Source: an uncultured Oscillospiraceae bacterium
GTDB lineage: Bacteria > Bacillota > Clostridia > Oscillospirales > Oscillospiraceae
DNA: 40,386 bases
Direction of reading: 5' to 3'
Assembly (NCBI GenBank): GCA_949948775.1
Contig: CATLHC010000021.1
Location: 1 to 40,386, forward strand
The notes under the pieces: model-generated
The model's database searches: none
The model's input: only the letters and a program-made list of their open reading frames with translations
What the model was told of the DNA's origin: nothing
Shown here: positions 1-40,386 of the stretch, one piece after another
How the letters are laid out: every line of letters starts with the position of its first letter
Numbering within the stretch: position 1 is the first letter of the stretch
Program-made: the position numbers and the translations under genes

Positions 1-414
1 GCCGCAGGCAAGGACCCCAAGAAGGCCCACCAGAAGAAGAAGGACAAGGAGCCCGGCGTGGACCTGTCCGCCAGCCGGGAGGGCCTGCGGGCCTATGCCC
101 GGGGCCGGGCCTATGACCCCAACCGCTATCCCGTCACCCCCTACTGGGACCCCAACGGACCCGCCAAGCCCGCCGAGGAGGAGTCCGCCGGGCTGACCGA
201 GGAGGAAAAACAGATCGTAGCCGAGTCCAATCCTGAGCTGGCCGCCCAGGTGGAGGCCGCGGAAAAGGCTGAGGCCGCCCAGGAATTTGTCGCCGCGGAG
301 GAGACAATCACGGTCCAGGGCGTACTGAACGACGCTCAGGCCCCGAAAGAGGAGCAGGCCGCGGACGGCGGGGACTATGAGGAGGCCTACGCCGAGGACG
401 ACGAGGAAAAGTAA
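1..414 (+). CDS. yidC: C-terminal tail of a membrane protein, probably YidC/OxaA insertase (5' end outside window)
   Basis: The frame is open from the first base to the TAA at 412-414, so this is the 3' end of a longer gene. What is visible is a hydrophilic tail: a Lys-rich stretch (KKAHQKKKDKEPG), a Tyr/Arg/Pro segment, then a long Glu/Ala-rich acidic run ending in DDEEK. No membrane segment or catalytic motif lies in the window. The YidC call rests mainly on context: khpB/jag follows 48 bp downstream, as in the conserved yidC-jag pair, and clostridial YidC proteins often carry charged cytoplasmic tails. YidC inserts and folds membrane proteins alone or with SecYEG. Any other membrane protein upstream of jag would fit the visible residues equally well. 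Confidence 0.6.
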   Translation, partial: AAGKDPKKAHQKKKDKEPGVDLSASREGLRAYARGRAYDPNRYPVTPYWDPNGPAKPAEEESAGLTEEEKQIVAESNPELAAQVEAAEKAEAAQEFVAAEETITVQGVLNDAQAPKEEQAADGGDYEEAYAEDDEEK

Positions 415-462
415 ATTGAACCACCGGATTTCATTCAACACTTGACAAAGGAGTGCAGTTTC

Positions 463-1254
463 GTGCTGAAATATATGGAATTCACCGCTAAGACGGAGGA
501 TGAGGCCATTGCCAAGGGGCTGGCCCATCTCGGTCTGGACCGGGACGACGTATCCGTTGAGATCTTGGAGCGGGGCAAGACCGGATTTTTGGGTATCGGC
601 TCCGTGCCCGCCAAGGTGAAGCTCACCTACGAAGCTCCCGATGAGCCCGCGTCTCCCATTGTGGAGGAAAAGTCCGCTCCCGCGCCTAAGCCGGAAAAGC
701 CCGCCGCGCTGAAAGCGGAGCGACCCGCGCCCAAGCCCCGCAGCGAGGCCAAGCCCGCGGCGGAGAAGCCCGCCCCCAGGAGCGGACCGGCGGACGACGA
801 CGTGGCCGCGGCCATCGTCAAATTCCAGACCGGGCTGTTCGAGCACATGGGTGTGGAGGCTGTCTCGGTCGTCACGCGGGAGGGCGATACGTATCAGGTA
901 GTGCTGGAGGGGGAGAACATAGGCGCCCTCATCGGCCACCGGGGGGAGACCCTGGACGCCATCCAGCAGCTTACCGGCTATGCCGTCAACAAGGGCCGCA
1001 GCCACCGGGTGCGCATCCATGTGGACGCCGAGGGCTATCGGGCACGGCGGGAGGAATCGTTGAATCGCCTGGCCCGCAAAACGGCGGGCAAGGTGGTCAA
1101 GTACCGCAGAAACATCACCCTGGAGGCCATGAACGCATACGAGAGGCATGTCATTCACACGGCTCTGCAGGATTACCCCGGCGTGTCCACCTTCTCCACC
1201 GGCACCGAGCCCAACCGCCGCACCGTGGTGGCCTACGACCCGGGAAAGATGTAA
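463..1254 (+). CDS. khpB: RNA-binding protein KhpB (Jag): Jag_N, KH and R3H domains
   Basis: About 263 aa. Residues 1-50 match the Jag N-terminal domain (MEFTAKTEDEAIAKGLAHLG, then a KTGFLGIGSVPAKV segment). A Pro/Ala/Lys-rich linker follows, then a type II KH domain with a GxxG-like turn (GENIGALIGHRGETLDAIQ) and a C-terminal R3H domain (RNITLEAMNAYERHVIHTAL). The family binds RNA with KhpA and affects cell elongation and division. I chose the GTG at 463 because AAAGGAG at 447-453 lies nine bases upstream; an in-frame TTG at 442 precedes that ribosome binding site and is unlikely. mnmE, often next in this neighbourhood, is absent, and mnmG lies 26 kb away. Confidence 0.92.
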   Translation: MLKYMEFTAKTEDEAIAKGLAHLGLDRDDVSVEILERGKTGFLGIGSVPAKVKLTYEAPDEPASPIVEEKSAPAPKPEKPAALKAERPAPKPRSEAKPAAEKPAPRSGPADDDVAAAIVKFQTGLFEHMGVEAVSVVTREGDTYQVVLEGENIGALIGHRGETLDAIQQLTGYAVNKGRSHRVRIHVDAEGYRARREESLNRLARKTAGKVVKYRRNITLEAMNAYERHVIHTALQDYPGVSTFSTGTEPNRRTVVAYDPGKM

Positions 1255-1258
1255 GGTC

Positions 1259-1304
1259 CTTACTTTTTCTTTGGAAAAGAAAAAGTAAGCAAAAAGAAAC
1301 TTTA
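1259..1304. repeat. Hairpin repeat, class 2 copy 1 (forward)
   Basis: A 31-base hairpin (CTTACTTTTTCTTT paired with its complement around a tiny loop, 1259-1289) is followed by the conserved tail CAAAAAGAAACTTT. It sits just after khpB and may also act as its terminator. Related copies are at 1468-1515 (inverted), 6190-6233 and 30643-30745. Confidence 0.85.
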
Positions 1305-1467
1305 AACCGTTACGAAAGCAGGAAAAAATCGGTATAATTCTGCTCGGCAACGAAATGAGAGTAATCCGTGTAGAAAAAATTATATAAATCATATTTTAAA
1401 ACGGGGCAGAAACAAATCAGTTTCTGCCCCGTTATGAAAACAGCGTTTATGAACAGATAGAAGCTTG
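1305..1467. other. AT-rich spacer between two inverted hairpin repeats
   Basis: This stretch is clearly more AT-rich than the flanking genes and has no plausible ORF. Its first half (CGTTACGAAAGCAGG, then GGCAACGAAATG) resembles the segment after the repeat at 30643, so the repeat unit appears to extend about 100 bp. A clean hairpin at 1401-1432 (13-bp stem, ACGGGGCAGAAAC and its complement, loop aaatca) lies in its second half. Read on the minus strand that hairpin is followed by TTTT, so it could terminate minus-strand transcripts. Confidence 0.6.
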
Positions 1468-1515
1468 AAAGGTTCTTTTTTTGCTTCCTTTTTTCTTTGA
1501 AAAGAAAAAAGGAAG
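1468..1515. repeat. Hairpin repeat, class 2 copy 2 (inverted)
   Basis: The order of parts is reversed relative to copy 1: an AAAGGTTCTTTTTTTG tail first, then the hairpin (CTTCCTTTTTTCTTT at 1484-1498 pairing with 1501-1515). The stem carries TTCC/GGAA where copy 1 has TTAC/GTAA, so pairing is kept although the sequence differs. With copy 1 it forms imperfect inverted ends around a unit of about 255 bp. Confidence 0.8.
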
Positions 1516-1538
1516 AATACAAACGTGGAGGAATGAAT

Positions 1539-2171
1539 ATGGAGATCAGCGTACTGCGGCTGGGCCAGATCGGCACTAACTGCTACATCTTTCGCAAAGA
1601 GGGCGGGTACAAATGCGGCATTGTGGACCCCGGCGACCAGGGGGAGCAGGTGGCCCGCTGGCTGGTGGACAAGGGGCTGGAGGCGGAAGCCGTCCTGCTG
1701 ACGCACGGCCACTTTGACCACATTCTGGGAATTCCCGGCCTGCGGGAGGAGTGGCCCGGCCTTCCCGTCTATTGCCACCCCTCCGATCTGGGGGAGGGAC
1801 GGAGCACTACGGGCCTGTTTGGCGAGACCTTCCCCACCGTATCTTCCTTTGGGGATATCACGCCCTATTGGGAGGGGGATGTGGTGAAGGTGGCGGGCGT
1901 GGATGTGGAGGTTTTGGAGACGCCCGGCCACACCCCCGGTTCGGTGACCCTGCGCTCAGAGGACGTGCTGTTCACCGGAGATACCCTCTTTGCCGGGTCC
2001 ATGGGCCGCACCGACCTGCCCGGCGGCGACGAGGCCGCCATCATGAAGTCCCTGAAGCGGTTGGGGCAGCTGGAGGGGGATTACCAGGTGCTGCCCGGCC
2101 ACGAGGAGCGCTCCACCCTGGAGCGGGAGCGGAAAACCAATTACTGCCTCAAGGCAGCCATGGGCCGCTGA
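1539..2171 (+). CDS. MBL-fold metallo-hydrolase (glyoxalase II-like, YqgX type)
   Basis: About 210 aa, the usual length for the short single-domain glyoxalase-II-like family. Metal ligands are visible in order: THGHFDHILG (the HxHxDH motif), TPGHTPGS, FTGDTLFAGSMGRTD and the final LPGHEERS. These bind two metals, usually zinc or iron; activity on S-lactoylglutathione-type thioesters or another small ester is inferred. The start at 1539 is preceded by GGAGG at 1527-1531 with a seven-base gap; the longer frame to 1497 would run through the hairpin repeat and the ribosome binding site. hemZ starts two bases after the stop, so the two are very likely co-transcribed. The true substrate cannot be read from the sequence. 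Confidence 0.88.
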   Translation: MEISVLRLGQIGTNCYIFRKEGGYKCGIVDPGDQGEQVARWLVDKGLEAEAVLLTHGHFDHILGIPGLREEWPGLPVYCHPSDLGEGRSTTGLFGETFPTVSSFGDITPYWEGDVVKVAGVDVEVLETPGHTPGSVTLRSEDVLFTGDTLFAGSMGRTDLPGGDEAAIMKSLKRLGQLEGDYQVLPGHEERSTLERERKTNYCLKAAMGR

Positions 2172-2172
2172 G

Positions 2173-3696
2173 ATGTGGATCTGGTTCACCGAGCACAACT
2201 GGCCCTGGCACCCAGAGCGCTACCGCTTCCCCGTGGAACAGATGCTGCTGACCCTTTTCCCCGGCGAGAAGCCGGAGTACCCGTCCGCCCTGCCCTCCGG
2301 CCTGCGCGGGGAAAAGGGCGTCATGATCGCCCTCAGCCGGGGGGCCAAAAAGGCCGGCGTGAGCGTGCTGGTGAAGCTTGGGGACAGCTGCCGGAACGGC
2401 GTGGTCCGTTTCCCCGCCGAAAAGCTGGACGAGTCGGAGGAGGCGGTGTACCATACCGTGTCCCACGCCTTGAAGCAGGCGTTTTACAAGGCCGGGACCG
2501 CCCTGCTGGGCCATGAGCTGCCCTGGGGATCGCTCACCGGAGTGCGACCGGTCAAGCTGCCCACAAAGGCCATGCTGGCGGGGAAAACGGCGAGGCAGGC
2601 GGAGCGGGAGCTGCGGGAGGTGTACCGCGTGTCCCCGCCCCGGGCAGCGCTGGCGGTGGAGTGCGCCCAGGCGGCGCTGGACGTGAAGCGGGGGCTGTCT
2701 GCGGACGGGATGGCCCTGTACATCGGAATCCCCTTCTGCCCCACCCGGTGCGCTTACTGCTCCTTTATCTCCGCCGACGTGAAGCGGTCGCTGTCGCTGG
2801 TGGAACCCTATGTGGACGCGCTGTGCCGGGAGATCGAGCTGGCCGGAGCGCTCCTTCGGGAGCGGGGCCTGCACATCGGCTGCGCCTACATGGGCGGCGG
2901 CACGCCTACCACGCTGTCGGCGGCACAGCTCCACAGGGTGCTGTCCTGTGTGGAGAGCTTTCTGCCCATGGAGCGCTGCGGCGAGTTTACCGTGGAGGCG
3001 GGCCGCCCGGACACCATCACGGCGGACAAGCTGGAGATGTTGAGAGACCACGGTATCCATCGAATCTCCATCAACCCACAGACGATGGAGGACAGTGTGC
3101 TCCAGGCTATGGGCAGGGCCCACACCGCCGCCCAGATCGAGGAGGCCATGGCCCTGGCGCGGCGGCATTTTGACGGCATGGTGAATATGGACCTCATCGC
3201 TGGGCTGCCCACCGACGCCCTGGAGGGCTTTGCGCGCACCCTGGACCGGGTGCTGGCCATGGAACCGGCCAATATCACGGTTCACACGCTGGCGCTGAAA
3301 AAGGGCGCCCGGCTCACGGAGGAGGGCGGCGGGCGGTGCGCCCCCGAAGTGGTGGAGGCCATGCTGTCCCTTGCCGGACGCAGGCTGCGGGAGGCGGGGT
3401 ATGGACCCTATTATCTCTATCGGCAGAAATATATGTCCGGCTCCCTTGAAAACGTAGGCTGGACCAGACCCGGCGCGGTGTGCGCCTACAACATCGTGAT
3501 GATGGAGGAGCTGCAGACCGTGCTGTCCCTGGGGGCTGGGGGAGTGACCAAGCTGGTGGATCCGGATATGAGAAAAATCACCCGCTTGTCCAACCCCAAA
3601 TATGCCAAGGAGTATCTGGAGAGCTGGGACAAGATTGCCGCCGGAAAACAGACCGCCGCCGATTTTCAGGCGGAGCTGGCCGGCCGGGCGAAATAA
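2173..3696 (+). CDS. hemZ: HemZ-type coproporphyrinogen dehydrogenase-like radical SAM protein
   Basis: A 507-aa protein of normal HemZ length. The radical SAM cluster motif CxxxCxYC is at Cys189, Cys193 and Cys196 (IPFCPTRCAYCSF), followed by the GGGTPTT segment that binds S-adenosylmethionine. The N-terminal ~175 residues are the HemZ-specific extension. HemZ/HemN-like proteins are annotated as oxygen-independent coproporphyrinogen III oxidases, but members of this superfamily also act as haem chaperones (HemW) or other radical SAM enzymes, so the reaction is an inference. No other haem-pathway gene is in the window. The ATG lies two bases after the MBL hydrolase stop and is probably translationally coupled to it. 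Confidence 0.85.
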   Translation: MWIWFTEHNWPWHPERYRFPVEQMLLTLFPGEKPEYPSALPSGLRGEKGVMIALSRGAKKAGVSVLVKLGDSCRNGVVRFPAEKLDESEEAVYHTVSHALKQAFYKAGTALLGHELPWGSLTGVRPVKLPTKAMLAGKTARQAERELREVYRVSPPRAALAVECAQAALDVKRGLSADGMALYIGIPFCPTRCAYCSFISADVKRSLSLVEPYVDALCREIELAGALLRERGLHIGCAYMGGGTPTTLSAAQLHRVLSCVESFLPMERCGEFTVEAGRPDTITADKLEMLRDHGIHRISINPQTMEDSVLQAMGRAHTAAQIEEAMALARRHFDGMVNMDLIAGLPTDALEGFARTLDRVLAMEPANITVHTLALKKGARLTEEGGGRCAPEVVEAMLSLAGRRLREAGYGPYYLYRQKYMSGSLENVGWTRPGAVCAYNIVMMEELQTVLSLGAGGVTKLVDPDMRKITRLSNPKYAKEYLESWDKIAAGKQTAADFQAELAGRAK

Positions 3697-3720
3697 AGTG
3701 CGAAAATCACGGGAAAGCTC

Positions 3721-3749
3721 TTGACTTTAAGGAATTGGATTGATATACT
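3721..3749 (+). promoter_or_regulatory. Sigma-A promoter of the rplU-prp-rpmA operon
   Basis: TTGACT at 3721-3726 and TATACT at 3744-3749 are separated by exactly 17 bases. This is the clearest promoter ahead of rplU and leaves an untranslated leader of roughly 90 bases. Confidence 0.8.
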
Positions 3750-3756
3750 ATCAAAG

Positions 3757-3840
3757 CCGCTTTGAATGGGTGTGGTATGTCCACGGCAAAGAGGGACACG
3801 CTCCCCGCCCCCGACAGCGAGCCCGTAATAAAGGAAAGGA
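3757..3840 (+). promoter_or_regulatory. 5' leader of rplU, possible L21 autoregulatory leader
   Basis: The leader is GC-rich and can form short hairpins (for example GTGGTATGTCCAC near 3772-3784). Firmicutes commonly have a structured L21 leader at this place, which is the basis of the suggestion. I cannot confirm the family consensus by eye. Confidence 0.35.
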
Positions 3841-3848
3841 GTGCAGAT

Positions 3849-4160
3849 ATGCACGCGATCATCGAGACCGGCGGCAAGCAGTACAAGGTGGCCGAGGGCG
3901 ACACCCTCTACATCGAGAAGCTGAATGTGGAAGCCGGTGAGACCGTCACCTTCGACAAGGTGCTGGCCGTTTTGAACGACGACAACGCCAAGTTCGGCGC
4001 CCCCACCGTGGACGGCGCCTCCGTCACCGCCAACGTGGTGAAGAACGGCAAGGGCAAGAAGGTGCTGGTGTTCAAGTACAAGCCCAAGAAGAACTACCGC
4101 CGCCGTCAGGGCCATCGTCAGCCCTACACCAAGGTGGAGATCACCAAGGTCAACGCCTGA
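3849..4160 (+). CDS. rplU: 50S ribosomal protein L21
   Basis: 103 aa, full length. Recognisable from [18 protein letters not shown] at the start and the basic [19 protein letters not shown] segment that contacts 23S rRNA. The ATG at 3849 has AAAGGAG at 3835-3841 with a seven-base spacer; an in-frame start at 3762 would lie in the leader and is not supported. It is the first gene of rplU-prp-rpmA, the standard Firmicutes order, driven by the promoter at 3721-3749. Confidence 0.97.
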
Positions 4161-4170
4161 GGGAAAAGCA

Positions 4171-4518
4171 ATGACCACCGTCACCTTCCACAGCGGCTCT
4201 GAGCGGATCGACGGCTTTGTGGTGGAGGGACACAGCGGGTACGCCGAGGCGGGCGCGGACATCGTGTGCGCCGCCGTCTCCGCCGCCGTGGGGCTCACCG
4301 AGTGCACCATCAACGAGGTGCTGGGCCTGGGGGCCCCGGTGAAGGCCCGGGAGGAGACCGCCCGCATCTCCCTCAAGCTCCCGGTTGGGCTGAGCGAGGA
4401 GAACGAATATACCTGCCAGAATTTGCTGACGGGCATGATGGTCTACCTCCAGGCCATGGCGGAGCAATATCCCGAATATCTCATCGTTTTACTAAATGAT
4501 GAAGACGAAAAGGACTGA
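4171..4518 (+). CDS. prp: Ribosomal-processing cysteine protease Prp
   Basis: 115 aa. The family's catalytic pair is visible: His21 in GHSGYAEAGADIVCAAVS and Cys33 in the same segment. Prp removes the short N-terminal extension of ribosomal protein L27 in Firmicutes and related phyla. The gene lies between rplU (10 bp gap) and rpmA (36 bp), its conserved position. Its substrate motif is present in the L27 encoded next door, so gene and substrate confirm each other. Confidence 0.93.
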   Translation: MTTVTFHSGSERIDGFVVEGHSGYAEAGADIVCAAVSAAVGLTECTINEVLGLGAPVKAREETARISLKLPVGLSEENEYTCQNLLTGMMVYLQAMAEQYPEYLIVLLNDEDEKD

Positions 4519-4554
4519 AATCCTTAACCTTTGACAGAAAGGACGGAAACGACT

Positions 4555-4839
4555 ATGCTGAAGCTCAATATCCAGTTCTTCGCCCACAAAAAGGGCGGCG
4601 GCTCCACCAAGAACGGCCGTGACTCCCAGGCCAAGCGCCTGGGTGTGAAGCGCTCCGACGGCCAGTTCGTGCTGGCGGGCAACATTCTGGTGCGCCAGCG
4701 CGGCACCCACATCCACCCCGGCGTCAACGTGGGCAAGGGCAGCGACGACACCCTGTTCGCCCTCAAGGACGGCAAGGTGAAGTTCGAGCGCCTGGGCAAG
4801 GACCGCAAGCAGGTTTCCATTGTGGAAATCGCGCAGTAA
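4555..4839 (+). CDS. rpmA: 50S ribosomal protein L27 with cleavable N-terminal extension
   Basis: 94 aa. It starts [20 protein letters not shown]: residues 1-10 are the extension removed by Prp after the FFA motif, leaving the mature glycine/lysine-rich N-terminus that reaches the peptidyl transferase centre. The ATG at 4555 is chosen because it begins exactly at this extension; the frame opens with a TTG at 4531 that would add non-homologous residues. A strong terminator follows at 4851-4883. Confidence 0.97.
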
Positions 4840-4850
4840 GATTTGCCGGA

Positions 4851-4883
4851 AAGCCGCAAACGGGGGACCGTTTGCGGCTTTTT
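4851..4883 (+). terminator. Rho-independent terminator after rpmA
   Basis: A perfect 13-bp stem (AAGCCGCAAACGG with its complement, loop ggga) runs directly into a T tract. It separates the ribosomal-protein operon from obgE, so obgE depends on read-through or on a promoter I did not find. Confidence 0.9.
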
Positions 4884-4901
4884 GTTGAAAAGGAGGTCTT
4901 T

Positions 4902-6185
<1,284 letters not shown>

Positions 6186-6189
6186 GGGC

Positions 6190-6233
6190 CTTACTTTTTC
6201 TTTGAAAAGAAAAAGTAAGCAAAAAGAAACTTT
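6190..6233. repeat. Hairpin repeat, class 2 copy 3
   Basis: The hairpin CTTACTTTTTCTTT-GA-complement (6190-6219) plus the CAAAAAGAAACTTT tail are nearly identical to the copy at 1259. It begins five bases after the obgE stop and is followed at once by the terminator at 6236. Confidence 0.85.
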
Positions 6234-6235
6234 TA

Positions 6236-6266
6236 GGGGCCTGTCCATTCGGACAGGCCCTCTTTT
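6236..6266 (+). terminator. Terminator hairpin after obgE
   Basis: GGGGCCTGTCC (6236-6246), loop attc, complement at 6251-6260, then TCTTTTAT. A close copy in the same orientation follows the XRE gene at 6925-6960, so the two-gene cassette between them is bracketed by direct repeats of this terminator. Confidence 0.8.
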
Positions 6267-6576
6267 ATCCTTTTGGCACACTGATGGGATAGGCCCATCC
6301 CAGGACCCGGCTCCTCTCCAGATCGAACCAGCTCCCGTCCCCTGATTGGTGGGAATAGGTCCCGTTTTCATAGGAAAACATATCGAAAGCCACCTCATCC
6401 ATGACAGGATCATAGAATTTGAGCAGGACATAGCGGGCATCCTGCGGCGGCGTGTCGGGAGAGCGCCAGGGTATGATAGTGACCTCGTCCATACTCTGGA
6501 TCCCCAGGATATCCATCAGCTCCTGCTCCCGGCTCGCGTCATATAAAAGCTGTTCCGTGCCGTCCCAGATACGCAT
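6265..6576 (-). CDS. Hypothetical small acidic protein, divergent from an XRE regulator (cassette 1)
   Basis: 103 aa, not recognised. It starts MRIWDGTEQLLYDASREQEL and is rich in Asp, Glu, Trp and Tyr, with no membrane segment or signal peptide, so it is probably soluble and cytoplasmic. The ATG at 6576 is preferred over an in-frame GTG at 6588 because AAGGTGG lies about eight bases upstream of it. A good minus-strand promoter (6624-6652) and two palindromes (6594-6612, 6647-6665) lie between it and the divergent XRE gene, so repression by that regulator is likely. Its function is unknown; an immunity, antitoxin-like or effector role would be speculation. Confidence 0.65.
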   Translation of the reverse strand: MRIWDGTEQLLYDASREQELMDILGIQSMDEVTIIPWRSPDTPPQDARYVLLKFYDPVMDEVAFDMFSYENGTYSHQSGDGSWFDLERSRVLGWAYPISVPKG

Positions 6577-6593
6577 TGCGATCCCCACCTTAA

Positions 6594-6612
6594 TGACATC
6601 TAGTAAATGTCA
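6594..6612. promoter_or_regulatory. Palindromic operator-like site 1, cassette 1
   Basis: TGACAT-7-ATGTCA, a perfect six-base inverted repeat, part of a direct repeat (TAATGACA...TAAATGTCAA) with the site at 6647. It lies downstream of the minus-strand promoter, where a bound repressor would block transcription. Confidence 0.6.
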
Positions 6613-6623
6613 ACTTAATAGCT

Positions 6624-6652
6624 AGTATAGCATAAACTCTCCTTAATGACAA
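6624..6652 (-). promoter_or_regulatory. Promoter of the cassette 1 small gene
   Basis: Read on the minus strand: -35 TTGTCA (6652-6647), 17-base spacer, -10 TATACT (6629-6624). The -35 overlaps the palindrome at 6647-6665. Confidence 0.7.
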
Positions 6653-6665
6653 CTACTAAATGTCA
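6647..6665. promoter_or_regulatory. Palindromic operator-like site 2, cassette 1
   Basis: TGACA-9-TGTCA, a second copy of the site at 6594 on the same strand, 53 bases away. It overlaps the -35 of the minus-strand promoter and ends 14 bases before the XRE start codon. Confidence 0.6.
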
Positions 6666-6679
6666 AAGAGGGTGGGGAT

Positions 6680-6925
6680 ATGTTCAAAAATAAGAGTCCT
6701 GACGGCAGGTTGAACCTGTGTGGAAAAAATGTGGCCCGTCTGCGCATGGCTATGCAACCAAAGGTATCCCAAAACGACTTGGCGGGCCTGTTGCAGCTGG
6801 CTGGGCTGGATCTGGAGAAAAACGCCGTCCAACGCATTGAGAGCGGCCAGCGCTTTGTGACGGATATAGAATTAAAAAAGCTGGCGGAAGTGCTGGGTGT
6901 GTCCATAGAGGAGTTGCTGAACTGA
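6680..6925 (+). CDS. XRE-family helix-turn-helix regulator (cassette 1)
   Basis: 81 aa, essentially one HTH_XRE domain: NVARLRMAMQPKVSQNDLAGLL gives the first helices, then NAVQRIESGQRFVTDIELKKLAEVLGVSIEELLN closes the fold. It has no effector domain, typical of small self-contained repressors. It is preceded by a GGTGGGG-type ribosome binding site and the direct-repeat palindromes, which are its probable binding sites. A terminator begins on its stop codon. It is one of three similar XRE genes in the window with a small divergent partner. Confidence 0.85.
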   Translation: MFKNKSPDGRLNLCGKNVARLRMAMQPKVSQNDLAGLLQLAGLDLEKNAVQRIESGQRFVTDIELKKLAEVLGVSIEELLN

Positions 6926-6960
6926 AAGAGGGCCTGTTCATCGAGACAGGCCCTCTTTTA
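6925..6960 (+). terminator. Terminator after the cassette 1 XRE gene
   Basis: A 13-bp stem AAAGAGGGCCTGT with its complement, loop tcatcgag, then TTTATTTTT. Closely similar to the hairpin at 6236-6266. Confidence 0.85.
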
Positions 6961-7020
6961 TTTTTGATACGCGTACGGGCTGGGGCGATCTGCCGGCAGC
7001 CCCGAGCCGTGCGGTGCACG

Positions 7021-7276
7021 AACTCAGGCGCAGTCCAATAGACCTGACCCGGTCCAATGACGGGATACCGGCGGCAGCACAAATAGGAGCATCTGGGTCG
7101 AAAGCCACATGCGCCGGAAATCTATGCCCACCCGCCGTATAGGGCGTCCCCCGTAACAGGGGGGTCTCGGGGGGAGGCCCGACTGTGAACATGGCCCGCC
7201 CTTGGGGCCGTGTTCACCCGGAGGGCTTCCCCCTGAGCGTGTCTTTGGTTCCTTTCTGCACGAGCAGAAAGGAACG
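7021..7276. repeat. Composite structured repeat, copy A (full length)
   Basis: Three modules. The 5' part has conserved words ACTCAGGCGCAGT, CCGGCGGCAGCACAAATAGG, GTCGAAAGCC and GCGCCGGAA, then GGCGTCCCCCGTAA. The middle is a long interrupted hairpin: CTCGGGGG (from 7166) pairs with CCCCCTGAG (to 7237), and an inner stem GTGAACA/TGTTCAC (7185-7191 with 7211-7217) is unique to this copy. The 3' part is TCTTTGG then hairpin GTTCCTTTCTGC-acga-complement (7248-7275). It fills most of the gap between the XRE gene and the ClC gene, whose 3' end is six bases away. A separate small hairpin (GGGCTG near 6977 with CAGCCCC) precedes it. Confidence 0.85.
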
Positions 7277-7281
7277 CCCTT

Positions 7282-8535
7282 TTACGGCTGATCCAGCCGC
7301 GCTTCCAGTTTGGAGTAGACCAGCCGCTGGCTGGAATACAGCGAGTACCGCCCGCTGACCAGGAAGCTGAGGGCGCAGGCCAGGGCGAAGAACAGCAGGC
7401 CCTCCCCGCCGAACAGCTCGATGGCCAGGAAAATGGAGGCCAGGGGGCAGTTCACCACTCCGCAGAACAGGGCGATCATGGAGATAGCGGCCCCAAAGGC
7501 GGGGTCCAGCCCGAAAAGCGGCCCCACGGCGCAGCCGAAGGTGGAGCCGATGAACAAAGTGGGCACGATCTCCCCGCCCCGGAAGCCAGCCCCCAGGGTG
7601 AGGGCGGTGAATATCATTTTGAGCAAAAAGGCCCAGGGGACGCGGACCTGTCCCTCCACCGCCAGCTCGATGATGTGGCCCCCGGCGCCGTTGTAGTCGC
7701 CGCTGCCCTCAAGGACGGTGAGGAGGATGACCAGCGCCGCCCCCACCAGCGAGCGCAGGTACTGGTTTGGGATGTATTTTTTGTATAGGTGGCCCGCCTC
7801 GTGCATCAGCACGCAGAAGGCGATGGACACCAGCGCCGCCAGCACCGCCAGCGCCCCGCACTGGAGCAGGGAGACCGGCCCCAGCTGGGGCAGGCCCCCC
7901 AGATGGTATGCCTCGGCAGGTAAGCCCAGTGAGCGGGGGATGGCGTTGGCCACCAGCGCGGACAGCAGACAGGGGAACAGGGCGGCGTAGCGGAAGTGGC
8001 CCACGTTCACCACCTCCATGGCGAACACGGTGGCGGTGAGGGGGGTGCCGAACAGGGCGGAGAACAGCCCCGCCATGCCGCACTGGATGATGGTGTTGGT
8101 GTTCCGCTCCCCCAGGCGCAGCAACCGGCCAATGCCCGCCGAGATGCTGCCCCCGATCTGGAGGGCCGCCCCCTCCCGCCCGGCGCTGCCGCCGGTGAGG
8201 TGGGTGAGCACCGACCCCAGAAAGATCAGCGGGGCCAGCCGCACCGGGGGGCGCTCCCCGCCCCGGACGCTGGCGATGATCTGGTTGGTGCCGCTGTCGT
8301 TCTCCATCCCGGCGGCGCGGTAGCTGAACACGATGATAAGCCCCGCCAGGGGCATACAGAACAGCAGCCAGGGGTGGGTCCCCCGCAGGGCCGTGGCCTG
8401 GGCCACACACCAGGTGAACGCCGCCCCCGCCAGCCCGCAGGCCGCCCCCGCCAGCCCCGAGAGCACCAGCCATTGCCCAAGGGTCCGGAGGGTGGGCAGG
8501 ATGGCCTCCAGCCGCGCCTTGAGTTTTTCCGCCAT
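7282..8535 (-). CDS. ClC-family anion channel/proton antiporter, possibly fluoride-type
   Basis: 417 aa with about ten hydrophobic segments, the size of a bacterial ClC without CBS domains. The family's central motif is present as GGSAGREGAALQIGG, with the gating Glu in GREG, and the later motif as GFRGGEIVPTLFIGSTFG. The first anion-binding motif, usually GSGIP, reads NDSGTNQII here; departures at this position occur in fluoride-exporting CLC-F relatives, so the substrate may be fluoride rather than chloride (inference). No fluoride riboswitch is evident: the leader is only about 35 bases after an extended -10 (TGGTATAAT, 8579-8572). It is transcribed divergently from gap. Confidence 0.85.
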   Translation of the reverse strand: MAEKLKARLEAILPTLRTLGQWLVLSGLAGAACGLAGAAFTWCVAQATALRGTHPWLLFCMPLAGLIIVFSYRAAGMENDSGTNQIIASVRGGERPPVRLAPLIFLGSVLTHLTGGSAGREGAALQIGGSISAGIGRLLRLGERNTNTIIQCGMAGLFSALFGTPLTATVFAMEVVNVGHFRYAALFPCLLSALVANAIPRSLGLPAEAYHLGGLPQLGPVSLLQCGALAVLAALVSIAFCVLMHEAGHLYKKYIPNQYLRSLVGAALVILLTVLEGSGDYNGAGGHIIELAVEGQVRVPWAFLLKMIFTALTLGAGFRGGEIVPTLFIGSTFGCAVGPLFGLDPAFGAAISMIALFCGVVNCPLASIFLAIELFGGEGLLFFALACALSFLVSGRYSLYSSQRLVYSKLEARLDQP

Positions 8536-8571
8536 AGGGAGCTCTCCCCTCTCGCAAAATTCACAGACTCT

Positions 8572-8580
8572 ATTATACCA
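8572..8580 (-). promoter_or_regulatory. Extended -10 promoter of the ClC gene
   Basis: TATAAT on the minus strand (8577-8572) preceded by TGG, an extended -10. There is no good -35 at 17 bases; a TTGACA seven bases upstream is too close to serve. Confidence 0.5.
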
Positions 8581-8721
8581 GCCCTGTCAAGGCGGGGGGG
8601 ATTGCCGGTTTATGGGAAAAGAAGGACCAAAACCCCCACTTCTTGCCATTTTGCCGAAGCTGTGAGAAAAAAGTTTGAAAAATTTTTCACAATACCTCTT
8701 CCCTTTATGGTGCCGTTAGAG

Positions 8722-8727
8722 TATAAT
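8722..8727 (+). promoter_or_regulatory. -10 element upstream of gap
   Basis: TATAAT, 50 bases before the gap ribosome binding site, in an AT-rich stretch that contrasts with the surrounding sequence. The -35 is weak (TTCCCT at 17 bases). Confidence 0.5.
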
Positions 8728-8765
8728 AATACCGCGAGACCCAATCACCACCATAATTATATTAA

Positions 8766-9788
<1,023 letters not shown>

Positions 9789-9860
9789 TCTGCCCCTTTT
9801 GGTGAAAATCCGCGGCCTTTTCCGCCGGATTTCCGGCGGGAGGAGATCCCTTTGAACAAG

Positions 9861-9913
9861 AAAAATACGCTCCTTTTCGATGGCGTAAAGCCGCGGAAAG
9901 GAGCGTATTTTTA
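9861..9913 (+). terminator. Terminator after gap
   Basis: A 16-base perfect inverted repeat (AAAAATACGCTCCTTT at 9861-9876 and 9897-9912) with a 20-base loop. A-rich on one side and T-rich on the other, so it can work in both directions. Confidence 0.85.
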
Positions 9914-10046
9914 TGCTGCTGACCGGCCAGGGACCGAATTTACTTTTACCATGGGCGCCGAAAACGAAAGTATGTCTGTAAACGGATACCACCATGCTTC
10001 AAAAGGATTTAAAAATGAGATTCTCCCGAAAAAAATCACGATTAAC

Positions 10047-10068
10047 AATTCTCAAACAATTCTGAAAC
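10047..10068 (+). promoter_or_regulatory. Tandem 11-bp direct repeat, probable response-regulator site
   Basis: AATTCTCAAAC at 10047-10057 is followed directly by AATTCTGAAAC at 10058-10068. Two 11-base head-to-tail half-sites are the usual arrangement for OmpR/PhoB-type regulators. They abut the -35 region of the -10 element TATACT at 10090-10095, placed for activation of the operon that encodes such a regulator. Confidence 0.6.
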
Positions 10069-10126
10069 ATTACTCCAATTTAAGGCGGATATACTGTGTT
10101 CAAACGGGCGGAAAGGGGGACGCGCC

Positions 10127-10999
10127 ATGGAGCGGTGGAGAGTTATACTGAAAGGGCTGTTGTTTCCCGGCGGGGGCTGGGTCGCCCTGGCCGTCCTGTT
10201 GGGCGGAACCTCCCTGGCCCTGACCTTCCTGGTCTTTGGGGAGCGCAGCCCCTTTGCCTATGCGTCCTATGTGCTGTCCGCCTATGCCCTGACCGTCCTG
10301 GTGACCGCCGTGGCACCGCTGTTCCCAGCCGCCCGGCGGCTGATTCACCGCGTCCCCTTAGCCCACCGCTACATGACCGACCGCTATTTCAAGGTGCGCT
10401 CCGGATTGGTGCTTTCCTTTTTTATCAATCTGTGTTATGGTGGGTTTAAATTGGCCTGCGCGGTGCTGTACGCCTCCTTTTGGGAGGCCGCGCTGGCGTC
10501 CTATTACATCCTGCTGTGCGCGGTGCGGCTGTACCTCATCCGGCGGGTGCCGGCGGGGGCGGAGGGCCGGGACGTGGCGCGGGAGCTGCGGGATTACCGC
10601 GCCACGGGGGTTTTCCTGTTGGTATTGGACCTGGCCCTCAGCGTCATCGCCACCCAGATCGTCCGAGACGGCTATGGCAGCGATTACCCCGGCATGCTGA
10701 TCTATGTGGCGGCAATGTACGCATTCTACAGCCTGACCATCGCCATCGTCAACACAGTGCGGTACCGAAGATTCCACAGCCCCGTGCTGTCCGCCGCCAA
10801 GTCGGTCAACCTGACCACCGCACTGGTATCTCTCTTCAACCTGGAGACGGCCATGATCGCCCAGTTCGGCGCGGATCAGGTGTATTTCCGGTTGGTCATG
10901 ACGGCCTGCACCGCCTTTGCCGTGTGCGCCGTCGTGCTGGGCGCGGCGGTCTTTATGGTGATTTCCGCAACGCAAAGACTAAGGAGGCTTGCCCCATGA
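10127..10999 (+). CDS. Uncharacterised multi-pass membrane protein, first gene of a two-component operon
   Basis: 290 aa, function not recognised. There are about seven hydrophobic segments: residues ~18-37, 44-65, 95-115, 118-135, ~160-178, ~190-210 and a C-terminal helix near 258-282. A charged loop (RRVPAGAEGRDVARELRDY) lies in the middle. No transporter, protease or enzyme motif is visible. The stop overlaps the start of the response regulator (ATGA), so it is translationally coupled to the signalling genes and may be the sensed or regulated membrane component. Upstream, a tandem operator-like repeat lies at 10047-10068. Confidence 0.75.
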   Translation: MERWRVILKGLLFPGGGWVALAVLLGGTSLALTFLVFGERSPFAYASYVLSAYALTVLVTAVAPLFPAARRLIHRVPLAHRYMTDRYFKVRSGLVLSFFINLCYGGFKLACAVLYASFWEAALASYYILLCAVRLYLIRRVPAGAEGRDVARELRDYRATGVFLLVLDLALSVIATQIVRDGYGSDYPGMLIYVAAMYAFYSLTIAIVNTVRYRRFHSPVLSAAKSVNLTTALVSLFNLETAMIAQFGADQVYFRLVMTACTAFAVCAVVLGAAVFMVISATQRLRRLAP

Positions 11000-11667
11000 T
11001 CCATATTTTAGTGGTAGAGGACGACGCCGAGCTGAACCAGCTGGTGTGTACCTATCTCAGCGACTGCGGGTTTGAGGCCAAAGGCTGTCTGAATGCCCGC
11101 GACGCCTATGACGAGCTGTACAACAGCCTGTACGACCTCATTGTCTCAGACATCATGATGCCGGAGGTGGACGGCTTTGAGTTCGCCCGGACGGTGCGGC
11201 AGGTGAACCGCCGCATCCCCATCCTGTTTATGTCCGCCCGGGACGACCTGCCCGCCAAGCAGAAGGGTTTTCAGCTGGGCATTGACGACTACATGGTGAA
11301 GCCCTTCGAGCTGGACGAGCTGGCGCTGCGGGTGCGGGCGCTGCTGCGCCGGGCCAACATCGAGCTGGAACGGAAGATCACCGTGGGCAACCTGGTGCTG
11401 GACGCCGACGGCATGACGGCGGAGGTGGACGGAGAGGAGCTGAGCGTTACCACCCGGGAATTCAACATTCTTTACAAGCTGCTGTCCTATCCGAAGAAGA
11501 CCTTCACCCGGGCCCAACTCATGGACGAGTTCTGGGGGGTGGACAGCGAGGCCAGCCTGCGGGCGGTGGACGTGTACATTACCAAGCTGCGGGACAAATT
11601 CTCGGGCTGCGGCGGTTTTGAAATCAAGACGGTGCGGGGGCTGGGCTATAAGGCGGTGCTGAAATGA
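10996..11667 (+). CDS. OmpR-family response regulator
   Basis: 223 aa. The receiver domain has the acidic pocket EDD at 8-10, phospho-acceptor Asp52 (LIVSDIMMPEVDG) and the conserved Lys in YMVKPFE. The C-terminal winged helix shows TREFNILYKLLSYPKKTFTR and the closing VRGLGYKAVLK. AAGGAGG precedes the ATG. It overlaps both neighbours by four bases (ATGA), placing it in a tight operon with the histidine kinase that follows. It probably binds the tandem repeat at 10047-10068. Family similarity to regulators of cell-envelope responses is plausible but the signal is not identifiable. Confidence 0.93.
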   Translation: MIHILVVEDDAELNQLVCTYLSDCGFEAKGCLNARDAYDELYNSLYDLIVSDIMMPEVDGFEFARTVRQVNRRIPILFMSARDDLPAKQKGFQLGIDDYMVKPFELDELALRVRALLRRANIELERKITVGNLVLDADGMTAEVDGEELSVTTREFNILYKLLSYPKKTFTRAQLMDEFWGVDSEASLRAVDVYITKLRDKFSGCGGFEIKTVRGLGYKAVLK

Positions 11668-12731
11668 GGGGCCGCTTTCCGCCCATCCGGTCCAGCCGGT
11701 TCCCCATCGCGCTGTTCGGCATCATCCTGGCGGGGTTGATGCTGGCCTCCGGCATTCATATGGGCTTCATCGTTCTGCTGACCCGGCTGGAGCTGAGCGA
11801 CTTTGTCACGGTGAATATCCCTATCCTCTACTGGTGCCTCATCGCGGCGGGGGTGACCCTCCTGATCTCCCGGCTCACCCGGAGCACCTATGAAAAGCCC
11901 CTGAAGCAGCTGGCTCAGGCCGCCCGGCAGGTGGCGGGGGGCGACTTTTCCGTCTACGTCCCGCCCATCCATAGCCTTGATAAGCAGGACTATATGGACG
12001 ACATGATCCTGGACTTCAACAAGATGGTGGCGGAGCTGGGCAGCATCGAGACGCTGAAGACCGACTTTTTCTCCAACGTCTCCCATGAGATCAAAACGCC
12101 GCTGGCGGTCATTCAAAACACCGCCGCCCTGCTGGACGACGGGACGCTCACCCACCGGCAGGCGGAGTATGTGGGCACCATCAGCCGGTGCGCCCGGCGG
12201 CTGACGGACCTCATCACCAACATTCTCAAGCTGAACAAGCTGGAAAAACAGAACATCTGTCCTGTTCCCGAGCCCTATGATCTGTGTGGGCAGCTGGCGC
12301 AGTGCGCCCTGTTGTTTGAGACCCGTTGGGAGGAAAAGAACATTGAATTTGAGGCGGATATGGAGGATATGGCTGTCATTGAGGCGGACGAGAGCCTGCT
12401 GGAGCTGGTGTGGAACAATCTGCTGTCCAACGCGGTGAAGTTCACCCCGGCCGGCGGAACCGTCACCCTGCGGCAGAGCTCCACGGCGAATGGCGTGGAG
12501 GTGACGGTCTCCGACACCGGCTGCGGCATGGACGCCGGGACGCTGGAGCACATTTTCGATAAATTCTATCAGGGCGACGCCTCCCACGCCGCCGAGGGCA
12601 ACGGCCTGGGGCTGGCGCTGACGCTGCGCATCCTACGGATGGTGGGCGGGGACATCTCGGTGTCCAGCAGGCCGGGTGAGGGCAGCACGTTCATCGTGAG
12701 ACTGCCGCGATCAAGCAAAGAAGGGGAATAA
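11664..12731 (+). CDS. Sensor histidine kinase, partner of the regulator at 10996
   Basis: 355 aa. Two membrane helices (about 14-40 and 52-70) are joined by a very short external loop of roughly 12 residues, so it probably senses within the membrane or through a partner rather than by an extracellular domain. A HAMP-like linker follows, then the H-box SNVSHEIKTPLAV with His141 and the ATPase domain (N box WNNLLSNAVKFTP, G1 DTGCGMDAG, G2 GNGLGLAL). Short-loop kinases of this layout often pair with a membrane protein that does the sensing; the upstream 290-aa gene is a natural candidate (inference). Confidence 0.92.
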   Translation: MRGRFPPIRSSRFPIALFGIILAGLMLASGIHMGFIVLLTRLELSDFVTVNIPILYWCLIAAGVTLLISRLTRSTYEKPLKQLAQAARQVAGGDFSVYVPPIHSLDKQDYMDDMILDFNKMVAELGSIETLKTDFFSNVSHEIKTPLAVIQNTAALLDDGTLTHRQAEYVGTISRCARRLTDLITNILKLNKLEKQNICPVPEPYDLCGQLAQCALLFETRWEEKNIEFEADMEDMAVIEADESLLELVWNNLLSNAVKFTPAGGTVTLRQSSTANGVEVTVSDTGCGMDAGTLEHIFDKFYQGDASHAAEGNGLGLALTLRILRMVGGDISVSSRPGEGSTFIVRLPRSSKEGE

Positions 12732-12732
12732 A

Positions 12733-13269
12733 ATGAGCGAAATCAGAAAAGAAAGCACGCAGTTCATCGGTTACGAATACAAAGAGATCAGCGCCGTTGG
12801 GGAGCGCGCGGCGTTCTGCCTGGACTGCTATGAGAGCTTCGGCTGGACGGTGGATGAGCGGACTCAGGAGGGCGGACCCGCGTCCAAGGGTAAGATTGTG
12901 CTGAGGCGGGAGCGAAAAATTGTCAATAAGATGGAGCTGACCCGCCTGCAGCGCCATTTTGAGGCATGTATGGACGAGATCAGGGCACTGGAGAAATCCA
13001 AGACCACCAACGCCACCATCTGGGCCATCGTGGTGGGGCTGATTGGGACCGCGTTCCTGGCGGGGGCCACTTTCGCCGCCGTCCATGTGCCGCCGCTCTA
13101 TGGGTTGTGCGCCGTTTTGGCCGTTCCCGGCTTTGCCGGCTGGGCGCTGCCCTATTTTCTCTATCAGAAGCTGACCGCGAAGCGATCGAAAATCGTGGCG
13201 GAGCTGGTGGAACAGAAATATGATGAAATCTATGAGCTGTGCGGGCAGGGAAATAAGCTGCTCAGCTGA
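12733..13269 (+). CDS. Hypothetical protein with a central membrane hairpin, last gene of the operon
   Basis: 178 aa, function unknown. It has a soluble N-terminal region (residues 1-95) with aromatic and charged residues, two hydrophobic helices about 95-118 and 121-145, then a basic/acidic C-terminal helix (KRSKIVAELVEQKYDEIYELCGQ) likely to be a short coiled coil. It starts one base after the kinase stop and is followed by a strong terminator, so it belongs to the same transcript. It may be an accessory factor or target of the two-component system. Confidence 0.75.
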   Translation: MSEIRKESTQFIGYEYKEISAVGERAAFCLDCYESFGWTVDERTQEGGPASKGKIVLRRERKIVNKMELTRLQRHFEACMDEIRALEKSKTTNATIWAIVVGLIGTAFLAGATFAAVHVPPLYGLCAVLAVPGFAGWALPYFLYQKLTAKRSKIVAELVEQKYDEIYELCGQGNKLLS

Positions 13270-13271
13270 AA

Positions 13272-13310
13272 AGCCGCTCCCCATGGACAACCCACGGGGA
13301 GCGGTTTTTT
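13272..13310 (+). terminator. Terminator of the two-component operon
   Basis: CCGCTCCCC (13274-13282) pairs with GGGGAGCGG (13296-13304) and is followed by six T. From here to 13471 I see no further signal or plausible gene. Confidence 0.9.
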
Positions 13311-13471
13311 CAGTCAACACGCTGCGCTGCATGCGGCACGGAAAAAGTCAAATATTTTGTCAACAATCCGGCGGGAGCCTCTGGCCTGTTCAGTGATCAG
13401 GACAGACCGCACGGCGGGCGGAACTTATGAAGAATGTAGGCGTCATCACCGACGGGGGGGCGGCATGGCGG

Positions 13472-15160
13472 TCATTCGTCTGTTCCGCAGGGAGGAAATA
13501 CGACTGAAATGGTGCTGCCGCCGGTGTCGCTGCGCAGTTCAATGGCCGCGTGGTGGTACTGCGCGATATGTTTGACGATGGAAAGGCCCAGTCCGGTGCC
13601 GCCGGAGGCCTTTGACCGACTCTTGTCCACCCGGAAAAAGCGCTCAAAAATACGGTCCTGATATTCCGCCGGGATGCCGATGCCGGTATCCGCAACGGTG
13701 ACGGCGACACCCTGTTTTCCACCGGATACGGAGATATCCACGTGCCCGCCCTCGACGTTGTACTTGACGGCGTTGTCGCAGAGATTATAAATCATTTCGT
13801 ATAAAAAGCTGGGGACGCCGTCTATTTGGATGTGCTCCCCGGCGACGGAGATCTGGACGCGCTTTTTTGCCGCGCCGTCCCGCAGGGCGGCGGCCGCGCG
13901 CTCCGCCGTCTCCAGCAGGTCGACCGGCTCCTTCGGCGGCGCGGCCCCCTCGTCGAGCCTGCTCAGATGGATGATGTCGTCCACCAGCGCGACCAGCCGC
14001 GCCGCCTCCGTGTGGATGAGTTCGGCGAAGCGGGGGATGTCCTCCGGCCGGACCAGCCCGTTTTTCAGCAGCTCCGCGCTGCCGAGAATGGATTGCAGCG
14101 GAGTTTTCAGCTCATGGGACACATTGGCGGTGAACTCCCTGCGGCTGCGCTCCGCGGCGGCCTGTTCCGTCACGTCGAAGGCCAGCAGGGCCGCCCCGAT
14201 CACCAGTCCGTCCGATTCGATTCCGCTGACGTCAAACTGGAACTCCCTGTCGCTTCGCTTCGCCCGGATCTCGCTGTGCCCATCCTCTAGAGCCGTTTGA
14301 ATGGCGAGATACAGGCTGTGGTCCTTGTCAACCGTCAGGAAGCGCTGCCCATGGCAGGACGGCTCCACGCCGAAAATCCGCTGCGCCGCCGGATTGATGC
14401 TTAAAATCGTCCCGCCGTTGTCCAGCAGGACAAGCCCCTCCTTCATATGGCCGGTGATCTGCTCAAACTCGTCCGTTTTCTCCTGCAGGTTCCGGACTTG
14501 GGCGGAAATCTGCCGGCGCTGCTGATGGATTCGGCGCAGAAGGGGCGCCAACTCCTCATAGGCGTCGTTTTCCAGGGGATTCTCCAGGTCCAGGGAGTTG
14601 AGGGGACGGACAATCCGCTTTGCCATCCAGCCCGCCAGGGCGGCGGACAGGATAATGGCAAGCAGGCCGACCAGCAGGATCGGCTGGAGCATGGCCAGCA
14701 GCAGAACGGGCAGAGTGGCCTGGCTGACGGAAATGCGCAGCACCGTTGCGTTATTGAGCAGCCTGGCGTAATACAGCGTGCGCTGCGTCAGTGTGGCGGA
14801 GTAACGGACGCTGCGGCTCTCGCCCGCGGCGAACGCCTCCCGGACCTCAATGCGGTCCGCGTGGTTGTCCATCTGGCCGGCGGGGTCGACGGTGTCGAAA
14901 AGGACGGTCCCGTCCGGCGCGATCCAGGTCAGCCGGTAATCCGGCGTCCATGTGTAGCGGTAGTCGCGCAGGGTCAGCTTTTCAAGATAATCCTGTCCGC
15001 TTTCCTCCACCGCGTAGGCGGCAAGCCACAGCTCATCCTTCAGCTGCTTTTCCTGCACGGTCCCAAAATAATTGTATAGGCAGCCCATCACGATCACCAG
15101 GCTGGCCAGCAGCACGGCCGCCGAAGCGGCCAGGATAGAGCGAAATATTTTCTTCGTCAT
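13472..15160 (-). CDS. PhoR-like sensor histidine kinase
   Basis: 562 aa. Transmembrane helices are at about 8-32 and 149-176 around an extracellular sensor domain of ~115 residues. A HAMP linker (KRIVRPLNSLDLENPL) follows, then a PAS domain (about 235-335: GHMKEGLVLLDNGGTILSINPAAQ), H-box ANVSHELKTPLQS with His349, and the ATPase domain (NLCDNAVKYN, DTGIGIP, GGTGLGLSIVKH). The TM-HAMP-PAS-HisKA order is that of PhoR/WalK-type kinases. Its start overlaps the response regulator stop by four bases. The Na/Pi transporter and Pho-box-like site upstream point to phosphate sensing; WalK-like cell-wall sensing is the main alternative. Confidence 0.9.
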   Translation of the reverse strand: MTKKIFRSILAASAAVLLASLVIVMGCLYNYFGTVQEKQLKDELWLAAYAVEESGQDYLEKLTLRDYRYTWTPDYRLTWIAPDGTVLFDTVDPAGQMDNHADRIEVREAFAAGESRSVRYSATLTQRTLYYARLLNNATVLRISVSQATLPVLLLAMLQPILLVGLLAIILSAALAGWMAKRIVRPLNSLDLENPLENDAYEELAPLLRRIHQQRRQISAQVRNLQEKTDEFEQITGHMKEGLVLLDNGGTILSINPAAQRIFGVEPSCHGQRFLTVDKDHSLYLAIQTALEDGHSEIRAKRSDREFQFDVSGIESDGLVIGAALLAFDVTEQAAAERSRREFTANVSHELKTPLQSILGSAELLKNGLVRPEDIPRFAELIHTEAARLVALVDDIIHLSRLDEGAAPPKEPVDLLETAERAAAALRDGAAKKRVQISVAGEHIQIDGVPSFLYEMIYNLCDNAVKYNVEGGHVDISVSGGKQGVAVTVADTGIGIPAEYQDRIFERFFRVDKSRSKASGGTGLGLSIVKHIAQYHHAAIELRSDTGGSTISVVFPPCGTDE

Positions 15161-15831
15161 GGATTTCCCTCCAGCCGGTAGCCGACGCCGCGGACGGTCT
15201 CAATCATTGATCCGCAGCCGCCCAGCTTCTGCCGCAGCGTTCGGATGTGCATATCCACCGTCCGCGTCTCGCCGGTATATTCCGTGTCCCAGACGCTGGA
15301 CAGCAGGGTCTCCCTGGTAAACACAACGCCGGGAGAGGAGAGAAACAGCCGCAGCAGCTCAAATTCCTTCAGGGTGAGGGCGACCCGCACACCGTCCGCC
15401 GTGACGGTATGCTCCGCCAAATCAATGGTCAGGCCGTTCACAGCCAAACTGTTCCGCTCCTGCCGGGGGGTACAGCGGCGCAGCACCGCTTTAACGCGGG
15501 AGACCATCTCCATCATGCCGAAGGGCTTGACCAGATAGTCGTCCGCCCCCAGGTCGAGGCCGGTGACCTTGTCGTACTCCGCCCCCTTGGCGGTGGCCAT
15601 GATCACCGGGACGGCGGCGGTGGCCGCCTGCCCGCGCAGCCGCTTCAGAAGGGATATTCCGTCCTCGCCCGGAAGCATGATGTCCAAGAGAATCAGCTCG
15701 GGCAGCTCTGTCCGCAGGGCGGCGAACAGGCCCTCGCCGTCCGGAAAGCCTTTCGACTCAAATCCGGCGGCGTTCAGCGTATAGAGCATCAGACCCCGGA
15801 TGGCATCGTCGTCCTCCACACAAAAAATCAT
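15157..15831 (-). CDS. PhoP/PhoB-like response regulator
   Basis: 224 aa. Receiver with the EDDD acidic pocket at 6-9, phospho-acceptor Asp50 (LILLDIMLPGEDG) and Lys in YLVKPFG. The winged helix carries TLKEFELLRLFLSSPGVVFTR and ends RGVGYRLEGNP. GAGGAGG precedes the ATG. Translation of the kinase is coupled to it by ATGA overlap. A promoter lies at 15939-15967 and a strong hairpin stands in its leader. By context it likely binds the TTTACA repeats upstream of the Na/Pi gene. Confidence 0.92.
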   Translation of the reverse strand: MIFCVEDDDAIRGLMLYTLNAAGFESKGFPDGEGLFAALRTELPELILLDIMLPGEDGISLLKRLRGQAATAAVPVIMATAKGAEYDKVTGLDLGADDYLVKPFGMMEMVSRVKAVLRRCTPRQERNSLAVNGLTIDLAEHTVTADGVRVALTLKEFELLRLFLSSPGVVFTRETLLSSVWDTEYTGETRTVDMHIRTLRQKLGGCGSMIETVRGVGYRLEGNP

Positions 15832-15860
15832 AGGGACACCTCCTCAGCGGCGTTATCCAT

Positions 15861-15899
15861 ACCACCGCTGAGACCGGCGGAGCCGGTTTTAGCGGTGGT
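15861..15899 (-). promoter_or_regulatory. Strong hairpin in the leader of the PhoP-like gene
   Basis: A 39-base inverted repeat: ACCACCGCT pairs with AGCGGTGGT, and inside it ACCGGC pairs with GCCGGT around a three-base loop, with a symmetric 3x3 internal loop between the stems. No T tract follows, so it is not a simple terminator; RNA stability or control of the ribosome binding site about 20 bases downstream are options. Confidence 0.6.
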
Positions 15900-15938
15900 G
15901 TAACATCAGTAACAGGCTTTTGCGCGGCGATTGCTGAT

Positions 15939-15967
15939 ATCATATCATAATCGCTGTGGGCAATCAA
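15939..15967 (-). promoter_or_regulatory. Promoter of the PhoP-like/PhoR-like pair
   Basis: Read on the minus strand: -35 TTGATT (15967-15962), 17-base spacer, -10 TATGAT (15944-15939). It separates the regulators from the Na/Pi transporter gene, which ends 12 bp further upstream. Confidence 0.65.
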
Positions 15968-15978
15968 CGCCCGCCCCG

Positions 15979-17724
15979 TCAGGGCAGGGCGTACCTGCGC
16001 GTATATTCCCGGTACCGCTGCTGAAAGTCCTCGCTGCCGTCCCGGATCTCGCGCAGGGACTGGTGCAGGTTCAGGTTGTCATGGGCGGCGTCTATCACGC
16101 ACCCGGCGATATTGGAGCAGTGGTCCGCAGTGCGCTCCAGGTTGGTCAGCAGGTCCAGCCAGGCGAAGCCCGCGTCGATGGTGCAGCCGCCCTTTTGCAG
16201 ACGCAGAATGTGGCGGGTGCGCAGCCGCTCCTTCAGCCGGTCGATCACCTGCTCCAAGGGCTCCACCTTGGCGGCCGCCGCCAGATCGTTCTGGAGGAAG
16301 GCGGTAAGGGACAGCTCCAAAATGTCATGGACCGCGGCGGAAATCACGGACAGCTCCTCCTCCGCCGCGTCGGTAAGCCGCAGGTCCTTTTCCCGCAGCT
16401 CCTCCGCGGACTCCACAAGGTTGACCGCGTGATCCGCGATCCGTTCGAAGTCGCCGATCATTTTCAGCAGCTTCGCCGCCTCCCGGCTGTCGGGCTCGCT
16501 GATGCGCCGCGCGCTCAGATTCACAAGATAGGTTCCTAAAATATCCTCGTAGTGGTCGGTTTTCGCCTCCTTTTCCCGGACGGCGGCGGCGGTTTCCGCC
16601 GAATAATCGCGCAGCGTCTCCAGGGCCTCGTTCAAGGCGAGCACCGCGGTTTCCGCCATGTGGTTGGCCACAATATGGCACCGCTCCAGTGCGATGGAGG
16701 GCGTGGCGAACAGGCGCTCGTCCAGCTCGGAAAATACCTCCGGCTGTTTCGCGTCCGGCACGAGGACCGTGACCAGCCGCTCCAGGAAGCCGGACAGCGG
16801 CAGCATCAGGACGGTGCACAGCACGTTGAACACGGAGTGGGCCACGGCGATGCCCAGCAGAGACGCCGGTTCATCCAGCAGGGCCGGGCGCAGCAGCGCC
16901 CGGAGCAGGCAGAACACGGTCAGCCACACCGCCGTCCCAATCGTGTTGAAGGAGAGGTGGACCATGGCGGCGCGCTTGGCGTTTTTGTTGGCACCCACCG
17001 AGGAGAGAATCGCCGTCACACAGGTGCCGATATTCTGCCCCATGATGATGGGGATGGCCGCCCCGTAGGACACCTGGCCGGTGACGGCCAGCGCCTGCAA
17101 AATGCCCACGGAGGCGGAGCTGGACTGAATGACTGCCGTCAGCACGGCGCCGGCCAGCACGCCCAGAACCGGGTTTTTGAACAGGACAAACAGCTGCTGG
17201 AAGGCGGGGACGTCCCGCAGGCCGGACACGGCGCCGGACATGGACTCCATGCCAAACATCAGGGTGGCGAAGCCCAGCAGAATCATGCCGGTGTCCTTCT
17301 TTTTGGCGTCCTTGACAAACAGATAGAGAATGATTCCAATGAAGGCCAGCACCGGCGTGAAGGAGGACGGCTTTAAGAGCTGAATCAGCAGATTTCCGCT
17401 GTCAATCCCCGTAAGGCTTAAAAGCCATGCCGTGACAGTGGTGCCGATGTTCGCGCCCATGATGATATTGATGGCCTGCTTCAAGGTCATGATGCCGGAA
17501 TTGACGAAGCCCACCACCATGACCGTGGTGGCGGAGGAGCTTTGAATCACGGCGGTGACGCCAAGGCCCGTGAGAAGCCCGATGAATTTACCGGCGGTCA
17601 GCTTTTCCAGCAGTGTGCGCAGCTGCCCGCCTGCCCTGCGCTCCAGGGCCTGTCCCATGACGCCCATACCGAATAAAAACAGGCTCAGGCCGCCGAGCAG
17701 GGTGAGCGCGTCAAAAATGTTCAT
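15979..17724 (-). CDS. Na+/phosphate symporter family protein with PhoU-like C-terminal domain
   Basis: 581 aa. Two Na/Pi-cotransporter repeats are visible by their paired signatures, VIQSSSATTVMVVG in the first half and VIQSSSASVGILQALA in the second, each followed by a GxNIGT motif (MGANIGTTVTA, MGQNIGTCVTA). About nine membrane helices fill residues 1-335. From ~350 to the end are PhoU-like helical bundles. The protein imports phosphate with sodium. I chose the ATG at 17724 because AAAGGGGG lies ten bases upstream; the longer frame starting GTG at 17760 has no binding site. Three in-phase TTTACA boxes upstream indicate phosphate-starvation control. Confidence 0.9.
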   Translation of the reverse strand: MNIFDALTLLGGLSLFLFGMGVMGQALERRAGGQLRTLLEKLTAGKFIGLLTGLGVTAVIQSSSATTVMVVGFVNSGIMTLKQAINIIMGANIGTTVTAWLLSLTGIDSGNLLIQLLKPSSFTPVLAFIGIILYLFVKDAKKKDTGMILLGFATLMFGMESMSGAVSGLRDVPAFQQLFVLFKNPVLGVLAGAVLTAVIQSSSASVGILQALAVTGQVSYGAAIPIIMGQNIGTCVTAILSSVGANKNAKRAAMVHLSFNTIGTAVWLTVFCLLRALLRPALLDEPASLLGIAVAHSVFNVLCTVLMLPLSGFLERLVTVLVPDAKQPEVFSELDERLFATPSIALERCHIVANHMAETAVLALNEALETLRDYSAETAAAVREKEAKTDHYEDILGTYLVNLSARRISEPDSREAAKLLKMIGDFERIADHAVNLVESAEELREKDLRLTDAAEEELSVISAAVHDILELSLTAFLQNDLAAAAKVEPLEQVIDRLKERLRTRHILRLQKGGCTIDAGFAWLDLLTNLERTADHCSNIAGCVIDAAHDNLNLHQSLREIRDGSEDFQQRYREYTRRYALP

Positions 17725-17773
17725 GAGATGGGTGCCCCCTTTTTGCTTATCATGCACCACTTTAGCATTAAAA

Positions 17774-17813
17774 TGTAAAACCTGTCATCGGGGTTGTGTA
17801 AAATTCATGTAAA
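17774..17813 (-). promoter_or_regulatory. Pho-box-like repeats upstream of the Na/Pi transporter
   Basis: On the minus strand, TTTACA occurs three times: 17813-17808, 17802-17797 and 17779-17774. The first two are 11 bases apart and the third 23 bases further, all on one helix face. TTTACA-like repeats with 11-base period are the binding pattern of PhoP in Bacillus. The order relative to the transporter start fits an activator site. Confidence 0.65.
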
Positions 17814-17840
17814 ATTTGCGGCCAAGGCCGGGGTCCCGCT

Positions 17841-17876
17841 AAAAAAGCGCCCCCTGGAGAAACCTCCAGGGGGCGC
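17841..17876 (-). terminator. Terminator of the miaA-to-divIVA operon
   Basis: A perfect 13-bp stem (GCGCCCCCTGGAG with its complement, loop aaac at 17860-17863), followed on the minus strand by six T (17846-17841). It begins seven bases after the divIVA stop. Confidence 0.92.
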
Positions 17877-17882
17877 GTTCAT

Positions 17883-18617
17883 CTATTGAATCTGATAATC
17901 TTTGCCGAACTGTAGGTCGGTATACCGCCTGGTGGCGTCCGGGTCCAGCTCAAACTCCTCCTGCGGGGTGAGGGGCTGGGCCTCCTGAGGTTCCAGGTCG
18001 TCGGGCATGGGGGGCACGTCGTCGTCCGGCCCGATGGCCACCACCCGCCGGACGGCCTTCTGCTGGGCGGCGGCCTGCTGCTCCTCCTCTTGGCGGGCCT
18101 GGGCGTCCAGCGCCGCTTTGATCTCGGCGGAGGGATCGTCCTTCACCGCGGCGGCCGCCTCCGGCGGAACCAGGTCCCCCAGGCTGGACAAAAACAGCAT
18201 CTCGTCGTCGTGGGCCTGGGCCAGCTTGCGCACATAGGCGGCGGTGGACTCCTGGGCCTTTTTCAGCCGGTATTCCTCGGCGGCGACCTGCTTTTGCAGC
18301 TCGTCCACCCGGGCCTGCACGTCATGCTCCGCCTCGCTGACCAGGGCGGCCTGCTTCTTTTTGGCGTCCGCCACCAGATCGTCCGCCATCTTTTGGGCGG
18401 CCAGCAGGGTCTTGCGCATGGTGGCCTCGGTGGCGCGGTACTCCTCCACCGTGTCGGAGAGCACCTTCAGCTTGTTCTTCAAAATGGCGTTTTCGTTGTA
18501 TAGAGCGGTGTAGTCCTCGGTGAGCGCGTCCAAAAACTCGTCCACCATGGCCAGGTTGTAGCCGCCCAGGGTGGCCTTGGCAAAGGAGTGGCTGGCCACC
18601 TCCTGCGGAGTCATCAT
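17883..18617 (-). CDS. divIVA: DivIVA-domain cell division/polarity protein
   Basis: 244 aa. The conserved N-terminus reads MTPQEVASHSFAKATLGGYN followed by a FLDALTEDY segment, the membrane-curvature-sensing DivIVA domain, then a long coiled coil (about 35-165) and an acidic, disordered tail. DivIVA marks poles and division sites and recruits partners. The gene lies 20 bp after sepF, the standard ylm-cluster neighbourhood. Two start codons in tandem (18617 and 18614) are possible; AAGGGGG upstream fits either. Confidence 0.9.
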   Translation of the reverse strand: MMTPQEVASHSFAKATLGGYNLAMVDEFLDALTEDYTALYNENAILKNKLKVLSDTVEEYRATEATMRKTLLAAQKMADDLVADAKKKQAALVSEAEHDVQARVDELQKQVAAEEYRLKKAQESTAAYVRKLAQAHDDEMLFLSSLGDLVPPEAAAAVKDDPSAEIKAALDAQARQEEEQQAAAQQKAVRRVVAIGPDDDVPPMPDDLEPQEAQPLTPQEEFELDPDATRRYTDLQFGKDYQIQ

Positions 18618-18637
18618 AGCGTCAAGTCCCCCTTACG

Positions 18638-19105
18638 TCAGAAATACAGGCCGTTGTTTTCCAGCTCGTCGATGAGGTCGCCCAAAATCTCCACATTGTA
18701 GGGGGTGATGATATAAGTGGACAGGGCCACCTTTTTGATGGTGCCCTCGTTGGCGTAGGCCACGCCGGACAAAAAGTCGATGAGGCGGCGGGCGATGTTC
18801 TTATCGGTCTGTTCCAAGTTGAGCACCACGGTGCGCTTGTCACGCAGGTGGTCGGCAATCTCGCTGGCGTTCTCAAACCGGGTGGGGCTGACCAGCACCA
18901 CCTGGAGCTGGGTGGTGGTGTGGATGTTCACCACCTTGTTGCTGCGGCGGTCGGCGTCCCGGTCCGGGTCGCGGTCGGCACGGCTTCCCCGGTCACGGGG
19001 CATCTCCCGCACGTTGTTCACCGGGGTGAAATCCTCCTCATAGTCGTCCTCCTCCTCGTCCTCATAGGGGCGGGCAAGGCGCTTGAGTTCATCAAATAAG
19101 CTCAT
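18638..19105 (-). CDS. sepF: Cell division protein SepF
   Basis: 155 aa. The N-terminus MSLFDELKRLARPYEDEEED is the membrane-targeting helix plus acidic linker. The C-terminal domain has VVLVSPTRFENASEIADHL and VVLNLEQTDKNIARRLIDFLSG, the core of the FtsZ-bundling SepF fold, followed by FLSGVAYANEGTIKKV. SepF tethers FtsZ to the membrane at the septum. It sits between the PLPBP gene and divIVA as in other Firmicutes. Confidence 0.95.
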   Translation of the reverse strand: MSLFDELKRLARPYEDEEEDDYEEDFTPVNNVREMPRDRGSRADRDPDRDADRRSNKVVNIHTTTQLQVVLVSPTRFENASEIADHLRDKRTVVLNLEQTDKNIARRLIDFLSGVAYANEGTIKKVALSTYIITPYNVEILGDLIDELENNGLYF

Positions 19106-19150
19106 ACAGACGGTCTCCCTTCAATCGTGTGTAAAAGGAAGCGACAACGG

Positions 19151-19864
19151 TCAGTCCTTCCGCGGTGACATAGGCGGGCGGGGTCCGAACAGGGCGGAAC
19201 CCACGCGGATGCAGGTGGACCCCGCGGCGACGGCGTCCTGATAATCGCCGCTCATCCCCATGGAAAGCACGTCCATATCTATGTTATTATCCACCATTTC
19301 CCGCGTTATGTCAACAGCTAACTGACGCATTTTTTGAAAATATGGAAGATTGTCCCCCGGCCGGACGGCGGCGGGCGGGATACACATCAGCCCCTTCAGC
19401 CGCACGCCGCCCAGTTTCCCGGCCAATTGGGCGGCGTTGCGGGCTTCCTCGGGCGGGAAGCCGGACTTGGATTCCTCCCCCGCCAGGTTGATCTCCAGGA
19501 GAATGTCTTGGACGATCCCCAGCTTGTCCGCCTGGGCGGACACGGCCCGCAGCAGCTTCTCCGAGGACACGGAGTGGATCAGGTCCACCCGGCCCACCAC
19601 GTATTTCACCTTGTTGGTCTGGAGGTGGCCGATGAAGTGGAGCCGCGCCCCCTCATAGGCGTCGTCGTCCAGATGGGCGGTGAGCTCCTGCACCCGGTTT
19701 TCGCCGCACACGGTGATCCCAGCTTGGATGGCGGCGCGGATGGTGTCCGAGCTCTGGGTTTTGGTGGCGGCCAGCAGAGTGACGGACGCCGGGTCCCGCC
19801 CCGCCTTGACGGCGGCGGCGTCGATACCCGCGCGCACCTTGGCGATATTTTCCCTCAGGCCCAT
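19151..19864 (-). CDS. Pyridoxal-phosphate homeostasis protein (YggS/PLPBP family)
   Basis: 237 aa. It has the family's LLAATKTQSSDTIRAA segment, where the Lys binds PLP, CGENRVQEL, and HFIGHLQTNKVKYV. The C-terminal GMSGDYQDAVAAGSTCIRVGSALFG gives the phosphate-binding loop. PLPBP proteins buffer PLP in the cytoplasm and show no clear catalysis. Its ATG follows directly on the TGA of the HlyD-like gene, so translation is coupled. Position upstream of sepF matches the ylmE place in the ylm cluster. Confidence 0.93.
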   Translation of the reverse strand: MGLRENIAKVRAGIDAAAVKAGRDPASVTLLAATKTQSSDTIRAAIQAGITVCGENRVQELTAHLDDDAYEGARLHFIGHLQTNKVKYVVGRVDLIHSVSSEKLLRAVSAQADKLGIVQDILLEINLAGEESKSGFPPEEARNAAQLAGKLGGVRLKGLMCIPPAAVRPGDNLPYFQKMRQLAVDITREMVDNNIDMDVLSMGMSGDYQDAVAAGSTCIRVGSALFGPRPPMSPRKD

Positions 19865-21124
19865 TCAGCGCACCACCTTTCCGTCGTAGATATTGGAGGA
19901 GTTCAAAATGACCTCGTCTCCCGCCCGCAGGCGTTTGGCGGCGGACGGGTCGATGGGGCGCACCAGGTAGTAGGTGTCCGCAGTGTACAGCACCTCCACC
20001 TCCCGCCCCCAGGCCTGGGAGCGCTCGATGATGTAGACCTTATACCGATTTACCTCGCGGGTGGAGCCGTCCTCGTCGGTGACGGTCTCCGTCTCCACCC
20101 GGAGGGCCTTGCGGGGGATGCGGATGCCCTCCAGCTGTTGGGTGACCACATCCACCGTCTGCACCCGCAGCATGGCGGTGTCCGCCAGGTGGGAGCGGCA
20201 GGAGAAGACGGCCAGGGTCCGATCTTCCTCCAGAGAGACGCGCTCCAGGGTCATATCGATCTGCCCATAGTAGTCGCCGGAGAAATTGAGGGTATACGTT
20301 CTGCCCGACTGAAGCCCGGTGTCGTCGCCCTCCAAAAGCGCGGCGTAGTACCAGGTGGAGCCGGTGATCAGCTTGCCCACCGACAGAGCGTCGGGGGCGT
20401 GCTTTTCCGAGAGCAGGGCGGTCAGGGAGTCGGCGGTGAGCTCGTCCAGCATGGCGGGGGTGACGACGCCCTCCCAGCCGTCCACGCCGGCGGAGTAGAC
20501 GCCGGAGACGGGGGCGGACACCGTGGTGGACAGCTGGTTCAGGGAGTGGTTTAGCTCGGACAGCTGGGCCCGCTTGTCCGCGATGAGCTGAGCCAACTGT
20601 CCGGCGGCGCTGGCGTCGCCGTAGGTGTAGTCCCGCTTGAACACCATGGAGCGCAGGTTCAAAGCGCAGTCGTCCAAGTTGGTCAAGTCACCCTTGGCCG
20701 CCAGGGAGCGGAGGGAGACGATGGAGCCGATGACCTGGGCGTCGAGACGGGCGGAGTCGGTATTTTGGGTGCCGGAGCTGTAGGCGTACTCCAGCTGTTC
20801 GATTTCCGCCTCCAGGGAGCGGATGGACTGCCGGGTGGTCAGGGCGGAGGCGTCGCTGTACAGGAGGACCACCGGCTCTCCGGCGGCGGCCTTGGCGCCC
20901 TCGCCGATGATCTGGTCCACGTAGCCGCCGGAGCCGTTGAGCGGGGTCTCCTCCCGCACTAGGATGCCCAGGGCCTCGTGGCCCGCGTCCAGGGAATAGG
21001 AGTAGGCGTAGGTGGTGACAACGCCCTCCGCCCAGCCGCGAACGAAGTAGACGGCCAGGTAGACCGCTACGCCAAGGCACAGAACGGCGATCATGACTTT
21101 GGTGGCGATGGTGCTCTCTTTCAA
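19865..21124 (-). CDS. HlyD-like membrane-anchored protein in the sepF cluster
   Basis: About 419 aa. One N-terminal membrane helix (residues ~10-28, VMIAVLCLGVAVYLAVYFV) is followed by an extracellular part with a lipoyl/barrel-sandwich start (YVDQIIGEGAKAAAGEPVVLLYSD), a coiled-coil segment (about 95-195) and a return half (TVSAPVSGVYSAGVDGWEGVV). That layout is HlyD/RND-adaptor-like. No partner ABC or RND transporter is nearby, so it may have a cell-division or envelope role; this is inference from context. I prefer the TTG at 21124, with AAAGGA nine bases upstream; the frame extends further upstream without a usable start or homology. Confidence 0.7.
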   Translation of the reverse strand: MKESTIATKVMIAVLCLGVAVYLAVYFVRGWAEGVVTTYAYSYSLDAGHEALGILVREETPLNGSGGYVDQIIGEGAKAAAGEPVVLLYSDASALTTRQSIRSLEAEIEQLEYAYSSGTQNTDSARLDAQVIGSIVSLRSLAAKGDLTNLDDCALNLRSMVFKRDYTYGDASAAGQLAQLIADKRAQLSELNHSLNQLSTTVSAPVSGVYSAGVDGWEGVVTPAMLDELTADSLTALLSEKHAPDALSVGKLITGSTWYYAALLEGDDTGLQSGRTYTLNFSGDYYGQIDMTLERVSLEEDRTLAVFSCRSHLADTAMLRVQTVDVVTQQLEGIRIPRKALRVETETVTDEDGSTREVNRYKVYIIERSQAWGREVEVLYTADTYYLVRPIDPSAAKRLRAGDEVILNSSNIYDGKVVR

Positions 21125-21161
21125 TGGAATCAGTCCTTTTTCTCTCTGGTGCGGGGAGCCG

Positions 21162-21407
21162 CTATCCCTCCAGCTCCAAGGGGTGCTCCGGGGCGATGGT
21201 GGAGATGGCGTGCTTGTAAATGACCTGCTGCTTGCCGTCGCTGACCACCACCACCACGTAGGGGTCAAAGGCGGTGATGATCCCCCGGAGCTGGTAGCCG
21301 TTCATAAGGAACACGGTGACCCGGGCGGCTAAACGGCGGGCGGCACACAAAAAGGCGTCCTGAACGTTGGGCTGCTTGGTGACGGACACGGTGGATGTAA
21401 GACTCAT
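21162..21407 (-). CDS. hfq: RNA chaperone Hfq
   Basis: 81 aa, a single Sm domain. Sm1 reads VTVFLMNGYQLRGIITAFD, and the diagnostic Sm2 motif is YKHAIST. The N-terminus is longer than in E. coli and there is no acidic C-terminal tail. Hfq pairs small RNAs with mRNAs as a hexamer. It lies 36 bp downstream of miaA, the classic miaA-hfq order. AGGAG precedes the ATG by nine bases. Confidence 0.95.
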   Translation of the reverse strand: MSLTSTVSVTKQPNVQDAFLCAARRLAARVTVFLMNGYQLRGIITAFDPYVVVVVSDGKQQVIYKHAISTIAPEHPLELEG

Positions 21408-21443
21408 GTAAATGCACTCCTCTTTTTTTTAATACGAGCGCAT

Positions 21444-22388
21444 TTATTGTAAGCCACACGCCATGATAAGTTTTGTCGAAAAATCCAGGGCGGCGGAAAA
21501 ATCTGGAATCTTTTCCCAGTTAAACCAATAAGCTTGCTTGTTGCGGCGAAACCAGGTGAGCTGTCGCTTGGCGTACTGCCGGGAGCGGAGCTTGACCTCC
21601 TGCGCGCCCTCGGAGACGGGCCGGCCCTCCGAAATGGCGGCGGCCAGCTCCTTGTAGCCGATGGCCTGCATGGCGGTGCAGCTTTTGGGCACGCCCGAGG
21701 CCAGCAGCGCCCGGACCTCCCGCTCCAGCCCCCGTTCCATCATCTCGTCCACCCGGCGGTCGATGCGCTCCCACAGCCAGGGGCGCTGAGCGAAGTTCAG
21801 GGCGATGGTCAGCGGCGTATAGCGGTTTGGCAGGGTCCGGCTCTCCCGGTCGTGCTGGGTGATGGTTTTGCCGGTGGATAAATACACCTCCAGCGCCCGG
21901 ATGGTGCGCTTTTCATCCCTTGGATGGATCTTTTCCGCGGCGTCCGGGTCCACCTGCTCCAGCTGGGCGCGCAGGGCGGGCAGGCCCTCCGCCCGGGCGC
22001 GCCTTTGGAGGGTCTCCCGCAGGCCGCTGTCCGGCGCAAAGGGGGCGAACCGCCGCCCGGCCACCAAGTTGTCGATGTACAGCCCGGTGCCCCCCGCCAC
22101 GATGGGCAGCTTCCCGCGCCTGAGAATATCGTCCACGATGGGGACCGCTTCCCGGACGTACCGGGCCACGGAGTAGTTCTCCTCCGGGTCGGCCACGTCC
22201 AGCATGTGGTGAGGGACGCCCCGCATCTCCTCCAACCTGGGCTTGGCGGTGCCTACGTCCATGCGGCGGTAGACCTGCATGGAGTCGGCGGACACCACCT
22301 CCCCGCCGAAGCGCTGGGCCAGGGCTGCGGCCAAAGCGGTCTTTCCCGAGGCCGTAGGGCCGCAGACGACAAGAATGTTGGGTTCCAC
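21444..22388 (-). CDS. miaA: tRNA dimethylallyltransferase MiaA
   Basis: 314 aa. The P-loop GPTASGKTALA opens the protein, followed by SADSMQVYRRMDVGTAKP (substrate-binding, tRNA A37 recognition), the VAGGTGLYI motif and KLRSRQYAKRQLTWFRRN near the C-terminus. It adds the dimethylallyl group to A37 of tRNAs reading U-starting codons. The start is GTG at 22388 with GGAGG seven bases upstream. The promoter at 22421-22449 drives the whole minus-strand operon ending with divIVA. Confidence 0.95.
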   Translation of the reverse strand: MEPNILVVCGPTASGKTALAAALAQRFGGEVVSADSMQVYRRMDVGTAKPRLEEMRGVPHHMLDVADPEENYSVARYVREAVPIVDDILRRGKLPIVAGGTGLYIDNLVAGRRFAPFAPDSGLRETLQRRARAEGLPALRAQLEQVDPDAAEKIHPRDEKRTIRALEVYLSTGKTITQHDRESRTLPNRYTPLTIALNFAQRPWLWERIDRRVDEMMERGLEREVRALLASGVPKSCTAMQAIGYKELAAAISEGRPVSEGAQEVKLRSRQYAKRQLTWFRRNKQAYWFNWEKIPDFSAALDFSTKLIMACGLQ

Positions 22389-22420
22389 GGCCTCACCTCC
22401 GAATGTGATGTGTGCTGAAT

Positions 22421-22449
22421 ATTATACCGCATCGCATCAAGAATTACAA
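22421..22449 (-). promoter_or_regulatory. Promoter of the miaA operon
   Basis: On the minus strand: -35 TTGTAA (22449-22444), 17-base spacer, -10 TATAAT (22426-22421). The divergent PilZ promoter begins 25 bases away, so the two are close and could influence each other. Confidence 0.75.
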
Positions 22450-22474
22450 CCTCTTGGGAGCGGGCGGTGAGGTA

Positions 22475-22504
22475 TTGACATTTCAGCCCGGAAGCGGTTA
22501 TAAT
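22475..22504 (+). promoter_or_regulatory. Promoter of the PilZ gene
   Basis: TTGACA (22475-22480) and TATAAT (22499-22504), both perfect consensus, with an 18-base spacer. Confidence 0.8.
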
Positions 22505-22532
22505 TTATTGATAAGATTGGAGGGTGGATACC

Positions 22533-23258
22533 ATGGGCTTTTGGACATCGCTGCTTGGGCGCTCGGGCGACAGCCAGGCGGAGGATTCCGCGAATGAGAC
22601 CGCCGGGATGTTCCCCGAGCTGTACAACGGCATGACGCTGGACGTGGAAACCTCAGATGGCCGGCACATTCTCACCGGGCGGCTGGCGGGGTATACGGCC
22701 GGGGACAGCGCCCTCACCCTGGAACGGCTGCCCGGAGCCCTGTCCTTTGAGACCAGGGAAATGGGCACGTCGGTGACGGTCCGGGGGGTTAGCGAGGCCA
22801 TGACCCAGTTCTTCCTCCGGGGCACTGTGCAGGAGTCCTCGCGCCTGGTGTGCAGGCTGAAGGATATCAAGGTTAAGGCCATCCCGGAAAACCGCCGCGA
22901 CTTCCGGCTCCAGATGGGCGTGCCGGTGACGATGTATTACCAGGCGGACGAAAAGATGAGCCATCCGGAGGAGTGTACCCTGGTGGACATCAGCACCGGC
23001 GGGGCCTGCATCGAGTCGGAGTACCTCCACGCCGAGGACGAGGTGCTGCGGCTGAAGGTGAAGCTGATGGACTATACCCCGATGGAATTTTTGGGGGAGA
23101 TCATCCGGGTCACCGAATATCAGCCCGGCAGGTTCCGCTACGGCTTCCTGTTCGCCCAGCTGACCGAGCGGGAGCTGACCGAGCTGACCCGCACCCTGTA
23201 TAACATCCAGGTGGGCAACCGCTCCACTTGGGTGCGGAGTACGGAGGGACACTGGTGA
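22533..23258 (+). CDS. PilZ-domain protein, probable c-di-GMP receptor
   Basis: 241 aa. An N-terminal YcgR-type beta domain (about 28-110) precedes a C-terminal PilZ domain. The c-di-GMP motifs are intact: RRDFR at 121-125 (RxxxR) and DISTGG at 152-157 ([DN]xSxxG). The family links c-di-GMP to motility or surface behaviour. No flagellar or pilus gene is in the window, so its target is unknown. The ATG at 22533 follows GGAGG with nine bases between; an in-frame GTG at 22524 directly abuts the binding site and is unlikely. Strong consensus promoter upstream and terminator downstream make it monocistronic. Confidence 0.9.
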   Translation: MGFWTSLLGRSGDSQAEDSANETAGMFPELYNGMTLDVETSDGRHILTGRLAGYTAGDSALTLERLPGALSFETREMGTSVTVRGVSEAMTQFFLRGTVQESSRLVCRLKDIKVKAIPENRRDFRLQMGVPVTMYYQADEKMSHPEECTLVDISTGGACIESEYLHAEDEVLRLKVKLMDYTPMEFLGEIIRVTEYQPGRFRYGFLFAQLTERELTELTRTLYNIQVGNRSTWVRSTEGHW

Positions 23259-23282
23259 GTCCCGGCGCTGAATACTAGGGAT

Positions 23283-23320
23283 AAAAAGGTATCTGTTCCA
23301 TCGGGATGGATACCTTTTTT
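23283..23320. terminator. Terminator after the PilZ gene
   Basis: AAAAAGGTATC and GATACCTTTTTT pair, with an inner CCAT/ATGG extension. A-rich and T-rich arms make it potentially bidirectional. Confidence 0.85.
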
Positions 23321-23341
23321 GCCGTTTGTCCCTGTTGAGCC

Positions 23342-23370
23342 TTGCCGCAGGGGAGTTTTTTTGATATAAT
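23342..23370 (+). promoter_or_regulatory. Promoter of the shikimate kinase gene
   Basis: -35 TTGCCG (23342-23347), 17-base spacer, extended -10 TGATATAAT (TATAAT at 23365-23370). Confidence 0.65.
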
Positions 23371-23434
23371 GCCACAGTTATATACCTTTGGATTTGGGAA
23401 AGGCCGGCCGGAAGACGGTTGAGGGGGCGTGGGA

Positions 23435-23947
23435 ATGGACAACATAATCCTAATCGGGATGCCGGGGTCGGGCAAGAGCACCGTGGGCGTGGTGCTGGCC
23501 AAGGCCCTGGGCCTGCGCTTTGTGGACGTGGACCTGCTCATCCAAGAGCGGGAGGGCGCCCTGCTCCAGCAGCTCATCGACACCCAGGGCGTGGAGCGGT
23601 TCCTGGACCTGGAACGGGACGCCGTTCTGTCCCTGGACTGCCGGTATACCGTGGTGGCCCCCGGCGGGAGCTGTGTGTGCCGGGAGGAGTCCATCGCCCA
23701 CATGCGGCGGCTGGGTACGGTGGTCTACCTGAAGCTGCCCTTGGAGGACGTGGCGGGGCGCATCCGGAACCTGGCGTCCCGGGGCATCGCCCTCTCCCCT
23801 GGCCAGACCCTGGCCGATGTGTACCAGCACCGGGCGCCGCTGTATGAGCGGTGCGCCCACGTCACCGTCCCGGTCGGGGGCCAGAGCCTGGCGGACACGG
23901 TGGAAGCAGTGAAGAAAGCTCTGGCAAGAAGTGCGGAGCCGTCGTGA
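23435..23947 (+). CDS. aroK: Shikimate kinase family protein
   Basis: 170 aa. P-loop GMPGSGKST at 8-16, the DVD substrate-binding acidic pair (FVDVDLLIQ), a conserved ERFLDLERDAV helix and the APGGS loop. Shikimate kinase phosphorylates shikimate in aromatic amino acid synthesis. The family's GGG loop is shortened to PGG here, and no other aro gene is in the window, so a related small-molecule kinase cannot be excluded. The ATG at 23435 has GAGGGGG seven bases upstream; a GTG six bases earlier is less well placed. A structured element follows the stop. Confidence 0.8.
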   Translation: MDNIILIGMPGSGKSTVGVVLAKALGLRFVDVDLLIQEREGALLQQLIDTQGVERFLDLERDAVLSLDCRYTVVAPGGSCVCREESIAHMRRLGTVVYLKLPLEDVAGRIRNLASRGIALSPGQTLADVYQHRAPLYERCAHVTVPVGGQSLADTVEAVKKALARSAEPS

Positions 23948-23955
23948 GCAGCGGG

Positions 23956-24031
23956 CTAAGACCGGAGCGGAGCGAGTTGACCGGAGCCGCCAAAGGCGGC
24001 GCAGGTCGGCTTGCGGAGTCGTAGGTCTTAG
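23956..24031 (+). other. Long structured inverted repeat ahead of the RNA helicase gene
   Basis: Three nested stems: CTAAGACC (23956) with GGTCTTAG (to 24031); AGTTGACC with GGTCGGCT (two G-U pairs); and GCCGCC-aaa-GGCGGC at the tip. The two sides of the internal loop share GCGGAG. There is no T tract, so it is unlikely to be a terminator; it would sit in the leader of the helicase mRNA or the 3' end of the aroK mRNA. Confidence 0.6.
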
Positions 24032-24094
24032 AACCGCGTCGCGAACAGGCGAAGCATAACAACAGATTGATTAAGATAGGACGTAGAAAGGGAT

Positions 24095-26044
24095 ATGAAT
24101 TTTCGCGATTTGGGGCTGACCGCCCCCATTCTCAAGGCTCTCACCCAGGAGGGCTACACGGAACCCACCCCCATCCAGCGCAAGGCCATCCCCCCCGCCT
24201 TGGCGGGACGGGACGTGCTGGGCTGCGCCCAGACCGGCACTGGAAAGACCTGCGCCTTTGCCACCCCCATCCTCCAGCGGCTGTCCAAGGCCAATCCAAA
24301 GCCCAAGGTGATCCGGGCGCTGATCCTCACCCCCACCCGGGAGCTGGCCATCCAGATTCAGGACAGCTTCGTGTCCTACGGGCGAAATCTGCCCCTGCGC
24401 TCCGCCGTCATTTTCGGCGGCGTGGGTCAGCAGCCCCAGGTGGACGCTGTCAACCGGGGGCTGGACATCCTGGTGGCCACGCCGGGCCGCCTGCTGGACC
24501 TCCACGGCCAGGGGCTTCTGGATCTGTCCCACATCGAGATCTTTGTGCTGGATGAGGCGGACCGCATGCTGGACATGGGCTTTATCCACGACGTGAAGCG
24601 GGTGCTCAAGCTGCTGCCGGAGAAGAAGCAGACGCTGTTTTTCTCCGCCACCATGCCCCCGGAGGTGATGGGGCTGGTGAACGGCTTGCTCCACGACTAC
24701 GCCCGCGTGGCGGTGGACCCGGTGTCCTCTCCGGTGGAGGTCATCAAGCAGTCCCTGTACTATGTGGACAAATCCAATAAGACGAAGCTCTTGGCCCATT
24801 TGATGGAGGAGCGGCATATCACCTCCGCCCTGGTGTTCTCCCGCACCAAGCACGGGGCCAACCGGATCGCCCAGGACCTGCAGAAGCGGGGCATCTCCGC
24901 CGCGGCCATCCACGGCAACAAGAGCCAGACCGCCCGGGTGCAGGCGCTGAGCGACTTCAAGGCGGGCCGGGTGCGGGTGCTGTGCGCCACCGACATCGCC
25001 GCCCGCGGCATCGACATCGACCAGCTGCCCTTTGTGTTCAACTACAACCTGCCCGACGTGCCCGAGACCTACGTCCACCGCATCGGGCGCACCGGCCGGG
25101 CGGGACATGAGGGGGAGGCCGTCTCCTTCTGCCAGTTCGACGAGAGGGACGAGCTCAAGGCCATCGAAAAGCTGCTGGGCAGGCCCATCCCCGTGGTGGA
25201 GGGCCACCCCTTCCCCATGGAGAACTTCGATCCGCCTCAGAAGGATAAGCACGGGCGGCCCGTCAACGCCGAGGACGCGGAGGCCCGCGCCGCCGCCAAG
25301 GAGCGCCGCCGCCAAAAGGACTCCCCAACCGGCGTTAAAGCGCCGGCCGGGGGCCTCTTAAATTTAAAATCCTCGGACGGGATGACTCCGCCCTGCGGGA
25401 ATTCTTCGAATTCTGCGGCGGACTCCCGCCGTCCCCGCTTCGCGGGTGCCAAGGGCGCGCCTCAGACCGGCGCGGAGAGGGCGTTGGGCGAAACCGACGC
25501 GCCGAAAAAAAGCAAGCGCCGCCGCAAAAAGAGCGGCGGCCAGGAGACTCCGGCGGCTACGGCACCCGGCAAGGGGGAGCCGCTGGTCCTGCGGGACCGG
25601 CCCATCGGTCGGGGCACGCGCCAGGGACGGCTGGAGGACACGCTGCCCGATGACCCCGCCATGCCGATGACCGACTTCTATAAACCCAACCCCCTGGACT
25701 CCGACGTGATCATGGACGCCACCGCCCGGCTGCTGGCCCCCCGGCGGCCCGCGGCCCAGCCCCAGATACAGGTCCAGCCCCAGCGGAAGGCGGAGTCCGC
25801 CAAAAAACAGGATCGGGCGCAAAGGCCGGTCCAGCAGAAACCCCGGCGGCAGGGCAAAAAGCAGGGCGCGCCCGCCCAGCCCGTCAAGGAGCCGGTGCTG
25901 CCTCCCTCCCTGGCCGGGAAAAAGAGACAGCGCCGGGATGACCGGCCCCGCCCCATCGACGCCCCCCTGCGCTCCGACCGGCAGAAGGACTCCACCCAGC
26001 ACAAGAGCCTGATGCGGCCCTACTACCTCCATGACGGCGACTGA
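24095..26044 (+). CDS. DEAD-box RNA helicase with long low-complexity C-terminal extension
   Basis: 649 aa. The helicase core (1-~385) has Q motif, AQTGTGKT, PTRELA, TPGR, DEAD, SAT, ATDIAARGIDI and HRIGRTGR, all intact. It unwinds RNA in ribosome assembly, mRNA decay or cold response. The last ~260 residues are a basic, Pro/Gln/Lys-rich disordered extension. Codons from 25329 to about 25450 encode an unusual segment whose DNA is a run of palindromes (see findings). The ATG at 24095 has only a close-set AAAGGG. The metallophosphoesterase start overlaps the 3' end by 14 bases. Confidence 0.93.
   Translation: MNFRDLGLTAPILKALTQEGYTEPTPIQRKAIPPALAGRDVLGCAQTGTGKTCAFATPILQRLSKANPKPKVIRALILTPTRELAIQIQDSFVSYGRNLPLRSAVIFGGVGQQPQVDAVNRGLDILVATPGRLLDLHGQGLLDLSHIEIFVLDEADRMLDMGFIHDVKRVLKLLPEKKQTLFFSATMPPEVMGLVNGLLHDYARVAVDPVSSPVEVIKQSLYYVDKSNKTKLLAHLMEERHITSALVFSRTKHGANRIAQDLQKRGISAAAIHGNKSQTARVQALSDFKAGRVRVLCATDIAARGIDIDQLPFVFNYNLPDVPETYVHRIGRTGRAGHEGEAVSFCQFDERDELKAIEKLLGRPIPVVEGHPFPMENFDPPQKDKHGRPVNAEDAEARAAAKERRRQKDSPTGVKAPAGGLLNLKSSDGMTPPCGNSSNSAADSRRPRFAGAKGAPQTGAERALGETDAPKKSKRRRKKSGGQETPAATAPGKGEPLVLRDRPIGRGTRQGRLEDTLPDDPAMPMTDFYKPNPLDSDVIMDATARLLAPRRPAAQPQIQVQPQRKAESAKKQDRAQRPVQQKPRRQGKKQGAPAQPVKEPVLPPSLAGKKRQRRDDRPRPIDAPLRSDRQKDSTQHKSLMRPYYLHDGD
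25329..25450. repeat. Palindromic insertion-like segment inside the helicase gene
   Basis: Consecutive inverted repeats in frame: CCGGCG-6-CGCCGG (25329-25346); a 60-base imperfect palindrome from GGACGG (25375) to CCGTCC (25434) centred on GAATTC-TTC-GAATTC; and CCCGC-TTC-GCGGG. The encoded segment has no resemblance to the surrounding Lys/Arg-rich tail. Confidence 0.65.
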
Positions 26045-26930
26045 CCGGGAGGGCGCACCCCACAGGCGCCCCCGGGAAAAACGCCGCCATCCGCTGCGGT
26101 GGCTGGCGGGGCTTGTAGTGCTGGTCGTGGGCGGCACGGCCTGGTTCCACTGGCAGTGCTGGGGGCTTCAGACGACGGAGACCGAGGCGGCGCCGGACCG
26201 CCTGCCGGAAGGGTTTGACGGCTATAAAATCGTCCACCTGTCCGACCTCCACGGTCACGAATATGGGGAGGGCAGCGCGGAGCTGCTGAGGCTGGTGGCG
26301 GAGCAGGAACCCGACCTCATCGTGGTCACCGGAGACCTCATCGACCAGGAGAGCCAGCTTCAGATGGTCCCCGCTCTGGCGCGGGGGCTGGCGGCCGTGG
26401 CGCCGACCTATTACGTCACCGGCAACCATGAATGGGGGCTGGGGACGGGGGCGGTAAAAAAGCTGAAAGGTGTGCTGGCCCAGTGTGGGGTGACGGCGCT
26501 GTCCAACGAATACGAAATTTTGGAGCGGAATGGGGCGCAGATTGTGCTGGCCGGGGTGGACGACCCAAACGGCTACGCCGATCAGAAAACCCCGGAGGAG
26601 CTGCGTGCCCAGATCGGGAACGCCGCGCCGGGACTGTTTACCCTTTTGCTGGCACACCGCAACGACCGCTTCGGGCAGTATGCCGCCGCGGGATATGATT
26701 TCGTCCTGTCCGGCCACGGGCACGGGGGGATCGTTCGCCTGCCCTTTGTGGGCGGGGTGGCGGGCACTGACCGGACATTTTTCCCCGACTGGACGGCGGG
26801 ACTTTACACAGTGGGGAACAGCACCCTGTTTGTCTCCCGGGGGCTGGGGAACAACACCGTGCCGTTCAAGGGATTTCGGATTTTTAACCGGCCCGAATTG
26901 GCTGTTTTGACGCTGAAGGCGGAGGACTAG
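26031..26930 (+). CDS. Membrane-anchored metallophosphoesterase (YkuE-like)
   Basis: 299 aa. A basic N-terminus is followed by one membrane helix (about 23-42), then a calcineurin-like domain. The metal ligands are DLHGHEYG, GDLID, GNHEW, LLAHRND and SGHGHGG, complete for a two-metal phosphoesterase. Families with this membrane-anchored layout act on phospholipid-linked or nucleotide-lipid substrates outside the cytoplasm, but the substrate here is unknown. The start overlaps the helicase stop and lacks a strong ribosome binding site, suggesting coupled translation. The stop codon shares a CTAG with the minus-strand gene that follows. Confidence 0.85.
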   Translation: MTATDREGAPHRRPREKRRHPLRWLAGLVVLVVGGTAWFHWQCWGLQTTETEAAPDRLPEGFDGYKIVHLSDLHGHEYGEGSAELLRLVAEQEPDLIVVTGDLIDQESQLQMVPALARGLAAVAPTYYVTGNHEWGLGTGAVKKLKGVLAQCGVTALSNEYEILERNGAQIVLAGVDDPNGYADQKTPEELRAQIGNAAPGLFTLLLAHRNDRFGQYAAAGYDFVLSGHGHGGIVRLPFVGGVAGTDRTFFPDWTAGLYTVGNSTLFVSRGLGNNTVPFKGFRIFNRPELAVLTLKAED

Positions 26931-27109
26931 AGCTTTTCCAGGGCGGCGTCTGCCAGCTGAACGCCCAGGCGCAGGCCCTGGTAGAAGGCCCAGAGGCCAT
27001 GACCCTGAACGGGGTCCTTTTTGAAATAGTCGGGCCAAAAGTACGGGTCCGGCTGGGTGACAAAATAGCGGTAGAGTTCTTCTACGACCATGGGAATCTC
27101 AGGTTCCAT
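26927..27109 (-). CDS. Small hypothetical protein, divergent from an XRE regulator (cassette 2)
   Basis: 60 aa, not recognised. It starts MEPEIPMVVEELYRYFV and ends FYQGLRLGVQLADAALEKL, with many aromatic residues (PDPYFWPDYF). The start at 27109 has GGAGG eight bases upstream; an in-frame TTG at 27124 precedes that site. A TTGACA-17-TATAGT promoter (27150-27178) lies between it and the divergent XRE gene, with a 12-bp palindrome over the -10. It ends tail-to-tail with the metallophosphoesterase on a shared CTAG. A C-terminal G-[IL]-R-L pattern also occurs in the cassette 3 small protein; whether the two are related is uncertain. Confidence 0.7.
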   Translation of the reverse strand: MEPEIPMVVEELYRYFVTQPDPYFWPDYFKKDPVQGHGLWAFYQGLRLGVQLADAALEKL

Positions 27110-27135
27110 TCTGCATTCCTCCAAATGATACGCAC

Positions 27136-27166
27136 TACTGACGTGATTTACTATATCACGTCAGTA
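27136..27166. promoter_or_regulatory. Perfect 12-bp palindrome, operator of cassette 2
   Basis: TACTGACGTGAT and its exact complement are separated by seven bases (27136-27147, 27155-27166). It covers the -10 of the minus-strand promoter and lies 24 bases before the XRE start, the natural place for an autoregulatory repressor site. Confidence 0.75.
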
Positions 27167-27178
27167 ATGGAATGTCAA
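27150..27178 (-). promoter_or_regulatory. Promoter of the cassette 2 small gene
   Basis: Minus strand: TTGACA (27178-27173), 17-base spacer, TATAGT (27155-27150). Confidence 0.8.
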
Positions 27179-27190
27179 GAGGTGACAGAG

Positions 27191-27412
27191 ATGATTTTTA
27201 ATGATAGACTAAAGCTGTTGCGGGCGGAACGCGAACTCACACAGGAAAAAGCGGCGAAAGCAATCGGAATACCGTCTCGAAGCTACCAGCGGCTTGAAAT
27301 GGATGGCTGCAAGACTCATTATGATACCCTAATCAGAATCGCGGATTACTATGAGGTTTCCCTGGATTGGCTGACGGGCCGCACGGACATGCGGGAAATC
27401 AACCGTGGATAG
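27191..27412 (+). CDS. XRE-family helix-turn-helix regulator (cassette 2)
   Basis: 73 aa. HTH_XRE domain with [20 protein letters not shown], then SYQRLEMDG for the recognition end and a closing [12 protein letters not shown], very like phage CI-type repressors. AT-richer than mnmG downstream. The ATG at 27191 is preceded by AAGAGGTGA; an upstream in-frame ATG at 27167 lies inside the operator region. The stop is 11 bases before mnmG, so the cassette may share a transcript with it. Confidence 0.85.
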
Positions 27413-27423
27413 GAGGCCGCGTC

Positions 27424-29292
27424 ATGCGCTATGACGCCGGACAATTTGACATCGCTGTGATCGGCGCGGGCCACGCCGGCATTGAGGCCGCCCTGGCCGC
27501 CGCCCGGATGGGTCTGAAAACCGTGTGCTTTACCATCAACCTGGACGCGGTGGGCAACATGCCCTGCAACCCGGCCATCGGCGGGACTGGAAAGGGCCAT
27601 TTAGTGCGTGAGATTGACGCCCTAGGCGGCGAGATGGCCCGCGCCGCCGACAAAGCCTGCATCCAGTACCGGATGCTCAACCGCGGCAAGGGCCCGGCGG
27701 TCTGGTCCCTGCGGGCGCAGGCGGACCGCCGCCGGTACCAGGAGGTCATGAAGCACACCCTGGAATTACAGGACAATTTGTGGGTGAAACAAGCGGAAGT
27801 AACAGAGATTTTGACAAAAGACGGCGCTGTGTGCGCCGTGCGCACTGTTACAGGGGCCACCTACGCCGTCAACGCGGCGGTCGTCGCTACGGGAACCTAT
27901 TTAGGCGGGCGGACGATTGTGGGCGAGGTCACCCGCTCCTCCGGTCCGGACGGTATGGCGGCGGCCCTGCCGCTGACGGAGTGCCTGGTCGGGCTGGGCC
28001 TGTCTATCCGCCGTTTTAAAACGGGCACGCCGCCAAGGGTGAACCGCCGCAGCGTGGATTTCTCCCAAATGGAGATCCAGCCGGGGGACGACATGCCCGT
28101 CCCCTTCTCGTTTGTCACGGAAGCGCCGCCGGAGAACCGGGCGGTGTGCTACCTCACCTATACCAACGAGACCACCCATAAGGTCATCCGGGACAACCTC
28201 CACCGCTCCCCCCTGTTCTCCGGGGTCATTGAGGGGGTGGGGCCGCGCTACTGCCCGTCCATTGAGGATAAGGTGGTGCGGTTTGCCGAAAAGCCCCGGC
28301 ACCAGCTGTTCATCGAGCCCATGGGGCTGAACACCGAGGAGCTGTACATCCAGGGCTTCTCCTCCTCTCTGCCCGAGGAGGTGCAGGTGGAGATGCTGCA
28401 CACCATCCCTGGCTTGGCGAACGCGGAGATGACCCGGTGCGCCTACGCCATCGAGTACGACTGTGTGGACCCAACGGAGCTTTTACCCACGCTGGAGTGC
28501 AAAAAAATCTCCGGCCTGTACGGCGCGGGGCAGTTCAACGGCTCCTCCGGCTATGAGGAGGCCGCCGCCCAGGGGCTGATCGCGGGGGTCAACGCCGCGC
28601 TGAAGATCAAGGGCGCCCCCCCCCTGGTTTTGAGCCGGGGGGACGGGTACATCGGCGTGCTCATCGACGACCTGGTGACCAAGGGCACCAACGAGCCCTA
28701 CCGAATGATGACCTCCCGGACGGAGTACCGGCTCATCCACCGCCAGGACAACGCCGACCGGCGGCTGGCCGCCTACGGCCACCGGGTGGGGCTGGTGAGC
28801 GGAGCGCGTCTGGCCCAGGTGGAAGAGAAATACGCCGCCGTGGACCGGGAGATCAGACGGCTGGCGCACATGGGCGCGGCTCCATCCCCCGGGCTGGATA
28901 AGCTGCTGGAGGAAAAGGGCGAGCCCCCCTGCCCCCACGGGGCGCGGCTCATCGACCTGCTCCGCCGTCCCCGGGTGAGCTACGACGATCTGGCCCCCTT
29001 TGACCCGAGCCGGGCGGGGCTTTCCCGGGAAATCACCGAGCAGGTGGAGATCTCGGTGAAGTACCAGGGCTACATCGACCGCCAGAACCGGCAGGTGGAG
29101 GAGCTGCGCCGCCTGGAGGACCGGCCCCTCCCCCCGGATGTGGACTATCTGGGCATACAGGGCCTGCGCCTGGAGGCCCGGCAGAAGCTGGACAAAATCC
29201 GCCCGCTGAATCTGGGGCAGGCATCCCGGGTGTCCGGGGTATCCCCGGCGGACGTGACGGCTTTAATGATATACCTGGAACGTACCAATTGA
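27424..29292 (+). CDS. mnmG: tRNA uridine-5-carboxymethylaminomethyl modification enzyme MnmG (GidA)
   Basis: 622 aa, full length. The FAD-binding N-terminus reads [20 protein letters not shown], followed by the family motif [25 protein letters not shown] and later SRTEYRL. With MnmE it modifies the wobble uridine of several tRNAs. The ATG at 27424 has AGGAGG upstream. The usual partner mnmE is not adjacent. A divergent XRE cassette stands directly upstream, and murT follows 18 bp downstream. Confidence 0.96.
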
Positions 29293-29310
29293 GAAAAGGA
29301 AGTTTGGGCT

Positions 29311-30642
29311 ATGAGATTATTTTTGGCCGTTATCGTGTGTAAGGTCCTGCGGTTCATCGGCGGGCTTATCGGCAAGGGCAGCTCCCTGCCGGGGCAGTTC
29401 GCCCTGAAGGTGTGCCCCGACGTGCTGGGCCGGGTGAGGCTGCCCGAAAACGTCATCGCCGTCACCGGGTCCAACGGCAAGACCTCCACCGTGGAGATGA
29501 TCGCCGCCATTTTGACGGCGGACGGCAAACAGGTGGTGTACAACAAGGAGGGTTCCAACCAGATCGAGGGGGTGGCCACCCTCATTTTGTCCCATTGCTC
29601 CCTGGGTGGGAAAATGCGGGGGGACGTGCTGCTGCTGGAGAGCGACGAGCGCTACGCCCGCCACACCTTCCAATGGTTTCACCCCACCCACTTTGTCATC
29701 ACCAACCTCTACCGGGACCAGCTCACCCGCAACGGCCACCCCGAGTGGGTGTACGACGCCGTCAAGGCTGCCGTGTTTCCGGAGACGGTCCTGGTGCTCA
29801 ACGCCGACGACCCGCTGGTGTCCTGCTTCGCTCAGGACCACGACCCGGACAAGGTGAAGTGGTTTGGGCTGGATGAGTGTTCCGTCAGCACCAAGGAGCA
29901 CCGGGGCGTATACCACGACGGCGCCCGGTGCCCGGTGTGTAAGGGGCGGATGGAGTACTCCTGCTATCACTACGCCCACATCGGGCACTACGCCTGCCCC
30001 TCCTGCGGGCATAAACGGCATGACGCCGACTTTGCCGTTACCGCGCTGGATTTGGAGGAGGGCAGGCTGACCATCAACGGGGAGAGGTCAATTTCCCTGG
30101 CGTTCAAGAGCATCTACAACGTGTACAATATCCTGGCGGCCTGGTCGGCGTGCGCCCTGACGGGGGCGGACAGAGAGACCATGGCGGGGGTCATCAACAA
30201 CTATATGTTGAAAAATGGACGGATGATTACATTCCGGCTGGGAAAGCATCAGGGTACCCTGCTCACCTCCAAGCATGAGAACTCGGTGGCCTACGACACC
30301 AACCTCAGCTATATCGCCGCCATAGAAAAGCCCTGCACGGTGCTGGTCATTGTGGACGCCATCAGCCGGAAGTACTTTACCGGAGAGACCAGCTGGCTGT
30401 GGGACGTCGACTTCGACCGGCTCAGCGCGCCCCACATCCAAAAGGTGATGCTGTACGGCAAATACTGCAACGATCTGGCGGTGCGATTTAAGTACAGCCA
30501 TGTCCCGGCGGATAAGATCGAGGTGGGCGAGCGTATTCCCACAGCGGCGGAGTACCTGAAGGAAAACGGAGACGAGGACGTGTACGTGGTCACCTGCTTC
30601 TCCGACCGGGATAAGTTTTTGGCCTTGACGGAGAAAGACTGA
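29311..30642 (+). CDS. murT: MurT-like Mur ligase (lipid II isoglutaminyl synthase subunit)
   Basis: 443 aa. Mur ligase P-loop TGSNGKTS at 52-59, a Cys4 zinc site at Cys207, Cys210, Cys229 and Cys232 (CPVC...CPSC), and a C-terminal domain with SWLWDVDF. MurT/GatD amidates the D-Glu of lipid II. In this copy the loop before SWLWDVDF reads FTGET, whereas I recall an Asp/Gly-rich loop in typical MurT; that comparison is from memory. gatD is separated by a 120-base gap filled with a hairpin repeat. The nearby GatD lacks catalytic residues, so the amidotransfer reaction is in doubt. Confidence 0.85.
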   Translation: MRLFLAVIVCKVLRFIGGLIGKGSSLPGQFALKVCPDVLGRVRLPENVIAVTGSNGKTSTVEMIAAILTADGKQVVYNKEGSNQIEGVATLILSHCSLGGKMRGDVLLLESDERYARHTFQWFHPTHFVITNLYRDQLTRNGHPEWVYDAVKAAVFPETVLVLNADDPLVSCFAQDHDPDKVKWFGLDECSVSTKEHRGVYHDGARCPVCKGRMEYSCYHYAHIGHYACPSCGHKRHDADFAVTALDLEEGRLTINGERSISLAFKSIYNVYNILAAWSACALTGADRETMAGVINNYMLKNGRMITFRLGKHQGTLLTSKHENSVAYDTNLSYIAAIEKPCTVLVIVDAISRKYFTGETSWLWDVDFDRLSAPHIQKVMLYGKYCNDLAVRFKYSHVPADKIEVGERIPTAAEYLKENGDEDVYVVTCFSDRDKFLALTEKD

Positions 30643-30745
30643 CCTACTTTTTCTTGAAAGAAAAAGTAGGCAAAAAGAACTTTAAACCGCCACGAAACAG
30701 GTGGGTATCCCACGTTGTCCGCACGACAACGAGATGTGTACTTGA
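30643..30745. repeat. Hairpin repeat, class 2 copy 4, between murT and gatD
   Basis: CCTACTTTTTCTT-ga-complement (30643-30670), then the CAAAAAGAACTTTAAACCG tail and two further small hairpins (GTGGG-tat-CCCAC and GTTGTC-gcac-GACAAC). The downstream part resembles the sequence after the copy at 1259. It begins at the murT stop codon. Confidence 0.8.
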
Positions 30746-30762
30746 TTGTGAGGGAAAATAAT

Positions 30763-31491
30763 ATGGAATTAACCATTTTACACCTTTACCCCGACTGCAT
30801 GTCCCTGTATGGGGAGTACGCCAACGTGATGGTGCTCCGGCGGCATCTGGAGGCCGTAGGGGTGTCCGTGGCGGTAGAGACGGCGCTGTTTGAGGACACG
30901 CCGGACTTTGAGCACGCCGACTTCATCTATATGGGCGCGGGCACCGAGCGCACACAAAAGGCGGCGCTCGCCGCCCTGCTCCCCCATAAGGACGCGCTGA
31001 AGCGGGCCGTTGACCGGGGGGCGGTGGTGCTGTTCACCGGCAGCGCCATGGAGACGCTGGGCATATCCATCGTGGACGCCGCGGGCAAGACCTGGCCCTG
31101 CCTGGGGCTGGCGGACTTCGCCACGGTGGAGACGGACCGGCGCGCTCCCGAGGATGTGGTGGCCCACACATCCCTGTGGGAGAGCCCGGTGGTGGGGTTT
31201 ATGAACAAGTGCTCCGTAACTGAGGACGCGCCCCCGCTGTTTGACCGGCTGAGTCTTGGTTTCGGCAACGAGGAGGACAGGGGTCCGGAGGGCTATATAA
31301 ACGGTAACGTGTTCGCAACGCATATTACCGGTCCGGTACTGGTAAAAAACCCGGACTTTGTGGATTTTCTGATCAAGCGTATTTTTGCCCTCAAGGAGTG
31401 GGAGCTGCCCGAAGTCCTTCCCGTCCTTCCCTACGAGCGGGAGGCGTATGAAGTAACACTAAAGGAGCTGACAGCCCGAACCGGAGGTTAA
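30763..31491 (+). CDS. gatD: GatD-like protein lacking the expected catalytic Cys and His
   Basis: 242 aa. The fold's N-terminus LTILHLYPDCMSLYGEYAN and the pairing with murT identify the GatD/CobQ-like amidotransferase family. The nucleophile elbow, normally with a Cys (Cys94 in S. aureus GatD), reads LFTGSAMETLG, with Thr92 at the Cys place. The position of the catalytic His (usually just before Gly-Pro) is Thr189 in FATHITGPVLVKNP; a His is two residues earlier. Both substitutions argue against glutaminase activity. The reading frame is intact and full length, so this is not a decayed gene. The ATG at 30763 has a TGAGGGAA-type binding site. Confidence 0.8.
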   Translation: MELTILHLYPDCMSLYGEYANVMVLRRHLEAVGVSVAVETALFEDTPDFEHADFIYMGAGTERTQKAALAALLPHKDALKRAVDRGAVVLFTGSAMETLGISIVDAAGKTWPCLGLADFATVETDRRAPEDVVAHTSLWESPVVGFMNKCSVTEDAPPLFDRLSLGFGNEEDRGPEGYINGNVFATHITGPVLVKNPDFVDFLIKRIFALKEWELPEVLPVLPYEREAYEVTLKELTARTGG

Positions 31492-31516
31492 TGCCCCACC
31501 CCGCGCCGAACGGTCA

Positions 31517-31777
31517 ACCACCCAGGCGCAGTCTAAACCCGCACCAGCGTTCAGTATTCAGACACCGGCGGCAGCACAAATAGGGGCGCCCGCGTCGAAA
31601 GCCCAACGCGCCGGAAGGGTATTGCAAAGGGTGCGTATAGGGCGTCCCCCGTAAACAGGGGGTTCTTAGGGGGAAAGCCGCCTGTGAGCGAGGGAGCGCC
31701 CTTTGCTCCCGAAGTCGAACCGGCGGATTGCCCCCTAAGTGTGTCTTTGCCTACTTTCTGCACAAGCAGAAAGTAGG
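31517..31777. repeat. Composite structured repeat, copy B (full length)
   Basis: Same order as copy A: CAGGCGCAGT, CCGGCGGCAGCACAAATAGG, GTCGAAAGCC, CGCGCCGGAA, GGCGTCCCCCGTAAAC, then TTAGGGGG paired with CCCCCTAA around GCCGCC/GGCGG and an inner stem GGGAGC/GCTCCC unique to this copy, then hairpin CCTACTTTCTGC-acaa-complement (31750-31777). It fills the gap between gatD and the XRE gene at 31913. Confidence 0.85.
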
Positions 31778-31843
31778 CCGCCGGAGGCCCCCTGAGGGCC
31801 GAGGAAACCCAAACGTTACATTGGGAAACGGGAACTCCCTGGT

Positions 31844-31860
31844 CAAACCGGGCAGGTTTG
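31844..31860. promoter_or_regulatory. Inverted repeat in the promoter of the XRE gene at 31913
   Basis: CAAACC-5-GGTTTG, a perfect six-base inverted repeat between a weak -35 (TGGTCA) and a -10-like TATGCT. Probable operator for the adjacent regulator. Confidence 0.45.
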
Positions 31861-31912
31861 CTATGCTGGGGGTATCAAGGGGACGAAGCTCCCGATTTTA
31901 TGAGGTGATACC

Positions 31913-32395
31913 ATGAGCTTAGGAAACAAACTGGCCGAGGCCCGGCGGGCCAAAAATCTAACCCAAGAGCAGCTGGCGGAAAAACTGGAGGTGACCCGTC
32001 AGGCGGTGAGCCGCTGGGAGTCGGACTCGGCCTATCCGGAGACGGACAAAATCGTGCGCATGGCGCAGATTTTAGAGGTGAGCTGCGACTATCTGCTCCA
32101 GGACGGGGTGGACGAGAAGGGCAAGCCCGCCACGCCCGCAGTGACCCGGCTGCTGCGGCAGGCCCAGGGCAAACGGGTGAGGCTGACCTTCTATGAGGGC
32201 GACGGAATGCCCGTCGTCCACGAGTGGTGCGTCATTCAGGACTTCGATGGAGCCTGGGCCAATGTGGAGGTGGTGGTGAACAAGAAAAAACCGGAGAAAA
32301 ATGAGGTGCGGCTCATCCCCCTATCCTCCATCAGCACCATCACCTTCCTCAAGGACGGGGAGGCGGCCCGCCGTTCCCCCCTGGAACTGAACTGA
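31913..32395 (+). CDS. XRE regulator with a C-terminal SH3/Sm-like beta domain
   Basis: 160 aa. An HTH_XRE domain covers residues 1-65 (LAEARRAKNLTQEQLAEKLEV, then QAVSRWESDSAYPETDK). After a linker, residues ~80-150 form a beta-rich domain (GKRVRLTFYEGDG ... VRLIPLSSISTITFL). That second part resembles the soluble domain of the next gene (GHTVTLTVEAGDG ... KLIRLDSVKQIKV), 15 bp downstream, so the pair may share a common fold and interact. GAGGTG lies six bases upstream of the ATG. Confidence 0.85.
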   Translation: MSLGNKLAEARRAKNLTQEQLAEKLEVTRQAVSRWESDSAYPETDKIVRMAQILEVSCDYLLQDGVDEKGKPATPAVTRLLRQAQGKRVRLTFYEGDGMPVVHEWCVIQDFDGAWANVEVVVNKKKPEKNEVRLIPLSSISTITFLKDGEAARRSPLELN

Positions 32396-32409
32396 GGAGG
32401 GGCTGCGAG

Positions 32410-32724
32410 ATGGAATACTTCGGAGTTTTTGCCTTTGTTTTTGTGCTGGGCCTGTACGGCAAGGTCCACCGCCTGGAGCGCATTTTGCGGGACAACGGCA
32501 TCGGCATCGTCCGGGCCGCGGGCCTGGGCGAGCAGATGAGAAAACAGGTGGGACATACCGTCACCCTCACGGTGGAGGCCGGCGACGGCGACCTGCTGGG
32601 CAAGGAGTGCAAAATCCTGGACGCCGACGAGAGCTGGGCACTGGTGCTGGCCAACGAGGGGAAGAAGAATGAATGCGAGAAGTTGATCCGGCTGGACAGC
32701 GTCAAGCAGATCAAGGTAAAATAG
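32410..32724 (+). CDS. Membrane-anchored SH3/Sm-like partner of the XRE regulator
   Basis: 104 aa, family not recognised. It begins with one hydrophobic helix (residues ~3-17, YFGVFAFVFVLGLYG) followed by a short helical linker (KVHRLERILRDNG) and a beta-rich domain that resembles the C-terminus of the preceding XRE protein. One reading is a membrane protein that binds or tethers the regulator. GAGGAGGGG precedes the ATG. A 26-base perfect palindrome follows the stop. Confidence 0.75.
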   Translation: MEYFGVFAFVFVLGLYGKVHRLERILRDNGIGIVRAAGLGEQMRKQVGHTVTLTVEAGDGDLLGKECKILDADESWALVLANEGKKNECEKLIRLDSVKQIKVK

Positions 32725-32725
32725 G

Positions 32726-32751
32726 GCTTCGCGGGCGGCCGCCCGCGAAGC
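32726..32751. other. 26-base perfect palindrome
   Basis: GCTTCGCGGGCGG and its exact complement abut without a spacer, one base after the preceding stop codon and 24 bases before prmA. As RNA it folds into a very stable hairpin, but without a T tract; it may delay RNA polymerase or protect a 3' end. Confidence 0.7.
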
Positions 32752-32774
32752 ATGAATACGAGGAGGAAACCCTG

Positions 32775-33719
32775 ATGAGCGAACAGTGGCTGGAGATCAC
32801 CCTCCCTGTCCCGGCGGAAAAGCTGGACCGGGTGTGTGAGGTTCTCACCGCCAACGGCATGACCGGGCTGGTGATGGAGGAAGAAGGGGATTTTCTCCGC
32901 TTTTTGGAGCAGAACCGCCAGTACTGGGACTATGTGGACGAGGGCCTGGCCCGGCGCATGAAGGGGGCCAGCCGGGTGAAGTTTTACGTCCCGGACAGCG
33001 AGGAGGGGCAGAAGCAGCTGCGCCGATACCTGGCGGGGTTGGAGGAGTATGAGCCCCAGACCGTCTCTCTCCGGGAGGAGGACTGGGCCACGTCCTGGCA
33101 GAAGTATTACCAGCCCATCCCGGTGGGAATGCGTATTCAGATTATTCCCGACTGGATGCGGGAAAAGCCGGTGCCCGACGGGCGCACGCCGCTGTACCTC
33201 AACCCTGGACTGACCTTTGGGACGGGGGCGCATCCCACCACGCAGCTTTGCCTGGAGCTGCTGGAGGAGGTGCTGCGGCCGGGGGATCAGGTGCTGGATC
33301 TGGGCTGCGGGTCAGGTATTCTGGCCATCGCGGCGCTGGCGCTGGGGGCATCCCGAGCCGTGGGGGTGGACATCGACCCCAAGGCGGCGGACGTGGCTTT
33401 TGAGAACGCCGCGCTGAACGGCGTTGGGCCGGACCGGCTGAGCGTGTATGCGGGGGATGTGCTCCGCGATCAAAAGCTGGCGGCGAAGCTGGAGCCGGGC
33501 CAAAACCGAGTGGTGCTGGCGAATATTGTGGCGGATGTTATTATCCCCTTGTCAACGAAAGCTGGGGAGTTTATGACAGAGGATGGAGTGTTTCTCACGT
33601 CCGGCATTATCGACGGGCGGGAGGACGAAGTCCGAACCGCCATGGAGTCCAATGGTTTTACCATTGTAAAACATTTGGAGCGCAATGGCTGGCACGCCTT
33701 TCTTGGCAAGCGTAAATAA
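32775..33719 (+). CDS. prmA: Ribosomal protein L11 methyltransferase PrmA
   Basis: 314 aa, full length. The S-adenosylmethionine site is LDLGCGSGILAIAA; the PrmA-specific motif is NPGLTFGTGAHPTT, and LANIVADVI lies near the active site. It trimethylates L11 at several lysines and the N-terminus. AGGAGG at 32761 lies upstream of the ATG at 32775. A truncated composite repeat follows. Confidence 0.95.
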   Translation: MSEQWLEITLPVPAEKLDRVCEVLTANGMTGLVMEEEGDFLRFLEQNRQYWDYVDEGLARRMKGASRVKFYVPDSEEGQKQLRRYLAGLEEYEPQTVSLREEDWATSWQKYYQPIPVGMRIQIIPDWMREKPVPDGRTPLYLNPGLTFGTGAHPTTQLCLELLEEVLRPGDQVLDLGCGSGILAIAALALGASRAVGVDIDPKAADVAFENAALNGVGPDRLSVYAGDVLRDQKLAAKLEPGQNRVVLANIVADVIIPLSTKAGEFMTEDGVFLTSGIIDGREDEVRTAMESNGFTIVKHLERNGWHAFLGKRK

Positions 33720-33750
33720 AGCAAGCGCCCCGGACCGCACCGTTTGAGCC

Positions 33751-33818
33751 GTGTCCGCCGGAGAGCCGCCCCCTAAGCGCACTCTTTGGTTACTTTCTCT
33801 CGCGTGCGAGAAAGTAAC
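33751..33818. repeat. Composite structured repeat, copy D (3' module only)
   Basis: It retains CCCCCTAAGCGC, CTCTTTGG and hairpin GTTACTTTCTC...GAGAAAGTAAC (33789-33818, with a two-base bulge). The 5' module of copies A-C is missing, so this is a truncated member. Confidence 0.75.
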
Positions 33819-33879
33819 CCCCCGGAGGGCGTCCCCTGGCAGGGGACAGCTTTTTGTACAGTTTTTCTCCGAAAAACGG

Positions 33880-33908
33880 TTGACAAATCCCCTTTGCGCC
33901 TATAATAT
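33880..33908 (+). promoter_or_regulatory. Promoter of the Ile T-box leader
   Basis: TTGACA at 33880-33885 and TAATAT at 33903-33908, with 17 bases between; an alternative TATAAT at 33901 has a 15-base spacer. Confidence 0.7.
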
Positions 33909-33913
33909 AAATA

Positions 33914-34191
33914 GCGTCCGTTCCCGGAGGAGCGGACGCCATATTACAAGGCTTTGAACAGGACGAGTAACCGGAAACTGCCTCTCAGAGAGCTACCCAC
34001 ACGGTGCGAGGGCGGCGGGGCGGGCCCGGCGAAAATCACCTGGGAGCCGCGGACCGAACGTTTTTATGCAAGTAGATTCCGCCGGAAGTCCCCGTTACAG
34101 GACGCGCGAGTGCCGCATTTTGATATGCGGAACAGGAGTGGTACCGCAGAGGTTTGCGCCTTTGTCTCCTTTTGGGGACAGGGGCGTTTTT
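33914..34191 (+). ncRNA. Ile T-box riboswitch leader
   Basis: A first hairpin GCGTCCG/CGGACGC (33914-33939) precedes stem I, which has the AGAGAG motif near 34000 and a specifier loop with ATC (34035-34037, an Ile codon) in GAAAATCACC. The T-box bulge AGGAGTGGTACCGC is at 34134-34147. A terminator follows: a stem from 34156 ending in TTTTT at 34191. Uncharged tRNA-Ile would favour the antiterminator and allow read-through. The regulated gene ileS begins ~600 bp further on, past cassette 3. Confidence 0.85.
34156..34191 (+). terminator. T-box intrinsic terminator
   Basis: CGCCTTTGTCTCC and GGGGACAGGGGCG pair around tttt and run into five T. It is the off state of the leader. Confidence 0.8.
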
Positions 34192-34193
34192 GC

Positions 34194-34460
34194 TTAGTGG
34201 GGAAGGGCCAAACGGATTCCGGTGGCCAGGGCAGTTTTGATTAACGCCTTGTTTTCCAACAGGTTGACGCGCAGCTCAGCATTTAATAGCTGTTCCAAAT
34301 GGGCATTTTCTTCGTCGTTCAGATGCTCTATCAGCCATTGCAGGTGCTGTTCCACGCAATGCTGTTCCTCTCGATACTTTCCCATTGGAGAAATATATGG
34401 AAAAGAACTTTCATCAATACCCTGCATCAGTGTATCAAATATGTTTGTCAGGTCTGCCAC
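34194..34460 (-). CDS. Small hypothetical protein, divergent from an XRE regulator (cassette 3)
   Basis: 88 aa, mostly helical and acidic (REEQHCVEQHLQWLIEHLND), ending in TALATGIRLALPH. The overall helical layout and C-terminal G-I-R-L pattern resemble small proteins of the DUF6809 type, but this is an impression from memory. I chose GTG at 34460: GGAG lies nine bases upstream, while a TTG at 34466 is only three bases away. The minus-strand promoter at 34497-34525 is a perfect consensus. It runs antisense to T-box read-through, ending three bases from the T-box terminator. AT-richer than the flanking genes. Confidence 0.7.
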   Translation of the reverse strand: MADLTNIFDTLMQGIDESSFPYISPMGKYREEQHCVEQHLQWLIEHLNDEENAHLEQLLNAELRVNLLENKALIKTALATGIRLALPH

Positions 34461-34496
34461 AAGCAATCACTCCAATTTTGGTCCGTTTGTACCTTT

Positions 34497-34525
34497 ATTA
34501 TAGCTATTCCAAACGTGCTTGTCAA
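34497..34525 (-). promoter_or_regulatory. Perfect consensus promoter of the cassette 3 small gene
   Basis: Minus strand: TTGACA (34525-34520), 17-base spacer, TATAAT (34502-34497). An inverted repeat CGTTTG (34484-34489) / CAAACG (34510-34515) brackets the -10. The -35 overlaps the region just upstream of the XRE ribosome binding site. Confidence 0.88.
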
Positions 34526-34537
34526 GAGGTGATTTGA

Positions 34538-34747
34538 ATGAAGTTGCCAGAGCGCATGAAAGAACTTAGAAAAGAAAGAAGGCTTAGACAAGAGGATATT
34601 GCCGCCGCTTTGGGTCTATCACTGAGCGCATATTGCAGATATGAGCAGGGTAAACGGGAGCCGACTGCTTCTGTATTGGAGAATATAGCAGATTATTACA
34701 ATGTCAGCGTCGATTATTTGCTTGGCCGACGCAACAGCCGCAAGTAA
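34538..34747 (+). CDS. XRE-family helix-turn-helix regulator (cassette 3)
   Basis: 69 aa. HTH_XRE: RMKELRKERRLRQEDIAAAL, then SLSAYCRYEQGKREPTASVL and YYNVSVDYLLGRRN. GAGGTG lies six bases upstream of the ATG, within the GTCAAGAGGTGA signature shared with cassette 2. Codon use is AT-rich against the GC-rich host, a sign of transfer. It ends 39 bases before ileS and is co-oriented with it. Confidence 0.88.
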   Translation: MKLPERMKELRKERRLRQEDIAAALGLSLSAYCRYEQGKREPTASVLENIADYYNVSVDYLLGRRNSRK

Positions 34748-34786
34748 CAATAAACAATATTTTATTCTGTTTAGGAGGAATTCCAA

Positions 34787-37579
34787 ATGGACTACAACAA
34801 GACCGTCCACCTGCCCCAGACCGATTTCGCCATGCGGGCGGGGTTGCCCCGCCGCGAGCCTGAGATGCTCAACGGCGAATGGGCCAAGATCACCTACCAC
34901 AAGCTGATGGACAAGAACGCGGGCAAGCCCAAATTTGTCCTCCATGACGGCCCCCCGTACGCCAACGGCAACATCCACATCGGCACCGCCATGAACAAAA
35001 TCCTCAAGGACATCATCGTCAAGTACAAGAACATGACGGGTTTCCAGGCCCCCTACGTCCCCGGCTGGGACACCCACGGCCTGCCCATCGAGACAGCCGT
35101 ACTCAAGGACAAGAGCGTCAAGCGCAGTGAGATGACCACCGCCCAATTCCGGGACAAGTGCCGGGAGTTCGCCACCCAGTATATCGGCCGGATGACTGAG
35201 CAGTTCCAGCGTCTGGGCGTCATCGGCGAGTGGGAGAATCCCTATATCACCCTTCTGCCTGAGTTCGAGGCCCGGCAGATCGAGGTGTTCGGCAAGATGG
35301 CCGAAAAGGGGCTGATCTACAAGGGCATGAAGTCCGTGTACTGGTGCCCCCACGACCAGACCGCCTTGGCCGAGGCGGAAATCGACTACCAGGACGACCC
35401 CTGCACCACCATCTTTGTCAAGTTCCCTGTGAAGGACGACAAGGGCAGGCTGGGCCAGTACTGCGACCTGTCCAAGACCTTCTTTGTGATTTGGACCACC
35501 ACCCCTTGGACCATCCCCGGCAACACCGCCATCTCCCTGAACGCCAATTTTGACTATGTGCTCCTCCAGGCGCCCAACGGCGAGGTCTATATCATGGCCA
35601 AGGAGCTGGCCGAGGGCGTGTGTAAGCAGGCGGGGCTGGACTTCGACGCCTGTAAGGTGCTGGCGACGCTGAAGGGCTCCGATTTCGAGTTGATGGTGGC
35701 CAAGCATCCCCTGCTGGACCAGGACTCTGTGATTTTGAACGGCGACCATGTCACTCTGGACGCCGGCACCGGCTGCGTCCACACCGCCCCCGGCTTCGGC
35801 GCGGAGGATTTTGATGTGTGCAAGCGCTACGACGACGCGGGGCTGACCCACATCGGCGTGCCCGTCCCCGTCAACGCCAAGGGCGTGATGACCGACGCGC
35901 GCTATAACGGCCAGTTCTACGCCAAGGGCAACGACATGGTGGTGGAGGACCTGGAGAACGAGGGCTTCCTGCTGGCCAAGGCCAAGATCACCCACTCCTA
36001 CCCCCACTGCTGGCGGTGCAAGAACCCCATCATCTACCGGGCCACCGAGCAGTGGTTCTGCTCCGTGGACGCCATCAAGGACCAGGCCGTCAAGTCCTGC
36101 GACGGCATCTCTTGGCACCCCACCTGGGGCAAGGAGCGCATGGTGTCCATGATTACCGAGCGCAGCGACTGGTGCATCTCCCGCCAGCGGGTGTGGGGCG
36201 TGCCCATCCCCGTGTTCTACTGCGACGACTGCGGCGAGGCCATCATCACCCCGGAGAGTATCGCCCATGTGGCCGCCCTTTTCCGGGAGCACGGCTCCAA
36301 CATCTGGTTCGACAAGACCGCCGAGGAGCTGGCGCCCGCCGGATTCAAGTGCCCCAAGTGCGGCAAGGCCCACTTCTCCAAAGAAAACGACATCATGGAC
36401 GTGTGGTTCGACTCCGGGTCCACCTGGGCGGCGGTGGCCAATGAGCGGGACTACCTCAAATACCCCGCCGACGTCTATCTGGAGGGCGGCGACCAGTACC
36501 GCGGGTGGTTCCAGTCCTCCATGCTGACCTCTATCGCCTGCAACGGCGTGGCGCCCTATAAGCAGATCATCACCCACGGCTGGACGGTGGACGGCGAGGG
36601 CAAGGCCATGCACAAGTCCCTGGGCAACGCCATGCCGCCCGAGGAGATCATCAAGGACTACGGCGCGGATATGCTGCGTCTGTGGGTGTCCTCCGCCGAC
36701 TACACCCAGGATATGCGCATCTCCAAGGAGATCATGAAGCAGCTGTCCCAGGCGTATTTGAAGATCCGCAACACCGCCCGGTATATGCTGGGCAACCTGA
36801 ACGGGTTCGACCCGGACAAGGCCGTGGCGGTCAAGGATATGCTGGATTTGGACAAATGGGCCGTGGCGGCGTTCAACGATCTGACCAAGGCCGTCCGGGC
36901 GGGCTACGACGCCTACGAGTTCCACACCGTCTACCGTGCCATTTATAACTTCTGCGTGGTGGAGATGTCCAACTTCTATCTGGACATCATCAAGGACCGG
37001 CTGTACTGCGGGGACGACGCGGGCCGTGCGTCCGCCCAGTCCGCCCTGTTCCTCATCCTGGACGGCATGACGCGGATGCTGGCTCCCATTCTGGCTTTCA
37101 CCAGTCAGGAGATCTGGGCGGCTATGCCGCACCGCGCCTCCGATGATGCCGAATGTGTGCTGTTCAACGACATCCCGGACTACGACCCGGCGCTGGCGTT
37201 GGACGAGAAGGACACCTCCAGGTGGGGTGTGCTAATCGAGCTGCGAGACGCCGTAAACAAGGCTTTGGAGGAAGCCCGTGAGCAGGGCGTCAAGAAGAAC
37301 CAGGACGCGGAGATCGTGGTGAAGCTGGATGAGATCGGCTTTGAGAACTGGAAGGGCGGCCTGATTCTGCCCGGCTTCGATGAGGCCGATCTTGCCACCC
37401 TGTTCATCGTCTCTAAAGTGACGGTGGCGGCGGAGGCAGGGGCCGCTTGGCCCACGGTTGAGGTTAAGCTCTCCGAGGCCCCCAAGTGCCCGCGGTGCTG
37501 GAACCACGATGCGAACATTGGCACTCCCGGCCATCACGCTGAGCTGTGCGACCGGTGTGCTAAGGTGCTGGGAGAGTAA
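34787..37579 (+). CDS. ileS: Isoleucyl-tRNA synthetase
   Basis: 930 aa, full length. It has the HIGH motif region PPYANGNIHIGTAMNK, the KMSKS counterpart KAMHKSLGN (a normal clostridial variant), a CP1 editing domain and a C-terminal zinc finger (CPRCWNHDANIG ... CDRC). It charges tRNA-Ile. AGGAGG precedes the ATG. The Ile T-box upstream is its expected regulator, but cassette 3 lies between them, so control must act through a longer read-through transcript or a different promoter. Confidence 0.97.
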   Translation: MDYNKTVHLPQTDFAMRAGLPRREPEMLNGEWAKITYHKLMDKNAGKPKFVLHDGPPYANGNIHIGTAMNKILKDIIVKYKNMTGFQAPYVPGWDTHGLPIETAVLKDKSVKRSEMTTAQFRDKCREFATQYIGRMTEQFQRLGVIGEWENPYITLLPEFEARQIEVFGKMAEKGLIYKGMKSVYWCPHDQTALAEAEIDYQDDPCTTIFVKFPVKDDKGRLGQYCDLSKTFFVIWTTTPWTIPGNTAISLNANFDYVLLQAPNGEVYIMAKELAEGVCKQAGLDFDACKVLATLKGSDFELMVAKHPLLDQDSVILNGDHVTLDAGTGCVHTAPGFGAEDFDVCKRYDDAGLTHIGVPVPVNAKGVMTDARYNGQFYAKGNDMVVEDLENEGFLLAKAKITHSYPHCWRCKNPIIYRATEQWFCSVDAIKDQAVKSCDGISWHPTWGKERMVSMITERSDWCISRQRVWGVPIPVFYCDDCGEAIITPESIAHVAALFREHGSNIWFDKTAEELAPAGFKCPKCGKAHFSKENDIMDVWFDSGSTWAAVANERDYLKYPADVYLEGGDQYRGWFQSSMLTSIACNGVAPYKQIITHGWTVDGEGKAMHKSLGNAMPPEEIIKDYGADMLRLWVSSADYTQDMRISKEIMKQLSQAYLKIRNTARYMLGNLNGFDPDKAVAVKDMLDLDKWAVAAFNDLTKAVRAGYDAYEFHTVYRAIYNFCVVEMSNFYLDIIKDRLYCGDDAGRASAQSALFLILDGMTRMLAPILAFTSQEIWAAMPHRASDDAECVLFNDIPDYDPALALDEKDTSRWGVLIELRDAVNKALEEAREQGVKKNQDAEIVVKLDEIGFENWKGGLILPGFDEADLATLFIVSKVTVAAEAGAAWPTVEVKLSEAPKCPRCWNHDANIGTPGHHAELCDRCAKVLGE

Positions 37580-37592
37580 ACGCAAACGCTCC

Positions 37593-37729
37593 GGGAGGGG
37601 ACGGCGGGCAGGGTCCTCTCTCCGGGCCGACCAGTCCCCCCTTTATTTGTGTGTGAGTTTTGAAACCAGGTGCGCCCAACCGCCGGAGCTGGCGGCCCTC
37701 CGTTCGGACCCTGCCCGCCGTCCCCTCCC
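37593..37729. other. 24-bp perfect inverted repeats flanking 89 bases
   Basis: Arms at 37593-37616 and 37706-37729 are exact complements. Inside, GGGCCG pairs with CGGCCC and CCGCC with GGCGG, so the unit folds as one long hairpin. It starts 13 bases after ileS, immediately before composite repeat C. It could be a MITE-like element or an ileS 3' structure. Confidence 0.75.
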
Positions 37730-37770
37730 CCGCCCCGTTGCCCAATACGCACCGGAGCCAGACGGCGCAC

Positions 37771-38015
37771 CAACTCAGGCGCAGTTCAATAAACCCACAC
37801 CCAATCAATGATTAGACACCGGCGGCAGCACAAATAGGAGCACCGGCGTCGAAAGCCGCACGCGCCGGAACGATTTGACCCACGTATCGTATAAGGCGTC
37901 CCCCGTAAAGGGGATTCTTAGGGGGAAGCCCGCCTAAGGACGCGAAGCGTCCGTCCGGCGGGATGCCCCCTAAGCGCGCTCTTTGGTTACTTTCTCTCGC
38001 GAGAGAGAAAGTAAC
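37771..38015. repeat. Composite structured repeat, copy C (full length)
   Basis: Same modules as A and B: ACTCAGGCGCAGT, CCGGCGGCAGCACAAATAGG, GTCGAAAGCC, CGCGCCGGAA, GGCGTCCCCCGTAAA, then TTAGGGGG/CCCCCTAA with CCCGCC/GGCGGG and inner stem GGACGC-gaa-GCGTCC, then hairpin GTTACTTTCTCTC-gcga-complement (37986-38015). It lies between the convergent ileS and serpin genes. Confidence 0.85.
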
Positions 38016-38094
38016 GCCCCCGGCAGGGCACTCCCCTGCCTGTGCACCAAACAGGCAAAACAAAACCCTCCCTGAAACCAGGGAGGGTTGTATA

Positions 38095-39681
38095 TTATCC
38101 GTTGGGCTGATTCACAACGCCTGTGAATAAGGGCAAACCGCTTTCGGCGGTGATCGAAAACAGGAAGGGCCGGTCCAGCACGAAGTCCACCTCGTCGTCG
38201 GGAGGCATGGCCGCGTCGCATTCTGCCATCAGGACGGTGTAGGCCGCCGCCTCGCAGCCCTCCTCGTCCACCTTCACCCGGGCGGCGTGCTGGGCGGTGG
38301 AAACGTAGATAGGCTCGTCGGTGGACGCCTCCAGGGGGTCAAAGTTGGAGACGGTGTAGTCAAACACGTCGGTGACGCCCAGCTTTTGCAGGCCGTCGAT
38401 CAGGTCCAGATCGGAGGACACGTCGAACTTGGGCATAGACAGGTTGATGGTGAGGTATTTTTGCCCGGTCCAGCCCTCCTGCGTCACATTGCCCTGATCG
38501 TCGTACTGGTCGTATTTGGGCGAGAGCAGGAACTCCATGGCCTCGCCGGTCTGGAGCAGCTCATCCACGCTGTATCCCTCCGCTGGGAGAATGAGCCACA
38601 TGCCGCCCCCTTGCTGGAAGGAAAGCCGGACCGCGGTGAAATTGTCCCCCCAATAGAAGCTGTCCTCCATGGCGCGGCGCATAAATTCCGCGTCCACATC
38701 GTCGGACAGGGCGTGGAACGTGTCGGTCTCAGTATTTTCCCTGCTGAACTCGCCGTCCCAGGCGGCCTTGAAGTAGATGGTGGAGGCCAGGGCCAGCACC
38801 GTCTCCGGCGTCATCTCCAGGCCCTCCGCCTGCTCCGCCAGCAGGCCGTTGGTCTGCTCGTTGAGCCAATCCCGCAGGGCCTGGTTATACTCCTCCGAGC
38901 CCATTTTGCCGGAGAAGGTGGAGGCGTAGTAATCCTTTGCCAGGGTGTCCAGGGTGCTTTGGCTGTAGGTCATGCCGTCCCTCAGCCACAGGGAATTGCC
39001 CAGGATGGAGGTGACGGTGCCGTCGTCCCGGTAGTGGTCCCGCCACAAAGCGCGGGCCCGCTCCCGCAGCGTCTCGACGGAGTCTGCCTGAAGCAGATCT
39101 AGAATCTGCCGGCGGGTGTTGTCCCCGGTGGTCTCCGCCAGCATGGACAGGGCCATGTAGACGTTGACAGGGGAATAGACCCGGTTGTCCTCCCCCGCCC
39201 CGGCCAGGAACTGGGCGGTGGAGCGGGAGATGAAGCCGTCCATCAGCCCCATGTAGTCCACGCCGGAGCGCAGGGCCTTCATGTCGCTCGACCACGCGGC
39301 ATAGGCTCTGTCATAAGCCTCGCCGGCCTTTTCCCAGGCGCCTTCGCCGTCCCCGACGTCGGAAAAGAAGTCCTCATCCCTGGGATATGGGGCCACCTCC
39401 GGATAGTCCGCCACCGCCAGGGCGTAGGGGCTGACGGGGGGCTGTCCCACGGTCCGGGGGTCGCCGCCCAGGGAGAACGGGGCGGGGCCGTTTGGATTGT
39501 CCGCGCTGGGTTGGTTCTTTCCCGGCCACATGGCGATTCCTCCCAAAATGGCCACTGCCAGAACCGCCGCCACCGCCCCCATCCAGCGGGCGTAGGGGCG
39601 CCTGACTGCGGGCCGGGCGGCCTTTTCCTTGAGTTCCTCGGGGGCGTGGATGCCCTCGTTTGCCTGCTTGTAGCGTTTCAA
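38095..39681 (-). CDS. Membrane-anchored serpin with anti-sigma-like N-terminus
   Basis: About 528 aa. Residues 1-33 form a basic cytoplasmic segment (KRYKQANEGIHAPEELKEKA) reminiscent of anti-sigma proteins paired with ECF factors. A membrane helix (~34-52) follows, then a linker and a serpin domain (about 130-528): SPVNVYMALSMLAE, NSLWLRDG, ASTIYFKAAWDGEF, and the hinge EEGCEAAAYTVL before the reactive loop, then DRPFLFSI. Serpins trap proteases by loop insertion; the Ala-rich hinge fits an inhibitory type, with Cys replacing the usual P14 Thr/Ser. The TTG start at 39681 overlaps the sigma factor stop (TTGA) and has AAGGAGG seven bases upstream. Confidence 0.8.
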   Translation of the reverse strand: MKRYKQANEGIHAPEELKEKAARPAVRRPYARWMGAVAAVLAVAILGGIAMWPGKNQPSADNPNGPAPFSLGGDPRTVGQPPVSPYALAVADYPEVAPYPRDEDFFSDVGDGEGAWEKAGEAYDRAYAAWSSDMKALRSGVDYMGLMDGFISRSTAQFLAGAGEDNRVYSPVNVYMALSMLAETTGDNTRRQILDLLQADSVETLRERARALWRDHYRDDGTVTSILGNSLWLRDGMTYSQSTLDTLAKDYYASTFSGKMGSEEYNQALRDWLNEQTNGLLAEQAEGLEMTPETVLALASTIYFKAAWDGEFSRENTETDTFHALSDDVDAEFMRRAMEDSFYWGDNFTAVRLSFQQGGGMWLILPAEGYSVDELLQTGEAMEFLLSPKYDQYDDQGNVTQEGWTGQKYLTINLSMPKFDVSSDLDLIDGLQKLGVTDVFDYTVSNFDPLEASTDEPIYVSTAQHAARVKVDEEGCEAAAYTVLMAECDAAMPPDDEVDFVLDRPFLFSITAESGLPLFTGVVNQPNG

Positions 39682-40154
39682 AGCTCTACCTCCTTCAGCA
39701 TATCCCGCAGGAGGGCCCGGCCCCGGCTGAGCTGGGACTTCACGGTGCCCTCCGTCGATTGCAGAGCGGCGGCCATCTCGGCCACCGACAGGCCCTCGAA
39801 GTAGTGCAGATGGATGACCGCCCGGTACTTCTCGGGCAGGGAGAGCACCGTGCCGTACACCTCGCGGTAGTCGTCCTCCACGCCCACCTCGGCGGCGGTC
39901 TCCAAGGGTACGATGCGTTTGCGCCAGGGAGAGGACAATACGCTCTTGCACCGGTTGACAGTGCAGCGCAGCAGCCACGCCTTGCGGTGCTCGTCGGTGT
40001 GGAACCGGTCCTCATGGCGGAAGTAGCGCAGGAATACCTCCTGGAACACGTCCTCCGCGTCGGGGACGCTGGCGGTGCGGGCCAGGGCGAGACGGTATAC
40101 CATGTCGCCCCAGCGCTCCACCTCCCGGGTGCGCTGTTCCTCTGTCAAGGCCAT
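39678..40154 (-). CDS. ECF-type RNA polymerase sigma factor
   Basis: 158 aa, region 2 and region 4 only. Region 2 shows RTASVPDAEDVFQEVFLRYFRH and the WLLRCTVNRCKS helix; region 4 shows LSLPEKYRAVIHLHYFEGLSVAEMAAAL and TEGTVKSQLSRGRALLRDML. It directs RNA polymerase to a small regulon, usually envelope stress. The next gene is translationally coupled and encodes a membrane protein with an anti-sigma-like N-terminus. A candidate autoregulated promoter is at 40208-40236. Confidence 0.93.
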   Translation of the reverse strand: MALTEEQRTREVERWGDMVYRLALARTASVPDAEDVFQEVFLRYFRHEDRFHTDEHRKAWLLRCTVNRCKSVLSSPWRKRIVPLETAAEVGVEDDYREVYGTVLSLPEKYRAVIHLHYFEGLSVAEMAAALQSTEGTVKSQLSRGRALLRDMLKEVEL

Positions 40155-40207
40155 CGCCTTCTTTCCTTAGCGCGCCTCGGCCGCGGCGCGTTTCTGCCTG
40201 TCATTTA

Positions 40208-40236
40208 CAATACCCCGGAAAGGGGGAAATGGTTGC
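40208..40236 (-). promoter_or_regulatory. Candidate ECF-type autoregulated promoter
   Basis: Minus strand: GCAACC (40236-40231), 17-base spacer, GTATTG (40213-40208). A GCAACC-like -35 fits ECF promoters more than sigma-A; the -10 assignment is tentative. Confidence 0.4.
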
Positions 40237-40250
40237 GTCGGCGCAGGCAA

Positions 40251-40278
40251 AAAGCCCGCTGCGGCCGCAGCGGGCTTT
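40251..40278 (-). terminator. Terminator of the gene at the right edge
   Basis: A perfect 28-base palindrome (AAAGCCCGCTGCGG and its complement), followed by TTTTTG when read on the minus strand. It lies four bases after the stop of the partial gene. Confidence 0.85.
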
Positions 40279-40282
40279 GCAT

Positions 40283-40386
40283 TCAGCCGTGGGGCGCCTG
40301 GGGACCCTGTCCGCCGCCGGACTTGCGGCGGTGATGCGGCCGGTAGCGCCGCTTGTGGTTCTGCCCGGTCGTGGACTCGGCCGGCT
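40283..40386 (-). CDS. C-terminal tail of an unidentified gene (5' end outside window)
   Basis: On the minus strand one frame is open from the edge to a TGA at 40285-40283. The tail is very basic and Gly/Pro-rich (KRRYRPHHRRKSGGGQ), like disordered RNA-binding ends. The product cannot be identified. The terminator at 40251-40278 supports a real 3' end here. Confidence 0.5.
   Translation of the reverse strand, partial: PAESTTGQNHKRRYRPHHRRKSGGGQGPQAPHG

Follow-up and report, generated by a model that had tools for sequence, protein, structure and literature searches.

Hairpin-rich intergenic repeats of an Oscillospiraceae genus as likely outward-facing arms of non-autonomous mobile elements

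Does the composite, multi-hairpin repeat that lies between genes of an uncultured Oscillospiraceae bacterium act as a folded RNA, or is it part of a mobile DNA element? The window, i.e. the whole stretch of 40,386 nt that was analysed, contains copies A, B and C and a 3′ remnant D (Table 1). A sequence-only reading had described them as an intergenic repeat selected to fold as RNA or cruciform. All four were found where it had placed them, with A, B and C each between genes, and its outer stems (CTCGGGGGGAGGCCC/GGGCTTCCCCCTGAG in A, CTTAGGGGG/CCCCCTAAG in B and C) and terminal hairpins (GTTCC/GGAAC in A, CCTAC/GTAGG in B and GTTAC/GTAAC in C) were as quoted; a profile put the cores ~20 bases further 5′ than had been given. 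The repeat was therefore real, but the unit had been drawn too small, since the copies behaved as outward-facing arms. Outward pairing, presence or absence in close genomes and an empty site pointed to a mobile DNA element, and we consider it likely that the copies are the arms of non-autonomous elements, MITE-like when empty and cassette-like when loaded.

Table 1. Positions of the arm copies and of the copy-A cassette in the window
Feature	Position	Strand	Basis
Inverted short-type terminal hairpin CTTACTTTTTCTTT..AAAGAAAAAGTAAG, without core	6190..6219	-	3′-module profile, 24.9 bits
107-aa gene, divergent from the XRE gene	6265..6588	-	orthologues at the site in G034, G014, G029 and G002
AT-rich region of the divergent promoters, containing two imperfect palindromes that resemble each other, TGACATCTAGTAAATGTCA and TGACAACTACTAAATGTCA	6600..6668	.	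sequence
XRE/HTH_3 regulator gene, 5′ of copy A and reading towards it	6680..6925	+	PF01381, E=1.6e-6, above cut-off
Copy A, 5′ core and first CCCCC/GGGGG hairpin	7000..7177	+	profile match, 121 bits; alignment
Copy A, core blocks AGGCGCAG / GCGGCAGCACAA..TCGAAAGCC..GCGCCGGAA / CGTATAGGGC	7000..7177	+	sequence-conserved
Copy A, outer stem CTCGGGGGGAGGCCC/GGGCTTCCCCCTGAG	7166..7237 (7166-7180 with 7223-7237)	+	read from sequence; outer-stem list
Copy A, inner hairpin within outer stem	7185-7217	+	read from sequence
Copy A, TCTTTG and terminal hairpin GTTCCTTTCTG..CAGAAAGGAAC	7242..7275	+	alignment, pair counts
Copy B, 5′ core	31498..31675	+	profile match, 136 bits
Copy B, 3′ module, TCTTTG and terminal hairpin CCTAC/GTAGG	31676..31777	+	sequence, alignment
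Copy D, a 3′ module without core: 3′ strand of the outer stem (by eye) and terminal hairpin (33784-33818)	33751..33818	+	
Copy C, 5′ core	37752..37928	+	profile match, 137 bits
Copy C, 3′ module, TCTTTG and terminal hairpin GTTAC/GTAAC	37929..38015	+	sequence, alignment

Anatomy of the arm and selection for pairing

A three-block pattern built from the window copies matched three times in the window and not once in 100 shuffles. A whole-genome profile search gave 27 cores (E<=1e-18) on many contigs and both strands of the window's own genome (G000; 2.82 Mb in 174 contigs), and blastn with copy A gave 28 matches there, one being copy A's own palindrome. These copy numbers are minimum values because the assemblies are mostly fragmented metagenome bins. 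Copy B was a single arm behind a GATase-like gene and copy C a single arm behind ileS, while no profile match to a core was seen at D. A T-box leader (RF00230, 105.7 bits) lies upstream of ileS at 33945-34172 (+), and a perfect 24-bp inverted repeat (37593-37616 with 37706-37729) lies between ileS and copy C.

Each arm was ~250-300 bp long; its 5′ core (~165 bp) was conserved in sequence and its 3′ module was palindromic. In an alignment of the cores, the blocks AGGCGC, GCGGCAGC, GCGCCGGAA and CGTATAGGGC were nearly invariant, and the spacers between them were nearly fixed in length and free in sequence. The core was followed by a CCCCC/GGGGG hairpin, an outer stem enclosing an inner hairpin, and TCTTTG with the terminal hairpin, 3′ of which there was often a small GC palindrome. 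Each of the six reading frames was interrupted in 15–21 of 24 copies, by which protein coding was rejected, in line with the non-coding claim of the earlier reading; at least one frame was still open in 19 of the 24 over this short stretch.

At site C, the arms of G000 and G034 differed in the types of both inner and terminal hairpin. Hairpins are thus also exchanged as modules, because copies at one site could carry different types. Inner stems had been called entirely different between copies, but their types recurred at other loci and in another species, so that the differences are in part module exchange. Short-type terminal hairpins without core (TTTTTGCTTACTTTTTC..AAAGAAAAAGTAAG) were present in the window at 1282, 6190-6219 and 30663 (-), the last being a CCTAC variant; these may represent a simpler kind of arm that serves other cassettes.

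Covariation on a larger alignment, also proposed by the sequence-only reading, was supported in the terminal hairpin by a shuffle control that takes no account of relatedness. From 127 anchors, 60 distinct hairpins were compared; duplicates, short ones and those lacking the anchor word were set aside. Paired cells amounted to 98.7% (84.2% in shuffles), the covariation score was 0.344 (0.101), compensatory cells numbered 84 (20.8), and 8 of the 12 pairs changed on both sides (5.1); of the five measures, only the count of pair types (11 vs 11.6) was not above shuffles. Sliding the partner by 1–3 columns destroyed the signal. Paired changes were also seen between orthologues of the copy-A site, comparing G063 with G000 and G029. 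The two sides of the outer stem changed together too: outer stems of at least 8 contiguous pairs occurred in 94 of 97 segments, as against 31 with the 5′ side shuffled; these 97 had been selected from 123 for having a terminal hairpin, and 26 of the 123 were without one of at least 7 bp. Over all 123 segments, unselected, the 3′ half had an energy of -96.4 kcal/mol vs -66.0 kcal/mol in mononucleotide shuffles, and every segment (123/123) fell below its own shuffle mean; the values were -75.1 vs -43.3 where sequences had been preselected for the terminal hairpin.

The core gave another picture. Its energy (-53.1 vs -51.4 in mononucleotide shuffles, 62 copies) was hardly lower than that of shuffles, RNAalifold found almost no fold in it, and hairpins in its spacers were not clearly better than shuffled ones (-2.66 vs -2.75; -6.39 vs -6.05). 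GGCGC/GCGCC was rejected as a covarying helix, being invariant in 119 of 123 core sequences (from 151; those <45 bits or incomplete were left out) with one compensatory and three mismatched cases. The column pairs that covaried most strongly within the 5′ core did not follow Watson-Crick pairing and looked like subfamily linkage, so they too were rejected as a helix. From this contrast between the halves, the 3′ half is selected for pairing, which is well supported, and the 5′ half for sequence. The conserved words of the 5′ half therefore stood as sequence but not as a covarying helix; of the proposed folded RNA or cruciform, pairing was borne out for the 3′ half alone, and RNA is not favoured over DNA. 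A DNA palindrome would likewise be expected to show the covariation seen in the terminal hairpin, and these repeats, if read rightly as mobile DNA, are a warning against taking covariation in repeats between bacterial genes as proof of a functional RNA.

The compensatory changes and the stability of the 3′ half would also suit a multi-copy structured RNA (a small RNA or 3′-UTR element), whose core would be functional, whose hairpins would stabilise the end and whose inverted pairs would each correspond to two units transcribed divergently. This is improbable in our judgement, given the near-shuffle energy of the core, its want of a supported covarying helix and the occurrence of the terminal hairpin without a core. 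The Rfam searches returned only the T-box leader, elsewhere, from the whole window at gathering scores, and nothing near the gathering score from copies A and B at permissive E-values; a known RNA family was rejected on this ground.

Two-armed units and their cargo

A profile search gave 217 hits, which were reduced to 127 anchors (hits <60 bits, short or duplicate were dropped), and 100 cores had 1 kb of sequence on both sides. An inverted partner within 1 kb was present on the 5′ side of 43 of the 100 cores and on the 3′ side of none. Forty-two of these partners were arms and one, that of copy A, was a short terminal module only; the 43 cores represented 34 places because both arms of one unit can count. 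Same-orientation matches were seen on the 5′ side of 21 cores and on the 3′ side once. Gaps between partner arms fell into two classes, 0-224 bp (empty) and 488-720 bp, with one 913-bp gap in G017 falling outside the 1 kb that the partner search reached. The units measured 436-774 bp (empty) or 1.03-1.43 kb (loaded), and both ends of a unit finished in the same hairpin module. On contig C1 of G017, 9 of 12 strong cores belonged to one inverted-pair design of 601-636 bp, in which the two arms were of different subtypes at a fixed distance.

A BOX/ERIC-like parasitic repeat would place the mobile unit in the single arm; pairs would then come from preferred insertion beside an existing arm, and the regulator genes described below would be trapped rather than carried. 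For such a repeat speaks that 57 of the 100 cores had no inverted partner on their 5′ side within 1 kb, but the strict 5′-to-5′ pairing, the two gap classes and the fixed spacing of unlike subtypes in G017 speak against it, and we hold it to be unlikely.

Under the reading of the copies as arms of a larger element, the loaded gaps hold cargo. Their GC content was 0.46-0.55, compared with 0.61-0.70 in the flanks (0.54 in one flank). Among 13 distinct loaded gaps, ten had a divergent pair of small genes, two had one recognised gene and one had none called. The partner of XRE was DUF6809, RHH or another small protein, and further pairs combined an Arc-like with a small protein, some families having been assigned by search and others by similarity seen by eye. 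In a Pfam search of mechanically called ORFs beside arms, HTH_3 was found in 14 of 119 on the 5′ side and in 2 of 109 on the 3′ side. DUF6809 and RHH_5 were found four times each on the 5′ side, and neither appeared in the 3′-side list, which showed 25 of 54 families. DUF6809 was present in 34 of 42 same-genus genomes, and 29 of 30 DUF6809 loci were without an arm by profiles, a distribution that the trapped-gene explanation would accommodate.

As shown in Table 1, copy A stands at one end of such a unit. The hairpin at 6190-6219 was its only inverted partner, and the distance from hairpin to hairpin was ~1.09 kb, compared with 1033-1093 bp in seven of ten loaded units elsewhere. The two genes diverge from an AT-rich region whose palindromes (TGACATCTAGTAAATGTCA and TGACAACTACTAAATGTCA) are presumed operators, judging from their sequence. 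The copy-A XRE gene also adjoined the orthologous arm in G029; family searches found no family for the 107-aa partner protein. XRE proteins matched phrog_8 of PHROG (E=5.8e-22) and, below the cut-off of 80 bits, the NCBIfam model RstR (E=1.5e-15, 57.3 bits).

Paired arms lay downstream of the cargo genes and in their sense direction, the 5′ neighbour gene being on the same strand in 22 cases and on the opposite strand in 7, as a structured RNA would also predict. Against that explanation, single arms had no clear strand bias to their 5′ genes (31 same, 22 opposite), by which arms as obligatory 3′-UTR elements were rejected.

Gain, loss and host range

At the obgE site, which holds copy A in the window, G027 and G064 had neither genes nor arm; G034 and G014 had the 107-aa gene with a different XRE gene and no arm; G063 had an RHH-like gene, the same other XRE gene as G034 and G014, and an arm; G000 and G029 had the 107-aa gene, the copy-A XRE gene and an arm. 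The other XRE gene and the RHH-like gene were assigned by reading the sequence. From these combinations, halves consisting of gene and arm seem to have been swapped around the central promoter, and the limit of the cargo is blurred at this site because the 107-aa gene occurs there without an arm. Directly behind the genes of sites B and C (23 and 24 loci examined, respectively, of 30 fetched for each), arms were found in G000, G034 and G029 only, and G016, the lineage next to G000 and G034 in a three-gene tree of 19 genomes, was without arms at both. Such a distribution is consistent with repeated gain, loss or lateral transfer.

The contigs of G060 and G028 were collinear with 93.1% DNA identity over 167 kb. 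Of 12 arm sites in collinear stretches, six were common to both genomes and six were in one only (five in G028 and one in G060), with one on G028C32 near 65 kb being an unclean replacement. A 610-bp empty-class unit of G060 was absent from G028, where the two flanks overlapped by 3 bases, giving a clean empty site. Arms, and a complete empty-class unit, were thus directly seen to be present or absent between close genomes, and such coming and going of whole units also counts against a structured RNA. A single arm of G028 was absent from G060 and had CGCCCC on either side, read as a 6-bp direct repeat; this polymorphism of a lone arm is what a BOX/ERIC-like repeat would give. The three loaded-size sites were shared by G060 and G028 (genes checked at two), so no loaded unit was observed to have moved. 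No general target-site duplication was detected in 29 paired units (6.59 vs 6.56 in the null), and direct repeats flanked 7 of 46 single arms (4.3 expected) and 2 of 34 paired arms (3.2 expected).

A second intergenic repeat, GTTGTCATGCTTCGCCTGTTCGCGACGCG... (window 24037, -), stood at site B of G016 and G032 in the position that an arm has in relatives, and in G029 it had inserted into the left hairpin of the copy-A site; it was met at sites A or B in G016, G032, G027 and G029.

A profile search of 60 genomes, 37 of the same genus and 23 from other families of the order, with stricter filters by which weak matches are lost, found cores in 20, every one of them in that genus; G060 searched alone gave 16 profile matches. 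When named genomes were scanned with the core pattern, a member at >=20 bits was present at 58 of 109 loci and not at 51 among the matches listed, so that the idea of all such matches being members was wrong. The member loci, for the 80 loci with a title among the matches listed, carried the titles Oscillospiraceae, Clostridiales, Bacillota or uncultured bacterium. Four of the 51 other loci (L151, L166, L158 and L168), two from each of two additional gut MAGs, matched the core pattern with a profile score of <20 bits; the layout of outer stem and terminal hairpin was as in the arm in L166 and less clear in the other three, and all four are possible remote relatives.

A strict terminal-hairpin pattern matched 7 of 245 genomes, including the window's genome and one same-genus genome, and the hairpin stood behind another 5′ part in three other families of the order. 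In one of these families (L342, L347 and L343; G191 and G281), a different conserved 5′ region, GCGACACCTCTGCGG...GGCGGCGTATACGG..., preceded the same TCTTTGGTTACTTTCT hairpin; this region is apparently structured, and Rfam gave no credible match for it.

The arms could also be imagined as the ends of a minimal satellite of a phage or other replicon, with divergent repressor genes and with structured ends serving as the replication or packaging signals of a helper. XRE proteins do resemble phage repressors (phrog_8, and RstR below cut-off), and short XRE proteins are common in many settings. One 9-kb contig classed as viral (L239, IMGVR_UViG_3300010163_003381) carried a true core (119 bits), and it may be a misassigned host fragment. 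However, of four viral contigs that the core pattern picked up, three were without a member, and blastn gave no match for copy A in 50,697 phage records or for copy C in 72,556 plasmid records, by which spread by phage or plasmid was rejected (one copy per collection). We regard a satellite as very improbable.

A model of movement and its relation to known systems

The anatomy, outward-only pairing, two size classes, cargo and covariation are direct observations, onto which the following model is set. A complete element would be two arms pointing outward, either empty or enclosing two small divergent genes. An enzyme acting in trans would recognise the core as sequence, the conserved inner core being such as a protein could bind; the same enzyme would recognise the terminal palindromes as cruciforms or single-stranded hairpins and move the unit. 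Single arms such as B and C would be solo insertions or remnants, and the regulator pair (XRE or RHH-type with a small partner) would be carried as cargo.

A mobilising enzyme was sought in the genomes among two families, Y1_Tnp and RVT_1. Y1_Tnp was absent from G000 and from the arm-rich G017, G028, G029 and G034, all incomplete assemblies, and was present in 16 of 42 same-genus genomes, some of them with arms. It is therefore unlikely as the general partner, and a REP/RAYT partnership was rejected. A reverse transcriptase partner was likewise rejected, RVT_1 being absent from the window's own genome. In gaps between partner arms of up to 1 kb, no transposase was recognised and no related autonomous element with the same ends was found.

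MITEs (miniature inverted-repeat transposable elements) are given as 50-500 bp long and typically AT-rich in a review (PMC10969869). The arm units resemble them in being small, multi-copy, intergenic and hairpin-forming, in having inverted ends without a transposase, and in being present or absent in close genomes. They differ in that their arms are GC-rich, 250-300 bp long and endowed with an extended conserved core, as against the short terminal repeats of MITEs, and in that neither a related autonomous element nor a general target duplication was found for them. In the concept of mobile insertion cassettes (MICs), one or more passenger genes lie between the ends in place of the transposase. 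The loaded units are comparable to MICs and TIME-COMP composites (PMC6542083, PMC13367494), in which passenger genes lie between non-autonomous ends and are presumably moved in trans. Unlike these, the cargo here is a divergent pair of tiny regulator-type genes.

REP sequences are far smaller than the arm unit. REP, BIME and REPIN elements share with it palindromic repeats in inverted pairs and mosaics (PMC2817692), but differ by the Y1_Tnp (RAYT) lacking in the five arm-rich genomes named above. BOX elements of Streptococcus pneumoniae are, by description, also hairpin-rich interspersed repeats; they are mostly limited to one species group, and two-armed units with regulator pairs are absent from the abstract that describes them (PMC3049150). 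Among the literature matches listed, no description of the arm element was found, and mobile elements of uncultured Oscillospiraceae seem to be little described.

A bolder proposal, which we put forward tentatively and think doubtful as a whole, is that these are a new class of mobile two-gene regulatory cassettes, in which the arms, each made of a core recognised by sequence and of selected palindromes, are moved by a kind of enzyme not yet tied to such ends. Their divergent XRE/RHH and small-partner pairs would recombine as halves of gene plus arm, with the central promoter as the point of exchange, and so disperse small regulators within a gut genus. If the reading of the copies as arms of mobile elements is true, they represent a multi-copy family with long, structured and sequence-conserved ends and an unusual cargo of tiny divergent regulator pairs. 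Which enzyme recognises such ends would then become a testable question, and the family would help to explain the scattering of small XRE/DUF6809 pairs.
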